Source: Chthonomonas sp. (lineage in GTDB: Bacteria; Armatimonadota; Fimbriimonadia; Fimbriimonadales; Fimbriimonadaceae). From it: a stretch of DNA of 64,000 nucleotides. The notes beneath the pieces were generated by a model. It was not told the DNA's origin and ran no database searches. It saw only the letters and a program-made list of their open reading frames with translations. The position numbers and the translations under genes were made by a program. Location of the stretch: assembly GCA_016788425.1 (NCBI GenBank), contig JAEURQ010000003.1, positions 217,282 to 281,281 on the forward strand, given 5' to 3'. Numbering within the stretch: the first letter of the stretch is position 1; every line of letters begins with the position of its first letter. This document shows positions 1 to 64,000 of this stretch, piece after piece.

Positions 1-2
1 AG

Positions 3-1310
3 CCGACGTTGGTGGTGCTGCCGTCCTCAACTGACCAAGTGGTGGAACTCATTCGCATCTGCGCCCGGCATGGTGTTCCGTTTACGACTCGTGGCGCGGG
101 CACCGGCTTAAGCGGCGGCGCAACGCCCGCCCTCGGCGGATTGGTGATTTCCACCAAAAGGTTAAATAAGATTTCCGAGATAGAAGTTGGCGAGCGGATG
201 TTGCGCGCGGGTGCTGGGGTGGTGAATGTCGCCATTACGCAAGCGGTTGCGCAGGCGGGTTTGCACTTTGCGCCCGACCCCAGTAGCCAGAGCGTCGCCA
301 CGTTGGGCGGCAACATCGGCGAGAATTCCGGCGGCCCCCACACGCTAAAGTACGGCGTGACCGCAGCTCACATTCTGGGTCTGACTCTGGTGGATGATCA
401 CGGCGACGTGCACGAATTCGCGCCCCATCGCAATCCGCCTTGGCCGGACTTTGCGCAAGCGGTGATTGGCAGCGAAGGTACTGTCGGCGTCGTGACCGAA
501 GCGTGGTGCAACCTTGAGCCTTCGGCTCCGTACGTGCAAACGGGGCTGATTTCATTTGCCAGCGTTCGCCAGGCGACTGACTTTATCAGCGCGGTGATTG
601 CCGATGGCGTGGTGCCTGCCGCGCTGGAAATGATGGATCGCAACATCCTTTTCGCGTTGCGCGAGGCCTTTGGATTGAGCTATCCCGCCGGCACCGAAGC
701 CCTGCTACTGGTCGAATTTGATGGCGACGATGCGCAAGCCGTGCAAAGCACTATGCAAGCGGTTGCGCAACTCGCGTCTAGGTTCGAAGCGATCGCCGTT
801 GAGATGGCCACCAACGAGGATGAACGCAAGAAATTGTGGACCGCCCGCAAGAAAGGCGTGGGCGCCATGGGGCGTCTCGCGCCGAGCATCGTCACTCACG
901 ACGGCGTGATTCCGCGCAGCCGCCTGCCCGAGATGCTGGAGCTGGTGTACCAGGTCGCCGAGGAACGCGGGATCGGCGTGGCGAACATCTTCCACGCCGG
1001 CGACGGCAACCTGCACCCGTGCTTCTACTTCGACGACCGCGACCCCGAGCAGGTGCGGGCGGTGGTGGAGGCGGGCGAGATTATCCTGCGCAAATGCGTG
1101 GAACTCGGCGGCAGCCTCACCGGCGAGCACGGCATCGGATTCGAGAAAAGCGACCTGCTGGGGTTGCAGTTTTCCGATGACGACCTGGCTTTGCAGCGCG
1201 ACATACAGGCGATTTTTTGCGGATCGAGCAATAGCAACCCGTGCAAGGTGCTGCCCTTGGGCAAGGGTTGCTCCGAGCACCGATCGCGGTGGCGAGGCTC
1301 CGCGTGGTAA
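3..1310 (+). CDS. glcD: Glycolate oxidase FAD subunit GlcD-like, 5' truncated by window edge
   Basis: FAD-linked oxidase of the glycolate/D-lactate dehydrogenase family, which oxidises 2-hydroxy acids and passes electrons to an iron-sulfur subunit. The frame is open to the window edge and the first residues (PTLVVLPSSTDQV) are already inside the FAD-binding domain, so the true start lies upstream. Visible motifs are the RGAGTGLSGG flavin-binding segment, the GGNIGENSGGPHTLKYG segment, GSEGTLG-like GSEGTVGVVTEA, and near the C-terminus HAGDGNLHP and GGSLTGEHGIG, which are characteristic of the family. The usual C-terminal FDPxxxxNPGK tail reads FCGSSNSNPCK here, so it is degenerate. The gene overlaps glcE and begins a glcDEF operon. 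Confidence 0.93.
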   Translation, partial: PTLVVLPSSTDQVVELIRICARHGVPFTTRGAGTGLSGGATPALGGLVISTKRLNKISEIEVGERMLRAGAGVVNVAITQAVAQAGLHFAPDPSSQSVATLGGNIGENSGGPHTLKYGVTAAHILGLTLVDDHGDVHEFAPHRNPPWPDFAQAVIGSEGTVGVVTEAWCNLEPSAPYVQTGLISFASVRQATDFISAVIADGVVPAALEMMDRNILFALREAFGLSYPAGTEALLLVEFDGDDAQAVQSTMQAVAQLASRFEAIAVEMATNEDERKKLWTARKKGVGAMGRLAPSIVTHDGVIPRSRLPEMLELVYQVAEERGIGVANIFHAGDGNLHPCFYFDDRDPEQVRAVVEAGEIILRKCVELGGSLTGEHGIGFEKSDLLGLQFSDDDLALQRDIQAIFCGSSNSNPCKVLPLGKGCSEHRSRWRGSAW

Positions 1311-2095
1311 CCGCAATCCGCGACCGCGTTTTGGCCGGCCCAAGCGGCTTTGCGCAGCTGGCACGGTGGTCGTTGCCGAGTGAGGCGCTGGTCTTGCAGC
1401 AAACCGCCGAGCCGATGCCGCTAGGCCGCGACATCATTGAGCTTTCCGCCGCCGATTTGGTGGTCACGGTCGGCACCGGCATGTCCTTGCGACAACTCAA
1501 CGACGAGCTCCGGAGCCACCGCCTCTGCTTGCCCTATTGGCCCGTCGAAGACGCTCTGCGCGACGAGCCCCTGGCTGCACTATTGGGCTTCAACCTGCCC
1601 CACCTCGGCGAGCGCACCTACCGCAGTTGGCGCGAGTGGAGTCTGGGCGCGACGTTGGTCACAGGTACCGGCCGCATCGGCAAGTTTGGTTCACGCGTGG
1701 TCAAGAGCGTGGCGGGCTACGACGGGCACCAGCTGTTCGTCGGCGCGCGCGGGACGCTGGCGGTGGTCGCCGAAATCAACCTGCGCCTGTATCCGTTGGC
1801 CGACCCCCCAGAGCAAAACCTGAGCCCAAACCTCATTCACAGGGTCCGGGCCGCCGATTGCGCAAGCGCTTGCGCAGGCTTGCATGGCTTTTTGCATGAG
1901 CCCACCCACACGATCTACGCCGAAGCCGACGCGCTGGCCGAGATCACCCGCTACCAAGGTGACTTCCTGCTTCGAGCCGGGTGCGGCAAGGCGAATTTTG
2001 CATTCGAGGACCCGTCGCAAGCCCACTATTGGCGACGAGCCCGCGACATCTGGGATCCAGAAAATCGCCTGAATCCGGGGGCGCTCGGCCTATGA
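1304..2095 (+). CDS. glcE: Glycolate oxidase FAD-binding subunit GlcE-like
   Basis: Second FAD-domain protein of the glycolate oxidase complex, about 263 residues if started at the GTG at 1304, which overlaps the glcD stop and has a GGCGAGG sequence six bases upstream. A GTG at 1289 is also possible. Recognisable segments are VTVGTGMSLRQLNDEL, GATLVTGTGRIGKFGSRVVKSVAGYDGHQLFVGARGTLAVV split across the middle (GlcE-type FAD-contact region), and a C-terminal WDPENRLNPGAL that matches the FDPxxxLNPGK tail of the family. It is shorter than the roughly 350-residue enterobacterial protein. Its end overlaps the glcF start by ATGA, implying translational coupling. Confidence 0.88.
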   Translation: MVTAIRDRVLAGPSGFAQLARWSLPSEALVLQQTAEPMPLGRDIIELSAADLVVTVGTGMSLRQLNDELRSHRLCLPYWPVEDALRDEPLAALLGFNLPHLGERTYRSWREWSLGATLVTGTGRIGKFGSRVVKSVAGYDGHQLFVGARGTLAVVAEINLRLYPLADPPEQNLSPNLIHRVRAADCASACAGLHGFLHEPTHTIYAEADALAEITRYQGDFLLRAGCGKANFAFEDPSQAHYWRRARDIWDPENRLNPGALGL

Positions 2096-3228
2096 AAGAG
2101 CTCGACGAACTCACGACCAAGTGCATCCGTTGCGGATTCTGCTTGGAGGCGTGTCCGACCTTCCGCGAAACCGGCGATGAAACCCAATCGCCGCGCGGCC
2201 GTATCTACCTGGCGCGCAGCGCCGACGAAGGGCGCTTGAGCTTCGACGAGATCGCGCCCGCGCTCGACTCGTGTTTGGGGTGTCGCGCCTGCGAAACCGC
2301 TTGCCCAAGCGGCGTGGAGTACGGCGCGATTCTCGAACTCGCGCGGAGTCGCCAAACCCAACCGCTCGCCCGTCGCGCGTTGCTCGGCATGGTGAGCAAC
2401 GGCTGGTTCTTGCGCGCCCAGCTACTCGCCGGTCGCGTATGGCGGCCGAAGCGCATCCCCAAACTCTTCAGCCCGCAACCGCCCGTCGTGCGGCCACCAC
2501 GTTCTCAACCAAATAGTTGGCAAGCTCCCATCGAGCCCACCACCATCAAGGGCGAGGTCGCCGTGTTGCGCGGCTGCGCGATGGATGTGCTCTTCCCGCG
2601 AGTCCACCAGGCCACCGAGCGTCTGCTCAACCGGGTCGGCTACCGAGTCAATTGGGTGAGCGGCTGTTGCGGCGCGCTCCACGCGCACCAGGGCCAAGCC
2701 GCAAAAGGCGAAAGCATGGCCGAGCAAATCCTTCACCACCACCCCAAGCTCGTGATGAACTCGGCCGGGTGCGGAGCACACTTGCGCGGCATGGCCGAAA
2801 CTAAGCTAGTGGTAGACATCTCCGAGTTCCTACTAACCGAGGGCCTGCTCGACCTTCTCAAAGCGAGCCCGGGCCTCAAGAAAAACATCACCTATCACGA
2901 CGCGTGTCACCTGGCCCACGGTCAAGGCGTGCGGACGGCCCCGCGCGAGCTGCTCGGCGCAATTCCCCAGGCAACACTCATCGAGCTACCCAACGCTGAC
3001 CATTGTTGCGGGAGTGCAGGCGTTTACAACGTCCTGCAACCGCGGATGGCAGGTCAACTCGGCGAAAAGAAACTCGCCGAGATCGGTAAAATAAGATGCG
3101 ACATCGTGGCCATGGGCAACCCCGGCTGCCAAGCCTGGATTGACCAATTGGTGGAGGAGTCGAATACGCCGATTCGCGTCCTCCATACCGCTGAATTGCT
3201 GGAATCTTCGTTCAGCGGCCTCCCTTAA
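2092..3228 (+). CDS. glcF: Glycolate oxidase iron-sulfur subunit GlcF-like
   Basis: Electron-transfer subunit of 378 residues. Two ferredoxin-type 4Fe-4S motifs are complete: C11-C14-C17-C21P and C61-C64-C67-C71P. The C-terminal half has the two cysteine-rich CCG domains (GCCGALHAHQG and HCCGSAGVYN) that bind a further cofactor in heterodisulfide reductase D and GlcF proteins. The start ATG at 2092 overlaps the glcE stop as ATGA, which discards the upstream in-frame extension. It is the last gene of the operon; the next gene begins 313 bases later behind its own promoter. Confidence 0.93.
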   Translation: MKELDELTTKCIRCGFCLEACPTFRETGDETQSPRGRIYLARSADEGRLSFDEIAPALDSCLGCRACETACPSGVEYGAILELARSRQTQPLARRALLGMVSNGWFLRAQLLAGRVWRPKRIPKLFSPQPPVVRPPRSQPNSWQAPIEPTTIKGEVAVLRGCAMDVLFPRVHQATERLLNRVGYRVNWVSGCCGALHAHQGQAAKGESMAEQILHHHPKLVMNSAGCGAHLRGMAETKLVVDISEFLLTEGLLDLLKASPGLKKNITYHDACHLAHGQGVRTAPRELLGAIPQATLIELPNADHCCGSAGVYNVLQPRMAGQLGEKKLAEIGKIRCDIVAMGNPGCQAWIDQLVEESNTPIRVLHTAELLESSFSGLP

Positions 3229-3251
3229 CATGAAAAATTTTGACGAATCGT

Positions 3252-3280
3252 TTCGCAAGCCTCATTCGTATGGGTACAAT
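3252..3280 (+). promoter_or_regulatory. Probable sigma-70 promoter upstream of the speD leader
   Basis: TTCGCA at 3252-3257 and TACAAT at 3275-3280 are separated by 17 bases. Transcription would begin near 3287, giving a leader of about 255 bases before the decarboxylase start. A TTGACG at 3240-3245 is too far from the -10 to be its partner. Confidence 0.5.
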
Positions 3281-3286
3281 TCCCCT

Positions 3287-3541
3287 GCTTAGGAACCGTC
3301 CGGCGAGACACGCGTCTTAATGGGTGGCCTTAGGCCGGGAATCAAGTGTTGGAACTGGGATTGAACGTCCACTCGCAACGGCATGAAAATTGCAAACCAT
3401 TTGGTTTGGAATCCAGTGTCGCTGGGGCGGCCACAGCCTCCAACAGCCGCTTGATTCTCAACATCGACAACACTGGTCGGGTTTCTCCGTCGAGGTCAGT
3501 CTCGGCGTCCGGCAGTAACGAAATTCGTGAGGGAAACTTGA
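3287..3541 (+). ncRNA. Candidate structured leader RNA before S-adenosylmethionine decarboxylase
   Basis: This 255-base stretch has no convincing coding capacity but many long-range complementarities. CCGG 3300-3303 and CGAGAC 3304-3309 can pair with CCGG 3509-3512 and GTCTCG 3499-3504. AGTGTTG 3345-3351 can pair with CAACACT 3468-3474. ACTGGGATT 3354-3362 can pair with AATCCAGT 3410-3417 with one bulge. A 16-base near-palindrome lies at 3393-3408 and a GGCC-TTA-GGCC hairpin at 3326-3336. GAATCAAG 3339-3346 can also pair with CTTGATTC 3450-3457, which would exclude the AGTGTTG helix. Such competing helices are typical of regulatory leaders. It matches no RNA family I recognise, and a free small RNA is also possible. 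Confidence 0.4.
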
Positions 3542-4162
3542 TTGGAATTAACCATTCTTATAGCTAGCTCGATCGTCGCTGGTGCCATTGCACCCATGAC
3601 TGCAGTGGCAACGCGCCGTTCGCTCCGCGACCGGTTCAAAGCGCTGTTCAATAAGCCCACCCCCATGGTCGCATCGGCCCCAACGCCGATCCGGACCCCG
3701 GAAGGTTGGCAACTCATTCAGTGCGAAGACACCGAATCCTTTGTCAAGTGGCTCGGCCACGACGAAAAGGGCCTCCCGTTTAAGGAAGGCGAACTCCCCT
3801 CGCTCGGCAGCCATCTGCTCATCGAAATGTTCGATTGCGAACCGGAATCGATCAAATTCGAAAGCGGCGTCGCCGATGCGATGCTCACCGCCGCCCGCGC
3901 GTCGGAAGCGACCATCGTCGCCGACTCGTTCCACGAGTTCAAACCGTGGGGTGTTTCGGGTGCGGTCGTCATTCAAGAGTCGCACTACACCATTCATACG
4001 TGGCCGGAATTCGGTTACGCCGCCGTGGACCTGTTCTACTGCGGAGGGACGATCAGCGTGCACAACGCGGTGGAACTTTTGGAGAAGCGGTTTAAGCCCG
4101 GTCGAATGAAGTTCCTCGTCGTGCGACGCGGAATGCAAGACGAAGTTCAAGAGCGCGGCTAA
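3542..4162 (+). CDS. speD: S-adenosylmethionine decarboxylase proenzyme with N-terminal hydrophobic extension
   Basis: Makes decarboxylated S-adenosylmethionine, the aminopropyl donor for spermidine synthesis. The class 1b prokaryotic core spans about residues 86-206. The self-cleavage serine that becomes the pyruvoyl group is S147 in ESHYTIHTWPE, with H152 and C167 following at +5 and +20, the same spacing as Ser63, His68 and Cys83 of the Thermotoga maritima enzyme. The TTG start at 3542 has GAGGG eight bases upstream. It gives an unusual 85-residue extension whose first 25 residues are hydrophobic and followed by RRSLRDRFK, like a membrane anchor. An internal ATG at 3596 lacks a ribosome site. 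A foldable leader precedes the gene and a terminator follows it. Confidence 0.9.
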   Translation: MELTILIASSIVAGAIAPMTAVATRRSLRDRFKALFNKPTPMVASAPTPIRTPEGWQLIQCEDTESFVKWLGHDEKGLPFKEGELPSLGSHLLIEMFDCEPESIKFESGVADAMLTAARASEATIVADSFHEFKPWGVSGAVVIQESHYTIHTWPEFGYAAVDLFYCGGTISVHNAVELLEKRFKPGRMKFLVVRRGMQDEVQERG

Positions 4163-4185
4163 TCGGCATCGAACTTGAATAGAAT

Positions 4186-4222
4186 GGCCTTGGGAGTAAA
4201 TTCCCAGGGCCTTTCGAATTTT
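4186..4222 (+). terminator. Rho-independent terminator after speD
   Basis: A 10-base-pair stem (4186-4195 with 4202-4211, one T-G pair) is followed by the T-rich stretch TTTCGAATTTT on the plus strand. Confidence 0.7.
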
Positions 4223-4255
4223 ATCGGACCGTCAAACCGTTTTAACTGAAGAGAA

Positions 4256-5320
4256 ATGAAAAAGAATCACCGCTCCCGGGCCGCGGAAGATACCGTCCAG
4301 GCTTTCCTCGATAGTGCCGGGCGCACCGTGTTTGTGCTGGGGGCGCTGGGCACACTCATCTCGGTGGCGATGTTGGTGTACTACTACTTCCACTTCGCGG
4401 GAGCAAACGACGCCACGGCCGCGCAGATGCAAAACGTCGCGCTCTTCCAAAAGATTCTCACACCCGCTTCCATTTGTCTCGCGCTGGGTTCGGCTTATCA
4501 ATTCTGGGGCGAAGAAATTCTTGGCGTCGTGATGCTCATCGTTGCCGGAGCCTTGTACGCCGCCCCTAGCCTGCTGGCCATGGCCGGAGGCGCGACGCAG
4601 AATAAGGTGGCGCTCGCCTCGGCAAACGCGTTGCCCATTGCGGGGGTCGCGATCGGGGCGGTTGCGGTCGTGGCGGTGGTCATCGAGATCATGCAGCGCG
4701 TGCAAATGCGCAGCACGCTCGGAGCCAAGGGCGACACGCTCAAATATGGCAAGGGCATCAAAGAGGAGAAGGAGACCCAAAACGTGCTCCTTGGCAAGTG
4801 CTGGCAGCTACCCTACTGCCGTAAGTTCGTCCGCGATCTCTGCCCGATTTTCCACGCGAAAACCACGTGCTGGAAGGAACGAGTCGGCTGCATGTGCGAA
4901 GAAAGCGTCATCGCCAACGCCATGAAGGGCGGCGCGATTCCGCGCGACGTGGTCGCCGCGCAGAAGTACATTCCCGTCAACAGCAAGCTCACGCCCAACC
5001 AAAAGGCCGAGCGCTGCCGCAACTGCGTGATCTACAACGAGCGCCAACGACATAAGTACAAGATCGCGCTTCCCGCGACCCTGGTCGGAATGGGGGCCAT
5101 CTACGCTGTGTTCCGCGAGCCGCTAAAGTCGGGCATCTACAACCTGATTCAAGGCACCCAGAGCGTGGCCGACCGCGTGCTGCTGAAGGATAAACCGGGC
5201 GGGGACAACATCCTCATGGCCGAAGGGTTTAAGGAAGTCCTGCTCGTGGTCATCTTCGTCGTGGCGATTGCCTATCTGCTCAAGGTCATTGAGTGGCTGT
5301 TCTTCACGCTCAAGGTCTAG
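4256..5320 (+). CDS. Membrane protein with central cysteine-rich domain, function unknown
   Basis: A 354-residue protein I do not recognise. The N-terminal half has about four hydrophobic segments (residues 23-45, 70-85, 86-106 and 119-137). A soluble central region carries a cysteine cluster: CWQLPYC, LCPIF, TTCWKERVGCMC and, after a gap, RCRNC. This pattern could bind metal or an Fe-S cluster. Two more hydrophobic segments close the protein, ending ILMAEGFKEVLLVVIFVVAI. The start ATG at 4256 has AAGAGA just upstream. The gene follows the speD terminator and ends seven bases before the RtcA-like gene, so those two are probably co-transcribed. The CW..C.........C.....C spacing is the best handle for a family search. 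Confidence 0.8.
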   Translation: MKKNHRSRAAEDTVQAFLDSAGRTVFVLGALGTLISVAMLVYYYFHFAGANDATAAQMQNVALFQKILTPASICLALGSAYQFWGEEILGVVMLIVAGALYAAPSLLAMAGGATQNKVALASANALPIAGVAIGAVAVVAVVIEIMQRVQMRSTLGAKGDTLKYGKGIKEEKETQNVLLGKCWQLPYCRKFVRDLCPIFHAKTTCWKERVGCMCEESVIANAMKGGAIPRDVVAAQKYIPVNSKLTPNQKAERCRNCVIYNERQRHKYKIALPATLVGMGAIYAVFREPLKSGIYNLIQGTQSVADRVLLKDKPGGDNILMAEGFKEVLLVVIFVVAIAYLLKVIEWLFFTLKV

Positions 5321-5326
5321 TTCGCC

Positions 5327-6388
5327 ATGGCCACCGCACCCACCCCCACCATCCTCAACGGATCCTACGGCGAGGGCGCGGGGGCCCTCCTGCGCACGGC
5401 GTTGCTTATGTCGGCGATGACCCGCCAAAGCGTGCGGGTGCACAACATTCGCGGCGCCACCCGCCGGCCGGGACTGAGCAGCGAGGACCTCACCTTTACC
5501 GAGCTTCTGGCCAAAACCTGCGACGCCGAACTGAGCGGGGCCGAGCTCCGAAGCAACGACCTCACCTTCGCGCCGCGCCGCGACATCCACCCGGTTCACC
5601 TGCGCGCGAGCGTGGGCGACCACGAAAAGGGTTCGGTGCCGGGCAACGCGCTGATTATCCTGCAAGGGCTCTTGCCGGCCCTGGCGCGCGGCGGCGGCAT
5701 GAGCAAGGTCATCCTCGAAGGCGAGACGTACAACCCCTCCACGCTCACCTACGACGCCTTTGAGCATGTGACGCTGCATCTGCATCGCCAGCAAGGCGTG
5801 GTCGCGTTCCCGCAGCTCGAAATGGCAGGCTTCGGCTACGCCAACTATGGCGAGGTCGGGCTGGAAGTGGAACCCAGCGCCTTTCGCGGCATCCGGTGGG
5901 ATTCGCGCGGGCCGCTAGTGGGGGCCGGGGCGATCATCGCGCACAGCGAGATTCAGGCGTCCAGCATCGATCGCGGATTGGAGGCGCTCCACGGGCATTT
6001 TCAGTCGCTCGGCATTCGGGCCGAAATCTCCGCACAAAAGGTCAACTCGCGAAGCCCCGGCGTGCACGTCACCACATGGGTGGAGTTTGAACGCGGCCTC
6101 GGTACTGGCCAAGCCACCGGCCAGCGCGGAGTCAAGATGGAAACCGTCTGCCAATCGGCGATTTCTGCGTTAACCAATTGGTTAGATACCGACGCCACGC
6201 TTGACCCCTACCTGGCCGATCAGGCGCTGCTTATCGCCGCGCTCTGCGAGGAGCCGACCACCTATTCGACCAGCGCCGTAACCAAACGGTTAACAACCAT
6301 GGCCTGGGTGATCAAGGAGTTTCTGCCGATCCACATCACGATCATGGGGCAGGAAGGGTACGGCGGCGTCGTGACGGTTAAGCGGTAA
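5327..6388 (+). CDS. rtcA: RNA 3'-terminal phosphate cyclase-like protein, catalytic His replaced
   Basis: RtcA-fold protein of 353 residues, the normal length. Family hallmarks are GSYGEGAGALLRTAL at the N-terminus, the RPGL segment, SVPGNALIILQGLLPAL in the middle, and LADQALLIAAL plus KEFLPIHI near the end. True cyclases make 2',3'-cyclic phosphate RNA ends using a histidine that is adenylylated (His309 in E. coli, in an H-T-x-T or HLLTN context before the FLP motif). Aligning on FLP puts R321 at that site (KRLTTMAWVIKEFLP), so the nucleophile appears missing. The eukaryotic relative Rcl1 also lacks it and is not a cyclase. No rtcB or rtcR lies nearby. Fold assignment is firm; enzymatic activity is doubtful. 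Confidence 0.85.
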   Translation: MATAPTPTILNGSYGEGAGALLRTALLMSAMTRQSVRVHNIRGATRRPGLSSEDLTFTELLAKTCDAELSGAELRSNDLTFAPRRDIHPVHLRASVGDHEKGSVPGNALIILQGLLPALARGGGMSKVILEGETYNPSTLTYDAFEHVTLHLHRQQGVVAFPQLEMAGFGYANYGEVGLEVEPSAFRGIRWDSRGPLVGAGAIIAHSEIQASSIDRGLEALHGHFQSLGIRAEISAQKVNSRSPGVHVTTWVEFERGLGTGQATGQRGVKMETVCQSAISALTNWLDTDATLDPYLADQALLIAALCEEPTTYSTSAVTKRLTTMAWVIKEFLPIHITIMGQEGYGGVVTVKR

Positions 6389-6391
6389 AGT
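6386..6391 (+). promoter_or_regulatory. -10 hexamer for leaderless start of the S9 peptidase
   Basis: TAAAGT lies six bases before the ATG at 6398 and overlaps the rtcA-like stop codon. There is no Shine-Dalgarno sequence. It belongs to a group of similarly placed hexamers in this window. Confidence 0.45.
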
Positions 6392-6397
6392 TGGCGC

Positions 6398-8842
6398 ATG
6401 CGCGCCGCCATTTTCGTTTGCCTGGCCCTGCTGGTTTCATCGACTTTCGCCTCCGAGCGCGGCGAGGCTCTTAAGCGCGCCGACAGTTACGGCGCGCGGG
6501 TCGCCAACAAGGTTCTCAACGAAAACCTGACCTACGGCTGGACGCCCGGCGACCAAGAATTCTGGTTCCGGGAAGACATCCTGGGCGGCACCAAGCAGTT
6601 CTGGGTGATCAATGATAAGGGCGATCGCAAACCCGCTTTCGACCACGCCAAAGTGAGCAAGGAACTGGGCGGCAGCCTCCCGTTCGCCCGGCTCAAGCTC
6701 TCAACCGACGGCAAATCTTGGCTGGTGGACAGCAATCCGCCGCGCCGAATTGATCGCACGTCAAGCCAGGTCTCCAACGCCGCCGACACGGACTTCACCG
6801 GCTTGCGCGCCTTCTCGCCAGCCGATGTCATGACCAGCGAGGGTGCCGGTCCCCGCGTGGAAATCGTCTTCGTCAACAACTCGCAAGAGCCTCTCACCTG
6901 CAATTGGCTGGACGAGGGCGGCGAGAAGCGTCAGTACAAGGTGTTGGCCCCGGGGGAGCGTTGGAGTTGCGGCACTTACGAAGGCCACTTCTGGGTGATC
7001 ACCAACAAGGAGGGCCGAGCCCTCGCGGTCTACAAGCCCGAGCCCGGTGGCATCGCCTACCTCGATGGCAAGGTGGTTCCTCCGGCGCCAAAACCGCGTC
7101 CGCGCGACCCTGCGCTTTCGCCAGATGGTCGGCGTCGCATCGTGTTCCGCGGCGAAAAGGCGTTCCTCATTGAGGTGGAAACCAAGCAAGAAACCGAGCT
7201 CACGCACCCCCACGCGGCGGACACCCGCTACCGCGGTCCGGTGCATTGGTCGCTCGATTCGCAATCCGCCGCCTTTGAATGCTCCGATCAAGATGCGCAG
7301 CGACCGCTCAACATCGTGCGCACAAGCCCGCCCGGCGAGATTCATCCCAAGCTCGAATCGCGGCAATATCTCAAGCCAGGCGACAAGCTGGCCAACCCCG
7401 AGGTGGTGGTGTGGCGCAACGGCGAGGGCCTGAGAGCCGTGCCGAAAACGCTCTATCCCAATGCGTGGGACCTCGACAATCACCAGTGGCTCGACGCGAA
7501 TCGTCTGGTTTTCCGCTACAACCAGCGCGGCCACCAGGTGATGCGTCTGGTGGAATACGACGCGCGCACGAACCAAGCGCGAACGCTGTTCGAAGACACC
7601 AGTCCGACATTCATCGACTGGACCAACAAGACCTTCTTCCGAGTCCTCAACAACCGGAGTGAAGCCATTTGGATGAGCGAGCGCACCGGCTGGGCGCACC
7701 TGTATTTGGTGGACCTCGCGACCGGCAAGGTCAAGCGGCCCCTCACCCAAGGTTCGTGGGTCGTGCGCAGCGTGGAACGCGTGGATGAAGATGAGCGGGA
7801 ACTCTGGTTTCAGGCTTCGGGCAACGTCCCCGGTGACGATCCGACGAATCTGCAGTCGTACCGCGTAAACCTCGATACGGCGGTGGTCACTCCGCTGACC
7901 GAGGGACCGGGCAATCAGCGCATTTGGCCCTCGCCCGAAGGAAAATTTGCGCTCGCCCGCATCACCTCGCCCGGCCAGCTTCCTCGCTACGAGCTCCGCA
8001 ATCTGCGCACCGGTCGGCTGTTAAGCAAGGTGGTTCAAGCCACGGGTGTGGACCTCATGCGGTCGGGCTTCCGCCTGCCGGAGGTGTTTTCCGCCAAGGG
8101 TCGCGATGGCAAAACCGACATCTGGGGGCTGATCTACCGACCCACAAATTTCGACCCCAACAAGAAGTACCCAGTCGTGGAAGACATCTACGCCGGACCC
8201 CACGGCAACCACGTCCCCAAGGATTTTCACGTGAATTCGGGCGGCCAGCAAATCGCCGAAATGGGGTTCATTGTGGTGCGCATCGATGCCATGGGCACCA
8301 ACAACCGCGGCAAGGCGTTCCACGATGTCTGCTATAAAAACATCGCCGACGCGGGCTTCCCGGACCGCATCGCGTGGATGCGCGACGTAGCTAAGCGGGT
8401 GCCCCAAATGGACCTGACTCGGGTGGGAATCTACGGCACCTCGGCGGGCGGCCAAAACGCTCTGCACGCGCTGCTGCTGCACGGCGACTTCTACAAAGTC
8501 GCGATCGCCGACTGCGGTTGCTACGACAACCGCGTGGACAAGATGTGGTGGAACGAGCAGTGGATGGGCTACCCCGTTGGGCCGCACTACGCGGCGCAAT
8601 CGTGCGCGACCCTCGCGCCGAAACTGCAGGGCAAGCTGATGTTGCTTCTCGGCGAAAACGATACGAACGTTGACCCGGCCAGCACCTGGCAAGTGGTGGA
8701 CGCGCTGGTGCGAGCGAACAAAGACTTTGACCTGATTGTGCTGCCGAATGTGGGGCACGGCGCGATCGGCCACCCCTACGCTCGGCGGCGAGCGCGCGAG
8801 TTCCTGTGGGACAACCTCATCGCGCCGGTCGCATCAAAATAG
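6398..8842 (+). CDS. Secreted S9 family prolyl oligopeptidase / dipeptidyl peptidase IV-like
   Basis: An 814-residue exported serine peptidase. A signal peptide (MRAAIFVCLALLVSSTFAS) is followed by an N-terminal beta-propeller region with WD-like segments (SPDGRRRIVF, WSLDSQSAAF) and a C-terminal alpha/beta-hydrolase domain. The triad is S682 in GTSAGG, D755 in GENDTNVDP and H787 in VGHG. An insertion of about residues 90-230 before the propeller resembles the extended N-terminal region of DPP IV-like secreted members. It has no Shine-Dalgarno sequence; TAAAGT ends six bases before the ATG, suggesting a leaderless transcript. Confidence 0.92.
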   Translation: MRAAIFVCLALLVSSTFASERGEALKRADSYGARVANKVLNENLTYGWTPGDQEFWFREDILGGTKQFWVINDKGDRKPAFDHAKVSKELGGSLPFARLKLSTDGKSWLVDSNPPRRIDRTSSQVSNAADTDFTGLRAFSPADVMTSEGAGPRVEIVFVNNSQEPLTCNWLDEGGEKRQYKVLAPGERWSCGTYEGHFWVITNKEGRALAVYKPEPGGIAYLDGKVVPPAPKPRPRDPALSPDGRRRIVFRGEKAFLIEVETKQETELTHPHAADTRYRGPVHWSLDSQSAAFECSDQDAQRPLNIVRTSPPGEIHPKLESRQYLKPGDKLANPEVVVWRNGEGLRAVPKTLYPNAWDLDNHQWLDANRLVFRYNQRGHQVMRLVEYDARTNQARTLFEDTSPTFIDWTNKTFFRVLNNRSEAIWMSERTGWAHLYLVDLATGKVKRPLTQGSWVVRSVERVDEDERELWFQASGNVPGDDPTNLQSYRVNLDTAVVTPLTEGPGNQRIWPSPEGKFALARITSPGQLPRYELRNLRTGRLLSKVVQATGVDLMRSGFRLPEVFSAKGRDGKTDIWGLIYRPTNFDPNKKYPVVEDIYAGPHGNHVPKDFHVNSGGQQIAEMGFIVVRIDAMGTNNRGKAFHDVCYKNIADAGFPDRIAWMRDVAKRVPQMDLTRVGIYGTSAGGQNALHALLLHGDFYKVAIADCGCYDNRVDKMWWNEQWMGYPVGPHYAAQSCATLAPKLQGKLMLLLGENDTNVDPASTWQVVDALVRANKDFDLIVLPNVGHGAIGHPYARRRAREFLWDNLIAPVASK

Positions 8843-8846
8843 GGTT

Positions 8847-9788
8847 ATGGTTCTGACAATCACGCTCAACCCGAGCCTGGATTACACGCTGTTCGTGCGG
8901 TCGCTACTGGTCGGGGACACCAATCGCGTGGTGCGGCAAGAGGTGGACGCCGGCGGCAAGGGCATCAATCTCTCGCGGATCACCGCCGAACTCGGCGTCG
9001 AGTCCGTGGCGACCGGATTTCTTGGCGGATCGCCCGGCGACTTCGTGCGCCGCGTGCTCACCGAGCAGGGCGTCCGTGATGAATGCGTGCCGATTGCCGG
9101 CGAAACCCGGCGCAATTTCAACGTCGAGAGCATCGATATCGAAACCCCGCCCACGACTCTGAACTCGCAGGGCGAAGCAATTTCCGGCGACGACTGGCGT
9201 ACCCTGTGCGGCAAGGTTTGTGAACTCGCCAAGGGCGCGGGGTGGGTTGCCATGGGTGGGTCGCTGCCGCCCATGGTCGCGGTGGATGCGTACGAAGAGC
9301 TTCTGGAATGCGCGCGCGGCGCGGGCGCCAAGGTGCTCGTGGACGCCGACGGTGAACCGATGCGTCACGCGCTTCGGGTTCGGCCCGACCTCCTCAAGCC
9401 AAACGCCAAGGAAGCCGCCCGCTTGGTTGGCTACGAAATCAACACCGACGCGGACGCAATCCGCGCCGCGAAGGACCTGCTCGAAAATGTGAATACCGGC
9501 GGCATGGTGGTTGTCTCGCGGGGGCATCAGGGGGCGGTGCTGGCCACCGCGCACGGCGTTTGGTTGGGCCGTTCGCCCGAGGTAGATGCCAAGAGCACGA
9601 TTGGAGCGGGCGATTCATTCCTTGGCGGGTTTTTGGCCCAGCTGGTTAAGGGCGCGGCCCCAGAAGAAGCGCTCCGCTGGGGGTTGGCGGCCGGAGCCGC
9701 CACCGCCACTACCGACGGCACGCAAATCGGTCGCCGAGCGGTAATTGAAGAGCTGCTCGCCCGGGCGCAGGTCGAAGCCGCCGGGTAG
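8847..9788 (+). CDS. PfkB family sugar kinase, 1-phosphofructokinase / tagatose-6-phosphate kinase type
   Basis: ATP-dependent kinase of 313 residues in the LacC/FruK subgroup, shown by the N-terminal MVLTITLNPSLDYT and GGKGINLSRITAELG. The PfkB signature 2 is STIGAGDSFLGGFLA with the catalytic aspartate in GAGDS. KPNAKEA is also typical of the subgroup. The preferred substrate (fructose 1-phosphate, tagatose 6-phosphate or fructose 6-phosphate) cannot be decided, because no PTS or sugar operon is adjacent. The ATG at 8847 follows TAGGG and lies five bases after the S9 peptidase stop, so the gene may be read through from it. Confidence 0.9.
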   Translation: MVLTITLNPSLDYTLFVRSLLVGDTNRVVRQEVDAGGKGINLSRITAELGVESVATGFLGGSPGDFVRRVLTEQGVRDECVPIAGETRRNFNVESIDIETPPTTLNSQGEAISGDDWRTLCGKVCELAKGAGWVAMGGSLPPMVAVDAYEELLECARGAGAKVLVDADGEPMRHALRVRPDLLKPNAKEAARLVGYEINTDADAIRAAKDLLENVNTGGMVVVSRGHQGAVLATAHGVWLGRSPEVDAKSTIGAGDSFLGGFLAQLVKGAAPEEALRWGLAAGAATATTDGTQIGRRAVIEELLARAQVEAAG

Positions 9789-9791
9789 CCT
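9786..9791 (+). promoter_or_regulatory. -10 hexamer before the oxidoreductase start
   Basis: TAGCCT lies seven bases before the ATG at 9799 and overlaps the kinase stop codon. No Shine-Dalgarno sequence is present. Confidence 0.35.
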
Positions 9792-9798
9792 TACAGCC

Positions 9799-10740
9799 AT
9801 GAGAATTGCGGCGATTGGGGCCGGAGCCTGGGGCAAAAACATCGTCCGCACATTGGCGGAACTCGGCCATTTGGCCTGCGTGGTGGAGGTCAGTCCGAGC
9901 CTGCGCGAGCAAATCGCCCAAACCTATCCAAACCTGCCCGTCTTCAGCGATCCCGCCGAAGCCTACGACGAAGTTGAACTCGACGCGGTGGCCGTGGCAA
10001 CACCCGCTCAGTTCCACTTTGATGTCGCCGCCGAAGCCCTGGAGCGCGGCAAACACTGCTTCGTTGAAAAGCCGATCACGCTCGCCAGCCGCGAAGCCGA
10101 GGGCCTCTGCGACTTGGCCGAACGCCAAAATCGCACCCTCATGGTCGGGCACTTGCTACTTTTCCAACCGGCGGTTCAGTTTCTGCGCGACCAGATTCAG
10201 AGTGGCGCCATCGGCGACCTCGTGAGCATCCACCAGGAACGGCTGAACCTCGGTCGTGCCCGCAAGGTCGAAAACGTGCTGTGGAGTCTCGGCGTGCACG
10301 ATGTCGCGGTCGCCCAGTACCTCGTGGGCGAGCGCCCGCTGGGCGTTACGGCCAGCGGATTGGCGTACCTCACGCCCGATATCGAAGACGACTTTTACCT
10401 GCACGTTGACTTCCCCAGCGGCGTGCAAACCCACCTTCACTGCAGTTGGCTATGGCCGACTTTACGCCGCCGCACAGTGGTGATCGGCAGCAAGGGCATG
10501 CTCGTGTACCAGGAGCAAGATCAAACCGTGACGCTGCACCGGAAGAGCATTGGCGACGACCTCCAAAACGTGAACGACGGCGAGGAAGTCGTGTTCTCGG
10601 GCAGCAGCGAGCCGCTCAAGCTCGAGATGCAGCACTTTGTCGAGTGCTGTCAAACGGGCGCAACTCCGCGCGCGGACGGGCGGAGTGCGGTTGAGGTTGT
10701 GCGCGTGCTCGAAATGGCCAGCGCCACCGACTTCGACTAA
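9799..10740 (+). CDS. Gfo/Idh/MocA family NAD(P)-dependent oxidoreductase
   Basis: A 313-residue sugar dehydrogenase-type protein. The Rossmann domain starts at once with MRIAAIGAGAWGKNIVRTLAELG, and the family EKP motif is present in HCFVEKPITLASREA, with the lysine as the expected catalytic residue. The C-terminal alpha/beta domain has GVHDVAVAQYL. The N-terminus (GAGAWGKNIVR) resembles members acting on UDP-amino-sugars, but the substrate is not proven. Its stop codon overlaps the convergent membrane sensor gene. Confidence 0.9.
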   Translation: MRIAAIGAGAWGKNIVRTLAELGHLACVVEVSPSLREQIAQTYPNLPVFSDPAEAYDEVELDAVAVATPAQFHFDVAAEALERGKHCFVEKPITLASREAEGLCDLAERQNRTLMVGHLLLFQPAVQFLRDQIQSGAIGDLVSIHQERLNLGRARKVENVLWSLGVHDVAVAQYLVGERPLGVTASGLAYLTPDIEDDFYLHVDFPSGVQTHLHCSWLWPTLRRRTVVIGSKGMLVYQEQDQTVTLHRKSIGDDLQNVNDGEEVVFSGSSEPLKLEMQHFVECCQTGATPRADGRSAVEVVRVLEMASATDFD

Positions 10741-12656
10741 GCGGCCAAACCGGTTTCAGCGAATCGGCTCGCCGAGCTCACCTTTGCGCGCATGGCGACG
10801 GGAATCTTGCGGCGCCCATCGGGCGTCGTCAGACCCATCATCGAAGCGTGTGTGATCGCGTCGTTGGCCCAGCTACGGCAGAATTCTTCCGAGACGCCGC
10901 TGACGAACACGATGAAGTCGCCTTCGGCGCGACGACACATTTGCGCGTTGATCGGCAGACGTTGACGGATGCGGCGCGTGAGGTTGCGCATCATCATTTC
11001 GATGGCGGGGCGACCGAATTCTTGCTCCAGTTCCTCGCGCTTCAACGGCTCGATCAGCACAAAACTGCCCTGCAAGCCTTCCACCGAGCGCATAAATTCG
11101 GCCGGCGTCATGATGCCGTTGGGACCCGGCTCGACTTCTTCCAGGCGCGCCATGGCTTGCGTCATTTCGGCGGTCACGGTGCGCAGGTAGTCAATCTCGG
11201 TGGTGTCGAGGCCGCCTGCTTGGTGAGTCGCGGCGATCACGCAGCCGTAAGGCTTCATGCCGAAGAGCATGGGCATCATCAAGAAGCTGCCGATCCGTCG
11301 GCGCAACGCTTCGGTGCGGTCCACCCGCACATCCTCGCCGGTGTCAAAAATCACCACTTCGGGTGCGCCCGAGGCGAGCCAACCGGCGATGCCGCGGCCC
11401 TCGGGGAACATCAGCTCGTCCACAATCGTGCCCGTGCTGCCTTGGCGAGCGGCGGTAATCACGTTCTCGCCGTCCAAAATAATCGTTGAAAGGTGGTCGA
11501 GTGGCACCGATTCCCAAATGTCGCGCACCACGCGGGCGGCGAGGTTGGTCGGAGTTTCGGCTCCGGCCGCCACCGAGCTTACGGCGTACAGGAGCTCAGC
11601 TTGTCGCAAGCGACGCTCTTGCGAGGTTTGGTCGCGCTCCTGGCGCAACACCGCCACCAGCGGCGTCGTGAGGCGCTCTAGCAGGCCGACCGCGTCGTGC
11701 ACGGTCTCGGCGTCGCGGTCCACCAAGGCAACCACAGCCAACACCTGACCTTGATCGCGAAGCACCACATACCCGGCGCGCTGCGCCGAGCGATCCTCCT
11801 CGCGGAGAGTTTGAAAAAGGTTGTCAATGCGGCGCTTCAGCAGGCTGTCGTTATGCACGCCGCTGATTTCCACCGCGCGGATATCGAGGTTCTTGGGCAC
11901 CTCGCCCGAGGTGACCCGCGCCACCAGGCTATCGGCCATGCTGGCCGGAGTGTAAACCACCACGCCTTCGCAAGCCGTGAGCTCGCGGAGCTTGGCGGCA
12001 AGCCGGCTGAGCATCGCGTCGCCCTGCTCTTGCAGCACGGTCACAAGACTCGCCACCAGCGAGTCACGTTTGGCGGTGCGCTCTAGCTTGAGGGTTTGCT
12101 CGCGCAGCTCGCGGTAGTTTTCGCGGAGCAGCAAGAACTTGCGGTCGGGTTCGTCCGTGTTGCTCGGAGCCATCGCCGCGGGGACCGGAATCTCGATCCG
12201 CTCCTCAACGGTGACGACCACTTGACCCATGTTGAGTAGCAAGCCGACGGCGAGAATGCCCAGCGCCTGCACCAGCACTAAGGTTTGGTTGACCGGACCC
12301 GGCGCGAGATTCGCCGCGACGAGCAAAAACGAGGTGGCGAGCGGAGCCATGGCGGCGGCGTTCGCTCCGTGCTTCGCCGCGGCAAATGCACACGGCGCGA
12401 GCACAAAGAAACTGTAGTATTCCAGCGAGCCGCTGAGGCCGAGCAGTACGGCGATGACGGCGGAATCCATCACGGCGACCAGGCCAGCGAAGCCTTGGTT
12501 CATTTTGCCGCGGGTTTGCAGCCAATAGGCAATGCCCGCGTAGCTCGCCAAAGCCAGCGCCAAGCGCCAACCCCATTCCAGCGGCGGGGTTCCTTGCCAA
12601 AACGAGGCAACCAAAATGCCCGTGGCCCATATCAAACGAACGATGCACTCAACCAT
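10737..12656 (-). CDS. Membrane GAF-domain protein with degenerate GGDEF domain
   Basis: Predicted sensor of 639 residues. The ATG at 12656 is chosen because a strong minus-strand terminator at 12723-12752 lies inside the longer open frame. Residues 1-145 carry about five hydrophobic helices (VRLIWATGILVASFW, WRLALALASYAGIAYWL and others). A coiled-coil-like segment (LLLRENYRELREQTLKLE) leads to two GAF-like regions. The C-terminal 130 residues resemble a diguanylate cyclase domain, but the active-site loop reads CRRAEGDFIVFVSG instead of RxGGDEFxxL. Cyclic di-GMP synthesis is therefore unlikely and a regulatory role is more plausible. The signal is unknown. It overlaps the convergent oxidoreductase gene at its end. 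Confidence 0.8.
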   Translation of the reverse strand: MVECIVRLIWATGILVASFWQGTPPLEWGWRLALALASYAGIAYWLQTRGKMNQGFAGLVAVMDSAVIAVLLGLSGSLEYYSFFVLAPCAFAAAKHGANAAAMAPLATSFLLVAANLAPGPVNQTLVLVQALGILAVGLLLNMGQVVVTVEERIEIPVPAAMAPSNTDEPDRKFLLLRENYRELREQTLKLERTAKRDSLVASLVTVLQEQGDAMLSRLAAKLRELTACEGVVVYTPASMADSLVARVTSGEVPKNLDIRAVEISGVHNDSLLKRRIDNLFQTLREEDRSAQRAGYVVLRDQGQVLAVVALVDRDAETVHDAVGLLERLTTPLVAVLRQERDQTSQERRLRQAELLYAVSSVAAGAETPTNLAARVVRDIWESVPLDHLSTIILDGENVITAARQGSTGTIVDELMFPEGRGIAGWLASGAPEVVIFDTGEDVRVDRTEALRRRIGSFLMMPMLFGMKPYGCVIAATHQAGGLDTTEIDYLRTVTAEMTQAMARLEEVEPGPNGIMTPAEFMRSVEGLQGSFVLIEPLKREELEQEFGRPAIEMMMRNLTRRIRQRLPINAQMCRRAEGDFIVFVSGVSEEFCRSWANDAITHASMMGLTTPDGRRKIPVAMRAKVSSASRFAETGLAA

Positions 12657-12722
12657 GAGAATCCACTTGAAGTTTCGGCGCGCCGAACCGGGTTCTGTAG
12701 GAGCGAATTTGGGGTCGCACAA

Positions 12723-12752
12723 AAAAATGTCCCCGCCAGTTCTCTGGCGGGG
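12723..12752 (-). terminator. Rho-independent terminator on the minus strand
   Basis: A perfect 9-base-pair stem CCCCGCCAG / CTGGCGGGG with a four-base loop (12731-12752) is followed on the minus strand by ACA and then seven T residues (12723-12729). It ends transcripts coming from the right, either the hydrolase mRNA or a small RNA encoded in 12753-12889. Confidence 0.85.
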
Positions 12753-12889
12753 CCTGGAAGTCCAGGAAATGTCTTGTCGTCTTGTGCTTGCTTGGTCAAA
12801 GGCTCTCGTTGGAGCCAGTGACAGTAGTAGGAAGATTTGTGCCAATCCGCGGTTCCGAGCCCCGCAACTATTCGGGACTTGTGGCCTAC

Positions 12890-13696
12890 TTAGAACGTAA
12901 AGGACATTCCGTCATAACCCGCAAGAATATTATGCGGAGCGAGTTGATTCGCTAATTCGGCGTGGGTCAAATCGCCAAAATGACTAATATGTGTGGTCGC
13001 AACCGGGCCATCCGCGCGGAGAATGCCCGCTTTGCGTAGCCGTTGAACCTGATCCACACACTCCGAAAGGGCGAGGTGTCCGTAATATGACGTCTTGTTG
13101 AGGCCCTCCGTGCACTCGATGACCAGCGCATCGAGTCGAAAGTCCCGCAGAAACTCCCACGTGGTCTCATCCCACAAACCGGTGTCGGTCGCGTAGAGCA
13201 GCGTGGAGTGGCCGTCGCTGATGATCAGGTTCTGTGCGTCCTCGTCCAGCTTGTGCATCGCATGGATCGGCGTGACCGTGTACTCCGCCACTTGGAACGC
13301 GCGAAAACTCTCTGTGAGATGCAAGTCGAATGGCCACTCGGGGTACTTCAGGTGAATCGCATCGAGCACCACCTGGTTGCCATAGATTGAGTACGGACAC
13401 TCGTGCAGGCTCGTAAACGGATACAGGCTGTACTGCAGTTCGCTCGCGGCAAAGTGGTCGTCGTGGCTGTGCGTGTAGAGCACCGCGCCCCATTCCCGGG
13501 GATTCAGCCCGAGCGCGCCAACCTGGCCCAGCGTGTCCGGACCCATGTCGATTTTGAGAAAGCCATCGACCAGCGCCGACGCGCGCGACCGGCGGTCTTT
13601 GCCGCCATGCTGGTGTGCATACTGCGAGACACGGCTATCGGCGTACAGGGACGGAATTCCTTCCGATGCTCCTGTGCCGGTTAAAAGTATCTCCAT
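12890..13696 (-). CDS. Metallo-beta-lactamase fold hydrolase, PhnP-like
   Basis: A 268-residue hydrolase with the metal-binding motif HSHDDH (in YTHSHDDHFAASEL), a following histidine in PIHAMH, the metal-bridging aspartate in YATDTG, and a terminal histidine in THISHFG. The opening MEILLTGTGASEGIP and the loop AHQHGGKDRRSRASALVD match the PhnP / phosphoribosyl cyclic phosphodiesterase type of beta-lactamase-fold phosphodiesterases. No phosphonate genes are nearby, so the physiological substrate is open. The gene sits downstream of the DUF1015 gene on the same strand. Confidence 0.85.
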   Translation of the reverse strand: MEILLTGTGASEGIPSLYADSRVSQYAHQHGGKDRRSRASALVDGFLKIDMGPDTLGQVGALGLNPREWGAVLYTHSHDDHFAASELQYSLYPFTSLHECPYSIYGNQVVLDAIHLKYPEWPFDLHLTESFRAFQVAEYTVTPIHAMHKLDEDAQNLIISDGHSTLLYATDTGLWDETTWEFLRDFRLDALVIECTEGLNKTSYYGHLALSECVDQVQRLRKAGILRADGPVATTHISHFGDLTHAELANQLAPHNILAGYDGMSFTF

Positions 13697-13724
13697 ACGC
13701 GCCGCGTCCGGTACCTAGTGTGCC

Positions 13725-14996
13725 TTACTTTTCGAAGTCGTTGAGGGACCAAAGGACTAGTCCGCTCAGGATTTTCGGGTAGTAAAACGTACTTTTCTGC
13801 GGCATTTTCTCGCCCCCCTGCGCAATTACCTGCATGTCGTCCACGCTCGGCGGATTCATCAGGAAGCTGGCGGGTGAGCCCTGTTCCACGGCATCCAGCG
13901 CTTCTTGGGGGTCGCGCGTGTAGTCGAAAAAGTCGTGCCCGGTTAGCCCCAGGCATTCGCCGAAAATGAGGTCGTGCAGCACGGTGACGTCTAGCCCGGC
14001 GAGCCGCCGTTCGGCGTCGCTTCCGCTGCTTTCCGGTCGCGGGGCGGTGAACAAGTAGCCTTGTCCACCGGGGAGCGCCACGCCAAACACGCATTCGCCG
14101 GCGTTGGTGTGCGCGTCAAGTGCGGCCGGAATGTCGGCGTTCGCCATCGGCGTGGAGGTGAAATGTTCGCTGAGCTTGGCGAGCATGGCCTCTTGGCTCA
14201 GCGGACAACGCTTCAGCATGCGGTGCGTGGGAAGCAGCACCAGCCCTGGATCGCTGATGCTACTGATCGCCATCATCATGAGGTCTTCGGCAATCAGCGC
14301 ATCGCTGGCCGGCTGCATGCCGCGGAACGTGACTGCCGTCTCGTAGCGGTGGTGCCCGTCGGCGATCCAGACTTTTTTCGGCGCGACCAGCTCGCTGATC
14401 TGGCCGATCGCGGCCTCGTCGGTGATGACCTCCACGATATGGCGCACGCCATCCGGGGTGGTCACATCGGCCACTCGCTCACCCGCCGCGGCCATGACGA
14501 GCTTGAAAAACGCCTGGTCGGCATCTTCGATGAGGCCGTAGATGCATTCGAGATGCGCGCGCGTGGCTTCGAGAATCCGCAGCCGGTCTTCCTTATGCTT
14601 GGGGAAGGTCTGCTCGTGCGGCAGCACCACGCCCTTTTCGTAAGGCTCAACCTTGATGGTGGAGATCAGACTCATGCGCTCCAGCGGCTCGTCGGAGCCG
14701 GGAATGGTGAAGGTTTGTAGATAGCGATAGTAGGCCGGCTTGGGTTCGAGCTCGAGCAATCCCTCGCGACGCCACTGCTCCAATCGGGCCGCGCTGCGGG
14801 CGTACTTCACATACTTGCTGCGGTCATCAGCATTCTGTTCGGGCAGGGTCAGACCCACCACATTGTTCGCGTTAGACGCGTAAAGTTCGTCGCGATCGGC
14901 CGGGCTCAGCACGTCGTAGGGCGGCGCGACGAGAGTCTGCATGGAACCAGCGGACGCCGAATATCGTAGACCGCGAAAGGGTCGAAGAACTGCCAT
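13725..14996 (-). CDS. DUF1015 family protein
   Basis: A 423-residue cytoplasmic protein of the DUF1015 family, often encoded near serine biosynthesis genes; its biochemical role is not established. Diagnostic segments are the N-terminal LRPFRGLRYS and VAPPYDVLSPADRDELY, then LPHEQTFPKHKEDRLRI, WIADGHHRYETAV in the middle, and a C-terminal DDMQVIAQGGEKMPQKST followed by YYPKILSGL. The histidine-rich IADGHHRYETA motif looks like an active site. TAAACT lies six bases before the ATG with no Shine-Dalgarno sequence. It is divergent from the polyprenyl synthase gene. Confidence 0.92.
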   Translation of the reverse strand: MAVLRPFRGLRYSASAGSMQTLVAPPYDVLSPADRDELYASNANNVVGLTLPEQNADDRSKYVKYARSAARLEQWRREGLLELEPKPAYYRYLQTFTIPGSDEPLERMSLISTIKVEPYEKGVVLPHEQTFPKHKEDRLRILEATRAHLECIYGLIEDADQAFFKLVMAAAGERVADVTTPDGVRHIVEVITDEAAIGQISELVAPKKVWIADGHHRYETAVTFRGMQPASDALIAEDLMMMAISSISDPGLVLLPTHRMLKRCPLSQEAMLAKLSEHFTSTPMANADIPAALDAHTNAGECVFGVALPGGQGYLFTAPRPESSGSDAERRLAGLDVTVLHDLIFGECLGLTGHDFFDYTRDPQEALDAVEQGSPASFLMNPPSVDDMQVIAQGGEKMPQKSTFYYPKILSGLVLWSLNDFEK

Positions 14997-15002
14997 GCGC
15001 GG

Positions 15003-15025
15003 AGTTTACCGACCCCAAGTAGACT
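15003..15025. promoter_or_regulatory. Divergent -10 hexamers for DUF1015 and polyprenyl synthase genes
   Basis: On the minus strand TAAACT (15003-15008) lies six bases before the DUF1015 ATG. On the plus strand TAGACT (15020-15025) lies six bases before the polyprenyl synthase GTG at 15032. The whole intergenic region is only 35 bases, leaving no room for leaders. Confidence 0.55.
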
Positions 15026-15031
15026 GACACC

Positions 15032-15883
15032 GTGGAGCCCACCCCCGAAACTCGGGCGCTGATTGCGCTCGTGGAGCCTCGTCTGGCCGAGCTGATTGCA
15101 ACCGGCCCGGACGCCTTGGCGGTGGAAGAAGCGATGGCTTACAGCTTGCTGGCGCCCGGTAAGCGGCTCCGCCCCGTGCTGGCCATGGCTTCCAGTGCGG
15201 CAGTGGGCGGGGTCGCTGAGGCCGCCTTGGATGCCGGTTGCGCGGTGGAGATGGTCCACTGCTTTTCGCTGATTCACGACGATTTGCCGGCGATTGACAA
15301 CGACGATTTGCGCCGCGGTCGCCCGACCTGCCACAAGGTGTACGGCGAGGCGATGGCGATTTTGGCCGGCGACGGGCTGTTTGCCAGAGCCTTTGCCGTA
15401 ATCGCGCCGAGTGGGACCCTAGCCGTGGCGGAACTCGCCCGCGCCAGTGGCGAACTTGTGCTGGGCGAGGCTCGCGACATTCTCAGCGAAGGCGCGCCCG
15501 CCAACGCCGCCACGCTGCAGGCGATCCATGCGCAAAAAACGGGAGCCTTGTTCGGTGCGGCCTGCGCCATCGGCGCGATCTGCGGGGGCGGTGCGCCCGG
15601 TCACGTCGGCCAACTTCGCTCGTACGGTTTGGCCTTGGGGTTGGCGTTTCAAATCGCCGACGACGTGCTCAACGAAACGAGTTCGGCCGAAGTGTTGGGC
15701 AAGGCCGCCGGCTCGGATCGCGAACTCGGCAAGATGACGTATCCGGCGCTGTTTGGGCTGGAGGAGAGCCGCCGCATGGCGCTTTCCGCGCGGGATGAGG
15801 CGATCGGGTTCCTGGCGGGCCTGCCCACCCCCACCCCGCTCCTCGCCGACCTCGCCGAGTATGCGTGTGCGCGGTTAAGCTAG
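15032..15883 (+). CDS. ispA: Polyprenyl synthetase, farnesyl/geranylgeranyl diphosphate synthase type
   Basis: Condenses isopentenyl diphosphate with allylic diphosphates to make C15 or C20 prenyl chains. It has 283 residues, normal for bacterial FPP/GGPP synthases. The GKRLRP substrate motif is at residues 43-48, and the first aspartate-rich motif is DDLPAIDND at 83-91 with the two-residue insertion usual for bacterial short-chain synthases. AQKTGALF follows. The second aspartate-rich region is FQIADDVLN, where the final aspartate of DDxxD is asparagine. Product length cannot be read from sequence alone. The GTG start is immediately preceded by a -10-like hexamer. The end overlaps the convergent hypothetical gene by nine bases. 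Confidence 0.92.
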   Translation: MEPTPETRALIALVEPRLAELIATGPDALAVEEAMAYSLLAPGKRLRPVLAMASSAAVGGVAEAALDAGCAVEMVHCFSLIHDDLPAIDNDDLRRGRPTCHKVYGEAMAILAGDGLFARAFAVIAPSGTLAVAELARASGELVLGEARDILSEGAPANAATLQAIHAQKTGALFGAACAIGAICGGGAPGHVGQLRSYGLALGLAFQIADDVLNETSSAEVLGKAAGSDRELGKMTYPALFGLEESRRMALSARDEAIGFLAGLPTPTPLLADLAEYACARLS

Positions 15884-16960
15884 CTGGTGACGCTTTCTCA
15901 AAAGCTTCACCAGAATGTATATGAAGATCGGAATCGAAACCGGAACGATGATCAATCTCCATGTGGACCAGAACTGGCGTATCTGAGCCCACGTGGAATC
16001 ATCTCGGAACGCAACCACTATAGGTTCAGGCCGCTTGTACCCATCCCAAAATTTCTCGTCATCAGGATCAAATCCGGCCTTTATTCTGCCTTCGACGAAC
16101 TCAACCAATTGCTCGTGACGCCTGTCAGCTGTGTGGCGCGCCAGCGTAAACCGGTGAGGACGAATGGTTTCGGCGGACTTAACGGTTAATCCGAATGTGG
16201 CTTTGTTATCATATCGTGTCAGCTCGCGATATCGCAGGTAGGTGAGCGACGCCAAGTCCTTATCATCAGCTTTCCACGCGTACATATTGGCGAGGGCAAA
16301 GATGTCCGGGTTCGTCCACGCGTTGCCGAGCTCAGCGAGGCCCAGTAGCCCGCGTGCGGTTTCCGCCGCATTACGTCCGAAGTCAAAGTTTGGCCGCTGT
16401 CCCTTAGCCATCTGAATCACGGCCTCTACCACTCCAATCTGGGCCCACTCGCGGCCAGCATGCGCGTTTGGGTTAATCTTGACGGCCTGCTTGAGTTCGG
16501 CTAAGCCTGTGGTTAAGAGGCTGATATCCTTTGGCTTGCCTCGCTGAAACCAAAGGTGGATACGAAACGTGCCGCGGTTTGCTAAACCGGAATACCGCAG
16601 ATACGTTTCTGGCTGAAGACCACCAATTTCGTCCTTGAGACGGGAATAGTCCTGCTTGATGCCCGTCGACCACGCTTGCTCGCGGGCTAACGCCGTCTCC
16701 AAAGCCTTAGCCGAATCACCGATCCGATCGTAAGCCACGCTGAGGTCGTCGTACTCGGCCAAGTCAAGCCGGGGGCTCAGCTGCACAAGGCGCTTGATCC
16801 GAGCCTCGTAATAGGAATCTGGCATCCGAGGAAAATCTTCGATGGCGATTGCTGCCGGCGATCTCTCGTCCAGAGTCAGATTTCTCGTGTCCACGTCGTT
16901 TACGCATGCAACTACGGGCATGCTCAACGCGAGCCCCAACGCGACGATCGCAACCTTCAT
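15875..16960 (-). CDS. Exported TPR-like protein with C-terminal membrane anchor, function unknown
   Basis: A 361-residue protein started at the ATG at 16960, which gives a clean signal peptide MKVAIVALGLALSMPVVAC; the cysteine at the end could be a lipobox-like site but the context is not ideal. The middle looks helical and repeat-like (DLSVAYDRIGDSAKALETALAREQAW, GLAELKQAVKINPNAHAG), resembling weak TPR units. A transmembrane helix near the end (LIIVPVSIPIFIYILVKLL) is followed by a basic tail RKRHQLA. The gene is visibly less GC-rich than its neighbours, with freer third positions, so it may be a recent arrival or weakly constrained. It may be read from the GH31 gene 39 bases upstream. Confidence 0.75.
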   Translation of the reverse strand: MKVAIVALGLALSMPVVACVNDVDTRNLTLDERSPAAIAIEDFPRMPDSYYEARIKRLVQLSPRLDLAEYDDLSVAYDRIGDSAKALETALAREQAWSTGIKQDYSRLKDEIGGLQPETYLRYSGLANRGTFRIHLWFQRGKPKDISLLTTGLAELKQAVKINPNAHAGREWAQIGVVEAVIQMAKGQRPNFDFGRNAAETARGLLGLAELGNAWTNPDIFALANMYAWKADDKDLASLTYLRYRELTRYDNKATFGLTVKSAETIRPHRFTLARHTADRRHEQLVEFVEGRIKAGFDPDDEKFWDGYKRPEPIVVAFRDDSTWAQIRQFWSTWRLIIVPVSIPIFIYILVKLLRKRHQLA

Positions 16961-16998
16961 GAGGAACAAGACAGTTTCGCTCGGCAAATCGTTCCGGC

Positions 16999-19299
16999 TC
17001 AGATCTTAAATCGCCAAGCCGCGATTTTGCCGCCGGTCCACTCCACCTCGGTTTTGCTAAGGCGGGCTTTGCGGCCGTTGACGAACACCGAGTCCGCCGA
17101 GTAGACCACCCCCGTGAGGCTCAGTTCGCCATGACCGCAAGAGACCACTTCGGTCGAGATGCTCAGCGTGTCGCCACGCCGCGACATCTGCACGCGCACC
17201 ACCGTTTCCGCGCCGGAGCCGTAGCTCATCGTCACGCCGTCATCGGCGCGCACCAGGGCCTCGCCGCCCTTGCGGTGGCTAAAGAAGTGCAGTTCCTGCT
17301 CGCGCAGGTCGCAAGTGTTCTCGTCCACCACGTTCGGCAGAGTCGGCACAATCGCGCCATCTCGGAACCAAAGCGGCGACTCGCCGGCCGCGCGCTTGAG
17401 GTCAACGCGACCCGGCTTGGTCCACGCCCCGGTGCGTGCGTCAAACCACTCGCGGCGACCCGGGAGCACCGTGTCGCGACCCTTGTCTTCCTCCAAAAAC
17501 GGCGCTTGAAACACGTCTTCGCCGACGAGAAACACGTCGCTGCGAACCTGCCGCGCCTCGTGGTGATACTGCACCGGTCGCCACAGGGGGTGGCCGGTCT
17601 CGGTGTAATCCACCATCAGGTTGTAAAGGTAGGGCAGCAGGCGGTAGCGCAGACGAATGTAGCGCCGAATCTCGCGCATGCCGGTGGCCGAGAAGGTCCA
17701 CGGCTCTTGCGGGCGGTTGGCGTGCATGGAGTGGATGCGGAAGAACGGCAGCAAGAAGTAGCCGCGCACCCAGTCCAACATCAATTTTTCCTGGGTATCG
17801 TTGGCGAATCCGCCGATGTCGTTGCCGCAGAACGGGATGCCGCTCATGCCGAGGTTCAACGTTTGCGGAATGTGCGCCCGCAAGTAGTACCGCGTGGAGA
17901 CGTTGTCGCCGGTCCAAATGGCGGAGAATCCGCTGGTGCCCACGTAGCCGGATCGCGAGAGCAGGAAGGGCCGTTGCTCGGGCGCGGCTTGCAAAAATCC
18001 GTCGCGGGTGGCCATTTGCATGCCGAGCGCATACTGGTTGCGGAACGTCAAATGCGACTCGGTGCCGCGGCGGAACAGCATCGCGCTGGGGTCAATCGCG
18101 CCTGTGCTCGGGTCGTTCATGTCGAGCCATGCGCCAGCCCAGCCATCGCGCAGAAACTGCGCGGCGTACTCGGCCCACCAGGCGCGGCCTTCGGGCATCG
18201 AAAAGTCGGGATACACCGTGAGACCGGGCCAAACGAACCCGCGATACATGCCGCCCTCGGGGGTTTTGCAGAAAATGTCGGCCTTCACGCCGCTCTTAAA
18301 GACCTCGTAATTGGGGTCGTCCTTCACGCCGGGGTCGATAATGGGGCACACCACGCGCTTGTTCGGAGCGAGCTTGGCCAAGGTGCTGGCAACGCCGCGC
18401 GGAAACTCCTTTTTGCTATAGGTGAACACCCGGTAGCCGTCCATGTAGTCAATGTCCAGCCAAATCCCGTGGTTCGGAATCTTGTTCGCGGCCAACTTTT
18501 CGTCAATGCGAAGCAGGTCGGCCTCGCCGTCGTATCCCCAGCGGCATTGGTGATAGCCCATCGCCCAAAGCGGCGGGCGGGTTGGCAGGCCGCACATCAC
18601 GTTGAATCGGGCCGTGAGTTCGGCGAGCGATTTGGCCACGAGAACGTACAGCAGCGGGAGCCCTTCCTCGGCCCCGAGCGTCAGCATGCGGTTCTCGTCT
18701 TGATTGCCGAAGAACGAAGGATCGCTGCCGGTGTCAATAAAGGCGGCGCACGGATTGTGCAGCAGCAGGCCGATCCAGTGGTCGCCGCGCCGCAGAATCA
18801 CGTACGGAATCGACACGTAATAGGGGTCAGCGGGGCCTTCTTTCCACTGCCCGTAGGGGAAGTCGCCGAGCGCGTCGGTGTTCCAAAACTTGGTCCGCAT
18901 CTGCGAGACTTCGAGCCGGTCGAACGCCTTTTCGCCGAGGCCAAAATACTGGTCGGACTTGTGATATTCGAAGCAGAAAATGCTCGCCGCCGCGCAAACG
19001 CCAAAGCCCTTGCCCGGCACGCTTTTGAGCAAGCTCGTCTTGCCGGCCTTCAGTTCCAGATGGCCGCTCGCGTCCACTGTCAGCGAAACTTGATGCTGCG
19101 AAGAGCCACCCGCTGCGACCAGCGGCACGAGATTCTTCTCTGCCGAGTCGTCGTTCCGGGCGGCGGTCAGGCGGAACGTGTCCGGCCCAAACTCCTCGAT
19201 CGCCACGTTCACGCGGGTCGCCCCAATCTGGCCCTGGCCCTGAACTAGCTTGTCGAGAAACGCGAAATTCGCCGGATGCGGGGCCTTGTTGTAGAACAT
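16999..19299 (-). CDS. Glycoside hydrolase family 31 alpha-glucosidase
   Basis: A 766-residue enzyme expected to release alpha-linked sugars from oligosaccharides. The order is an N-terminal beta-sandwich, a (beta/alpha)8 barrel with GIWLDIDYMDGYRVFTY, the catalytic nucleophile D393 in GAWLDMNDPSTG (usually DMNEP), and the acid/base aspartate in SAIWTGDN. These are followed by the FFRIHSMHANRPQEPW segment and C-terminal beta-domains. There is no signal peptide, so the enzyme is probably cytoplasmic. A near -10 sequence TAGACG lies six bases before the ATG, and a 12-base palindrome lies 53 bases upstream, both consistent with its own regulated promoter. Confidence 0.93.
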   Translation of the reverse strand: MFYNKAPHPANFAFLDKLVQGQGQIGATRVNVAIEEFGPDTFRLTAARNDDSAEKNLVPLVAAGGSSQHQVSLTVDASGHLELKAGKTSLLKSVPGKGFGVCAAASIFCFEYHKSDQYFGLGEKAFDRLEVSQMRTKFWNTDALGDFPYGQWKEGPADPYYVSIPYVILRRGDHWIGLLLHNPCAAFIDTGSDPSFFGNQDENRMLTLGAEEGLPLLYVLVAKSLAELTARFNVMCGLPTRPPLWAMGYHQCRWGYDGEADLLRIDEKLAANKIPNHGIWLDIDYMDGYRVFTYSKKEFPRGVASTLAKLAPNKRVVCPIIDPGVKDDPNYEVFKSGVKADIFCKTPEGGMYRGFVWPGLTVYPDFSMPEGRAWWAEYAAQFLRDGWAGAWLDMNDPSTGAIDPSAMLFRRGTESHLTFRNQYALGMQMATRDGFLQAAPEQRPFLLSRSGYVGTSGFSAIWTGDNVSTRYYLRAHIPQTLNLGMSGIPFCGNDIGGFANDTQEKLMLDWVRGYFLLPFFRIHSMHANRPQEPWTFSATGMREIRRYIRLRYRLLPYLYNLMVDYTETGHPLWRPVQYHHEARQVRSDVFLVGEDVFQAPFLEEDKGRDTVLPGRREWFDARTGAWTKPGRVDLKRAAGESPLWFRDGAIVPTLPNVVDENTCDLREQELHFFSHRKGGEALVRADDGVTMSYGSGAETVVRVQMSRRGDTLSISTEVVSCGHGELSLTGVVYSADSVFVNGRKARLSKTEVEWTGGKIAAWRFKI

Positions 19300-19351
19300 A
19301 GAACCCGTCTATTGTGCGCGAAATGAAGAATTACTAGGGTCCCCAAAGCAG

Positions 19352-19363
19352 GGTTCGCGAACC
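19352..19363. promoter_or_regulatory. Palindrome upstream of the GH31 gene, possible operator
   Basis: GGTTCGCGAACC is a perfect 12-base palindrome with a central CG, located between the TPR gene and the GH31 start. LacI-type regulators of sugar genes bind palindromes with a central CG, but no such regulator is encoded in this window. Confidence 0.35.
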
Positions 19364-19390
19364 TGAAAATATGAAGTTCTGGTGCAATTA

Positions 19391-20272
19391 CTAGGATTGA
19401 CTCATCCACTCGTTCTTCAACGCCGAGGAGGGGACTGCGTCCGGCGCGGTCAGCGCTTCCCAGTCGGCGCGCGCCATGTCGGCCTCGTAGGTCAGCTTGC
19501 TGCCGACCTCGACTCGCACGGACACCATCGGGCAATCCGTCATCGCCCGCAACACGGCGGCGGCGGCGGTGCCGGCCATCGCCTTATGATCGGCGTTGTT
19601 GGCATCGCGCAAGGTGATTTGGATGTGGCCCGTGCGGTTGTCGCGACGCGCCTCGGTGAGCGATTCCGGCTCCGTCATCGAGCTCTTCAGCGAGCTTAGC
19701 AACTGCTTGTCCTCGTCGGGACGGAAATCAATGATCGTCACGCCGTTATCGCGCTTGGTCGGCGTCACGGGGTCGGTTTGGGGCTCGGGCTCCTGGGTCA
19801 CCGGCGGCGCGGATTTCGCCTGCTGAACCGGCGTCAGCGTAATCGGCACGCTCACTTCTTTCTGGCCGCGGTCCATCATTCGCCCCAGGAAAAACGAGAG
19901 GAGGCACACCGCGAATACAAATGCGGCCGAGCCGATCGCCCACACTTTGGCGCGGCTTTTGGTGGTCGGCAATCCGAGTTGCGAGACGACATTCGCGACC
20001 TCGCGGTCGGCAATGCGCTTCTTGAGGGCGTCGCGCTTCTCTTGAATCTGGCGCACGTGCGGTCGTGCAGTCGCGGCTTGGTCTAAATAGGGCAGGGCTT
20101 TGTCGAGCTCACCTTGGTCGGCATAAACCTCCCCGAGCATCAGCAATGCGTCGGGCTCGTCCGCTTGCGCGGCCAGAACTTGCCGCAACAAATCTTGCGC
20201 GCGGGCCAGCTCGCCGCGCATCCGCGCGACGTTTGCTTCCGCTAACACTTTCGAGATCTCTGCCGAATCCAT
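19391..20272 (-). CDS. TPR-containing single-pass membrane protein
   Basis: A 293-residue protein with N-terminal tetratricopeptide repeats (residues 1-85: EANVARMRGELARAQDLLRQVLAAQ and LGEVYADQGELDKALPYLDQA) on the cytoplasmic side. A transmembrane helix follows at about 108-132 (VWAIGSAAFVFAVCLLSFFLG), then a proline-rich linker and an external C-terminal domain of about 100 residues (TGHIQITLRDANN, VSVRVEVGSKLTYE). The ATG has GGGAG seven bases upstream and lies four bases after the dUTPase stop, so it is the last gene of a DUF554-isomerase-dut-TPR unit. The specific role is unknown. Confidence 0.8.
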   Translation of the reverse strand: MDSAEISKVLAEANVARMRGELARAQDLLRQVLAAQADEPDALLMLGEVYADQGELDKALPYLDQAATARPHVRQIQEKRDALKKRIADREVANVVSQLGLPTTKSRAKVWAIGSAAFVFAVCLLSFFLGRMMDRGQKEVSVPITLTPVQQAKSAPPVTQEPEPQTDPVTPTKRDNGVTIIDFRPDEDKQLLSSLKSSMTEPESLTEARRDNRTGHIQITLRDANNADHKAMAGTAAAAVLRAMTDCPMVSVRVEVGSKLTYEADMARADWEALTAPDAVPSSALKNEWMSQS

Positions 20273-20275
20273 CTC

Positions 20276-20707
20276 TTAGCTCCCAGTACTACCAAACCCG
20301 CCGGCGCCGCGTGAGGTTTCATCCAGGCTCTCAACGGCCTCAAATTCCACCTGCGTCACGGGGCAAAACACCATTTGTGCAATGCGCTCGCCCGCTTCCA
20401 ACTCGATCGTTTCCTGACCGTGGTTAATCAGGATGATCCCAATTTCGCCGCGATAATCGCTGTCGATTGTCCCGGGCGAATTCACCATGCTCAGCCCGCG
20501 CTTCAGCGCGAGACCCGAACGCGGACGGATTTGGCCCTCATATCCCGCCGGAATTTGCATTTTTAGACCGGTTGGGGCGAGCGTACGTTCCCCGGGTTCG
20601 AGTCTAATTTTTGCGGTTGTGCGCAAATCAACGCCCGCCGCGCCGCTCGTTTCGTAAGCGGGGATCACGGCATCGGACGTCGCGACGACTCGCACGCGGG
20701 GGGCCAT
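20276..20707 (-). CDS. dut: dUTP diphosphatase
   Basis: Hydrolyses dUTP to dUMP, keeping uracil out of DNA and feeding dTMP synthesis. The 143-residue trimeric-type enzyme shows the conserved motifs in order: [38 protein letters not shown] and the C-terminal [10 protein letters not shown] arm that closes the active site. The ATG at 20707 is used because it abuts the upstream isomerase stop (TAATG); the longer frame would extend into that gene. Confidence 0.95.
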
Positions 20708-21768
20708 TAGTTGACCTTCGCGAGCTCGGCCTTCAAGTAGTTCAGCCATGTAATGTCCTCCGGATCAACGCCGTTGAGCGAGGCGAGATACGTGGAGACG
20801 AAGTCGCTGAGCATCGCCACCCCGATCATTTTCTCCAGCAGAGTCGCGCCCTTGGCGACCACCGGATACAGCTCGATGCGATCCTTGAGCAGCTCGACGC
20901 TGACCTCGCGGCGGCGGCGAATCTTGGCCGATTCGGTGCCGTCTTCGATCGTGATGAGGACCCACTGCTTCACGCCCTGGTTTTGGCAATTCACCCAGCC
21001 CAGGATCTCGTTGTGATTCAGCTCGGGGAAGGTGTGGTGGAACGTCATGTCCTTCGCGTTCTCGTTGATTTGGCTCTTCCAGCGGAAGGCCACGAGCCCT
21101 TGCCAGTTGCCGAGTCCGTACACCACGGCGAGCTTGCCGAACAGATTTTGCGCCAGTTGCTTCGCCTCGTTGCGTTCAAACGGCACGTCCATGCCCCACT
21201 CGCTGACCCGATCGCGGAGCGCTTGAATCAGTTGGTCGTAGTTTTGCGACGGGATGAGGCCGAGCTGCTCGCAGGCAACCACAACCGGGAGCAACAGGAG
21301 CCCAAGCGCGGTGCGAGGCGGCTGGCCGCCGGGAATGCGAATGAGCGGGAAGCCGTCGGCCGCCGCGAGGTCGGCGAGTTTGCCGCCGCCGGTCACGACG
21401 ATGATGTTCGCGCCCGCCTTCTTGGCTTGCGCGTAGGCCGAAAGGGTTTCCTCGGTGTTGCCGGAGTAGCTCGTGGCGAACATCAACGTGCCGGGGCCGA
21501 CCCAATTGGGCAATGTGTAGTCGCGGCTGACGACCATCGGGATCGAGCCGTCGGCATCAAACAGCGCCTTCACGAAATCACCGCCCGCGGCGGACCCGCC
21601 CATACCGGCGACGATCACGTTGTCGGGTTTGGCCGACCACTTGGGCAGCGGCGAGGCTTGGGCAATGCTCAGCGCTTCGGCGCACTGATCGGGAAATTTC
21701 GAGAAAAGGTCGAGCATTCCCTTGGGGTCAAGTCGGGTGACAAAATCAAGTTGGTCCAGCTGATGCAT
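20707..21768 (-). CDS. Bifunctional phosphoglucose/phosphomannose isomerase, SIS type
   Basis: A 353-residue sugar-phosphate isomerase interconverting fructose 6-phosphate with glucose 6-phosphate or mannose 6-phosphate. It has two SIS domains: the first with [24 protein letters not shown] and [16 protein letters not shown], the last being the phosphate-binding loop. The C-terminal bacterial PGI/PMI domain has [15 protein letters not shown], containing the catalytic glutamate and histidine, and ends [21 protein letters not shown]. The ATG is preceded by AGGGACGGA. It is closely spaced with the DUF554 gene upstream and dut downstream. Confidence 0.93.
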
Positions 21769-21775
21769 TCCGTCC

Positions 21776-22501
21776 CTAGTTTGGCCGATTCTGGGCTTGG
21801 CGATTCCCCCACCGCTGGCCGATGATCACCGCCACCGGGGCCAGAATCAGCGCGGGCAGGTAGGTCTCGGTCGGAATGTGCTTGATCTCGGCGAGTCCGA
21901 GCCCGATGCACAGCAGGAGCGCGCCGCCCACTCCGGTGAGTTCGGCCATCGCCTCCTCGTTGTCGGCAAGCTTGCTCAGCCGCTTGGCCAGGAGCGTGAG
22001 TGCGCCTTGGACGATGAAGACGGCGACCGCGCTGACAAGCACGCCCACGCCCAACGCGGCGGCAAAGAAAACGGAGGCGATGCCGTCGAGCAGTGACTTC
22101 ATCGCCAAGATGTCAATCTTGCCTTCGAGGCCGTCTTGCAGGCAACCCATGATCGTCATCGGGCCCACGCAGTAGAGCAAGGTGGTGGTCAGGAGACCCT
22201 CGGTGAACCGCCCGCCGCCACCCACCGAATGCCGCACCTGCTCGGCAAGTGAAGCTAGAGCCGGCGAGATTCCGAGCGCCGCGCCGAGGATTCCGCCGAC
22301 GGCAATGCTCCCGGCCACGATGAGCATGTTGCGGCTTTGCAACGCCATCTTGACGCCCAAAATGAACGTGACCAAGCCGAGGCCCGTAAGCGCGACTGAC
22401 TGCCACGATGCCGGTAGCACGTTGGCGAAGGCGAGCCCGATGAGCGAGCCGACGATCACCGCCACCGTGTTCAGGATCGTGCCGAGGAAGCGGGTCTGCA
22501 T
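21776..22501 (-). CDS. DUF554 family integral membrane protein
   Basis: A 241-residue protein of the YdfK/YqgA-type DUF554 family, whose function is not established. It begins GTILNTVAVIVGSLIGL, has LGVKMALQSRNMLIVAGSIAVGGILGA, and then LLYCVGPMTIMGCLQDGLEG, all diagnostic. About seven hydrophobic helices cover its length. The ATG follows the GH2 gene stop without a gap, so it is translated from the same mRNA as the genes either side. Confidence 0.9.
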   Translation of the reverse strand: MQTRFLGTILNTVAVIVGSLIGLAFANVLPASWQSVALTGLGLVTFILGVKMALQSRNMLIVAGSIAVGGILGAALGISPALASLAEQVRHSVGGGGRFTEGLLTTTLLYCVGPMTIMGCLQDGLEGKIDILAMKSLLDGIASVFFAAALGVGVLVSAVAVFIVQGALTLLAKRLSKLADNEEAMAELTGVGGALLLCIGLGLAEIKHIPTETYLPALILAPVAVIIGQRWGNRQAQNRPN

Positions 22502-24706
22502 CTATTCCATCAACAGCGCGAGGTCAATAAACTGGCCGCCCGTTTCCTGATGGCAGTGTACGGCGAGCACGTTGCGGCCAGGTTTCAGCGCCAGGCGCAC
22601 GCGCTCGGTCACGTCAAACGGCGCGTATCCGTCGTTCCAGGCGCCCTGATTCGAGCCCCAAATGAGCACCCGATTCAAGTAGATGTTGGTCGTGTTGTCG
22701 TAGTGCAGGGCGAGCATCGCACGTTTGAAGTCAACCGAATCCACCGTGAACTCCTGGCGGAGCCAAATGTCCGAAGTGGTCCATGGCGTCTTGACATCCT
22801 TCTCAAAGCCATCCTTCTTGCCGAACGCGCCCGCCGCCGTCTTCCAGCCAACCTCGTTGAAGCTGACCTGATTCCACGAGGTCGGCGGCCGAGTCTCTGT
22901 CATGCGCCATGGCTGCGCGTCCTTATCGCGAGCCGACCCCACGAGGACTTTCCACTTGGGCTCGACGCGAACCGCTTGCTTGCCACCCTTTTCGAAGGCC
23001 GCTTCCGCGCCAAAAATCGCGCGGATCTTCGCCATGTCGAACTTGGGTTTGCGGTCGTAGGCATAGATGCCGTTGCGCTCCTGCTCCACGTCCGTGAGCT
23101 GCGTGTAGACATAGCCAAACATCCTCGGGTTCGCGAGCAACGCCCCGGTCAGGCCGTCAAGCCGCGTATAAAATTCCTCTAGCGTCTTCGGGTTTTCGCC
23201 GTAACCCCAGCCGAGCGCCGTGTCCCACCCGATGCCGCCGTATTCGCTGACCATAAACGGAATGTCCCATGTCCAGTCGCGACTGTGATAGCGCGCCGGT
23301 AGCGGGCTCGATTCGGGGTTCCAGCGGGCGAAGAAGCTCACCGGGTTCTGATCGTAGTCGTGGGCATCGCGAATCTCCGCGTCGGCGAGGCCGTGCGTGT
23401 AGCCCGACGTTTCGATCACGGGCCGACTCGGGTCGAGTTGCCGCGTGAGGCGAACCGTCGCGTTTTGCAACGGAATCGCGCCCGAATCGGTCTCGTTGAA
23501 CGGGCACCAGCCGATCACCGACGGGTGATTCCGGTCGCGCAAGACAATCGAATTCCATTCATCCAGGAACGGCAGGTCAACGCCGCGGTTCGCGTGGTTC
23601 ATTCCGTAGTTCGGCGATTCACCCCAGCATAGGTAACCCATGCGATCGGCCCAGTAAAGGAATCGCGGCTCGAACACCTTTTGGTGAAGCCTCGCGCCGT
23701 TGAACCCCGCCGCCTGCGCGAGCTCGATATCGCCCTTGAGGGCGGCGTCGCTTGGCGCTGTCCAGATGCCGTCTGGGTAGAAGCCTTGGTCGAGCACGAG
23801 TCGCTGGAACACCGGCTCGCCGTTCAGCAGCACCTGCCGTCCCCGGATCGAAATCTTGCGCAAACCGGCTTGGCTGGCGACTTCGTCCACGACCTTGCCG
23901 TCGCGGAGCACTTGCACGGTGACATCGTACAGGTGCGGATTCTTGACCGACCACAACGTCGGTTTCTTGAGCTTGACCGTCACCACGCCGTTGCGCCAGT
24001 CGCCGATGGTTTCGGCGGCCACGGTTTGACTCTTATCGCGCACCGTCACGCGGACCTTGGTGCCCGCTGTCTCGCCATCGATTTCCGCGCGGAACCGAAA
24101 CTGGTCATGATCCGGCTCGGGATCGACCATCAGATTCTTGAGGTAGGTCGCGCCCACGCCTTCCAGCCACACGCTCTGCCAAATGCCCGTCGTGCGGGTG
24201 TACATGATGCCCCAACTTTCCTCGCGATGCGACTGCTTGCCCGTTGGTTGGAGCCCGCTCGCCGTATCGTCAAACGCGTGAATCATCACTGTGTTTGAGC
24301 CCGGAGTAAGGTACTTGGTGATGTCGAACGCGAAGCTGGCCGAGCCACCCTGATGCTGGCCGACTTCCTTGCCGTTCACGAAGACCGTCGTCAGGTAGTC
24401 GCAAGCGCCGACATGGAACCGCACGCGTGGCGACTTCCACCCCTTCGGCACCTCAAACTGGCGTCGGTACCACACGTTCTTGACGAGGCCCTTGCGGCCC
24501 AGCCCCGAGAGCTCGCTTTCGCGGCAAAACGGCACCACGATTTTGTCCGGGAACTTGCCCGGTTGAGTGGCCTCGTTCGATTCGGCAAACTCCCACACGC
24601 CGTTCAGGGTCAACCACTCGTCGCGAAACATGTCCGGGCGAGGGTGTTCGGGGCGAGGGATCGTTTGTCCGGAAAGAAATGCCGCGGCAGCCAATGTTGC
24701 AAGCAT
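22502..24706 (-). CDS. Secreted glycoside hydrolase family 2 protein
   Basis: A 734-residue beta-glycosidase with an N-terminal signal sequence (MLATLAAAAFLSG). The order is a sugar-binding jelly roll (about 20-190), an immunoglobulin-like domain (190-285), a (beta/alpha)8 barrel with acid/base E405 in PFNETDSG and nucleophile E488 in PFMVSEYGG, and a C-terminal jelly roll (about 600-734, FTVDSVDFKRAMLALHYDN). It could be a beta-galactosidase, beta-glucuronidase or beta-mannosidase; nothing visible fixes the sugar. TAACCT lies six bases before the ATG. It heads a minus-strand gene series and diverges from a Gfo/Idh/MocA gene. Confidence 0.92.
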   Translation of the reverse strand: MLATLAAAAFLSGQTIPRPEHPRPDMFRDEWLTLNGVWEFAESNEATQPGKFPDKIVVPFCRESELSGLGRKGLVKNVWYRRQFEVPKGWKSPRVRFHVGACDYLTTVFVNGKEVGQHQGGSASFAFDITKYLTPGSNTVMIHAFDDTASGLQPTGKQSHREESWGIMYTRTTGIWQSVWLEGVGATYLKNLMVDPEPDHDQFRFRAEIDGETAGTKVRVTVRDKSQTVAAETIGDWRNGVVTVKLKKPTLWSVKNPHLYDVTVQVLRDGKVVDEVASQAGLRKISIRGRQVLLNGEPVFQRLVLDQGFYPDGIWTAPSDAALKGDIELAQAAGFNGARLHQKVFEPRFLYWADRMGYLCWGESPNYGMNHANRGVDLPFLDEWNSIVLRDRNHPSVIGWCPFNETDSGAIPLQNATVRLTRQLDPSRPVIETSGYTHGLADAEIRDAHDYDQNPVSFFARWNPESSPLPARYHSRDWTWDIPFMVSEYGGIGWDTALGWGYGENPKTLEEFYTRLDGLTGALLANPRMFGYVYTQLTDVEQERNGIYAYDRKPKFDMAKIRAIFGAEAAFEKGGKQAVRVEPKWKVLVGSARDKDAQPWRMTETRPPTSWNQVSFNEVGWKTAAGAFGKKDGFEKDVKTPWTTSDIWLRQEFTVDSVDFKRAMLALHYDNTTNIYLNRVLIWGSNQGAWNDGYAPFDVTERVRLALKPGRNVLAVHCHQETGGQFIDLALLME

Positions 24707-24712
24707 CCTCGC

Positions 24713-24767
24713 AGGTTATCGCATGCTTGCTTAGGTTCGCCCGCGACTTGCGCAAAACCGCTACACT
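24713..24767. promoter_or_regulatory. Divergent -10 hexamers for GH2 and oxidoreductase genes
   Basis: Minus strand TAACCT (24713-24718) ends six bases before the GH2 ATG. Plus strand TACACT (24762-24767) ends nine bases before the oxidoreductase ATG at 24777. The 70-base gap holds nothing else I can identify. Confidence 0.45.
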
Positions 24768-24776
24768 GACAACGGG

Positions 24777-25748
24777 ATGTTGAAATGGGGGATTTTGGGT
24801 ACCGGCGCGATCGCCAAGAAGTTCGCCGAGGGACTGCCGCTCTGTCGGAGCGGCGAGTTGGTCGCGGTCGGCTCGCGTGACTTAGCTCGGGCGGAGCACT
24901 TTTGCTCGGAGTTTGGTGGTCGGGCGATGGGCGACTACGCGGCGGTGCTGGATGACCCGGCGGTTGAGGCGGTCTACATCTCGTTGCCGCACCACATGCA
25001 CGCCGAGTGGACGATCCGCGCCGCCGAGGCCGGCAAGCACATTCTCTGCGAAAAGCCGTTTGTGCTGACCCGCGACGAAGCGGTGCAGTGCATCGAAGCC
25101 GTGGAGAAGGCCGGCGTTTTCTTTATGGAGGCGTTTATGTACCGGGTGCACCCGCAGACTCTCACGGTCCACGAGCTCTTGCAAAATGGCGTGATCGGTC
25201 AACCCAAGACGATGCACGCCGAATTCGGCTATACCAGCCAGCGCGCAGCCGACGCGTTTCGATTTGACGGGAGTGTGGGCGGCGGCGCGCTCATGGATGT
25301 CGGCTGCTACCCGATTAGCCTGGCCCGGTTTGTGGCGGGCTGCGAGCCGAATCAGGCCAGCTACTCAGCGGAACTCGCGACCAGCGCCGACGGCCACAGC
25401 AAGTACGACGCCTACGGCACCGGCGAGCTGATCTTCCCAACCGGTTTCCGCACGACGTTTCAGTGCGGCATGCACGTGCAAATGAACAACTGGGCCACGA
25501 TTTTCGGCGAGCTTGGACGCATCCACATCACCTCGCCGTGGTTCTGTAACGGTCCGCTGTTTGTGCAGCTGAACGGCAAGGAGCCCGAGCCGATTTCGGT
25601 TAAGGCCGTGCCGCACCTTTGGGGGAACCAAAGCGTGGTGGTTGACCAGCTACTAGCCCGCAAGCAAGCACCGTTTATGTCGTGGAAGGACAGCGTCGCG
25701 CAAGCCTCGATTTTGGAACGGTTGCGACTCGCCGCGGGGATTGGCTAG
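24777..25748 (+). CDS. Gfo/Idh/MocA family oxidoreductase
   Basis: A 323-residue NAD(P)-dependent dehydrogenase similar to dimeric dihydrodiol / D-xylose dehydrogenase-type members. It has a Rossmann start MLKWGILGTGAIAKKFAEGL, CEKPFVLTRDEAVQCIEA with the conserved EKP, and the FMEAFMYRVHPQT segment typical of that subgroup. The C-terminal domain contains GGGALMDVGCYPISLARF. Divergence from the secreted GH2 enzyme suggests use of a released sugar, which is inference. Its end overlaps the following small gene. Confidence 0.9.
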   Translation: MLKWGILGTGAIAKKFAEGLPLCRSGELVAVGSRDLARAEHFCSEFGGRAMGDYAAVLDDPAVEAVYISLPHHMHAEWTIRAAEAGKHILCEKPFVLTRDEAVQCIEAVEKAGVFFMEAFMYRVHPQTLTVHELLQNGVIGQPKTMHAEFGYTSQRAADAFRFDGSVGGGALMDVGCYPISLARFVAGCEPNQASYSAELATSADGHSKYDAYGTGELIFPTGFRTTFQCGMHVQMNNWATIFGELGRIHITSPWFCNGPLFVQLNGKEPEPISVKAVPHLWGNQSVVVDQLLARKQAPFMSWKDSVAQASILERLRLAAGIG

Positions 25749-26010
25749 GTTGGAGCGGATTGACCTGCCCATGCCGAGCGACCCGGTCGCTTGGGTTCGC
25801 GATTTTGCGGCGCAGCACGAGTTGGTTGTGCTGGAATCGAGCCTGGTTACGCTCCCCGGATGCACGCACTGGCACCTTCGCAAGGCGGGTAGTTCGGGCA
25901 CGCTGGAGCTCACATGGTGGCCGCGCACTGAGGAGTTTTGGGCGAGCGTCCACGCCAACCGCCACGCCGATTGGATGGAGCCGCTCCTCGCCCAACTGCG
26001 CGCCGACTAA
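25741..26010 (+). CDS. Small hypothetical protein
   Basis: An 89-residue frame overlapping the previous gene by eight bases. It encodes a tryptophan-rich protein (CTHWHLRKAGSSGTLELTWWP, EEFWASVHANRHADWMEPLL) with no signal or membrane segment. The start is uncertain: TTG 25741, TTG 25750 or ATG 25771. The high share of conserved-looking aromatic residues and a stop just before a terminator hairpin argue that it is real. I do not recognise the family. Confidence 0.6.
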   Translation: MARLERIDLPMPSDPVAWVRDFAAQHELVVLESSLVTLPGCTHWHLRKAGSSGTLELTWWPRTEEFWASVHANRHADWMEPLLAQLRAD

Positions 26011-26011
26011 A

Positions 26012-26039
26012 AACAAGAAAGGCGCCCAATGTGGGCGCC
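26012..26039 (-). terminator. Terminator for the PEP-CTERM gene
   Basis: A GGCGCCC / GGGCGCC stem (26021-26027 with 26033-26039) is followed on the minus strand by TTTCTTGTTTTT. The plus-strand side has no T-run, so it mainly serves the minus-strand gene. Confidence 0.8.
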
Positions 26040-26062
26040 CCTCGAGCATAAGCAACGTAAGC

Positions 26063-26752
26063 TTACTTTTTGCGGCGAAGCAGAGCGAGCGCGCCGAGGC
26101 CAAGAGCCAGGAACGAACCGGGCTCGGGCACGGGAATCGTGTAGCGCAGTTGGCTGTTCGATTCGGTGGCTTCGGTCCAGAAGGTTTGACCGTCGTTGTT
26201 GCTGTCGTTGACAACCGACTTGCTCAGGAGGTCCCAAGCGGCGTCGCCGCCGTTACCGCCCGACGACCAGGCGTCGAAGCAGAACGTGCTGCCCCACGTC
26301 AGGCCAAGTTGAGCCCACGTGTAGGTGTATTGCACGGCGTTGTTGACGGGAATTACGTTGGCCGATTGCTGCGCCGGGCCCCAGCTGCCGCCGCTGTAGG
26401 CAAACAGTTGGTTGAATCCGGTCGGGGCTTGGTCAACCCAGCTACCTACCCAGAAATCCATGCCGCTGGGCATGCTGACAGCACGGGCCCAGGGGTTGCC
26501 CGTGGTGACGTCGCCACCCGGCATGCTGTCGATCATGAGGCCGTACTTGCCCCAATTGGTCGCCACGATGTCGGCGTTGAGGTTAATGCGGAACGTGATC
26601 GTCCCGATCGTGTGGGTTACATCAACGGAAGTGATGTCTTGGTTGGCGAAATATCCACCCGGCATGTTGACATCGCCAACGGCGTCGTTATAGGTAACGG
26701 CGAACGCATTCGATGCGGCGACGATGCCGATCATGAGTGCTAACTTTTTCAT
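26063..26752 (-). CDS. PEP-CTERM sorted surface protein
   Basis: A 229-residue exported protein. The signal peptide is MKKLALMIGIVAASNAFA. The C-terminus has the complete PEP-CTERM tag: VPEPGS, a hydrophobic stretch FLALGLGALALL and the basic end RRKK, which is recognised by an exosortase in organisms that have one. The body (VTYNDAVGDVNMPGG, FRINLNADIVATNWGKYGLMID, WGSTFCFDAWSSGGNGGDAAWD) looks like a beta-rich domain with no family I can name. A perfect AAAGGAG lies six bases before the ATG. A strong terminator follows, so it is monocistronic and probably well expressed. Confidence 0.9.
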   Translation of the reverse strand: MKKLALMIGIVAASNAFAVTYNDAVGDVNMPGGYFANQDITSVDVTHTIGTITFRINLNADIVATNWGKYGLMIDSMPGGDVTTGNPWARAVSMPSGMDFWVGSWVDQAPTGFNQLFAYSGGSWGPAQQSANVIPVNNAVQYTYTWAQLGLTWGSTFCFDAWSSGGNGGDAAWDLLSKSVVNDSNNDGQTFWTEATESNSQLRYTIPVPEPGSFLALGLGALALLRRKK

Positions 26753-26797
26753 TTGTTGCTCCTTTAAAGTCGATCAGGACAAGCCTGATTGGATGCC

Positions 26798-26813
26798 GAG
26801 AATACGTATTCTC
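26798..26813. promoter_or_regulatory. Perfect 16-base palindrome between divergent genes
   Basis: GAGAATACGTATTCTC is fully self-complementary and lies 46 bases upstream of the PEP-CTERM start and 102 bases upstream of the CxxCH protein start. A partial copy (AGAACATTCT) follows directly. Position and symmetry suggest a regulator-binding site serving one or both genes. Confidence 0.5.
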
Positions 26814-26914
26814 AGAACATTCTCATCTATTGTACAGTACCTTTCGAATCGGAGCAACATTTGAACGAGAAACTAGCAAAATTACGTGCGGCTTTCCTTA
26901 GTAAACTAGGGGTC

Positions 26915-28060
26915 ATGGTGCGCGGTTTGTGTTTGCTGATGGCGGCGATCGGTTGCCTCGGGGTCGCGAGAATGGACGGCGGCGCGCCGCTACAAGACCC
27001 GATCAAGCGCCTGCAACAGGGCAACCTGAAGCTGAGCTACCACCCTACGCGTGGCTACCTCGACGATCTGCTGAAAGCGCTCAACATCAGTCCGACCTCG
27101 CAGGTGCTGGTGTGGAGTAAGTCCAGCCTGCAAACCGACTTTATCGGCCGCAAAACTCCGCGCGCGATGTACTTTAGCGAGAGCGTTTATGTCGGCTGGA
27201 GCCCGGGCGCGCCGGACCTTGAAATTCTCTCCATCGACCCGGTCCGCGGACCGCAGATGTACTCGCTGCCCAACAAGAAGGGGGTTGCGCCGAAGTTCAA
27301 AGAGGAGCTTGCGCTTTGCACCCGATGCCACGCGGGCAACGACGGTCGCCCGGTGCGGCTGCTCGCTCAAAGCACGATGGTGCCCGAAAGCGGCTACCCG
27401 CGCGCCTTTGCCAGCACCATTAATGTGACCTCCAAAACGCCGTTCGCGCAGCGCTGGGGAGGTTGGTATGTCAGCGGCACGCACGGTGCGATGCGCCACA
27501 TGGGCAATAGCGTTTCGACCGGCACCGACGAGCAACCGAAGCAAGACGTGAACAAGGGCGCGAACATCACCGACCTTTCCAAGTTCTTCAACACGAAGCC
27601 GTATCTGTCGCCGCACTCGGACTTGGCCGCCCTGATGGTGTTGGATCACCAGATTCATGTTCACACAATTTTGTCGCGAGTTCAGGCCGACACCAAAGAC
27701 CTGCGCGAGGTCTCGGCGGAAGAAGTGGAGCCGCTGGTCAAGGCGCTCCTTTGCGTCGGCGAAACCAAGCTCACCGCGCCGATCAAGGGCGTCAGCGGAT
27801 TCACCGAGGCGTACGGCAAGCAGGGTCCGCTGCATGTGTTGGACCTCAAAACCCGGCTGTACCGCCTCTCGTGCTCGCCGCTCATCGGGTCCGACGCGTT
27901 CCGCGCGCTCAACCCGAAGGTTCGCGCGCTGGTTTGGAGTCGCATCCACGAGGTTCTGGCCGGCGACGAGTATCCTCACATCCCCGCCGCGGTGCGCGGT
28001 GAACTCGATGCCGCCCTTCGCGCGAAACAACCGGAGTATCTCGCGGCCTCAAGCAAGTAG
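26915..28060 (+). CDS. Exported CxxCH (single haem c-like) protein
   Basis: A 381-residue protein. The ATG at 26915 is preceded by AGGGGT and gives an N-terminal hydrophobic signal (GLCLLMAAIGCLGVA); the longer frame upstream has no ribosome site. A single CTRCH motif at C135-C138-H139 (in ELALCTRCHAGNDG) is a haem c attachment signature. The surrounding text (SMVPESGYPRAF-type segment, RWGGWYVSGTHGAMRHMGN, LMVLDHQIHVHTIL) contains many histidines that could ligate haem. Similar large single-haem exported proteins occur in Planctomycetes-like bacteria, but the role is unknown. The following DUF6265-like gene starts ten bases later and is probably co-transcribed. Confidence 0.82.
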   Translation: MVRGLCLLMAAIGCLGVARMDGGAPLQDPIKRLQQGNLKLSYHPTRGYLDDLLKALNISPTSQVLVWSKSSLQTDFIGRKTPRAMYFSESVYVGWSPGAPDLEILSIDPVRGPQMYSLPNKKGVAPKFKEELALCTRCHAGNDGRPVRLLAQSTMVPESGYPRAFASTINVTSKTPFAQRWGGWYVSGTHGAMRHMGNSVSTGTDEQPKQDVNKGANITDLSKFFNTKPYLSPHSDLAALMVLDHQIHVHTILSRVQADTKDLREVSAEEVEPLVKALLCVGETKLTAPIKGVSGFTEAYGKQGPLHVLDLKTRLYRLSCSPLIGSDAFRALNPKVRALVWSRIHEVLAGDEYPHIPAAVRGELDAALRAKQPEYLAASSK

Positions 28061-28069
28061 CATAGGAAT

Positions 28070-28954
28070 ATGCACAACTTCTTCGTTCTCAGTTTCGCAC
28101 TGGTGTTGGTCGGGACGGCATCTGCCTCGCTGCCCGGCTTCCTCGCCCGGCCGTTTGAAGGTGAATGGATCTATGTCGAGGATCGCACCGCGGGCCGGCC
28201 CCTTGAAGATCACCAGCCGAGCATGAGCGCGCGCGTGGTGTTCCGTATGGAAGATAACACCTTCGTCTGGGCGCGTCGCGATGGCGACCAACGGATTCCG
28301 CTGAACGGAAACTCCAGCGAGACCACCGCCAACGGCACCATTACCCGCGTGAAGGGCACGTTCGTGGATGGCGTGATTGAGTACGAGACACGGCTGATTC
28401 GCGAATCCGATCAGGTCGAATTGAGCCTGATTCGGCGCGAAATCCGCCTGGTCGAAGGCGGTTTGCATGCGCACGTTCGCGTCGGTAACCCGACCACGTT
28501 CGAATCCCTTGCCTACTATCGCCATCCGGAGGACATTCCGCTGCCGACACCCGCGAAAGCCGTGGCCAGCGATCTCGCCTGGATGAGCGGCGACTGGGTG
28601 GGCACGCGCGGCACCGCCGGAACCACCACCATTGAGGAGCGCTGGGGGCCGGTCAAAGGCGGCTCGCTCTTTGGCGTCTCGCGCACCGTGACTCGCGATG
28701 CCTTGGCGGGCTTTGAGTTTCTGCGCGTGGTGCAGCGCGAGGGCGGTTTGGTTTACATCGCCCAACCTCGCGGCGCCGCGCCGACCGAATTCGTCGCGAC
28801 CGAGGTGTCGGCCAAGCGCGCGGTGTTCGAGAATCCGCGCCACGACTCCCCTCAGCGGATCACCTACGAGCTGGTCGAGGGCGGCCTCACCGCCACCATC
28901 GGCTACATCAAGGGCGGTCGCGGGCAGAAGTTTGAGTTCAAGGCGGAGAAGTAA
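28070..28954 (+). CDS. Exported DUF6265-like protein
   Basis: A 294-residue secreted protein with signal peptide MHNFFVLSFALVLVGTASASLP. The C-terminal 130 residues match the DUF6265 pattern: DLAWMSGDWVGTRG, TIEERWGPVKGGSLFGVSRTV, FEFLRVVQREGGLVYIAQP and FENPRHDSPQRITYEL. This lipocalin-like fold has no defined function. The N-terminal half (residues 22-150) is another beta-rich region (FEGEWIYVEDRTAG). Ribosome site ATAGGA lies close to the ATG. It ends four bases before the convergent anti-sigma gene. Confidence 0.8.
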   Translation: MHNFFVLSFALVLVGTASASLPGFLARPFEGEWIYVEDRTAGRPLEDHQPSMSARVVFRMEDNTFVWARRDGDQRIPLNGNSSETTANGTITRVKGTFVDGVIEYETRLIRESDQVELSLIRREIRLVEGGLHAHVRVGNPTTFESLAYYRHPEDIPLPTPAKAVASDLAWMSGDWVGTRGTAGTTTIEERWGPVKGGSLFGVSRTVTRDALAGFEFLRVVQREGGLVYIAQPRGAAPTEFVATEVSAKRAVFENPRHDSPQRITYELVEGGLTATIGYIKGGRGQKFEFKAEK

Positions 28955-28958
28955 GTTC

Positions 28959-29213
28959 TTACGACTCCTCGATCTGGTTCATCATGCGCTGGACCGCGTC
29001 GGCCTCGGGTTCCGGTCCCTTGGCCGCCTTGAGTGCGGCCAAAGTCTGCACGAGCTTATCCAAGAATTTGCGGCATGGCGTGCATTGCGCCGTGTGGGCC
29101 ATCGCGTAGAGTCGCGCCAGCCAGCCGGCGCGCCCCTCGGCGGTGCGGTGCAAAATCGCGTCCATGTGCGGACAGTGCTCATCGGGACCATGCTTGTGAA
29201 AGGGCCAACGCAT
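28959..29213 (-). CDS. Zinc-binding anti-sigma factor-like protein
   Basis: An 84-residue soluble protein with the H-x3-C-x2-C zinc motif of ZAS anti-sigma factors (HTAQCTPC, about residues 40-47) and an upstream HCPHM. Its ATG directly follows the sigma factor stop (TAAATG), the arrangement expected for a sigma/anti-sigma pair. There is no membrane segment, so sensing would be cytoplasmic, for example a redox or metal change at the zinc site. This is inference from motif and position. Confidence 0.8.
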   Translation of the reverse strand: MRWPFHKHGPDEHCPHMDAILHRTAEGRAGWLARLYAMAHTAQCTPCRKFLDKLVQTLAALKAAKGPEPEADAVQRMMNQIEES

Positions 29214-29741
29214 TTAATTTGCCTCCATTGAAAACGTGCATAGGTCGATGAGAGCCCGGCGCGCGCGGTAGAGTCGGGAGCACACTGTTCCCCGCGGAAT
29301 CTCTAGCGCCAGCGCCACTTCATCGTACGACATTTCTTCGATATCGCAAAGGATGATCACCATTTGTTGGTCGGGATTCAGCTGCAGGAGGCCAGCCAAC
29401 ACCTCGCTTGTGGCTAGCCGGTGCATCACGATTTCGTCCACGGCATGTGGACTCGCCTCCTCGCTGATCGAGTCCAAATGGGCGTGTCGATGGCGAGCTT
29501 CGATGCTGCCTTGCCGAAAGTTTGCGTTGGTCATGATGCGCAGTAGCCAGGCGGAGGGGTGGGCACCATCGAAATGGTCCCACGCTTTGGCTGCTGCATG
29601 GAGAGTTGTTCCAACCAAATCCTCCGCCCGGACACTGCTTCCTGTGAGTCGAAAGGCCACCCGGTACAGCCGAGCGAGCTCGGTGCGCACAAGTTTGCAA
29701 AGAGCGTCGCGGCTCGGCGGGCGGGCGGCCATGTGGATCAA
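29214..29741 (-). CDS. ECF sigma factor
   Basis: A 172-175-residue extracytoplasmic-function sigma-70 factor. Region 2 is LYRVAFRLTGSSVRAEDLVGTTLHAAAKAWDHFD split across residues 25-58, with WLLRIMTNANFRQ. Region 4 is LNPDQQMVIILCDIEEMSYDEVALALEIPRGTVCSRLYRARRAL (split), the promoter -35 recognition helix-turn-helix. The start is TTG 29741 or ATG 29732. It lies four bases after the spondin-like PEP-CTERM gene stop and immediately before the zinc anti-sigma gene, so all three share an mRNA. Confidence 0.92.
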   Translation of the reverse strand: MIHMAARPPSRDALCKLVRTELARLYRVAFRLTGSSVRAEDLVGTTLHAAAKAWDHFDGAHPSAWLLRIMTNANFRQGSIEARHRHAHLDSISEEASPHAVDEIVMHRLATSEVLAGLLQLNPDQQMVIILCDIEEMSYDEVALALEIPRGTVCSRLYRARRALIDLCTFSMEAN

Positions 29742-29744
29742 AGC

Positions 29745-30488
29745 TTACGCACTTGCTCGCTTTCTTCGCAACATCATCCCAATTCCGGCCACGCCAAGGA
29801 ACACCAAGCCGCTGGGCTCGGGCACCGGCAGCACGGTCAGCGTCATCAGCCGCGTGTTGCTGGTCCAATCCGGCAGACTCGCAAAGCTATCGCCGCGACC
29901 CGGGACAATGGATTCGTGGACACGGATGCGGTTGAAGCCCGCCGCTTCGGCCGGATTGCCGGAGCCGCCGAGCGCACCCAAGTCGGCGGCGTTTTGGGTG
30001 TTGGCTTCGGTGCCGGCATCCCAGGCTCGCGCGCCGTAGACGTTGACGCTAAAGCCGAGCGGCGTGTTTCCGCCGAATAGCCGCAGCCCCATGCTGCTGA
30101 CGCCCTCGCCGAGGAAGCCGTCGTTGGTCATGCCGAGCATGGTCGCAAACGAGAAGTAGTCCGAACCCGAGTTGACGTTGATCGTCGCCGAGCGCGTGAG
30201 CCCGGGCATCAGCGGCCCGCCCGCCAACACTCCATAGAGCTGCACGTTCGATCCGGCGGCCGCGGCGATGTTAAGCATCGGGTTGACGTTGCCGGATTCG
30301 GCGATGGACTTGATGCCCGCCGACGAGGTTCCGCCAAGGCTGAAGATGTCGAATGAGGCGTTGCCGACCGACCAAAAAAGCGGGCTGAGCGGCTGCGGTC
30401 CGTGGTTGGTCCAGGTGACGGTGAACACTGCCGCGTGGGCCGAGACCGCCGCGAAACAGGACACGATTAATGGTAAACGGAAGTTCAT
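29745..30488 (-). CDS. Spondin-domain PEP-CTERM surface protein
   Basis: A 247-residue exported protein. The signal peptide is MNFRLPLIVSCFAAVSAHA. The body matches the spondin_N-type domain (VTWTNHGPQPLSPLFW, SAGIKSIAESGNVNPML, AGGPLMPGLTRSATI, SFATMLGMTNDGFLG). The C-terminus has a PEP-CTERM tag: VPEPSG, hydrophobic LVFLGVAGIGMML, basic RRKRASA. GGGAGGAAA lies about eight bases before the ATG. It is the first gene of an operon with an ECF sigma factor and its anti-sigma, an arrangement that suggests the sigma controls surface-protein expression, possibly its own operon. Confidence 0.9.
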   Translation of the reverse strand: MNFRLPLIVSCFAAVSAHAAVFTVTWTNHGPQPLSPLFWSVGNASFDIFSLGGTSSAGIKSIAESGNVNPMLNIAAAAGSNVQLYGVLAGGPLMPGLTRSATINVNSGSDYFSFATMLGMTNDGFLGEGVSSMGLRLFGGNTPLGFSVNVYGARAWDAGTEANTQNAADLGALGGSGNPAEAAGFNRIRVHESIVPGRGDSFASLPDWTSNTRLMTLTVLPVPEPSGLVFLGVAGIGMMLRRKRASA

Positions 30489-30600
30489 AGTTGTTTCCTC
30501 CCACCCCCAAACGGGGCAGGTGAAAACAAGAAGACAGGGACGCGCGAATTACTTCCATCGCGGGCGGGGAATCTGCGAATTTTGCGGGTAGTAAGTTAGG

Positions 30601-30645
30601 CTGAGGCGATTAGGGCGGCTATTCGCCTCAAAAACTGAGGCGAAT
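30601..30645. repeat. Three mutually complementary segments able to form alternative hairpins
   Basis: GAGGCGAT (30603-30610), ATTCGCCTC (30621-30629) and GAGGCGAAT (30637-30645) lie in the 335-base gap between the spondin gene and tRNA-Ala. The middle segment pairs perfectly over nine bases with the third, or over seven with the first, so only one hairpin can form at a time. The rest of the gap, apart from the tRNA trailer hairpin, holds nothing I can identify. Confidence 0.45.
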
Positions 30646-30793
30646 CATTGGTTTAAGAATCTGCCAAAAACTCAAGTCAGCCTGGGGGAATGCCGCGTTT
30701 GTACGCTGTTGGCCGTAGGCCCATGAAGCGGTTACACCATCTTCGGACGGCGGCGAGGTAGTCGCTGCGAACTAAGACCAAATGAGAATGAAC

Positions 30794-30823
30794 AACAATG
30801 GATAAAGCCCGACTACCATTGTT
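30794..30823 (-). terminator. Hairpin directly after tRNA-Ala, probable trailer/terminator
   Basis: AACAATGG (30794-30801) pairs with CCATTGTT (30816-30823), which abuts the CCA end of the tRNA. On the minus strand the hairpin is followed by a moderately T-rich stretch, so it may act as terminator or 3'-processing signal. Confidence 0.4.
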
Positions 30824-30899
<76 letters not shown>

Positions 30900-30936
30900 A
30901 AAGGTTCCAACAGTATACCGCCTGACGCGGAGGGCG

Positions 30937-33171
30937 CTAGTCCCCCACCGCGTCAAAGCTCGTCGCCAAAATCGTGTAATCCGCGATGTCCACAATCCCG
31001 TCGCCGTTCAGGTCCGAATCCTGCGGGGCGATGCCGTTGCCGTCCGGCGTCAGCCAGTTCGGGGCCGAACTATCCAGGTCGAAGGCGGCGGCGAGGTACG
31101 AATAGTCCGCGATGTCCACAATGTTGTCGCCGTTCACGTCGCCGTTCTGCAGCGCAAAGGTCAGCCCGCTCACGTTGCTGCTGGTGTCAATCGCCTGCTT
31201 TTCGGCGAGCCACGTGCGGCCTTTGATGCGCAGGTCGTACGCGCCCAGGTTCGCCGTGCCAAAGGCAAAACTCCCGCCTGCGCCGAGCGTCAGGTTCCCG
31301 GATTGCACCACCGTCGCCCCAGTCAGCAACTCATAGGCCACCTGCTTGCCGGTTTCGTCGGCCCAATCCAGCAGGTCCACGGTGCCCGAAACCGTGCTGC
31401 TCGCCTCGATCAGGTATCCCATGCGCACGTCGAGTTTCACGTCGCCCCACGTGCCGACATCGCCGGTGTTCAGGTCGCGCAAACGCACCTGCCAGGCGCC
31501 GTCTGGGTCCTCGTTCCAAAAGCCGTTGACGGTGAACTTCCAGTTCGAAATGTTCGCGCCCGAGTCGCCGCCAAAGTCGGTCAAAAACCGAATCTGTGTG
31601 CCCGCCGGGGAGGTGATCACGCCTTCCACGTCGCCGCGCCAGGGGTGGGTCACGTTCAAGGTCACCACCACGTCCTCCACCTTTTGCGAGGGGTGCTGCG
31701 AGGCGATGTTGATGTTCCGGAAAATGGCCGCGCCCGTGCCATCGGGCAGGGCCGTGTTCACCGAAATCGTGCCGCTGCTCACGGTCGCGGGCAGCCCGAC
31801 GCCGCTATAGGCGCGCGCCAAATCCACCACACCCGAGGCATCGAGCAAGCCAAAACCGTAGTTCGGATTGAACTTCAAGCCCGCCGCGTTGGTCACCCAA
31901 CCGCCGGTCAAGCTGGCGTCGGCGGCATCCACTTGCCGACTCGATCGCGCGATGAGGTGCTTGGCAAAGCGGGCGTCCAAGTTCGGGCGAATCTGCTTCG
32001 CCAAGGCCAAGGCTCCCGCCACTTGCGGGGCGGCGCCCGAAGTCCCGCCAAAGTTCGGGGTGTAGCTGGTGTTCGGGAATCCGTTGTAGCCCGGCGAACC
32101 GCTTCGGTCGGTCGTGAGCAGGCCAATGCTGCTCCCGGCGGTGGGGTTGCTCGGCACGCAGCAAATCAGGTTCGAGCCGAAATTCGAGTAGTCGGCGAAG
32201 ACGCCGTTGTTGCCCATTGCTCCGACGACGATCGCGGAAGGCGTCCCGCGGTCGCTGGACTTGTTGGCGTCTTCCGCGCTCGTGCCACGATAGTTTCCGG
32301 CCGAACGCACGTGAATCGTGCCCGCCGCGCTTGAGGTTTCCAGGGCGTCGGCCAATACGGAGTAGTTCACAAACGGCAACGACACGCCGTAGGAATGATT
32401 CTTAATCTTGATCGCGGTATCCGCGCCACTGCTCTTAAAGAGCGTCGCGTCGGTCAACTGCGTGATCACGTTTCCGGCGCTAAAACTCACCCGGATCGCG
32501 CTGATGCTCGCAAGAGGAGCGACGCCCGTGACGCCAATGCCGTTGCCGCCGCGGGCGGCCATGACTCCGGCCACCGCCGTGCCGTGGTTCTCACTGCCGC
32601 TCGCGGAAGGATTGTTGTCGTTGTTCGCAAAGTCCCAGCTATTCGCCGAGAGGTAGTTCGGAAAAATGTCTTCGTGGCCGTTCTGAATGCCGTCGTCCAC
32701 GATGCACGTGGTCACGCCGAGGCCGGTCACGTCATCGGCATAGGCATCGGCGACGTTGATGTCGCGACCCGCTTCAATCTGGTTCAGCAAGTGCCACTGG
32801 CCACGGTATCCGGCGCTCGGCGCATCTTTGGGGAAGTAAGGGTCGTCAATGACGATCTCGGGTTGAACCGGCACCGCCGGAACCACATACACGGCGGCCA
32901 CCAAACGGTCCATGCGCAAGCCCATCAGAGCCGCATCGCGATCGGCGGCTGACCCAAACTCCATCACGCCCCAACCGGGCGAGCTGAGCAAGGCTCGGGT
33001 GCCGGGAATCGGTAGACCGGTCCGACTTCGCACGATCAGCGTGTTGGTCAGCGGAACCGGGGCGGTGTGAGCGCCAGCCTTGGTTTTGCGCGCGACGATA
33101 TGCTGCGGGAGCTCATCCGCAAACGCGACTAGCCCGCAGGCCAGGAAAATTGCCGTGATCGAAAGCCTCAT
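30937..33171 (-). CDS. Secreted subtilase with P-domain and dockerin-like C-terminus
   Basis: A 744-residue exported S8 peptidase, kexin-like. The signal peptide is followed by a propeptide (to about 110) and the catalytic domain: D159 in IVDDGIQ, H196 in ENHGTAVAG, oxyanion N293 in RSAGN and S378 in GGTSGAAP. The proprotein-convertase P-domain covers about 465-590 (VVTLNVTHPWRGDVEGVITSPAGT in part, DPDGAWQVRLRDLNTGDVG). After a beta-rich linker, residues 672-744 hold two EF-hand-like dockerin repeats (GDVNGDNIVDIADY and SDLNGDGIVDIADY). The ATG has AAAGGG just upstream. It is likely an extracellular or surface-retained protease. Confidence 0.93.
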   Translation of the reverse strand: MRLSITAIFLACGLVAFADELPQHIVARKTKAGAHTAPVPLTNTLIVRSRTGLPIPGTRALLSSPGWGVMEFGSAADRDAALMGLRMDRLVAAVYVVPAVPVQPEIVIDDPYFPKDAPSAGYRGQWHLLNQIEAGRDINVADAYADDVTGLGVTTCIVDDGIQNGHEDIFPNYLSANSWDFANNDNNPSASGSENHGTAVAGVMAARGGNGIGVTGVAPLASISAIRVSFSAGNVITQLTDATLFKSSGADTAIKIKNHSYGVSLPFVNYSVLADALETSSAAGTIHVRSAGNYRGTSAEDANKSSDRGTPSAIVVGAMGNNGVFADYSNFGSNLICCVPSNPTAGSSIGLLTTDRSGSPGYNGFPNTSYTPNFGGTSGAAPQVAGALALAKQIRPNLDARFAKHLIARSSRQVDAADASLTGGWVTNAAGLKFNPNYGFGLLDASGVVDLARAYSGVGLPATVSSGTISVNTALPDGTGAAIFRNINIASQHPSQKVEDVVVTLNVTHPWRGDVEGVITSPAGTQIRFLTDFGGDSGANISNWKFTVNGFWNEDPDGAWQVRLRDLNTGDVGTWGDVKLDVRMGYLIEASSTVSGTVDLLDWADETGKQVAYELLTGATVVQSGNLTLGAGGSFAFGTANLGAYDLRIKGRTWLAEKQAIDTSSNVSGLTFALQNGDVNGDNIVDIADYSYLAAAFDLDSSAPNWLTPDGNGIAPQDSDLNGDGIVDIADYTILATSFDAVGD

Positions 33172-33251
33172 CAGTACCCTTTAATGATAATGCGAAAAGC
33201 TCGCCAGTTCGGAGGGCAAGCGGCCTTTCTGCAAAAACCTGGTACTCGCGC

Positions 33252-34094
33252 TCAGCGATTCGCGCTTCCGCCCGCCCCGCCGACCATAATCACCTGCCAC
33301 AAAAGCTGGTGCGCGGCGGCAAACGAATCGCATTCGATTTCGACCGTGTAGCCGTCCAAGCGGCGCACACCAGGGATGCGGCTGGCGGCATCGGCTTCGT
33401 GCGTGAACTTGAATTCCAGCTTCGCTTCCACCGGTAGCTCGGGCGCCCAGGGGTCCATATCGCTGGCGCGCTCCACGCCTTCCCGGGCCGCCTGAAAAAT
33501 CAGCTCCTCGCTTTGCGCGGGGTGCAGGCAGTCGGCCATAAAGCGGCCAATGCCGGTCTTCACCACCGCGCTGGCGGCCTTCGGGTTGATCTTCAGCAAC
33601 TCATCGCACCCGGCTTGGTCGGAGCTAATCATCACAATCGGGACGTCGTAACAGCCCGCGAGCCCCGCGCTCAAGCCGATCTCGCCGGTCTTGCGGTCGT
33701 TGATCCAAAGCTGGTGAACGCTGTCGTTGAGGGTGTGCTCCATCACGGCGGCTTTCGTGCCCGCCATCGCGTGGTAGCCCACCAGCAGCGCGGCGGTGCA
33801 TTCGCGATCCATGCCGCTCATCATGCCGGCGGTGCCGTTGCCGTAGCCTGAAATCAGGCTCACGCCGGGTTCCAGCTTGTCAATCAGCAAGTTCTTGCTG
33901 TTGTTGTGCGAGTCCTTCACCACCACCTCGGTGGCGCCTGCGGCAAACGCGCCGCGAATGGCGGCGTTCGTGTCGGCGGTCATGCGTTCGCGCGCAAACT
34001 GGTAGTCGTAAACTTCGGAGCGCGGGCCGCTGCATTGCCCCCAGGTCACCAGGCCCGTGATTCCTTCCATGTCCACGGAAATGAAGACTTTCAT
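33252..34094 (-). CDS. dppA: M55 family D-aminopeptidase
   Basis: A 280-residue zinc peptidase of the DppA family, which cleaves N-terminal D-amino acids such as D-Ala-D-Ala, linking it to peptide or cell-wall recycling. The metal ligands are visible in family order: DMEG at residues 8-11, DSHNNSKNL (D and H), [14 protein letters not shown] and the glutamate/aspartate pair around SDQAGCDEL. No signal peptide is present. TACCGT lies six bases before the ATG without a Shine-Dalgarno sequence. No dipeptide transporter is adjacent, unlike in Bacillus. Confidence 0.92.
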
Positions 34095-34100
34095 GGCTTC

Positions 34101-34110
34101 ACGGTACCAT
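34101..34110. promoter_or_regulatory. Overlapping divergent -10 hexamers sharing GGTACC
   Basis: Minus-strand TACCGT (34101-34106) lies six bases before the dppA ATG. Plus-strand TACCAT (34105-34110) lies seven bases before the scoB ATG at 34118. The hexamers overlap by two bases around the palindrome GGTACC, so the two promoters should exclude each other. Confidence 0.45.
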
Positions 34111-34117
34111 GACAGGC

Positions 34118-34774
34118 ATGGCTCTTTCCCGCGAACAACTGGCGCAGCGCGCCGCGCAAGAACTCCGTGACGGGTTCTATGTCAACCTCGGGATTGGCAT
34201 TCCGACCCTGGTCGCAAACTACATTCCGGAGGGCATGGACGTGGTGCTGCAAAGCGAAAACGGCATGCTCGGCATGGGGCCGTTTCCATTTGTGGGCGAA
34301 GAAGACCCCGACCTGATCAACGCTGGCAAGCAGACCGTCACCGAGATTCCGGGGACGAGCTACTTTAGCAGCGCCGATTCGTTTGCCATGATCCGCGGCG
34401 GTCACGTGGACCTCACGATTCTTGGCGCGATGGAGGTGAGCGAGCAAGGCGATCTGGCCAACTGGATGATCCCGGGCAAGATGGTCAAGGGCATGGGCGG
34501 CGCGATGGACCTTGTCGCCGGAACCAAGAATGTCGTCGTGGTGATGGAGCACGCCAACAAAGCCGGTCAAAGCAAGGTGCTGCGCGAGTGCTCGCTGCCA
34601 CTCACAGGCAAGGGATGCGTCAACCTCATCATCACCGATCTCGCCGTATTCGCTGTCACGCCCGAAGGTCTGGTGCTGCGCGAGCACGCCCCGGATGTAA
34701 CCGTGGACGAGATCAAATCGAAGACCGAAGCGGTCTTTACTGTGGCCAGCGACCTCCGTCCGATCGCGGTCTAA
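34118..34774 (+). CDS. scoB: 3-oxoacid CoA-transferase subunit B, without subunit A nearby
   Basis: Beta subunit of a succinyl-CoA:3-ketoacid (or acetate) CoA-transferase, which activates acetoacetate by CoA transfer. The 218-residue protein has the beta-subunit signature [17 protein letters not shown] and the catalytic glutamate in [11 protein letters not shown], plus [23 protein letters not shown]. The ATG at 34118 fits a leaderless start; an ATG at 34109 is also in frame. A functional enzyme needs an alpha subunit, normally the adjacent gene, and none is encoded on either side here. Confidence 0.92.
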
Positions 34775-34785
34775 CCGCGACTCAA

Positions 34786-34819
34786 TAAAAAAAGGCGAGT
34801 GACCCAGGTCACTCGCCTT
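34786..34819 (-). terminator. Terminator after ssb
   Basis: A 13-base-pair stem (34792-34804 with 34807-34819) is followed on the minus strand by seven T residues. It ends the rpsF-ssb transcript. On the plus strand it may also slow scoB transcripts, though no T-run follows there. Confidence 0.88.
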
Positions 34820-34838
34820 AATCTGTTCTAACCGAACG

Positions 34839-35285
34839 TCAGTCCGCGAACGGATCGTATTCGTCGTCGCTGGGCGTTGGCGCTGCCGGAGTGACCGCGC
34901 GGGCCGGAGCCTTGTAGCCCGAGCCTTCGGCATCGCCGCCACCGCCGCCGCCGTTATCGTCGCGCGGACGGTCGAGGCCTTGCACGTTGTCGGCCACGAT
35001 TTCCACCACCTCGCGGTTGGTGCCATCGCTGGCTTGGTACTTGCGCGATTGCAGGCGACCTTCCACGGCCACCATGCGGCCCTTGTTCAGGTAGTTCGAC
35101 ACGTACTCGGCCGTCTTCTCCCAGCAGGTACAGCGGAAGAAGTCTGCGTCGGGCGAACCGTCTTGCGGCTTAAATCGCTTGGTGACCGCAATGCTGAAAT
35201 CACAAACGCTTTTGCCGCCGGAGGTCATCCGCAGCTCAGGGTCTCGTACTAGGCGACCGATCAGGACAACTCGGTTAATGCTCAT
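34839..35285 (-). CDS. ssb: Single-stranded DNA-binding protein
   Basis: A 148-residue SSB. The OB-fold covers residues 1-105 (MSINRVVLIGRLVRDPELRMT, DFFRCTCWEKTAEYV, GRMVAVEGRLQSRKYQ). A glycine- and proline-rich linker follows, then an acidic tip SDDEYDPFAD, a variant of the DDDIPF tail that docks replication partners but with extra residues after PF. It lies 12 bases after rpsF. The usual next gene, rpsR, is absent; a terminator follows instead. Confidence 0.96.
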   Translation of the reverse strand: MSINRVVLIGRLVRDPELRMTSGGKSVCDFSIAVTKRFKPQDGSPDADFFRCTCWEKTAEYVSNYLNKGRMVAVEGRLQSRKYQASDGTNREVVEIVADNVQGLDRPRDDNGGGGGGDAEGSGYKAPARAVTPAAPTPSDDEYDPFAD

Positions 35286-35297
35286 GAGGTTCTCTCG

Positions 35298-35609
35298 TTA
35301 GGCCGTGGCCGCAGCTTCTTCGTCGCGAAGCAACACGATGTGACGAATCACTTCGTCGCTGTTGCGCATTTGGCGGCGAAGTTCCGCCGGAACCGTTGCT
35401 GCCGCATCAAAGTGCATGATCACGTAGTTGGCTTCCTTCAGGCCGGCCATTTCGTAGGCAAGCTTGCGCTTTTCCCACTTTTCGGCGCGCTCCACCGAGC
35501 CGCCTTGGCCTTCAACAATGCCCTTAAACTTCTCGGCAATCGCCTTGACTTCGCTGTCCGCCAACGCCGGACTCACCATGTATAGAACTTCGTACTTTCT
35601 GGTATCCAC
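35298..35609 (-). CDS. rpsF: Ribosomal protein bS6
   Basis: A 103-residue small-subunit protein that pairs with bS18. The GTG at 35609 is chosen because GGGAG lies seven bases upstream and translation then starts at DTRKYEVLYMVSP, the normal N-terminus. Family segments RKLAYEMAGLKEANYVIMHFDA and RNSDEVIRHIVLLRDE are present. It is transcribed from a consensus promoter through a 93-base leader with two hairpins, and followed by ssb. Confidence 0.95.
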   Translation of the reverse strand: MDTRKYEVLYMVSPALADSEVKAIAEKFKGIVEGQGGSVERAEKWEKRKLAYEMAGLKEANYVIMHFDAAATVPAELRRQMRNSDEVIRHIVLLRDEEAAATA

Positions 35610-35635
35610 AATATGCTCCCTATGGTCTTGGCTAG

Positions 35636-35699
35636 GTTCCGAAACTCGCTCGGAACAGAGAGCCGCATAGGCCTTCAATGATACCCACTTCTTAAGTGG
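35636..35699 (-). promoter_or_regulatory. rpsF leader hairpins, candidate autoregulatory element
   Basis: In the rpsF leader, CCACTT/AAGTGG (35685-35699) forms a hairpin at the very 5' end of the predicted mRNA. GTTCCGA/TCGGAAC (35636-35656) forms a seven-base-pair hairpin 27 bases before the GTG. Known S6:S18 autoregulatory leaders include a hairpin with an unpaired CCG; CCG is present here in the stem, so the match is only suggestive. Confidence 0.35.
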
Positions 35700-35708
35700 A
35701 TAGACATC

Positions 35709-35737
35709 AGTATACATAAATCCGCGAAAAGTGTCAA
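35709..35737 (-). promoter_or_regulatory. Consensus sigma-70 promoter of rpsF-ssb
   Basis: On the minus strand TTGACA (35732-35737) and TATACT (35709-35714) are separated by exactly 17 bases. The expected transcript start is near 35702. It is the best consensus promoter seen in the window. Confidence 0.88.
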
Positions 35738-35785
35738 GAATTTTTGGTTTTTTTCCAAACTTCTCCGGCCCGGCGAACCCAGCGG

Positions 35786-35791
35786 TACACT
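35786..35791 (+). promoter_or_regulatory. -10 hexamer for leaderless start of the acc-nusB operon
   Basis: TACACT ends six bases before the ATG at 35798, and there is no Shine-Dalgarno sequence between them. No convincing -35 was found. Confidence 0.5.
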
Positions 35792-35797
35792 CTCAGC

Positions 35798-36205
35798 ATG
35801 TCTTTGGATCGGGACACAATCCAACAATCCCTGCGCACTGCCCGCGAGTTTGGGCTGCGCGTGGTCAAGTTGCAAAGCGGCGACGATAAATTTCGCGCCG
35901 TGCTGAGCGCATCGGTGGAAGCGGACGAGCCCGAAACCGAAGAGTTTGCGGCGGTGTTTACCAACGAGCCCGACCCGATTAAAACAGTGTGCTCGCCCGT
36001 GGTCGGCTTTATGAAGGCGGCCAAAGTCAACCTCAAGGTTGGCGGCAAAGTCGAAGCCGGTCAGGTCATCGGCGAGGTGATGGCGCTCGGATTGGCCAAC
36101 GATATCGTGTGCGATCACGCGGGCGAAATCACCGAAGTCCTGGCCAAAGATGGTGAGCCCCTGGAATATGGCGGCGGCGTCATCCGCGTGAAGGTGACGT
36201 CGTGA
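35798..36205 (+). CDS. Biotin carboxyl carrier-like protein lacking the biotinyl lysine
   Basis: A 135-residue protein in the accB position before biotin carboxylase. The C-terminal domain (residues 65-133) has the biotinyl/lipoyl fold text CSPVVGFMKAAK, VGGKVEAGQVIGEV and ITEVLAKDGEPLEYGG. The biotinylation site, normally EAMKxxN, reads MALGLAN, with G98 at the lysine position, so it cannot carry biotin. The N-terminal half (DTIQQSLRTAREFGLRVVKLQSGDDKFRAVL) resembles the AccB N-terminus. It could be a non-catalytic regulator like the plant BADC proteins, or a decayed copy. Start ATG 35798 follows a -10 hexamer. Its stop overlaps the next gene by four bases. Confidence 0.85.
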   Translation: MSLDRDTIQQSLRTAREFGLRVVKLQSGDDKFRAVLSASVEADEPETEEFAAVFTNEPDPIKTVCSPVVGFMKAAKVNLKVGGKVEAGQVIGEVMALGLANDIVCDHAGEITEVLAKDGEPLEYGGGVIRVKVTS

Positions 36206-36534
36206 AGTTTCTGCTCCCCGCCCTTGCGTTGTTGCTCATTGGCTGCGATTCGGGCCTGGAGAACAAGCGCCTCGACCAAGAAGGCCATACCGTCGTCGGG
36301 CAGACGTTCGCCCGGGCCAAAGACGAAGTCTGCATGTCGAATCTGCGCTCGCTCCGGCAGTCGGTCGAGCTTTATCGCTCGCAATCGGAAGACAATGCGA
36401 ACCCGCCCGTGCTGATCGGTCTGCCGGGTATTCCGGAAAGCATGACCAGCGACCCGATTGACCACAAGCCTTACGAATACAATCCCGCGACCGGCGAAGT
36501 CAAATGCAACCACCCGGGGCATAGCAAATACTGA
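36202..36534 (+). CDS. Small predicted lipoprotein in the acc operon
   Basis: A 110-residue protein started by GTG at 36202, overlapping the carrier-like gene by four bases. The signal ends in a lipobox, LLLIGC, with the cysteine at residue 15. The mature part ([31 protein letters not shown]) resembles the soluble helix of prepilin-like proteins in this phylum, and the end has [18 protein letters not shown]. Two further cysteines could form a disulfide. Function is unknown; embedding within a fatty-acid operon is unexpected for a lipoprotein. Confidence 0.75.
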
Positions 36535-37892
36535 TGTTCAAGAAAGTTCTGATTGCCAACCGAGGCGAGATCGCCTGCCGAGTGATGCGCGCGTGCCGCG
36601 AGCTCGGCATCGAAACCATCGCCATCTATTCCAAGGCCGACAAAGATAGCCTGCACGTGCGCTTGGCCGATCGCGCCATTTGCGTGGGCGAGGGCAGCAA
36701 CTCTGACTCGTATTTGAACCTCGCGAACGTGATGATGGCGGCGCAGATTAGCGGGGCCGAGGCGGTGCACCCGGGCTATGGCTACTTCAGCGAGCGCGCG
36801 AACTTTGCCGCCGCTCTGGAGGAAATGGGAATCAAGTTCATCGGGCCTGGCCCGAGCGCCATCGAAGCCATGGGCGACAAGGCGGCCGCCAAAAAGGCAG
36901 CGATCCTTGCCAAGTGTCCGGTTGTTCCGGGTTCGGAAGGGGCAGTGGATACCGACACCGAGGCAATGCGACTTGCCGACGAGATTGGTTACCCCGTGTT
37001 GCTCAAAGCGGTTGCCGGAGGCGGCGGACGTGGCATTCGCCGGGTGGATGACCCGAGCGAACTTCAGCGAATGTGGAAGCTAGCCCAATCCGAGGCTCAG
37101 GCGAGCTTTGGCAACGGCGACCTCATCGTCGAAAAGTGCGTGGTCGAGCCGCGACACGTGGAGATTCAGATTTTTGGCGACCAGCACGGCAACGTGATTC
37201 ACCTTTGGGAGCGCGAATGCTCGGTGCAGAATCTTCGCCACCAAAAAATTGTCGAAGAAGCGCCGTGCGTGAGCCTCCCCGAAAAGACGCGCCGCGCGAT
37301 GGGCGAGGCCGCCGTTCGCGTGGCCAAGCAGGTGGGCTACAGCAACGCCGGGACGGTCGAGTTTATCGTCGATCAGTCGGGCAAGTACTACTTCCTTGAG
37401 ATGAACACCCGGCTGCAGGTGGAGCACCCCGTGACCGAAGAGATCACCGGTCTTGACCTTGTACGGCTACAACTCATGGTCGCCAACGGCGAAAAGCTGC
37501 CGCTCACCCAGCGCGACGTGTTGCTGGAAGGTCACAGCATCGAGGCGCGCATTACGGCCCAAGACCCCGACAAGGAGTTCGCGCCGAGCACGGGAAAAAT
37601 CACCAAGTGGAATGCGCCGGGTGGACGCGGCGTTCGCATGGACACGCACGTGTACGCCGGATTCACGATCACCCCGTTTTACGATCCGATGATCGCCAAG
37701 CTCATTGTCACCGGTCGCACCCGCGACGAGGCGGTGCAGCGGCTGGCGGTTGCGCTTCACGAGTTTGACGTCGAAGGGATCGCCACCAACATCCCGTTCC
37801 TGCGCCGATTGGTCGCCCACCCGGATTACCGCAGCAACAACATCAGCACCGCGTTTGTTGGACGATTCCTCAACGAGGCTGTGCATGCCTGA
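36534..37892 (+). CDS. accC: Acetyl-CoA carboxylase biotin carboxylase subunit
   Basis: ATP-dependent carboxylation of biotin on the carrier protein, first step of malonyl-CoA formation. It has 452 residues, normal length. The opening [36 protein letters not shown], the ATP-grasp glycine loop [34 protein letters not shown] and the catalytic [20 protein letters not shown] are all present. The ATG overlaps the lipoprotein stop (TGATG) and the end overlaps nusB by eight bases. Confidence 0.97.
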
Positions 37893-38493
37893 GGATCGCG
37901 CGGAGTACGATTTTCCGCCGGTCAAGTCGCGCTTCGGGGCCCGCGAGGCCGTGTACTCGGCGCTGTTCGCGGCCGCCGGCATGGGGTGGCGCGCCAACCA
38001 GGTGCTCGACCTATTCCTCGCCGCAGAGGGCACAACGCCGGAAGCTCGCGAATATTGCACGACCTTGTTCAAGGGGGTTATCGAGGACTTCGACCTGATT
38101 GATAGCGTGATCACGCCCCACCTGGCGCGCGGATGGACGCTGGACCGCATCGCGATGACCGACTTGACGGCCCTGCGCATGGCGGTGTTTGAGCTCTACC
38201 ACGTGCCCAGCATTCCGCCGCGAGTGACCATCAACGAGGCGGTGAACCTGGCCAAGCGATTTGGCACGCCCGAAAGCGGCAAGTTTGTGAACGGCGTGTT
38301 GGGCGCCATTTTGCCCAAGAGCCCCAAGGCCAACTGGACGCCGCCCGCGCCGGAGGAGGTTCCTGAGCCGACGTTGCCGGAAGTCGTGGCCGAGGACACC
38401 GCTCGAACCGAGGTGGAAGAATTCCACGAAGACGCCCCCGAGATCGTTGATCCGGCCGAACCGATCCTCAGCTGGTCTATAAAAGAAGTATAA
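37885..38493 (+). CDS. nusB: Transcription antitermination factor NusB with C-terminal extension
   Basis: A 202-residue protein whose ATG at 37885 lies within the end of accC. Residues 15-140 are the NusB helical domain (SRFGAREAVYSALFAAAG, WTLDRIAMTDLTALRMAVFELYH, INEAVNLAKRFGTPESGKFVNGVLG), which binds boxA RNA with NusE for ribosomal RNA antitermination. An acidic, proline-rich tail of about 55 residues (PAPEEVPEPTLPEVVAEDT and onward) is extra compared with typical 140-residue NusB. Confidence 0.94.
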   Translation: MPEDRAEYDFPPVKSRFGAREAVYSALFAAAGMGWRANQVLDLFLAAEGTTPEAREYCTTLFKGVIEDFDLIDSVITPHLARGWTLDRIAMTDLTALRMAVFELYHVPSIPPRVTINEAVNLAKRFGTPESGKFVNGVLGAILPKSPKANWTPPAPEEVPEPTLPEVVAEDTARTEVEEFHEDAPEIVDPAEPILSWSIKEV

Positions 38494-38568
38494 GAATCGC
38501 GGGATTTAGCGCTTATTTTGCGGTCGTGTGATATAGATACTTGTGCTCAAAAGAGCACGGGAATCTTT

Positions 38569-39753
38569 ATGAAGCGTATTGCGCAAATCTCTCTTGGCTT
38601 GTTGGTGGCGGCTGCAGCGTCAGCTCAGGTTAGTTTCACCGAAAACTTTGACTCTTATATCGCCGGTGACGAACTGGGGACACAAGGTGGCTGGCAGTCG
38701 GGAACGTTCAACGCCCAAGTTGATCCGATTTCCATCACCGACTTGTTCAGCGTCAGCCCAAACAACTCGGCCTACACCAATCTCTGGTTCCGTCCGGCGG
38801 CAACGGGCGCGTTCGCTTGGCAGTACATTGGCCACGACCCCTCCATGACGGACGGCAGCATGGACTTCTCCTACTCGTTTATGATCAGCGAAGACGGGTC
38901 GCGAAATGACACTGTGCTCGCGAACCTCAATCTGAACAAGGTCCTTGACGGGAGCGGATGGATGACTCTGCAGTTCCAATCGAGTGGTACCCCTGGTTAC
39001 GACGACTCGCTGTGGATGATTGACACAGTCGGGAATTTCAGCTATGTTGGCAACACCGGTGGCAACCCAACTAACACTTGGCATAACGTGCGTGGTCGTT
39101 ACAACTCGACGAACGGCAACTTGACCCTGTGGTTTAACGGCCAAATGTCATATCGCACCTACTTCTCTGACCCGGCGCGCGTTGGTTGGATGAACATGAT
39201 GAGCTATGCGTTCGTTCCGAATGCGCTGCAAGAAACCGCGTTCGACGACATTTCGTTCAACAGCAAGCCCACGACAACCGTGGCCGGAACGGTGCAATTC
39301 CAAGGGATGACCGACACTCTTTATGATGGGTACATCTTCTGGATCCAGGCTTCCTTCTGGTCTGGCACGACCAAGGTGGACGAAGCCGCTGGCTACGTGG
39401 ACATTGATGGCAACCTGACCATGGATTGCTCGCTGCCGGATGGCGTCTACACCGCCTACTTCGACGGCTGGTACGGTCTCCGACGCTCGGCGACGGTAAC
39501 TGTCTTGGGTGGTAGCTGCTCGGTGAACCTCGTGCTCCCGAATGGCGACTGCGACTCAAGCGGCATCATCGACATCGCGGACTACACAATCATCGCATCG
39601 GCGTTTGACGCATTGGTGGACGATGGCACGGGTAACCCGACTCCGACCTGGAACTACGACGCCGATATCAACGGCGACGGCGTGATTGACATCGCCGACT
39701 ACTCGCTTTTGGCGGGTAACTTCGACAGCGTCGATACGGACTATCCGTCCTAA
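38569..39753 (+). CDS. Secreted lectin-like protein with dockerin-like C-terminus
   Basis: A 394-residue exported protein. The signal peptide is MKRIAQISLGLLVAAAASA. Residues 20-230 look like a LamG/concanavalin-type jelly roll (FTENFDSYIAGDELGTQGGW, NLTLWFNGQMSYRTYF, TAFDDISFNSK). Residues 235-330 form a second beta-rich module (TVAGTVQFQGM, GVYTAYFDGWYGLRRSATV). The C-terminus has two dockerin-like calcium repeats (NGDCDSSGIIDIADY and ADINGDGVIDIADY), as in the subtilase at 30937-33171. A small hairpin GTGCTC-AAAA-GAGCAC (38543-38558) precedes the ATG. The 75-base gap after nusB suggests its own promoter. Confidence 0.85.
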   Translation: MKRIAQISLGLLVAAAASAQVSFTENFDSYIAGDELGTQGGWQSGTFNAQVDPISITDLFSVSPNNSAYTNLWFRPAATGAFAWQYIGHDPSMTDGSMDFSYSFMISEDGSRNDTVLANLNLNKVLDGSGWMTLQFQSSGTPGYDDSLWMIDTVGNFSYVGNTGGNPTNTWHNVRGRYNSTNGNLTLWFNGQMSYRTYFSDPARVGWMNMMSYAFVPNALQETAFDDISFNSKPTTTVAGTVQFQGMTDTLYDGYIFWIQASFWSGTTKVDEAAGYVDIDGNLTMDCSLPDGVYTAYFDGWYGLRRSATVTVLGGSCSVNLVLPNGDCDSSGIIDIADYTIIASAFDALVDDGTGNPTPTWNYDADINGDGVIDIADYSLLAGNFDSVDTDYPS

Positions 39754-39782
39754 GCCAAAACAGGGTCATCCAGAGAAAAGCG

Positions 39783-39805
39783 CGGGGTCTGACTTACAGA
39801 CCCCG
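39783..39805. terminator. Bidirectional terminator hairpin between convergent genes
   Basis: CGGGGTCTG (39783-39791) and CAGACCCCG (39797-39805) form a nine-base-pair stem with loop ACTTA between the lectin-like gene and atpC. On the minus strand it is followed by CGCTTTTCTC; the plus-strand T-run is weaker. Confidence 0.7.
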
Positions 39806-39828
39806 TGCTCGTTTGTCGTAAGCTAGGC

Positions 39829-40227
39829 TTACTTGCGGCGAGCCGCTTTGATGCGGTTCATCGCGCGACCGATTTCGGTCACCGCGGTTTCGCGATCCAT
39901 GCCGCTTCCTTCCCCACGAAGCGCCTTTCGGGCTTCTTCGAGGTCGTTCTCGGCCTTGGCGAGATCAATTTCGCGCGCGTGTTGAGCGTCGTCGGCCAGG
40001 ACGATCACCTTGTTGTTGCTGATCTCCATGAACCCGCCGCTCACCGCGACATATTCGCGCTGATCTTGGGTATTCCGATACTCCAGCACGCCGTTTTGCA
40101 GCGCGACGATCACCGGCACGTGACCCGGCTGAACGCCGAGATAGCCTTCGGTGCCCGGGGCAATGATGGATTTTACTTCTTCATTGACCACCGTGCAGTC
40201 GGGCGCGACTACGGAGAGCGTCATCAT
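39829..40227 (-). CDS. atpC: F-type ATP synthase epsilon subunit
   Basis: A 132-residue central-stalk subunit. The N-terminal beta-sandwich is complete (MMTLSVVAPDCTVVNEEVKS, TEGYLGVQPGHVPVIVALQNGVL, YVAVSGGFMEISNNKVIVLADDA), and the C-terminal helical hairpin can inhibit the enzyme (EIDLAKAENDLEEARKAL). It follows atpD by three bases. Other ATP synthase genes are not in this window. Confidence 0.96.
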   Translation of the reverse strand: MMTLSVVAPDCTVVNEEVKSIIAPGTEGYLGVQPGHVPVIVALQNGVLEYRNTQDQREYVAVSGGFMEISNNKVIVLADDAQHAREIDLAKAENDLEEARKALRGEGSGMDRETAVTEIGRAMNRIKAARRK

Positions 40228-40230
40228 GCC

Positions 40231-41784
<1,554 letters not shown>

Positions 41785-41902
41785 TCAGCGGCAGCATTTG
41801 ATTGTCGAGGCTGATGGACTCACTAGGATCGGCAAAGTTGGGACAGTATCTATCTTGCAACTGAACTTAAAGTTGGCCCATTTGCAGTGCAATAATTGCC
41901 CC

Positions 41903-42484
41903 ATGCTACTTGCAGCTGCACTCTATTCAACAGGAATGTCCACGTTGGTCGCCCCGGCCCCGGCAATCCCCACTTACAACTTCAAGGATGGCGAAACCTG
42001 GACCTTTAAGGTCAAGGGCAAGGCCGAGATTCAGCCCTACGGCGTGGCCGGCCCGCTTACCGTGAAGTTCTCCAAGGGACCCAAGGGCTGGATGATGACC
42101 TTGAACCACAAGACCGAAATGGAAATGAACGGCGAAACCGGCCCGGGCCAAGAGATGACGGGCGTTTTCGGCGTTGACTCGCAGCTGATTCCCGACGGCT
42201 CGGGCGAGGGCGCGCTGATGTTCGGCGACCAACTCTTGGCCGCGCTCGCCATGCCGACCAAGGAAGAAGTAAAACTTCCGCTGCTCGGCGACGCCGTGAC
42301 GTTCACCACGAAAGCCGTCGAAGAGAAGGAGTTCATCAAGGTCACCAGCCAGTGCAAGGGTCTTGTTGGCCAGCACGTGGTGGAGCGATGGATTGACGCT
42401 AAGACCAGCCGTCTGGTGAAGGCGAAGGTCGTCAGCACCATGGCCATCGGCAAGATCAACTACGAACTCTTGCCGGTCAAGTAA
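41903..42484 (+). CDS. Exported hypothetical protein
   Basis: A 193-residue protein with a short N-terminal hydrophobic stretch (MLLAAALYSTGMSTLVAPAPA) consistent with export. The remainder is beta-rich (YNFKDGETWTFKVKGKAEIQPYG, MMTLNHKTEMEMNG, EFIKVTSQCKGLVGQHVVERWID, INYELLPVK) and reminiscent of lipocalin-like or DUF6263-type periplasmic proteins, but I cannot assign a family. The upstream 116-base gap carries TGGGACAGT (41839-41847), which recurs at the XRE-cupin promoter. A strong terminator follows. Confidence 0.75.
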   Translation: MLLAAALYSTGMSTLVAPAPAIPTYNFKDGETWTFKVKGKAEIQPYGVAGPLTVKFSKGPKGWMMTLNHKTEMEMNGETGPGQEMTGVFGVDSQLIPDGSGEGALMFGDQLLAALAMPTKEEVKLPLLGDAVTFTTKAVEEKEFIKVTSQCKGLVGQHVVERWIDAKTSRLVKAKVVSTMAIGKINYELLPVK

Positions 42485-42508
42485 GGCCGCGCATATCGCG
42501 AACAAATT

Positions 42509-42540
42509 GGGCCGCCCCTTGGGGCGGCCCTTCTCCTTTC
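42509..42540 (+). terminator. Rho-independent terminator
   Basis: GGGCCGCCCC (42509-42518) and GGGGCGGCCC (42521-42530) form a ten-base-pair stem followed on the plus strand by TTCTCCTTTC. It lies between the convergent hypothetical gene and the beta-propeller gene. Confidence 0.8.
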
Positions 42541-42557
42541 CGAACGAATGCGGTCCC

Positions 42558-43640
42558 TTACGGGGCCATGTCGACGAGCTTGCTGGGGTCCGATCCGCCC
42601 GTCCACTTGAGGGTCGCGCCAATGTCCTCGCGGCGCACGTCGGCGTAGTTTCCGCCCAGCATGTAGGAGTCGCCAAACGGGACGATGGTGCGGTGATGGC
42701 TGTACAGCAGCTCGTTGAGCGAGAACTTGATCTTGCCATCCTCCAGGACCGCTGCGTTGTGGCTCGCCTTGCCGTTCACCGAGTTAAACTCACCCGCAAA
42801 AGCCAGACGATTCTTGTCGGCGTGGACAAAGTAGGTTTCGTTGTCCGTCTTGGCGGCGAGGCTCCACTTGGAACCATCCCACTTGCCGATGCCTTGGCTA
42901 CCGTCGATGGAGAATTGACCCGCCGCAAACAGATTCGTGCCGTCCGAAGCGAGCCATGCGACCCGATCGCTCAGGCCACCGTTGCCGACTTCGCTCCAGG
43001 TCTTGCCATCGTAGACGGCAACCTTGCTGATCGCGTCATCGCCAAACTCCTTGAAAATGCCACCGGCATAAAGTTGGCCCTTGTGCCAGCACAGAGTCAT
43101 CACCGCGCGATCGAACTTGCCGCCGATGGCTTCCCACTTGGTGCCGCCCCACTTGGCCACGCCGCGCGTTTCGGTCGCGTTGTTGATCTTGGTGAAGTTT
43201 CCGCCGATGTAGATGCTCTTGCCGTCGGTGGCCAGCGCATAGATTTCGCGGTCCACGGCGGGCTTGCCCATGGCCGACCAAGCGGTGCCATCCCACTTCG
43301 CGATTCGGACGGCGTCAATGCCTTCCGATTCGCTGCTCTTGCCGGCGTACGAGAAGTCGCCCGCGACGAAGACCTTTCCGTTGAGTTCCAGGATGTCGTA
43401 GACCTTGCCGTCGACGCCCTTGCCAAGACCCGACCACGCCGTGCCGTCCCAGACCGCGACGTTGTTGACGAGCTTGCGGTTGGCCCGCTCGAAGCGGCCA
43501 CCGACATAGACCTTGTTGTTGAACACGCGCATGACCGTGACTTCGCCGGCCTTGTCGATGCCGCCGGTGGCCACGGTCAGGCCGCCCATGCTGAGCATCG
43601 CGCTGCCGAATGAGATCGCTGAAGAAATTGCAGTAACCAT
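42558..43640 (-). CDS. Beta-propeller-like repeat protein
   Basis: A 360-residue protein built from about six repeats of roughly 45 residues with the core VAxWDGTxWSxLG followed by VYALxxxGxxxYxGGxFxxxxx (WDGTAWSGLGKGVDG, WDGTAWSAMGKPAVD, WGGTKWEAIGGKFD, YDGKTWSEVGNGG, WDGSKWSLAAK, LKWTGGS). This arrangement is known from secreted or surface proteins of many bacteria and predicts a beta-propeller. The N-terminus is weakly hydrophobic (AISSAISFGSAMLSMGG) without a clear signal peptide. No enzymatic motif is seen. A minus-strand TACAAT (about 43694) may be its -10. Confidence 0.78.
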   Translation of the reverse strand: MVTAISSAISFGSAMLSMGGLTVATGGIDKAGEVTVMRVFNNKVYVGGRFERANRKLVNNVAVWDGTAWSGLGKGVDGKVYDILELNGKVFVAGDFSYAGKSSESEGIDAVRIAKWDGTAWSAMGKPAVDREIYALATDGKSIYIGGNFTKINNATETRGVAKWGGTKWEAIGGKFDRAVMTLCWHKGQLYAGGIFKEFGDDAISKVAVYDGKTWSEVGNGGLSDRVAWLASDGTNLFAAGQFSIDGSQGIGKWDGSKWSLAAKTDNETYFVHADKNRLAFAGEFNSVNGKASHNAAVLEDGKIKFSLNELLYSHHRTIVPFGDSYMLGGNYADVRREDIGATLKWTGGSDPSKLVDMAP

Positions 43641-43733
43641 AAGTTGAAGTGCCCCCTTTTTCGAAAGTTGCAGGCAGAGTATTCCATCAAAATTGTATAA
43701 GAGTGTCCTATTTTTGAACTTAATACTGACATA

Positions 43734-43767
43734 GGGACTGTCCCAACACGGTTTCGCTGGCTATACT
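43734..43767 (+). promoter_or_regulatory. Promoter and likely self-operator of the XRE-cupin gene
   Basis: TATACT (43762-43767) ends six bases before the ATG at 43774. GGGAC-T-GTCCC (43734-43744) is a perfect inverted repeat sitting where the -35 should be, a position suited to autorepression. Its half ACTGTCCCA is the reverse complement of TGGGACAGT at 41839-41847. Confidence 0.5.
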
Positions 43768-43773
43768 GGCGGT

Positions 43774-44445
43774 ATGCGTTCGGAAGAGTTTCGCGAGAAA
43801 GTTGAACAGTTGGGTTACGGGGTGCTCGGCCAGCGCCTGTTTCGCGCCCGCACCTATCACGACCTTTCGGTGCGCGACCTGGCCGACCGCGCGCAGGTGA
43901 GCAAGAACACGATCACGCGCATCGAAAAGGGCCTGCCGGTGCACATCGAAACGCTGCGCATTTTGGCCCGGGCTCTGAAGCTCAAGCCGGAGAACCTGGT
44001 GGCGGCCGAGTTCGACGTCGGCAACACGGTGAGCGTGGCGCGCACGACCACCGGTCGCTGGTTCGACCTGGCGACCTACACGGGTTCGATGCCGACGAGT
44101 CCCGAACTGTCCGCTGATCCCGACCAGTGGGCCAGCGACGCGCAGCCATTCTCGCCGTTGGCGAGTCGCGACATCGAGGGCCGCTTCAACCCCAACCTAA
44201 TTGTGCTGCGCGCACCGACCGAGCGGCGCTCGCACCGCGGCGAGGAGTTTGCCTATGTGCTCACCGGACGGTTGCGGGTGGTGTTCGACGATCGCGCGGT
44301 CGAACTTGAGGCGGGCGACAGCATTTACTTTTGGGCCGCGGAGAGTCATCGCTACGAGCCAATATCGGAGGACGTGAAGCTGCTCTCGATCGTGCTCGAC
44401 CCGGTTCCGACCAGTACCCGCGGGCTACGATTTGCTCGAAACTAG
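43774..44445 (+). CDS. XRE-family regulator with C-terminal cupin domain
   Basis: A 223-residue transcriptional regulator. The helix-turn-helix covers about residues 30-70 (LSVRDLADRAQVSKNTITRIEKGLPVHIETLRILARAL in part). The cupin_2 domain is at about 140-215 (RSHRGEEFAYVLTGRLRVVFDDRAVELEAGDSIYFWAAESHRYEPIS, read in segments), with the metal-site histidines and glutamate partly kept (H-x-GEEF-x-Y and H in ESHRY). Such HTH-cupin proteins usually sense a small ligand in the cupin barrel. A palindromic operator overlaps its own promoter. The next gene starts 45 bases downstream. Confidence 0.9.
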   Translation: MRSEEFREKVEQLGYGVLGQRLFRARTYHDLSVRDLADRAQVSKNTITRIEKGLPVHIETLRILARALKLKPENLVAAEFDVGNTVSVARTTTGRWFDLATYTGSMPTSPELSADPDQWASDAQPFSPLASRDIEGRFNPNLIVLRAPTERRSHRGEEFAYVLTGRLRVVFDDRAVELEAGDSIYFWAAESHRYEPISEDVKLLSIVLDPVPTSTRGLRFARN

Positions 44446-44490
44446 CACTCGCCGGAACCGAGTCCGGTATCGTAGAGTAAAGAGGACGTC

Positions 44491-45594
44491 ATGAATACTT
44501 TTAAGCTGATCACCAGCGCGGTTGCCGCGCTCTCCATTTCGGCCGCGTTTGCGCAAGGCGCAACTGCCGCTCAACCCAAGGCCCCGGCTCTGAAGGAAGG
44601 CGCCAAAGCCCCCGCTCTTGCCGTCGCCAAGTGGGTCAAAGGCAAGCCCGTGCCCAAGTTCGAAAAGGGCAAGATTTACGTCGTGGAGTTCTGGGCGACC
44701 TGGTGCGGCCCGTGCAAAACCAGCATCCCGCACATCACCGAAATGGCCAAGAAGTACGCCGGCAAGGTGAGCTTCAACGGCATCAGCGTTTGGGAGAACA
44801 AGCGCGACAACAAGGACACGAGCTACTACGCCACGGTCGAAAAGTTTGTCAAGGACATGGGCACGAAGATGAACTACAACATCGCCATCGACGGCCCGGC
44901 GGGCGCCGTGAGCGACGCCTGGATGAAGGCATCGGGCCAAAACGGAATCCCGACCGCGTTTATCGTCGGCAAGGACGGCACGATCGCCTGGATCGGTCAC
45001 CCCATGGACGGCCTGGAAGAAACGCTCGACCAGATTATCGCCGGCAAGTTTGACCCCAAGGCCAACGCCAAGAAGCGCGCCGAAGCGGCCGCTCTTGAAG
45101 CCGAAATGGAGGCCGCGTTCAACGACCTGAGCCTCGCCATGGGCACGCAAGATTACGACAAGGTGTCGGACATCTACCGCAAGCTCTCGGCCAAGATGCC
45201 GACGGGCAAGGCTCAGATTTGCGCGAGCATCTACTCGGCGATTTGGGATCAAAACCGAGAAGAAGCGCTGAAGTTCGCCAAGAGTTTCCAAGCTGACTTT
45301 GACAAGGACGCGATGGCGCTCAACGAGGTCGCCTGGTCGATTGTTGAAGTCAACGACGCCACCAAGGAAGACTACATGTACGCCTGTTCGCTCGCCGAAA
45401 AGGCCGCCAAGATTCGCGACAAGGACTACGCGATCCTGGACACCTACGCTTACGCGCTCTTCCGCTGCGGCGACAAGGCGAAGGCGATTGAGGTTCAAAC
45501 CAAGGCGGTGGAACTCGCCGACAAGGACGCCGCGGCCGACGCCGAGCTCAAGAAAGAGCTCAAGGAACGACTCGAACTCTTCAAGAAGAGCTAA
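44491..45594 (+). CDS. Exported thioredoxin-like protein (TlpA type) with helical C-terminus
   Basis: A 367-residue exported protein. A signal peptide (MNTFKLITSAVAALSISAAFAQG) precedes a TlpA/ResA-type thioredoxin domain (residues 35-195) with active-site C72-G-P-C75 in FWATWCGPCK and a cis-proline region GIPTAFIVGKDG. Residues 200-367 are a charged helical, TPR-like region (KLSAKMPTGKAQICAS, AMALNEVAWSIVEVNDATKEDYMYACSLAEKAAKIRDKDYA read in part). It probably reduces disulfides in the periplasm, for example on cytochrome c or other partners. AAGAGGA lies just before the ATG and a strong terminator follows. Confidence 0.9.
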   Translation: MNTFKLITSAVAALSISAAFAQGATAAQPKAPALKEGAKAPALAVAKWVKGKPVPKFEKGKIYVVEFWATWCGPCKTSIPHITEMAKKYAGKVSFNGISVWENKRDNKDTSYYATVEKFVKDMGTKMNYNIAIDGPAGAVSDAWMKASGQNGIPTAFIVGKDGTIAWIGHPMDGLEETLDQIIAGKFDPKANAKKRAEAAALEAEMEAAFNDLSLAMGTQDYDKVSDIYRKLSAKMPTGKAQICASIYSAIWDQNREEALKFAKSFQADFDKDAMALNEVAWSIVEVNDATKEDYMYACSLAEKAAKIRDKDYAILDTYAYALFRCGDKAKAIEVQTKAVELADKDAAADAELKKELKERLELFKKS

Positions 45595-45611
45595 GTCGCC
45601 GACGCAAAAAC

Positions 45612-45641
45612 GCCCCCGAGCAATCGCTCGGGGGCTTTTTT
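45612..45641 (+). terminator. Strong Rho-independent terminator
   Basis: GCCCCCGAGC (45612-45621) and GCTCGGGGGC (45626-45635) form a ten-base-pair stem with a four-base loop, followed by six T residues. Confidence 0.92.
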
Positions 45642-45642
45642 G

Positions 45643-46863
45643 TTAGTTCGCTGCGCCCGCCGGAGTTGGCACGCGCCCTGGATAGCGCTCCAGCGCCACG
45701 CGAAGGCAACGAACCGCCTCGACGATCTTATCGCACTCCAGCACGTAGGCAATCCGCACCTCGTCTTTGCCGAGGCCGGGAGTGGCGTAGAACCCGCTGG
45801 CCGGAGCCAGCATCAGCGTCTGGCCGTCGAGCTCGAACGACTCCAGCAGCCACTGACAGAACTTGTCGCAGTCGTCAATCGGCAACCGCACCATGGCGTA
45901 AAACGCGCCATCAATCTTCGGCACCACCACGCCCGGGACGCTCGCCAATTCGCGAACTAGCACGTCGCGGCGGCGCGTGTATTCCTCGCGCATCGCGTCG
46001 AAGTGCGCCTGCGGAGTTTTGGTCGCGGCTTCCACACCGATCTGCTCCAGCAGCGGCGGCGAAAGTCGGGCCTGAGCGAAGCGGGCTGCGCCCGACATCA
46101 CCTCGGCGTGGCGGGAGGCCAAAAACCCCACGCGCGCGCCACAAAGCGAGTAACGCTTGCTGACCGAATCCACCATGACCGCGTGATTCTCAAGACCTTC
46201 AAGCTGCAGCACACTGCGAATCGGCGCCCCCGTGTAATTGAACTCGCGGTACACCTCGTCGGCAATCAAAAAGAGGTCGTGCTTCAACACCAAATCGCGC
46301 AAGGCCATCAGCTGATCGTCGCTGTAAACCGTGCCCGTCGGGTTGCTCGGATTGCAGATCAAAATCGCTTTCGTGTTTGGCGTAATGCGGCGCTCAAACT
46401 CCTCGGCGCTCGGCAACGCGTAGTTGTCTTCAAGGCGCGTCGTAATCGGCACGATCTTTACGCCCGCCGGAACGGAGAATCCCAGATAGTTCGCGTAAAA
46501 CGGCTCGGGCACAATCACCTCGTCGCCCGGATTGCACGTGCACATCATGGCGAAGAGCACGGCTTCGGAACCCGCGGTGGTGACGAGCAGTTCGCTGTCG
46601 CTTAGCTCTATGCCGATCGAGGCATAGAACTCGCGCATGGCCGCGCGGAGGCCAGGTGTGCCCTGCGAGTGCGTGTAGTCCACAATCCGCCCGTGCACGG
46701 CTTTGACGCCGTCCCAAAACTCGGTCGGCGCCATCACGTCGGGTTGCCCGATGTTGAGGTGAAAAATCTTTGTTCCACGCGCTTTGGCCGCGTCCGCGTA
46801 GGGCATCAACTTGCGGATCGGGCTCGGCGGCATCGTGTCCGCGCGAAGGCTGGATTTAGGCAT
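45643..46863 (-). CDS. Pyridoxal-phosphate aminotransferase, class I/II
   Basis: A 406-residue fold-type I aminotransferase, probably aspartate- or alanine-type. The ATG at 46863 overlaps the response-regulator stop by eight bases, and the longer frame is discarded. Motifs are HLNIGQPDV near the N-terminus, YTHSQGTPGLRAAM, TAGSEAVLFAMM, ICNPSNPTGTVYS, the ADEVYREF aspartate that contacts PLP, and the Schiff-base lysine in DSVSKRYSLCGARVGF. SKRYSLCG (rather than SKT/F) is slightly unusual. Co-transcription with a response regulator is likely but its meaning is not obvious. Confidence 0.9.
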   Translation of the reverse strand: MPKSSLRADTMPPSPIRKLMPYADAAKARGTKIFHLNIGQPDVMAPTEFWDGVKAVHGRIVDYTHSQGTPGLRAAMREFYASIGIELSDSELLVTTAGSEAVLFAMMCTCNPGDEVIVPEPFYANYLGFSVPAGVKIVPITTRLEDNYALPSAEEFERRITPNTKAILICNPSNPTGTVYSDDQLMALRDLVLKHDLFLIADEVYREFNYTGAPIRSVLQLEGLENHAVMVDSVSKRYSLCGARVGFLASRHAEVMSGAARFAQARLSPPLLEQIGVEAATKTPQAHFDAMREEYTRRRDVLVRELASVPGVVVPKIDGAFYAMVRLPIDDCDKFCQWLLESFELDGQTLMLAPASGFYATPGLGKDEVRIAYVLECDKIVEAVRCLRVALERYPGRVPTPAGAAN

Positions 46864-47311
46864 CGCCGTGTCGCTTCTCCTGAATTCGGGCTGCGCGCTC
46901 CCAGCGCTCAACGGCGCGCACGTCTTGGCGACGGCGATCAATCGCTTGGTCCACCTTCATGGTCAATAGCTCGAACACGTCCACGCCAGGCGAGTTCTTT
47001 TCGACGTAATCAAAGGCTCCCCGCCGCATACATTCCACGGCGTTGGCGACGTTGCCGTAAGCGGTCATTACGATGACCTCGGCGAAGAGGTCGCGGGCGA
47101 AAGCCGCGTTGAGCACGTGTAGGCCCGCTTCGGGATCCTCGATGCTCATGTCGGTGACAATCGCGTCGAATGGGTCCTTGGAATCCTGAATCTTGGTGAT
47201 CCCTTCGGCGGCCGTGGATGCGGCATCCACTTCGTAGCCTTGCCGCTCCATGCGGCGCTTCACCGCGTTCAAAACCGCGTCTTCGTCATCGATCACAAGG
47301 ATTCGGGGCAT
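46856..47311 (-). CDS. Stand-alone response regulator receiver protein
   Basis: A 151-residue CheY-like receiver domain. The acidic pair is in VIDDED (residues 7-11), the phosphoacceptor is D54 in VTDMSIED, the conserved threonine is in MTAYGN and the lysine in YVEKN. A charged helical tail (QDVRAVERWERAARIQEKRH) replaces an output domain. There is no histidine kinase nearby, so its partner is encoded elsewhere. TATACT lies eight bases before the ATG. Its end overlaps the aminotransferase start. Confidence 0.9.
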   Translation of the reverse strand: MPRILVIDDEDAVLNAVKRRMERQGYEVDAASTAAEGITKIQDSKDPFDAIVTDMSIEDPEAGLHVLNAAFARDLFAEVIVMTAYGNVANAVECMRRGAFDYVEKNSPGVDVFELLTMKVDQAIDRRRQDVRAVERWERAARIQEKRHGDA

Positions 47312-47319
47312 ACGGGCCA

Positions 47320-47325
47320 AGTATA
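47320..47325 (-). promoter_or_regulatory. -10 hexamer before the response regulator
   Basis: Minus-strand TATACT lies eight bases before the ATG at 47311, in the 31-base gap after the TPR gene. No Shine-Dalgarno sequence is present. Confidence 0.45.
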
Positions 47326-47342
47326 CGCGAAACCCCTAGTCC

Positions 47343-48251
47343 TTAACGAAACCGAACGAGTTCGCGCGAGGCGATGAGATGCTCGGGATTGATGGTCACC
47401 GCGGTCGTAAAACTCTTCTTGGCTCGGTCGAGTTCGCCCAGGCGGCGATACGCGACGCCAAGCAGCGCGTGCGCATCGGCGAAGTTCGGATTGATCTCGA
47501 TCGCCTTTTCGAATTCGCTAGCGGCGCGGCCCACCTGGTTGAGTTCTAGCAGGCACTGACCGTACTTCATGCGGACATCGGCATACTGCGGCTGAAGCTC
47601 GAGCGCCCGCTCATATTCGGCGCTCGCCAACTCGTGCTGATTCTTACCGGCGAACTGGTCGCCCAGCCGAATGTAGGTCTTCACGTCGTTGTGCTCCAGT
47701 TGCAGCAAAACGTGGAAGTGCGCCAGCGCCGTACCCCGGTCGCCCAACTCAAAGTTGCGTTGGCCGGCCAAAAACCGGTCGCCGCCGAACAGCGGGTCAA
47801 GCGTCGCCGCGTGCTGCATGGCCAGCAAGCCAATCTCGGCGTCGCCGTGCTCAAACTGCATGAGTCCGGAGAAGAACACCGCGCGCGGATACTTGGGGTT
47901 GAGCCGCAACGACTCGGAAATTTGTTGCTTCGACCCGTTCACATCGCCCACCAGATACAGCGCATGCGCCAAATGCAGCCGGACATCGGGGAAGCTCGGG
48001 TGCAGGGAGACCGCTTCGGTGAGGTAGGTCACGGCGTCGCCTGCTTCTTCACGGCGCAGCGCGCGCAGCCCGGCGTTGGTGAGCGCCTCGGCCAAATAGA
48101 AGTGCGCTTGCCGGTGTAGGGTCGGGTTCTTTGCGGCCAACACGCGGCGCAAGGGGTCGATTGCTTCTTCGAAATTCCCCGCCGAATGCTCCCGTACGCC
48201 CGTATCGTAGTCGGGATTAATTCCGTAGCCAAACCACTTTTGAAGTGACAT
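47343..48251 (-). CDS. Tetratricopeptide repeat protein
   Basis: A 302-residue protein of about eight TPR units from residue 15 to the end (for example AGNFEEAIDPLRRVLAAKN, ALYLVGDVNGSKQQISESLRLNPKYP, ELASAEYERALELQPQYADV, GRAASEFEKAIEINPNFADAHALLGVAYRRLGELDRAK read in segments). There is no signal peptide or membrane helix, so it is a cytoplasmic scaffold-type protein. GAGGAAA lies close to the ATG. The role is unknown. Confidence 0.88.
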   Translation of the reverse strand: MSLQKWFGYGINPDYDTGVREHSAGNFEEAIDPLRRVLAAKNPTLHRQAHFYLAEALTNAGLRALRREEAGDAVTYLTEAVSLHPSFPDVRLHLAHALYLVGDVNGSKQQISESLRLNPKYPRAVFFSGLMQFEHGDAEIGLLAMQHAATLDPLFGGDRFLAGQRNFELGDRGTALAHFHVLLQLEHNDVKTYIRLGDQFAGKNQHELASAEYERALELQPQYADVRMKYGQCLLELNQVGRAASEFEKAIEINPNFADAHALLGVAYRRLGELDRAKKSFTTAVTINPEHLIASRELVRFR

Positions 48252-48366
48252 TGTTTTCCTCAGTTTGAATTATTGGCTAAAATCGTCTCGTCACTACTGT
48301 AGGAAAGCGTGAGAAAGGGTGAGGGGACTTTTGACCATAAGGGAAGTGGCCCTCCTTGGCCATTCG

Positions 48367-48433
48367 CCCGCCACTCCTTTGGCCTGTAGAAGTGACGCCA
48401 AGGGGCGGGGAATGGATGCGGGGCTTATACACA
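48367..48433. promoter_or_regulatory. Hairpin and single DnaA-box-like sequence before a membrane protein gene
   Basis: An imperfect hairpin pairs CCCGCC-ACT-CCTTTGGC (48367-48383) with GCCAAGG-GGCGGG (48397-48409). TTATACACA (48425-48433) fits the DnaA consensus TTATNCACA. Only one such box is seen in the 204-base gap, so this is not an origin; it could be a DnaA-titrating or regulatory site, or chance. Confidence 0.3.
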
Positions 48434-48455
48434 GATTTTCCACCAAAGGGTTGAC

Positions 48456-48992
48456 ATGGGCGTAAACAAGATTTTTCAAGAGCAGCGACGTCTGCGGTTC
48501 TTCGTGCTGGGCGGGATCCTCTCGATGGTGCTTTCCGTGCCGATGTTCTTTGCCGGTGGACTGGTCTCGGCCGGCGCTTATGCCAGTGGGGCGTCCAACA
48601 ATATCGCCGGCGTGTGGCTGTCGGTGATCATGTTTCTGGGCGGGGCCGTGGCCCTGGGTTACGGGCTCGTGAAAGGTCTGGCGTACCGCGACGGCGTCAA
48701 AGCAAACGCGCCGCAAGGCGTCATCAACGACGCGTACATCATCGGGCGTTACGTGCTCAACATGCAAAACGACATCGTTGACGAAGGCTATCTGCTCGAC
48801 GATCTGCAGTACAAGTACATGGTGCGCGTCGCCATGCCCGATGGCCGCCGCCTTGAAATGCAGACCGCCGAACAGGTGTACTTCACCGTTCCGGAGAACG
48901 GTACCGGCCGCATTTATCACCAGGGAACGTGGATCACGCGGTTCGAATTCATCCCGGTGGTCGAACGCCCGTATCACGCGCCGCGACTCTAA
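48456..48992 (+). CDS. Two-helix membrane protein, function unknown
   Basis: A 178-residue protein. Two transmembrane helices (about 15-45, FFVLGGILSMVLSVPMFFAGG, and 52-75, VWLSVIMFLGGAVALGYGL) are followed by a soluble domain of about 100 residues rich in beta-strands (DDLQYKYMVRVAMPDGRRLEMQTAEQVYFTVPENGTGRIYHQGTW read in segments). The C-terminal domain resembles small beta-barrel domains of bacterial membrane regulators, but no family is recognised. TTGACA lies a few bases before the ATG but no matching -10 is evident. Confidence 0.72.
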   Translation: MGVNKIFQEQRRLRFFVLGGILSMVLSVPMFFAGGLVSAGAYASGASNNIAGVWLSVIMFLGGAVALGYGLVKGLAYRDGVKANAPQGVINDAYIIGRYVLNMQNDIVDEGYLLDDLQYKYMVRVAMPDGRRLEMQTAEQVYFTVPENGTGRIYHQGTWITRFEFIPVVERPYHAPRL

Positions 48993-49005
48993 CCTGAGCG
49001 GTCGG

Positions 49006-49011
49006 TAAACT
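49006..49011 (+). promoter_or_regulatory. -10 hexamer before argS
   Basis: TAAACT ends nine bases before the TTG start at 49021. An AGGG within the gap could also serve as a weak ribosome site. Confidence 0.4.
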
Positions 49012-49020
49012 AGGGCTGGT

Positions 49021-50874
49021 TTGTTACGCGACCTCCTCGCTCAAAAAGTCAATGTTGCCCTTCACGCGGTTCGCTCCGACGTGGCGTGGCCGGTCGCGGA
49101 AATCCAGGATTCCAAGGCGCCCGAGTTTGGCGACTACACGACCAACATCGCGATGATCGCCAGCAAGCTCGCGGCCAGTAACCCGCGCGCGCTCGGCGAG
49201 GCCCTGGTGGCGCAGCTGCAAGGCATGAGCGGAATCACGCGCGCCGAAGTTGCCGGGCCGGGATTCGTCAACCTTTGGGTCGAACCCAGCCTCATCGCCG
49301 CGCAGGTCGGCGAGGTGCTCACGCAGGGCGATTCTTTTGGTTCGCTTCAAGCGGCTGACCCTCAGCGCATCAATGTCGAATTCGTGTCGGTAAACCCGAA
49401 CGGACCCATCACCATCGGCTCGGGTCGCGGCGCGGCCTATGGCTCGGCGCTGTGCAATGTGCTGGAGGCGGCGGGCCACCAAGTTCACCGCGAGTACTAC
49501 ATCAACGACGGCGTGAACTCGGAGCAAATGCGCCTCTTCGCCGAGAGCGTCCGCAGCATGGTCGAAGGCACGCCCTTCCCCGAGAACGGATATCGCGGCG
49601 ACTACGTGCAAGAGGTGGCGGCCAAGCTCAAACCGGGCATGGATTACCGCACGGAAAGCGAGGCGCTGATGATCCATGCGCAACGAACCGCGCTCAGCGC
49701 GTTTGGAGTGGAATTCGACACCTGGTTCAGCGAGCAAAGCCTGCACGAAGCGGGCCGCGTCGCCGAGGAAATTGACCACCTGCAAGCCAGTGGCGTCGCC
49801 GACGAAAACCCGACTCGCGCCAAGCTCAAGCTGGCCAAGGGCGGCAAAATCGAGGATGTCGAGATCGAGGCGCAAGTCAACGATGCCGACGACGCCGAAG
49901 GTGGCGGCGCGACGCTTTGGCTCCGCTCGACCAAGTTTGGCGATGACCAAGATCGCGTGCTGCGGCGTCGCGATGGCCGCCTGACCTACATTTCCAGCGA
50001 TGTCGCTTATCACAAGGACAAGTTCAACCGACCCGCCAACGCGCATCGGCTGATCACGATCTTGGGGCCAGATCACCATGGTTACATCGGGCGCTTGCAG
50101 TCGGTGGTGGCGGCGATGCTCGTTGCCGAGGGTGAAGTGCCTCAGCCTGAACCGGGCGCGGAACTCAGCGAGGTCGAAGCCAAGCTTTACCGATCGGTCG
50201 CCGAGCGCGACCTTTGTGTGGCCGCGCTGGCCCTGGCCAAGCAACGCCTGGAAGTGCAGATTTACCAGCTGGTCCGGTTCCTGAAGGACGGTCAACCCGC
50301 GCCGATGCGCAAACGCGACGGCAACATTTTCGCGCTGATTGACCTGATGCGCGAGATCGGGACGCACCTTAAGCCGGCGGCGAGCGAGGACGAGCAGCTG
50401 GGGGTCGGGCGCGATGTCGCGCGCTTCTTCTATCTCATGCGCTCGCACGATACGACGTTTGACTTTGACCTCGATTTGGCGCAGCGCGAGTCTGATGAGA
50501 ACCCGGTGTTCTATGTCCAATACGCGCATGCCCGCATCTGTTCGGTTATCGCCAAGGCCGCGGAGCAAGGGTTCACGCCCGATGCCGCTCAGACTGTCGC
50601 TCTGAGCGATCCGCGCGAGCTCACGCTGATCAAAAAGGTGGTGGACCTGCCGTTCGAGGTGGGGCGATCGGCCCAAGATTACGGCGTGCACCGGCTGACC
50701 ACCTACGCCATGGAACTGGCTCGCAGCTACCACGCGTTTTACGATGGGTGCCGCGTGATTCAAGCCGACCAACCGACCCTCACCGCCGCCCGATTGGCGC
50801 TTTGCGAAGCGGCCGCCCTCAGTTTGCGACGAAGTTTGGCCATCCTCGGCATTTCCGCGCCGGAACGCATGTAG
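49021..50874 (+). CDS. argS: Arginyl-tRNA synthetase with variant HIGH motif
   Basis: Class I synthetase of 617 residues that charges tRNA-Arg. The N-terminal additional domain (1-105), VEFVSVNPNGPITIGSGRGAAYG catalytic start, YYINDGVNSEQM, SSDVAYHKDKF, and a C-terminal anticodon-binding DALR domain (FYVQYAHARICSV, YGVHRLTTYAMELARSYHAFYDGCRV read in segments) are present. The HIGH motif, usually HVGH, reads TIGS (T131, S134). The KMSKS equivalent is MRKRDGN. An insertion at about 255-300 is acidic (VNDADDAEGGG). The TTG start has TAAACT nine bases upstream. Confidence 0.93.
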   Translation: MLRDLLAQKVNVALHAVRSDVAWPVAEIQDSKAPEFGDYTTNIAMIASKLAASNPRALGEALVAQLQGMSGITRAEVAGPGFVNLWVEPSLIAAQVGEVLTQGDSFGSLQAADPQRINVEFVSVNPNGPITIGSGRGAAYGSALCNVLEAAGHQVHREYYINDGVNSEQMRLFAESVRSMVEGTPFPENGYRGDYVQEVAAKLKPGMDYRTESEALMIHAQRTALSAFGVEFDTWFSEQSLHEAGRVAEEIDHLQASGVADENPTRAKLKLAKGGKIEDVEIEAQVNDADDAEGGGATLWLRSTKFGDDQDRVLRRRDGRLTYISSDVAYHKDKFNRPANAHRLITILGPDHHGYIGRLQSVVAAMLVAEGEVPQPEPGAELSEVEAKLYRSVAERDLCVAALALAKQRLEVQIYQLVRFLKDGQPAPMRKRDGNIFALIDLMREIGTHLKPAASEDEQLGVGRDVARFFYLMRSHDTTFDFDLDLAQRESDENPVFYVQYAHARICSVIAKAAEQGFTPDAAQTVALSDPRELTLIKKVVDLPFEVGRSAQDYGVHRLTTYAMELARSYHAFYDGCRVIQADQPTLTAARLALCEAAALSLRRSLAILGISAPERM

Positions 50875-50881
50875 CCGCCTT

Positions 50882-51748
50882 ATGACAGCGCTCCTTGTCA
50901 CGCTCGGCATCGTCGCCCTGCTGTATCTCGGCATCCTTTACGCGGTCGCGCGGTTTAGCGTGCACCCGTTCCGCACCCCGCTCTTCTTTTCGCCGGGCCT
51001 CATCGGCGTGCCGCAGGAAAACGTCAAAGTGATCGGTCGCGAGGGCAAGCAGCTTTCGGCCTGGTGGCTACCCAACCCCGAAGCCAAGACCGTCATCATC
51101 TTGGCGCACGGCTACATGATGAACATGAGCGAGCCCTCGGCGGTCGCGGCCAAGCTCAACGAGCGCGGCTACGCCTGCCTGCTGTTCGACTTTCCTGGAC
51201 ACGGGCGCAGCCCCAATGCGGTCGTAACGCTCGGCCTACGCGAGGCCGAAGATGTCGCCGGCGCCGTGGCCCTTGCTCGGGAAAAAATGCCGCACGCCAA
51301 AGTCGTGGTGTGGGGCAGTTCCATGGGCGCGGCGGCCACGGTTCTCGCGAGCCCGAACCTCAAGCTCGATGGCATGGTGCTCGACTCGGTGTACGCAGAG
51401 CTGCTTCAAGCGGCCCAAGGGTGGTGGCTGTTCCTCGGCGGAAAGACGCTGCAGTTCTTTATGCGCCCGACCCTGATTTTCGCCCGCGTCCTCGCGAAGG
51501 TTCGGCTGAAAGATGGCCGCGTCACCGAAGCATTGAAGAAGACCGACTGCCCGGTGCTACTGATGCATGGCGATGCCGATACGATGGTGCCCCTCGCCGA
51601 GGCGGAGCGCAACCAGCGCGCTCGCGCGGGCATCGACCTGCACGTGTACCATGGTTGCAACCACGCGGAAGGTCGTTGGGTGCACTCCGGCCAATACTAC
51701 GCCGACCTTTACGAGTGGCTGGAACGGCACGGATTCACCGCGCGTTGA
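50882..51748 (+). CDS. Membrane-anchored alpha/beta hydrolase
   Basis: A 288-residue serine hydrolase. An N-terminal transmembrane helix (LLVTLGIVALLYLGILYAV) tethers the catalytic domain. The nucleophile serine is in VWGSSMGAAAT, the acid in MHGDADTMVP and the histidine in GCNHAEG. The oxyanion region is LAHGYMMNMSE and the FDFPGHGRS strand is typical. It is similar to the YqkD/BAAT-type group of peptidase-like esterases; substrate unknown. It starts seven bases after the argS stop, so the genes are probably co-transcribed. Confidence 0.88.
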   Translation: MTALLVTLGIVALLYLGILYAVARFSVHPFRTPLFFSPGLIGVPQENVKVIGREGKQLSAWWLPNPEAKTVIILAHGYMMNMSEPSAVAAKLNERGYACLLFDFPGHGRSPNAVVTLGLREAEDVAGAVALAREKMPHAKVVVWGSSMGAAATVLASPNLKLDGMVLDSVYAELLQAAQGWWLFLGGKTLQFFMRPTLIFARVLAKVRLKDGRVTEALKKTDCPVLLMHGDADTMVPLAEAERNQRARAGIDLHVYHGCNHAEGRWVHSGQYYADLYEWLERHGFTAR

Positions 51749-51771
51749 ACTCGCCATAATACTGGGTAACT

Positions 51772-53037
51772 ATGCAACCGACCGGGCTCAAACGTCGCCG
51801 CATCATGTCGCTCGGCCTCCTCTTGGGGCTGGCCGCGATGTACTTTGGCTACACCAAGTTGCAGGACTTTCTGCAAGACCCGGATACCGGCGTCCGCGAT
51901 ACCCGCGACCTGGTGCTGGCGACCAAAGTCGGTTCCGATGGCGCGAAGGCGGTTCTGCTGTCGCCCGGCGGGAGCGAGGAACTCGCGCCCGACGCCACCG
52001 AAACCTCCACCGATAAGGCCCCCGTTTGGCGACCCGACGGCAACCGCGTGTTCTTTTTGAGCGATCGTAACGAGGGTGCGTATCTCATCCATCGCTGGAA
52101 CGTGGCCAAGAAGTCGGTCGAAGTGCGCTCGATCGGCACCCGCAGCGTCACCGGCATGTACTGGGGTCCGTTTGGCGAAACCGATACCAAGGAAGCACTG
52201 ATCACGCAGGCCGGATTTGTGCTGAGCTACGAGCCGCGCGAAGGCACGACGCGGCAGGTGTTGCCGCCGCAAATGAAGTCGGCCAACAAAGACGACGAAG
52301 GCGGGAGCACCGACCAATTCCAGATGCAGTACCAAAACATTGGGAAGGCATTTCGATCGGCGAAATGGCCCAGCGACCGCAGCGTGGTTTACGCGCTGAT
52401 GACCACCGAGGACGACCGGCAAGTGCTGGTGCGCCAAGGGCTCCAACCCGAAAAAGATCAGACCGGCGAACTCACTCTGCCCCGCCCGCAGGTGCTGGTG
52501 GTCGGCAAGCGCGTGGACTACGATGTGAGCGGGGACGGCAAGGTAGTGGCTTGCGTGCTTGGTTTCGACTTTCTGAACAAGGACTCCATTCCCGAGGAGT
52601 TTGTCAAGAACGGAAAGATCATCAAGCCGTACGAAAACGCGGTGATCGTGTTTGACTTTGCTGGGAATGCGGGTGCCATCCCCATGGCGGCGAGCAAGGA
52701 CCCCAAGAGCGCATTCGTCTCGGCCACGTTCTCGCCCACCGGCGACCAACTGCTAGCCATCGCCGGAACTTGGGACGGCAAGAGCAGCTTTGCGGGTCAA
52801 GCGATTGTCGCGGCGCCGGTGCAGGCCAACGCCCAGTGGCAAGGCGTGGTGCAAGGCAACATTTTGGAGGTGGCATGGCATCCGAGCGGCCAGCAAATGG
52901 CGTTCGTGCAACGAGTTTCGCCCACCGAATCCGCGGTCTACACCCTCAAGGTCGGCAGCGATCAGCCCAATAAGTTGACTTCGGGCGGCGAATATCAGTC
53001 CATCTCGTTCTCCCCGCAAACCGAAATTCCGAAATGA
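51772..53037 (+). CDS. Membrane-anchored beta-propeller (TolB/WD40-like) protein
   Basis: A 421-residue protein with basic N-terminus (LKRRR) and one signal-anchor helix (IMSLGLLLGLAAMYFGYTKL). The exterior part shows propeller-like strands with WRPDGNRVFFLSD, YDVSGDGKVVACVLGFD, ATFSPTGDQLLAIAGTWDG and VAWHPSGQQMAFVQR, the recurring xxxxPDGxxxxF pattern of TolB-like blades. CATAAT lies 11 bases before the ATG. Its stop overlaps the phosphorylase start by four bases. Confidence 0.85.
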   Translation: MQPTGLKRRRIMSLGLLLGLAAMYFGYTKLQDFLQDPDTGVRDTRDLVLATKVGSDGAKAVLLSPGGSEELAPDATETSTDKAPVWRPDGNRVFFLSDRNEGAYLIHRWNVAKKSVEVRSIGTRSVTGMYWGPFGETDTKEALITQAGFVLSYEPREGTTRQVLPPQMKSANKDDEGGSTDQFQMQYQNIGKAFRSAKWPSDRSVVYALMTTEDDRQVLVRQGLQPEKDQTGELTLPRPQVLVVGKRVDYDVSGDGKVVACVLGFDFLNKDSIPEEFVKNGKIIKPYENAVIVFDFAGNAGAIPMAASKDPKSAFVSATFSPTGDQLLAIAGTWDGKSSFAGQAIVAAPVQANAQWQGVVQGNILEVAWHPSGQQMAFVQRVSPTESAVYTLKVGSDQPNKLTSGGEYQSISFSPQTEIPK

Positions 53038-54332
53038 ACATCCTGGGGTTTATCGCCGATCGCCGCGACGCGCGGGTCCACACGACCGCGCAGATTGATG
53101 AGTTTGTGCAGGCGCTTACCGCCGGGGAGATTCCCGATTACCAGGTGTCCGCCTGGCTAATGGCGGCCGTGTTGCGCCCGATGACTTCTGCGGAAACCGC
53201 GGCTCTCACGTTGGCGATGGCCAAGTCGGGCTCGCGCCTGGACCTCAGCCGCATGAAAAAGCCGTGGGTGGACAAGCATTCCACCGGCGGCGTGGGCGAC
53301 AAAACCACCATCGTGTTGCTGCCCCTGCTGGCCGCGTGCGGTCTGAGCGTCGTGAAAATGAGCGGCCGCGGCCTCGGCATCACCGGCGGCACCGTGGACA
53401 AGCTGGAGAGTGTGCCTGGCTTCAATGTCAATCTTGCGCCGGAAGCCATGGTGGATCAAGCTGCCCACATCGGTCTAGCGCTCACGGGCCAAACCCCGCT
53501 GCTTGCGCCCGCCGACAAGATTCTCTATGCCCTGCGCGACGCCACCGCAACCGTGGAATCTATTCCGCTCATCGCGAGCAGCATCCTGAGCAAGAAAATT
53601 GCCGGCGGAGCCGAGACCATCGTGCTCGACGTGAAATGCGGGAGCGGCGCGTTCATGCGCGAACTTGCCGACGCTCAACAATTGGCGTCGGCGCTCAAGC
53701 AGATCGGCGCCGAATGCGGGGTGCGCGTCGAAGCCGTTATTAGTGACATGGATCAACCTCTCGGCGAAGCATGCGGCAACGCGATCGAGGTGGCCGAAGC
53801 TGCCCGCGTCCTGTGTCGGCGCGGCCCGGCGCGGCTCACGGAACTCTGTATTCATCTGGCCGGAGTGACGCTCCACGCCTGCGGCCTCGCGCCGAGCCTC
53901 GACGCCGGGCGAGCGACCGCCAAAGACAAGTTGGAGTCGGGCCAGGCGCTGTTCCGCGCCGAAGAGTGGTTCACCGCGCAAGGCGCTAATCCGCGCTTCC
54001 TGAGCGACGAATCCTGGGTGCCGAAAGCGCCGGTCAAGGGCGTGATTCAACATCAAGGCGCGGCGGAAACCGTGCGCCGCATCCCGGCGGGCGTGGTCGG
54101 TCAAGCCGTCGTTGATCTGGGCGGTGGCCGCAAAACCAAGGACGCGAAAATCAATCACGCGGTGGGCATCGAGTGCCATATTCGGGTGGGCGACCTCGTT
54201 CAACCTGGACAAGCGCTGTTCACGATTCACGCCAGCGACGAGAACTCCGCCATCGCCGCGCGCAACGCGATTTTGCCCGCTATCGAATGGTCCACGAGTC
54301 CGGTGATGCCGCGACCGTTGGTTCTGGGCTAG
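53034..54332 (+). CDS. deoA: Pyrimidine-nucleoside / thymidine phosphorylase
   Basis: Salvage enzyme that phosphorolyses thymidine, deoxyuridine or uridine to base and (deoxy)ribose 1-phosphate. The 432-residue protein has an all-alpha N-terminal domain, the phosphate and nucleoside loop VDKHSTGGVGDKTT, KMSGRGLGITGGTVDKLESVPG (signature in segments), the VDQAAHIGLALTGQTPLLAPADK region, KCGSGAFM, and a C-terminal barrel-sandwich domain. KHSTGG is shared by DeoA and Pdp, so the exact specificity is uncertain. The ATG overlaps the propeller gene stop (ATGA), and its end overlaps the convergent NlpC/P60 gene. Confidence 0.94.
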   Translation: MNILGFIADRRDARVHTTAQIDEFVQALTAGEIPDYQVSAWLMAAVLRPMTSAETAALTLAMAKSGSRLDLSRMKKPWVDKHSTGGVGDKTTIVLLPLLAACGLSVVKMSGRGLGITGGTVDKLESVPGFNVNLAPEAMVDQAAHIGLALTGQTPLLAPADKILYALRDATATVESIPLIASSILSKKIAGGAETIVLDVKCGSGAFMRELADAQQLASALKQIGAECGVRVEAVISDMDQPLGEACGNAIEVAEAARVLCRRGPARLTELCIHLAGVTLHACGLAPSLDAGRATAKDKLESGQALFRAEEWFTAQGANPRFLSDESWVPKAPVKGVIQHQGAAETVRRIPAGVVGQAVVDLGGGRKTKDAKINHAVGIECHIRVGDLVQPGQALFTIHASDENSAIAARNAILPAIEWSTSPVMPRPLVLG

Positions 54333-56299
54333 TTCAAAAACCGCCGAATTACGGCGCGGTCGCGTCGCCACACGTTGCTGTAGCCGACGCCGCCCTTGAT
54401 CGCCTCGATGGTTTTGCCGCCGCCGACATAGATCGCCACGTGCTTCGGGCTCGGGTACACGAGCACATCGCCAAAGCGAAGTTCGTCCACCACCACTTGC
54501 CCAAACGCGACCTGCCCCATATCCTGACTGTGGCGCGGCAGGTTGATGCCGAATCGGGCGAAAACGCCCTTCACAAATCCACTGCAATCCGCGCCGTCTT
54601 TGGTGTTGCCGCCCCACACGTAAGGCGTTCCGATCCAGCTTTCGGCCTCCGCGAGCAAGTCGCGTAACGCGGGAGTGTAGGGTTGGTCAAACGGACTTTG
54701 CTGGTTGACGCGCGCGAACAGATCTGTCCCGAGCGTGGCGTTGATCTTATGCAATCCGATGACCGGCACGCGCTGCGCGAGTGTGCCCAGCGACGGCCCG
54801 CCGTTCAAAATCTGCATCGGGTCGGTGTCAGTGGGACCCTGCACGCGAGTGAACTGCGCCACCGGCCGCGAATTGAACACGCGGTAAATGCGCGTGTCCG
54901 GCGACAGCTCAAGCGTGTCGCGGCGAACCCGGCCAAAGTCGGCGTAGGCGACCTCGCCATCGCCGATATAGACCCGCGGCTGGCCTCGCCGAACCAGAAT
55001 GTCGCCCACCTGCAGGTCCGTCGTGATGCTCTTCGCGACCTTTTGCAGGGTCTTTTCGCGATCGGTGAGTTTGGTCGTCGCGCCGAGGGAGGCGACTTGC
55101 GCCTGCGTCCAATCCCACGCGTTCGCCGTGGTAGTGCGGGCGTTAATCGCGTTCTCGCGGAGTCGCAATTCGTCGGCGGAAAGCTCAGGTTGGCGAGTGC
55201 CAGCCGCGTAGCGAACGAAACCGTTGTCGGTAGTCGTGTCGAGCTGCTCAGGCGCAATGCGTTTGATAAAGTCGCCGTGCAGCAGCCACAGCCCGTCGTC
55301 GTCCGCGCTCAGTATCTTGAACGGCGCGGTGGGCTTCTTCTTCGGCAGATACACATCCACCGCACCGGCCTCGACGCTGCCGCAAAAAATGCGCGCGCCG
55401 TCGGTCCACCACAGGTTCGCGCCGGAACTCGTGAGACTCTTGTTGTAGTTGGGCGAAATCCGCAGCGGAATCTCTTGCGGCATCCAGCTTTTCGCACGCA
55501 GAGGCACCGCCAGCGCCAGACGATCTTCCAGGGCAATGAGCCCATCTGGGCTCAAAATCAGGTTGCCGGGGTCGCATGCACCAAAGGCTTCGTCCACATC
55601 TTTGCGTCCCAACTTAAACTTGACGCGCGGGCCATTGGCGGGTCGAAACTCGACGAGCGAGCGGGTGTATGTGCCGAGGGTTTTGTAGTCGCGCCCGGTG
55701 CTGCTCCAACCGGTGATGCTGGCGATGTCGCGGATCGGCGTGGAATCGTTTTGGCGGCGACCATAGCGGCGAATCACGACCAGCTGCCCCTCGCCCTTGC
55801 CGTCGCGAGTCGTAAACCAGTTGCTCAGCACGGTGCCTTGCTGGGCGGCCTCGGCTACGTCCTTCGGCAGCACGTCCTCGGGCATCTTCACGGTCAGCTT
55901 GTCGGGGGCGATGAACCTCAGCTGGGCATCGCCTTGCACGAGCACTTGCCCTTGCCAGGTGCTCAGCCGGCGGGGCGCTTCGGTGAGGTTCGCCGCGACT
56001 TTGGTCGGCGTCTTCACCCCCGAGCGGGCGGTGAACACGTCGTTGCCTTCGCCGGTGATCCACCAGATGCGGTTGCCTTCCCACACCACGTCGGTCGGCG
56101 CGGGGCCGGGGCTGGGGATGTAGAGGATCGGCGATTCCGAGCCGAGATCGTAGACGGCGGCACCGCCCGAGCGGAGCCCGACCAGCAATTTGCCGCGCTG
56201 CACCTTGACCACGCTCGCCTTCAGGTCTTGCCAACGAGGCATCTTCGCCACGGCCACACCGCCGAAAACGAGAGCCAGAGACAGGGCAAAACCGCGCAT
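54329..56299 (-). CDS. Secreted NlpC/P60 cell-wall endopeptidase
   Basis: A 656-residue exported protein. The signal sequence (MRGFALSLALVFGGVAVA) precedes a large N-terminal region rich in beta-strands (about 20-420, propeller-like), and a middle part with a helical segment (TDREKTLQKVAKSITTDLQVG) and an SH3-like stretch (VGDILVRRGQPRVYIGDGE). The C-terminal NlpC/P60 domain (about 545-656) carries catalytic C572 in DCSGFVKG and H620 in KHVAIYVGGG. It would cleave peptide stems of peptidoglycan. The N-terminal region is far longer than in typical members. The gene is convergent with deoA. Confidence 0.9.
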   Translation of the reverse strand: MRGFALSLALVFGGVAVAKMPRWQDLKASVVKVQRGKLLVGLRSGGAAVYDLGSESPILYIPSPGPAPTDVVWEGNRIWWITGEGNDVFTARSGVKTPTKVAANLTEAPRRLSTWQGQVLVQGDAQLRFIAPDKLTVKMPEDVLPKDVAEAAQQGTVLSNWFTTRDGKGEGQLVVIRRYGRRQNDSTPIRDIASITGWSSTGRDYKTLGTYTRSLVEFRPANGPRVKFKLGRKDVDEAFGACDPGNLILSPDGLIALEDRLALAVPLRAKSWMPQEIPLRISPNYNKSLTSSGANLWWTDGARIFCGSVEAGAVDVYLPKKKPTAPFKILSADDDGLWLLHGDFIKRIAPEQLDTTTDNGFVRYAAGTRQPELSADELRLRENAINARTTTANAWDWTQAQVASLGATTKLTDREKTLQKVAKSITTDLQVGDILVRRGQPRVYIGDGEVAYADFGRVRRDTLELSPDTRIYRVFNSRPVAQFTRVQGPTDTDPMQILNGGPSLGTLAQRVPVIGLHKINATLGTDLFARVNQQSPFDQPYTPALRDLLAEAESWIGTPYVWGGNTKDGADCSGFVKGVFARFGINLPRHSQDMGQVAFGQVVVDELRFGDVLVYPSPKHVAIYVGGGKTIEAIKGGVGYSNVWRRDRAVIRRFLN

Positions 56300-56346
56300 A
56301 CCTTTTATTTTGACCCGGTAAATCTACGATTCATAGCCCAAATGCG

Positions 56347-56352
56347 CATAAT
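56347..56352 (+). promoter_or_regulatory. -10 hexamer before the prepilin peptidase
   Basis: CATAAT ends six bases before the GTG start at 56359, with no Shine-Dalgarno sequence, matching the leaderless pattern seen elsewhere. Confidence 0.45.
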
Positions 56353-56358
56353 TAACCC

Positions 56359-57381
56359 GTGTTTCCCGCCTGGACATGGATAGTCGGACTCTTCATCGGG
56401 GCATCGATCGGCAGTTTTCTCAACGCGCTGATCTATCGCATGCCACGCGGGCTCAGTATCTCCGAACCCAAAAACAGCTTTTGCCCGCGGTGCCGAGCGC
56501 GGCTCACGGTCCTCGATCTGTTCCCGCTTTTGAGCTGGCTGTTCCTTCGCGGAAAGTGCCGCCATTGTCACGCGCCGATTTCCAGCCGATACTTCTTTAT
56601 TGAGCTGTTCAACGGAATCCTGTTCGCGGCGATTTGGTACCAATGCCTCGTACTCCGCGAAGATCCGTGGCGCGCGGTCTGCCTGGCTATCTTCATGTCG
56701 GCCCTGGTCGCGGCCATTGGCACCGACCTCGCGCACTATATTATTCCGGACCAACTGAACGCCACCATGTGGTTCGCCGGGGTGACGTACAACATCGGCC
56801 TGATCCTGCAAAACGACCCCAAGGGTTGGACCTGGGGCATGCCCAGCGCGCTGGCCGGGTGGCTGGTCGGAGCCGGACTGATTTGGGGGATCGCCTTGCT
56901 CGGGCGGCTTCTCTTTGGCAAAGACGCGATGGGTCACGGCGACATCAAAATGATGCGCGGCATCGGCGCGATGCTCTTTCCGATGCTCACCGGGTTCAGC
57001 CTCATCATTGCGGTGATGTGCGGCATGGTGGTGGGCATCATTACAATCGTGGCGCGCAAGGCAAAACCGGCTGCCCCCGAGCCCGAAACCGAAGACGACG
57101 ACGAAGAATATGTGCCGGAATCGGTCGGAAGCTTGCTCAAGTGCGGCGTCGGCTACTTCCTGCTGTTTGATATTGTGGGACTTTTCTTCCCGAAGTTCTA
57201 CGAATCCTACTTTGGCGAGAACCCCTTCGCCGCCGAGGAGATTGACGAGAACGACGAGGTGAGCCTGACCATGATTCCGTTCGGGCCGTCACTTGCCGTC
57301 GGGGCCATGATTGTGGTGTTTTTCGAGCCCCAGGTCATGCGCCTCTACGAAGGCTATTTGCAGTTTCAGGGCCTGAAGTAA
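56359..57381 (+). CDS. pilD: Type IV prepilin peptidase
   Basis: A 340-residue integral membrane aspartic peptidase that cleaves and N-methylates prepilins. The N-terminal domain has the zinc-type CxxC pair C42-C45 and C67-C70 (FCPRCRARL and KCRHCHAPIS) with PLLSWLFLRGKC. The two catalytic aspartates are in AIGTDLAHYIIPD and MGHGDIKMM. An acidic loop (EPETEDDDEEYVPE) and an extra C-terminal region (residues 265-340) are longer than in typical 260-290-residue members. It precedes a series of prepilin-like genes, its expected substrates. Confidence 0.93.
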   Translation: MFPAWTWIVGLFIGASIGSFLNALIYRMPRGLSISEPKNSFCPRCRARLTVLDLFPLLSWLFLRGKCRHCHAPISSRYFFIELFNGILFAAIWYQCLVLREDPWRAVCLAIFMSALVAAIGTDLAHYIIPDQLNATMWFAGVTYNIGLILQNDPKGWTWGMPSALAGWLVGAGLIWGIALLGRLLFGKDAMGHGDIKMMRGIGAMLFPMLTGFSLIIAVMCGMVVGIITIVARKAKPAAPEPETEDDDEEYVPESVGSLLKCGVGYFLLFDIVGLFFPKFYESYFGENPFAAEEIDENDEVSLTMIPFGPSLAVGAMIVVFFEPQVMRLYEGYLQFQGLK

Positions 57382-57473
57382 GAATTTTGAGAAAAGTTGT
57401 CTAGGACTTATGCATGCTCCGGGAACCTTGCGCCGGGGCGGGTAGTCTAGCATCTGTCTCAGAGTGAGTGAAT

Positions 57474-58295
57474 ATGCAGCATCGTCGCGCTTTTACGTTG
57501 ATTGAATTGCTGGTTGTGATCGCCATTATCGCGATCCTGGCCGCAATCATCTTCCCGGTTTTTAGCCGGGCGAAGGATAACGCCAACCGGGGGAACGACA
57601 TCAGCTCGATGAATTCGCTCCGCTCTGCGCTCCAGCTGTATCGGCAGGACCAAGGCGGATATCCGCCCGCCCTCTTAGGATACGTCTCGCTTTATCAAAC
57701 CGGTCCGCAAGCCGGACAAGTCATCCCAGCGAACAACGTGAGTGGGTTCCTTTATCCTAAGCGCGTGGATGCGGTGGACACGTTCCGCCCGATTAAGCTC
57801 CGCGCCGCGGCGACGGATATCACGACCGCCGTGTGGCCGACGCAGGACACGCGAGCGATCGGCACGTCGCCGATCATCGACCTGAACGGCGATGGCCGAC
57901 TCGTGGGCGCCGACGATGACCTTGCGAACGCTCGCCAAGCCTTCGGTCCGACGCAAGTCGTGCAGAACGGCGGCGGTAACGCTCAGTTTTACAAAATCAG
58001 CGGCTACGACGCCTCGGAAGTGAACACCCCATCGGGGCGGCGCACCGAGCTTCGCTACAGCCTTTTCTGGTCCACGTGGGGACTCGCGGGTGGTAACGCC
58101 CTCGACGATCCGCGGCAACTCGGCTACAGCGATCCGCCCGAAAACACGGTCATCACCTGGAACAGTTTCTATCGCGACTACGTGAACGGCGTGCCGCAGC
58201 GCATTAAGCGCGAGGCCGTGCTCTTCCTGGGAGGCGGCGTGAAGAACGCCGACTCGCTCGACGTGGCGAACCGTTCGTGGCGCGTCATTCCGTAA
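57474..58295 (+). CDS. Type II secretion / type IV pilus major-type pseudopilin (G-like)
   Basis: A 273-residue prepilin. The N-terminus MQHRRA-FTLIELLVVIAIIAILAA has the class III cleavage site (between A and F) and the E5 glutamate. IFPVFSRAKDNANRGND follows, characteristic of pseudopilins of this phylum. The globular part (LRSALQLYRQDQGGYPPALLGYV) and the ending AVLFLGGGVKNADSLDVANRSWR are typical of GspG-like relatives, without the short calcium loop. The ATG at 57474 is used; the GTG at 57468 is also in frame. It is followed by V- and W-type partners. Confidence 0.92.
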   Translation: MQHRRAFTLIELLVVIAIIAILAAIIFPVFSRAKDNANRGNDISSMNSLRSALQLYRQDQGGYPPALLGYVSLYQTGPQAGQVIPANNVSGFLYPKRVDAVDTFRPIKLRAAATDITTAVWPTQDTRAIGTSPIIDLNGDGRLVGADDDLANARQAFGPTQVVQNGGGNAQFYKISGYDASEVNTPSGRRTELRYSLFWSTWGLAGGNALDDPRQLGYSDPPENTVITWNSFYRDYVNGVPQRIKREAVLFLGGGVKNADSLDVANRSWRVIP

Positions 58296-58338
58296 CAAGT
58301 CTTTTCGCTTCCTCAACATTGGTTGGGGGCAAGTACTC

Positions 58339-60201
58339 ATGCAACACATGTATTCGAACCGTAAACTGACCCGGGCCGCCAGCTTGGTGGAAATCCTGGT
58401 GGTCATTGTGGTGTTCCTGGTGGGGATCCTGGGGGTGGCTCAGGTGTTCCCGAAAGGTCTCGGCATTTTGCGAACCACGGCCAACAACTCCGTGGCCGTC
58501 AACCTCGCCCGAGCCGAAATCGAACGCCTCAAAGGTCAAAGTGAGCAAATCGCGGAAGCGATTCTTCCCGTGCAATACGCGGGCGGTGGGCTCCAGCTGG
58601 ACCTGAACCAGCGACCCTCGGCCGTGATCCCGGCGGGAACCTCGACGATCCGCTCCTCGGACGGTTTTATCATCGTCAACGGCAACGCCCTTGGGCCCTG
58701 GCATCGTTTCGCTGGCTCCAACACCGTGCGCCGCGTTCTCGGCGAAGGCAAAAAGATTGCTCAGCCGCGATTCGTGCCGGTCGGTACGGGTGCGGGTGTG
58801 GTGGATCAATTCGGTTCGCTGATGAACCTGCAATTCGGGCCGGTGCTCCTGCCCGCCGGCCAACGCCTGGCGGTCTACGGGCCGGACATGGAGAAAATTT
58901 TCCAAGATAACGCCCGCTACGCCTCGAACTCCTACTTGCTCGATGACGACGGTCAGCAGATCGCGTTGCCGGAAGGCGCCGTGAACCGCGAATATCGCCT
59001 TGAGTTCAACTACATCGCGACGAGTGGGTCGGCGTTTGAATCCCGAACGCTGACGACGACCGTGGTGATCCCGGGCAAGCTCGCCACACCCTATGGCTAC
59101 GTCGTGGTGAACCTTGGTTCGCTGCCGGGCGTGACGAACTTCGCCCACGCCGAGCAAGACACGATCCGCGCGCAACGAATGTTTACCGAAGTCGCGCCGC
59201 TCGCCAACTTCTCGACGACGGTGGCCGACGATTCGGCGTTTGAGTACAAGCTGCTCGACGCGAACCTTGGCACGTTGATGTTCAACCCGAACGGTTACGG
59301 CTACGAGCTCCGCACGCGCCGCGCCCGGGTGCCGCTTTCGGCCCGCGTGGACTACGACGTGTTCGACTGGCGCATCTTGCGCGAGGATTTAACCGGCCTC
59401 ACCGCCGGACGGCCGTATCGCCTCGCGATTCGCGGTCTGAAGGTCTCGGGCATCAATGGCCCGGATGGCCTGCGAAACGCGGGTCTTGGCTTTACCGTGA
59501 ACGACGGCGACACCACACCGGACGACATCGCCGTGATTGACCTGGAAACGGGCGGCATCATCACTCCCGCTTCGTACTCGATTGACAAGTCGGAAGGAAT
59601 TTTGACGTTCAACGCGACGCAACAAATCGTGTACGCGCAATCAACGACGCCGCAGCCGATTACGGTGGATGGCCGCTCGCTGCGCGCGATCTACATGGCC
59701 CGCAACGAAATGGCGGTGCAGGTGAGCAAGGCGGCCTCGGTTTACGTGCCGACGAGCTCGGCGACGATCGGGTTTAAGCAGTGCTACCTCGGCGCGACCA
59801 ACTTGGCTGGAGACGGATTGCCTTACCGCATCTATTTCCCGCTCAGCGATATTGGGAAGAAAGTCGCAATTGGCGAGGTGTGGTACCTGGATTCGGGAAC
59901 AAATCGCCAACTGGTAGAAGACCAAACGTTTGTGATTCAAGCTCCTCGCGCCACCGATTGGCAAGCGCTCGCCTACGTTGATATCCGCGAAATCCGACCG
60001 GATGCCGCCGCGCTCGACTTTAGCAACGGTTACGCCGTGCGACGAGTGCGCGGTGCGAGCGTGGACGTGCGGGTGACCTGGAATCCGGGCAGCTTCCAAC
60101 TGCGATCGGCGACCGCGCCGCTCAGCGCCCTGGAAACTTACATGCAACAAAACCGACGCTCCCTGACGGAAAGCTTCATCGTTCGCGGGGTGGATCAATG
60201 A
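58339..60201 (+). CDS. Large prepilin-like protein (PilV-type)
   Basis: A 620-residue protein with a prepilin N-terminus (RKLTRAA-SLVEILVVIVVFLVGILG) in which the cleavage site is A before S and the E5 glutamate is kept. GVAQVFPKGLGILRTTANNSVAVNLARAEIERLKGQ is the amphipathic helix of minor pilins (read in segments). A body of more than 550 residues is extraordinarily long for a V-type minor pseudopilin (usually 130-250) and is mainly beta-rich. Its stop overlaps the next gene as ATGA, implying coupled translation. Confidence 0.85.
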   Translation: MQHMYSNRKLTRAASLVEILVVIVVFLVGILGVAQVFPKGLGILRTTANNSVAVNLARAEIERLKGQSEQIAEAILPVQYAGGGLQLDLNQRPSAVIPAGTSTIRSSDGFIIVNGNALGPWHRFAGSNTVRRVLGEGKKIAQPRFVPVGTGAGVVDQFGSLMNLQFGPVLLPAGQRLAVYGPDMEKIFQDNARYASNSYLLDDDGQQIALPEGAVNREYRLEFNYIATSGSAFESRTLTTTVVIPGKLATPYGYVVVNLGSLPGVTNFAHAEQDTIRAQRMFTEVAPLANFSTTVADDSAFEYKLLDANLGTLMFNPNGYGYELRTRRARVPLSARVDYDVFDWRILREDLTGLTAGRPYRLAIRGLKVSGINGPDGLRNAGLGFTVNDGDTTPDDIAVIDLETGGIITPASYSIDKSEGILTFNATQQIVYAQSTTPQPITVDGRSLRAIYMARNEMAVQVSKAASVYVPTSSATIGFKQCYLGATNLAGDGLPYRIYFPLSDIGKKVAIGEVWYLDSGTNRQLVEDQTFVIQAPRATDWQALAYVDIREIRPDAAALDFSNGYAVRRVRGASVDVRVTWNPGSFQLRSATAPLSALETYMQQNRRSLTESFIVRGVDQ

Positions 60202-62447
60202 GACTCAAGCGCGCCTTTACGCTCATCGAACTGATCACCGTGATGGCGATCACGACGATCCTCCTGACGATCATCACGATTCCCGTGGTGCAGAGCTTCA
60301 ACTTGTCGCGCGCGGCTCAAAGCTACGCGCTGGCGCAGGATCGTGCTCGCGGCATCATCAACGACGTCGTGAAGGACATCACGAACGGTTCCAGCGTGCG
60401 CGACAACTCGGGCCTGCGCGGCTCCGTGGCCGTGCAAGTGCCGGGCCTCGCGGCCAACTCGGTGGAAACCATCCTTCTGGAGAACACCAAGCTCGACATT
60501 TTCCAACCTGCAGCCGCTCCCTCGGTGGATGGCGGTGGTGGTCTGCGCAATCCGAATCTGCTGATCAATCCGGCGGGCGATGCGCAAGACGAAAACAACT
60601 GGAAGGTGGACCCGACGCTCCGTGCGCCGGTCGGTCAACCGGTGATTCCGGTCACGCAAGGCTTCCGCTTGGTGCGCTGGTTCGTGTCGCTCAACCGACC
60701 GATTGAACCGCCCGCCAACAACAACCAGGACTACCGCAACTGGGTTCCCGCGGCCTACCGCAACCCGTACGACCGTCTGCTCACGCCGCGCGTGAACGGC
60801 CGCGACAACCTCTTTGTGCTGCGACGCGCCGAAGTGGCGTACCGCGTGTACCGTGGCGGCGCCTGGCAGTTCAACAGCGACCTGTTCGTGGACGCCGATG
60901 GCGATGGCGAGCCGGATAACATTGACGGCCCCTACTTTATGATTCCCGGCGTGGACGACGTGACCGGTGCGGCGCTGGCCGGTGCGGCCGCGCAAGCCAA
61001 AAACGTGCGCATCATGAACTGGATCAAGGCTTCGCGCGTGGTCACGGATATTGATCGCTTCGATTCGATCGCCCCGGTTTACAACAAGCAAACGCGGCAG
61101 ATCACCTACGACGGCAACCGCCCGCGCATTTCGTCGCTGATTACGTTCCAACCGACGCGGATTGCGAACGAATCGCCCGATGGTCAACTTCCGCTGCGCC
61201 TCGGCGAAGAGTCAACCAACCTCGCGCAGGTCGGCGCCGACGTGTTCCGCACGCAATTCGGCGGCTGGGCACGCAACAAGGTGAGCGTCCGGCCGAGCCC
61301 GATCGTGCGCGGTGGCACCAACCCGATCGCGAACGTCAACGATCGCATTCGCTTGGAAAACCTGCGACGCGCCGATGGCGGAATCGGCATTTTCTACATC
61401 AACCCGGTGACCGGCGAAAACCTGGAGGTCTTTGACCTCACCGCCTATGAGCTGGCCAAGAACGACCCGGCTGCAACCGGCATGGCCCGGTATCCGTTTA
61501 CCTACGCGCAGCTGCAAGCCGACGCGCGTTCGAACTGGACGGGCAGCATCAACGCTCTGCGGGACTTCATTCCGTTTAGCTACAGCCGCCGACAAGGCAA
61601 GGTGACGACGAGTTTCGCGCTTACCGAGGTGGGACAAGGCGCGGCGTTCACTGTTCCGGCCGCCGGTGGCTTCACTAGTCCAGACGACAATCGCCCGGAA
61701 GTGGTGGTCGGCCCGGCGTTCACGCCGGCGACGGACCCCGCCGCCGCGTTGCCGGCCGTGGCCAACCGCTGGACCACGAATATCGCCTCGCCGTCCGAGA
61801 ACATTGGTCAAATCAACACTCGATTCAACATTCTTTGGAACGACTGGGATGCGATTTTCCCGGGTCTGGGCAATAAGCAAGAGCTCGTAAAGCGATTTAT
61901 TGACCTTCGCCGCATGCTCAATAAGGATTCGGAAATCGGCCCGCTCTATAACAACCAGCAAACCTGGGGTGGACGCGGTCGCATTGTGCCCGGCAGTGAA
62001 GTCGTGATTGGTCCCGACCAAAACGCCGGTCCCAACTACGGACGCCCGATCCGCTACACGCGGGTGAGCGGTCAGTCGGTAGGCCCGAACGAGTACAAGA
62101 TCAACTACGTGGATCAACCCGAACCGGATTGGACGGCGATTGTCGGGGCGGTTCCGCCCGCGGCTTACCAAAGTGCGAATCCGATCTCGGCGATTCTGCA
62201 AGCTCGGTACCGCGATGGCTATCTTGAGTTCCAATCGGACCCGAGTAAGCCGATCCCGCCCGGGAACATTTCGGTCAATTACCGATTCCAAATGAACGAG
62301 ACGAATGACATTGTCGCGGTGGATTACGAGACCCAACAACTGATGGGCGTGAACATTACGATGCTGACGTTCGCTTCGCAAACTTCGCCGAACCCGCAAC
62401 AGGTCACGCTGCGCGGCTCCGGCACGGTCAGGAACTTCCTGCGATAA
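60198..62447 (+). CDS. Large prepilin-like protein (PilW-type)
   Basis: A 749-residue protein with a textbook prepilin start, MRLKRA-FTLIELITVMAITTILLTI, followed by the helix VVQSFNLSRAAQSYALAQDRARGIINDVVKDI (in segments), which resembles PilW/GspJ minor pilins. The rest is a large, asparagine- and proline-rich, mainly beta-rich exodomain (DPVRVNGRDNLFVLRRAEVAYRV-type segments; SVNYRFQMNETNDIVAVDYETQQ at the end). Its size is several times the normal minor-pilin length. It overlaps the preceding gene by four bases. Confidence 0.85.
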   Translation: MRLKRAFTLIELITVMAITTILLTIITIPVVQSFNLSRAAQSYALAQDRARGIINDVVKDITNGSSVRDNSGLRGSVAVQVPGLAANSVETILLENTKLDIFQPAAAPSVDGGGGLRNPNLLINPAGDAQDENNWKVDPTLRAPVGQPVIPVTQGFRLVRWFVSLNRPIEPPANNNQDYRNWVPAAYRNPYDRLLTPRVNGRDNLFVLRRAEVAYRVYRGGAWQFNSDLFVDADGDGEPDNIDGPYFMIPGVDDVTGAALAGAAAQAKNVRIMNWIKASRVVTDIDRFDSIAPVYNKQTRQITYDGNRPRISSLITFQPTRIANESPDGQLPLRLGEESTNLAQVGADVFRTQFGGWARNKVSVRPSPIVRGGTNPIANVNDRIRLENLRRADGGIGIFYINPVTGENLEVFDLTAYELAKNDPAATGMARYPFTYAQLQADARSNWTGSINALRDFIPFSYSRRQGKVTTSFALTEVGQGAAFTVPAAGGFTSPDDNRPEVVVGPAFTPATDPAAALPAVANRWTTNIASPSENIGQINTRFNILWNDWDAIFPGLGNKQELVKRFIDLRRMLNKDSEIGPLYNNQQTWGGRGRIVPGSEVVIGPDQNAGPNYGRPIRYTRVSGQSVGPNEYKINYVDQPEPDWTAIVGAVPPAAYQSANPISAILQARYRDGYLEFQSDPSKPIPPGNISVNYRFQMNETNDIVAVDYETQQLMGVNITMLTFASQTSPNPQQVTLRGSGTVRNFLR

Positions 62448-62464
62448 GGCTTTTAGAGAAAGAT

Positions 62465-64000
62465 ATGCAACCTTCGGTCCTTCGATCACGGCAACGCGGC
62501 CAAGTCCTCATCATCGCCATTTTGGTGTTGGGAATCTTGCTTGGCATCGGCTTTCTCTTCTCGGCGCTCGTCGCCCGCAACATCAGCGATACGGGGAAGT
62601 CTATTCGCCGTACGCTGGCGGGAGATTTGGCCGAATCGGGCATTCGCTACGCGCACTATCAGCTGCAGTACTCCGTGCTGGGCGCCGACTGGCGACCGAG
62701 CGGCAGTCCGCTGGTGGCGCCGGGCGGCTTCAGCCGCGATCCGGACGCGATCTATCTGCGGGGTCCTTCGGGCATCCCGTTTAAGAACGACACCGACACG
62801 CTGCTCGATCGCGGCGGTCCCGATGGTCTTGGCCCCTACACCCGTCTGGAGTACGAAAAGGGCCGATCGCTGATTCGTGTCCGCTATGCTCCCGCCGACT
62901 TTGGCGGATTCCGCTCGGGCGCAGGCAATCTTCGCCTGCCGGGTAAAGCGAAGTCGTTTATTATCGTTGAAGCCGTGGGTCGCGCCGGAAAGCTGACGGC
63001 AACCGACCCGAGTCTGCAGAACCAAAAGGCCGTCAAGGTCGCGGGTTATGCGAATAACGCTGAGTTCCGCACGAGCCTCGGCGAAATGAAGACCCTGGAC
63101 GTGATCAACATCAACACGCGCAAGCTCATCGCCTTCGCGCAAACGGGGATCATTGATTACGCCCGCTTCATCACGAACAAATTTAACGTCAGCCGCGCGG
63201 CGGAACTGGGGTCGTTGACCTCGCCGACCGCCAGCGACAGCCTTGGTGTGACCTACACCGAAAGCGCGACTTTGAGCGTGCAAGTGGCGGTTCGCTCCAT
63301 TTTTGGCGGCGTCAGCACCGACAGCACGGGTACCGCGCTCATGGCCGGATCGGGTTCGATCCGCGTGAACGGCGACCTGACGTTGCACGGCGACAACCTG
63401 ATGTACGCCGACCCGCGCCTGGGTGATGGGCTGCTGGTCAGCGGCGATATTCGCTCGGCCAACGGCGCCTCACAGCTGACGTTGCGCACTCCGAATGGCG
63501 ACATTGCCGCCGGGGCCCTCGACTCGCGTAACAACGCATTCAGCACGCAAGGCGGATTGATCCGCGATGGCGTCAACGATAGTGACGGCGACGGTTACCC
63601 GCGAAGCACGGGCCGCACCGAGCCTCCCTCGCTTACGGCGACGGATCCGAACAGCAATTTGAGCCGCTATGTGGTGCTCACCCGCGACAGCGGTGCCCTC
63701 GGCCCCGATGGTCGCAACCTCGGTCGCCTCGGCTACGGTCGTGGTGTGTACGTGGACTCGGCCGAGCGCGGCGCAAGCCAATCGGAAACCGAGCGCGAAA
63801 CGACCGCCGGTCGAGATTCGGTGGTGCAAGAATGGCTGAACCCCTACAGCGTCAACCAAACCAACGGCGCTTGGTTCGGGCCGTACTACCGCCCGGTCGC
63901 GACGACGATTCAACTGACGAGCGACGGATTTCGAATTACGCGGCACGAACGCTCGGCGCGCCGATTCTGGCGCACGATTAACAACGCGGCCACCGCGCTT
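62465..64000 (+). CDS. PilX-like pilus-associated protein, 3' truncated by window edge
   Basis: An open frame from the ATG at 62465 to the window end (512 codons, no stop). The N-terminus MQPSVLRSRQRGQVLIIAIL continues with a hydrophobic stretch (VLGILLGIGFLFSALVARNISDTGKS) and matches the PilX_N pattern of a short basic segment, RGxxL and a long helix. The helix is followed by LAGDLAESGIRYAHYQLQY, the usual PilX/GspK-like start of the soluble part. The exodomain is large and beta-rich. It is the fourth prepilin-like gene in the locus, 17 bases after the PilW-like stop. Confidence 0.85.
   Translation, partial: MQPSVLRSRQRGQVLIIAILVLGILLGIGFLFSALVARNISDTGKSIRRTLAGDLAESGIRYAHYQLQYSVLGADWRPSGSPLVAPGGFSRDPDAIYLRGPSGIPFKNDTDTLLDRGGPDGLGPYTRLEYEKGRSLIRVRYAPADFGGFRSGAGNLRLPGKAKSFIIVEAVGRAGKLTATDPSLQNQKAVKVAGYANNAEFRTSLGEMKTLDVININTRKLIAFAQTGIIDYARFITNKFNVSRAAELGSLTSPTASDSLGVTYTESATLSVQVAVRSIFGGVSTDSTGTALMAGSGSIRVNGDLTLHGDNLMYADPRLGDGLLVSGDIRSANGASQLTLRTPNGDIAAGALDSRNNAFSTQGGLIRDGVNDSDGDGYPRSTGRTEPPSLTATDPNSNLSRYVVLTRDSGALGPDGRNLGRLGYGRGVYVDSAERGASQSETERETTAGRDSVVQEWLNPYSVNQTNGAWFGPYYRPVATTIQLTSDGFRITRHERSARRFWRTINNAATAL

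Follow-up and report, generated by a model that had tools for sequence, protein, structure and literature searches.

Why would a bacterium keep, at the head of the operon for its biotin carboxylase, a biotin carrier-like protein that lacks the lysine to which biotin is attached? Acetyl-CoA carboxylase (ACC) is the first enzyme of fat synthesis and commits carbon to fatty acids. The question is raised by accB2 (35798-36205, + strand), the first gene of the operon in the window, the whole stretch of 64,000 nucleotides from Chthonomonas sp. that was analysed. Its reading frame runs from ATG to TGA without a frameshift and encodes an AccB-like protein of 135 amino acids, as judged from sequence, domain matches, alignments, and an AlphaFold2 model. 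The GGA codon at 36089-36091 (+ strand) places Gly98 at the position of the biotinyl lysine, an assignment based on the sequence, the alignments, and a hairpin turn in the model. Residues 95-98 read M-A-L-G in place of E-A-M-K, and the hairpin as a whole reads V-M-A-L-G-L-A-N-D-I against V-E-A-M-K-x-x-N-E-I in AccB. Alignment with the normal AccB of the same genome, which sets VMALGLANDI over IEAMKVFNEI, gives K-to-G at residue 98 and confirms what the earlier note had described, namely EAMKxxN replaced by MALGLAN in an intact frame. At -3 relative to the lysine position, 41 of 42 AccB1 proteins have a Glu, which none of the 30 aligned AccB2 proteins of family f1 has. This Glu (E119 in E. coli) matters for biotin ligase. 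A lysine shifted by one residue was considered and rejected for the window copy; a K at +1 occurs in six distant AccB2 copies (f41, f43, f44, f45). Judging by these residues, the window AccB2 cannot carry biotin.

The fold around the missing lysine has been retained, as the earlier note had also held. The accB2 product scores 35.9 bits against the Pfam model Biotin_lipoyl (cut-off 22.1), and its best NCBIfam model is the biotin carboxyl carrier protein (BCCP) model TIGR00531, at 43.1 bits, far under the cut-off of 115.2. An AlphaFold2 model from the single sequence was unusable (pLDDT 39), whereas a model built from 11 sequences, the window protein and its relatives, reached a mean pLDDT of 78 and mostly 79-90 across the biotinyl domain. 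In this model, L97-G98 forms the turn of the biotinyl-lysine hairpin, joining strands 90-96 and 99-104. The top structural match is E. coli BCCP from the biotin carboxylase complex (4hr7_G; Z 12.4, 1.3 A, 72 residues), and Arabidopsis BCCP1 (9a87) matches with Z 12.2 and 35% identity. AccB2 is thus predicted to have the BCCP fold, a flattened beta barrel, preceded by an N-terminal helix-hairpin similar to that of AccB. It shares with bacterial AccB/BCCP (TIGR00531; E. coli 4hr7 and 1bdo) this fold, the order of N-terminal helix-hairpin, linker, and biotinyl domain, and the slot before accC. It differs from them in having Gly for Lys, in the loss of the Glu at -3 (f1), in a score below the equivalog cut-off, and in a shorter thumb loop. 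The thumb of the window AccB2 comprises 12 residues between conserved glycines, five fewer than the 17 found in 42 of 42 AccB1; across the phylum AccB2 thumbs are mostly of 12 residues or fewer, with 17 in 23 copies.

The genome itself (2.67 Mb, 99.9% complete) encodes a separate, lysine-bearing AccB (EAMKVFNE) on contig C2, near 497570. The search proposed by the earlier note thereby found its target, and the idea that accB2 is the sole AccB of the genome is rejected. Only two biotin carboxylases are present, the window accC and one within an 807-codon frame, and the carboxyltransferase alpha gene lies elsewhere in the genome. One BPL_LplA_LipB domain was found in this genome, and no BPL_C domain.

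Searches with profiles of both AccB kinds in a phylum sample of 126 genomes from 42 families place this pair in a wider setting. Armatimonadota have two ancient AccB paralogues, AccB1 and AccB2, which a branch with SH-aLRT 99 separates in a tree built from a short alignment (88 columns). A second AccB match is present in nearly all phylum genomes searched (53/56 and 42/44). AccB1 lies apart from accC and has the lysine in all 42 rows, which come from 38 genomes, a few being the same gene fetched twice. The gene for AccB2 is the leading gene of the accC operon through most of the phylum. Among 126 AccB2 copies, 36 have K at the lysine position and 90 have another residue: G in 57, R in 18, and D, T, H, S, and N in 3 each. 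On an AccC tree (91 proteins) that stands in for the species phylogeny, the lysine state changes at least 14 times, and at least 10 of these changes are forced by well-supported branches. The AccC tree itself gives no direction to these changes; losses are likelier than gains because the lysine-bearing AccB2 proteins keep the whole E-S-M-K motif. Since the lysine changes state repeatedly while the gene is kept, the subunit can evidently work without biotin. One locus (L064 in G089, an assembly 73% complete) has an additional accB-accC pair in which the EAMK motif is normal and AccC identity is only 52%, attributable to lateral transfer or contamination.

Individual genomes suggest that the two paralogues belong with the same carboxylase. 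The nearly complete genome G179 encodes just one biotin carboxylase, whose operon also carries a lysine-less AccB2, and its lysine-bearing AccB1 lies elsewhere; with a single AccC available, that enzyme must charge AccB1. Two reduced genomes of the window's family (G059 and G060, 1.5 Mb) have no AccB2. In the stead of AccB1, they have a weak biotin-domain match beside an HMG-CoA-lyase-like gene, and their single biotin carboxylase is other than the operon-type AccC and lies, in G059, beside an enoyl-CoA-hydratase-like gene. With these neighbours named from a reading of their sequences, the remaining carboxylase is probably of the methylcrotonyl-CoA type. AccB1, AccB2, and the operon-type AccC are apparently all absent from both genomes and thus seem to go together.

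A precedent for such a protein exists in plastids. The heteromeric ACC of plants contains, beside true BCCP, motif-less BCCP paralogues known as BADC (BADC1-3 in Arabidopsis), which lack the AMKL motif, act as 'glue', and have been described as exclusive to plant ACC (PMC11926652). Whether their role is that of glue or inhibitor has been debated (PMC11926652; PMC7712654). The comparison with BADC drawn by the earlier note appears to fit well, although the note had missed the small gene that follows accB2, the second paralogue throughout the phylum, and the many independent losses. The likeness consists of a motif-less BCCP paralogue with a shared BCCP fold, and a PDB profile search gave no chain labelled BADC among the matches listed. 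AccB2 is placed with BADC on the basis of its likely function and is not counted as a family member by descent. Unlike its plant counterpart, it is bacterial, is encoded in the accC operon, and has lost the lysine many separate times within one phylum. The epsilon (glue) subunits of actinobacterial acyl-CoA carboxylases, unlike AccB2, are not known to be related to BCCP. They are comparable to the proposed AccB2 as non-catalytic bacterial subunits that aid assembly of a biotin carboxylase complex (PMC11926652). A search of the open-access literature found no description of a lysine-less bacterial AccB or BCCP, which is weak evidence.

The reading we favour, with a probability of roughly 60%, is that AccB2 corresponds in bacteria to BADC, as a non-catalytic subunit which would bind AccC and AccB1 and set the assembly or activity of ACC. 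AccB1, encoded elsewhere and always equipped with lysine and thumb, would be the working carrier. AccB2, made beside AccC, would most likely belong to the same complex; it probably binds AccC during synthesis from the coupled operon and pairs with AccB1, and like BADC in plastids it would stabilise or meter the AccC-AccB1 subcomplex. Because plant BADC touches the thumb of BCCP (PMC11926652), a short-thumbed AccB2 together with a thumbed AccB1 would fit such a division of labour. The ancestral role of AccB2 may have been that of a second active carrier, since 36 of 126 copies, over a quarter, keep the lysine.

The same facts would also be explained if AccB2 were mainly an inhibitor, occupying the BCCP site of AccC and lowering ACC activity, so that the ratio of AccB2 to AccB1 acts as a control knob. 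Plant BADC has likewise been read as competing with BCCP for biotin carboxylase (PMC7712654), but later reconstitution work in plants favours the glue role (PMC11926652), and the sequence holds nothing that separates inhibition from assembly. The operon bears on this point. It comprises four overlapping, translationally coupled genes: accB2; a conserved gene for a small membrane protein or lipoprotein of 110 amino acids (36202-36534, + strand), whose GTG overlaps the accB2 stop (GTGA); accC, for the biotin carboxylase of ACC (36534-37892, + strand; TIGR00514 above cut-off), whose start overlaps the preceding stop (TGATG); and nusB (37885-38493, + strand; TIGR01951 above cut-off, start codon inferred), which shares its first 8 nt with the end of accC. 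Because accB2 is the first gene of the accC operon, its product increases together with its target, as would be expected of a stoichiometric subunit more than of a switch. The inhibitor role is accordingly a possible but less probable account than the BADC-like subunit, at perhaps one chance in five.

A promoter scan of the + strand upstream of the operon detected no sigma-70-like site. Farther upstream lie genes for a 3-oxoacid CoA-transferase subunit B (34109-34774), with no subunit A partner noticed among the open reading frames listed nearby, and for a subtilisin-like protease with dockerin-like repeats at its C-terminus (30937-33171), the latter neighboured by a protein with a PEP-CTERM-like sorting tail (29745-30488). 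In the related family f3 (L070, L071, L072, L074), a lysine-less AccB2 (EVLG) is kept unlinked from accC and the small gene, which counts against the favoured reading.

The small gene modifies the arrangement given in the earlier note: accB2 does head the accC-nusB operon, but accC is not directly next, a 110-codon open reading frame (36202-36534) lying between them. Its product has no Pfam match in the window's species and, read directly, a lipoprotein-like LIGC; one homologue has a prepilin N-methylation motif (PF07963, E 4e-7). A prepilin-like gene is found at this position in every one of the 30 loci read from the family and in most phylum loci, and a conserved cysteine/histidine sequence, C-x-H-P-G-H-x-K-Y, was observed at the C-terminal end of the protein. 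The small protein could dock the carboxylase at the membrane. Its conserved position, which in most loci is between accB2 and accC, would also suit a role outside ACC, such as membrane docking or an envelope function, for which AccB2 and the prepilin-like protein borrow AccC. That reading is improbable: the perfect biotinylation motif of many AccB2 copies points to a carboxylase ancestry, and AccB2 is missing where the operon-type AccC is missing.

Marginally less probable still is an autoregulator of its own operon that no longer needs biotin. In E. coli, AccB is reported to autoregulate its operon through its N-terminal part, accB2 comes first in the operon, and the N-terminal 36 residues of AccB2 are conserved, with A15, G19, and F32 invariant. 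However, the biotinyl domain, for which an N-terminal regulator would have no use, is kept at least as strongly as the N-terminus, and AccB2 persists in f3 apart from accC.

The gene is conserved well beyond the window. A strong accB2 match is present in 80 of 85 genomes of the same family, the other five being three incomplete assemblies and the two reduced genomes of 1.5 Mb. Gly occupies the lysine position in all 70 family orthologues read (30 + 40), and the conservation across the order that the earlier note had suggested checking was found, a single Thr being the exception in the genomes read. A scan of species-representative genomes with ALG[LI]ANDV[VE] yielded 10 confirmed relatives, all with titles naming Armatimonadota, Fimbriimonas, or Chthonomonas, a result that says little on other motifs in other phyla. 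In three close pairs, dN/dS for accB2 is 0.066, 0.037, and 0.057; the gene is under strong purifying selection despite the missing lysine, and the decay into a pseudogene that would have spoken against the earlier note is not seen in relatives. A decaying relic kept only by translational coupling to accC, for which the GTGA and TGATG overlaps might speak, is very unlikely and, like a pseudogene or chance, was rejected on dN/dS of 0.04-0.07, on A96 and G98, invariant in 26 AccB2 sequences, on retention when unlinked in f3, and on frames intact in the copies read.

For the phylum, the history that we favour by a small margin is one in which two AccBs were present ancestrally and the accC-linked one turned about ten or more times into a conserved, non-biotinylated subunit, a convergent counterpart of BADC. 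If this is true, a cofactor-free pseudo-carrier would be a recurrent architectural part of heteromeric ACC and no peculiarity of plants. Lysine-bearing and lysine-less versions in one operon slot of one phylum constitute a natural experiment on the function of this subunit, in organisms simpler than plants and with many independent replicates.
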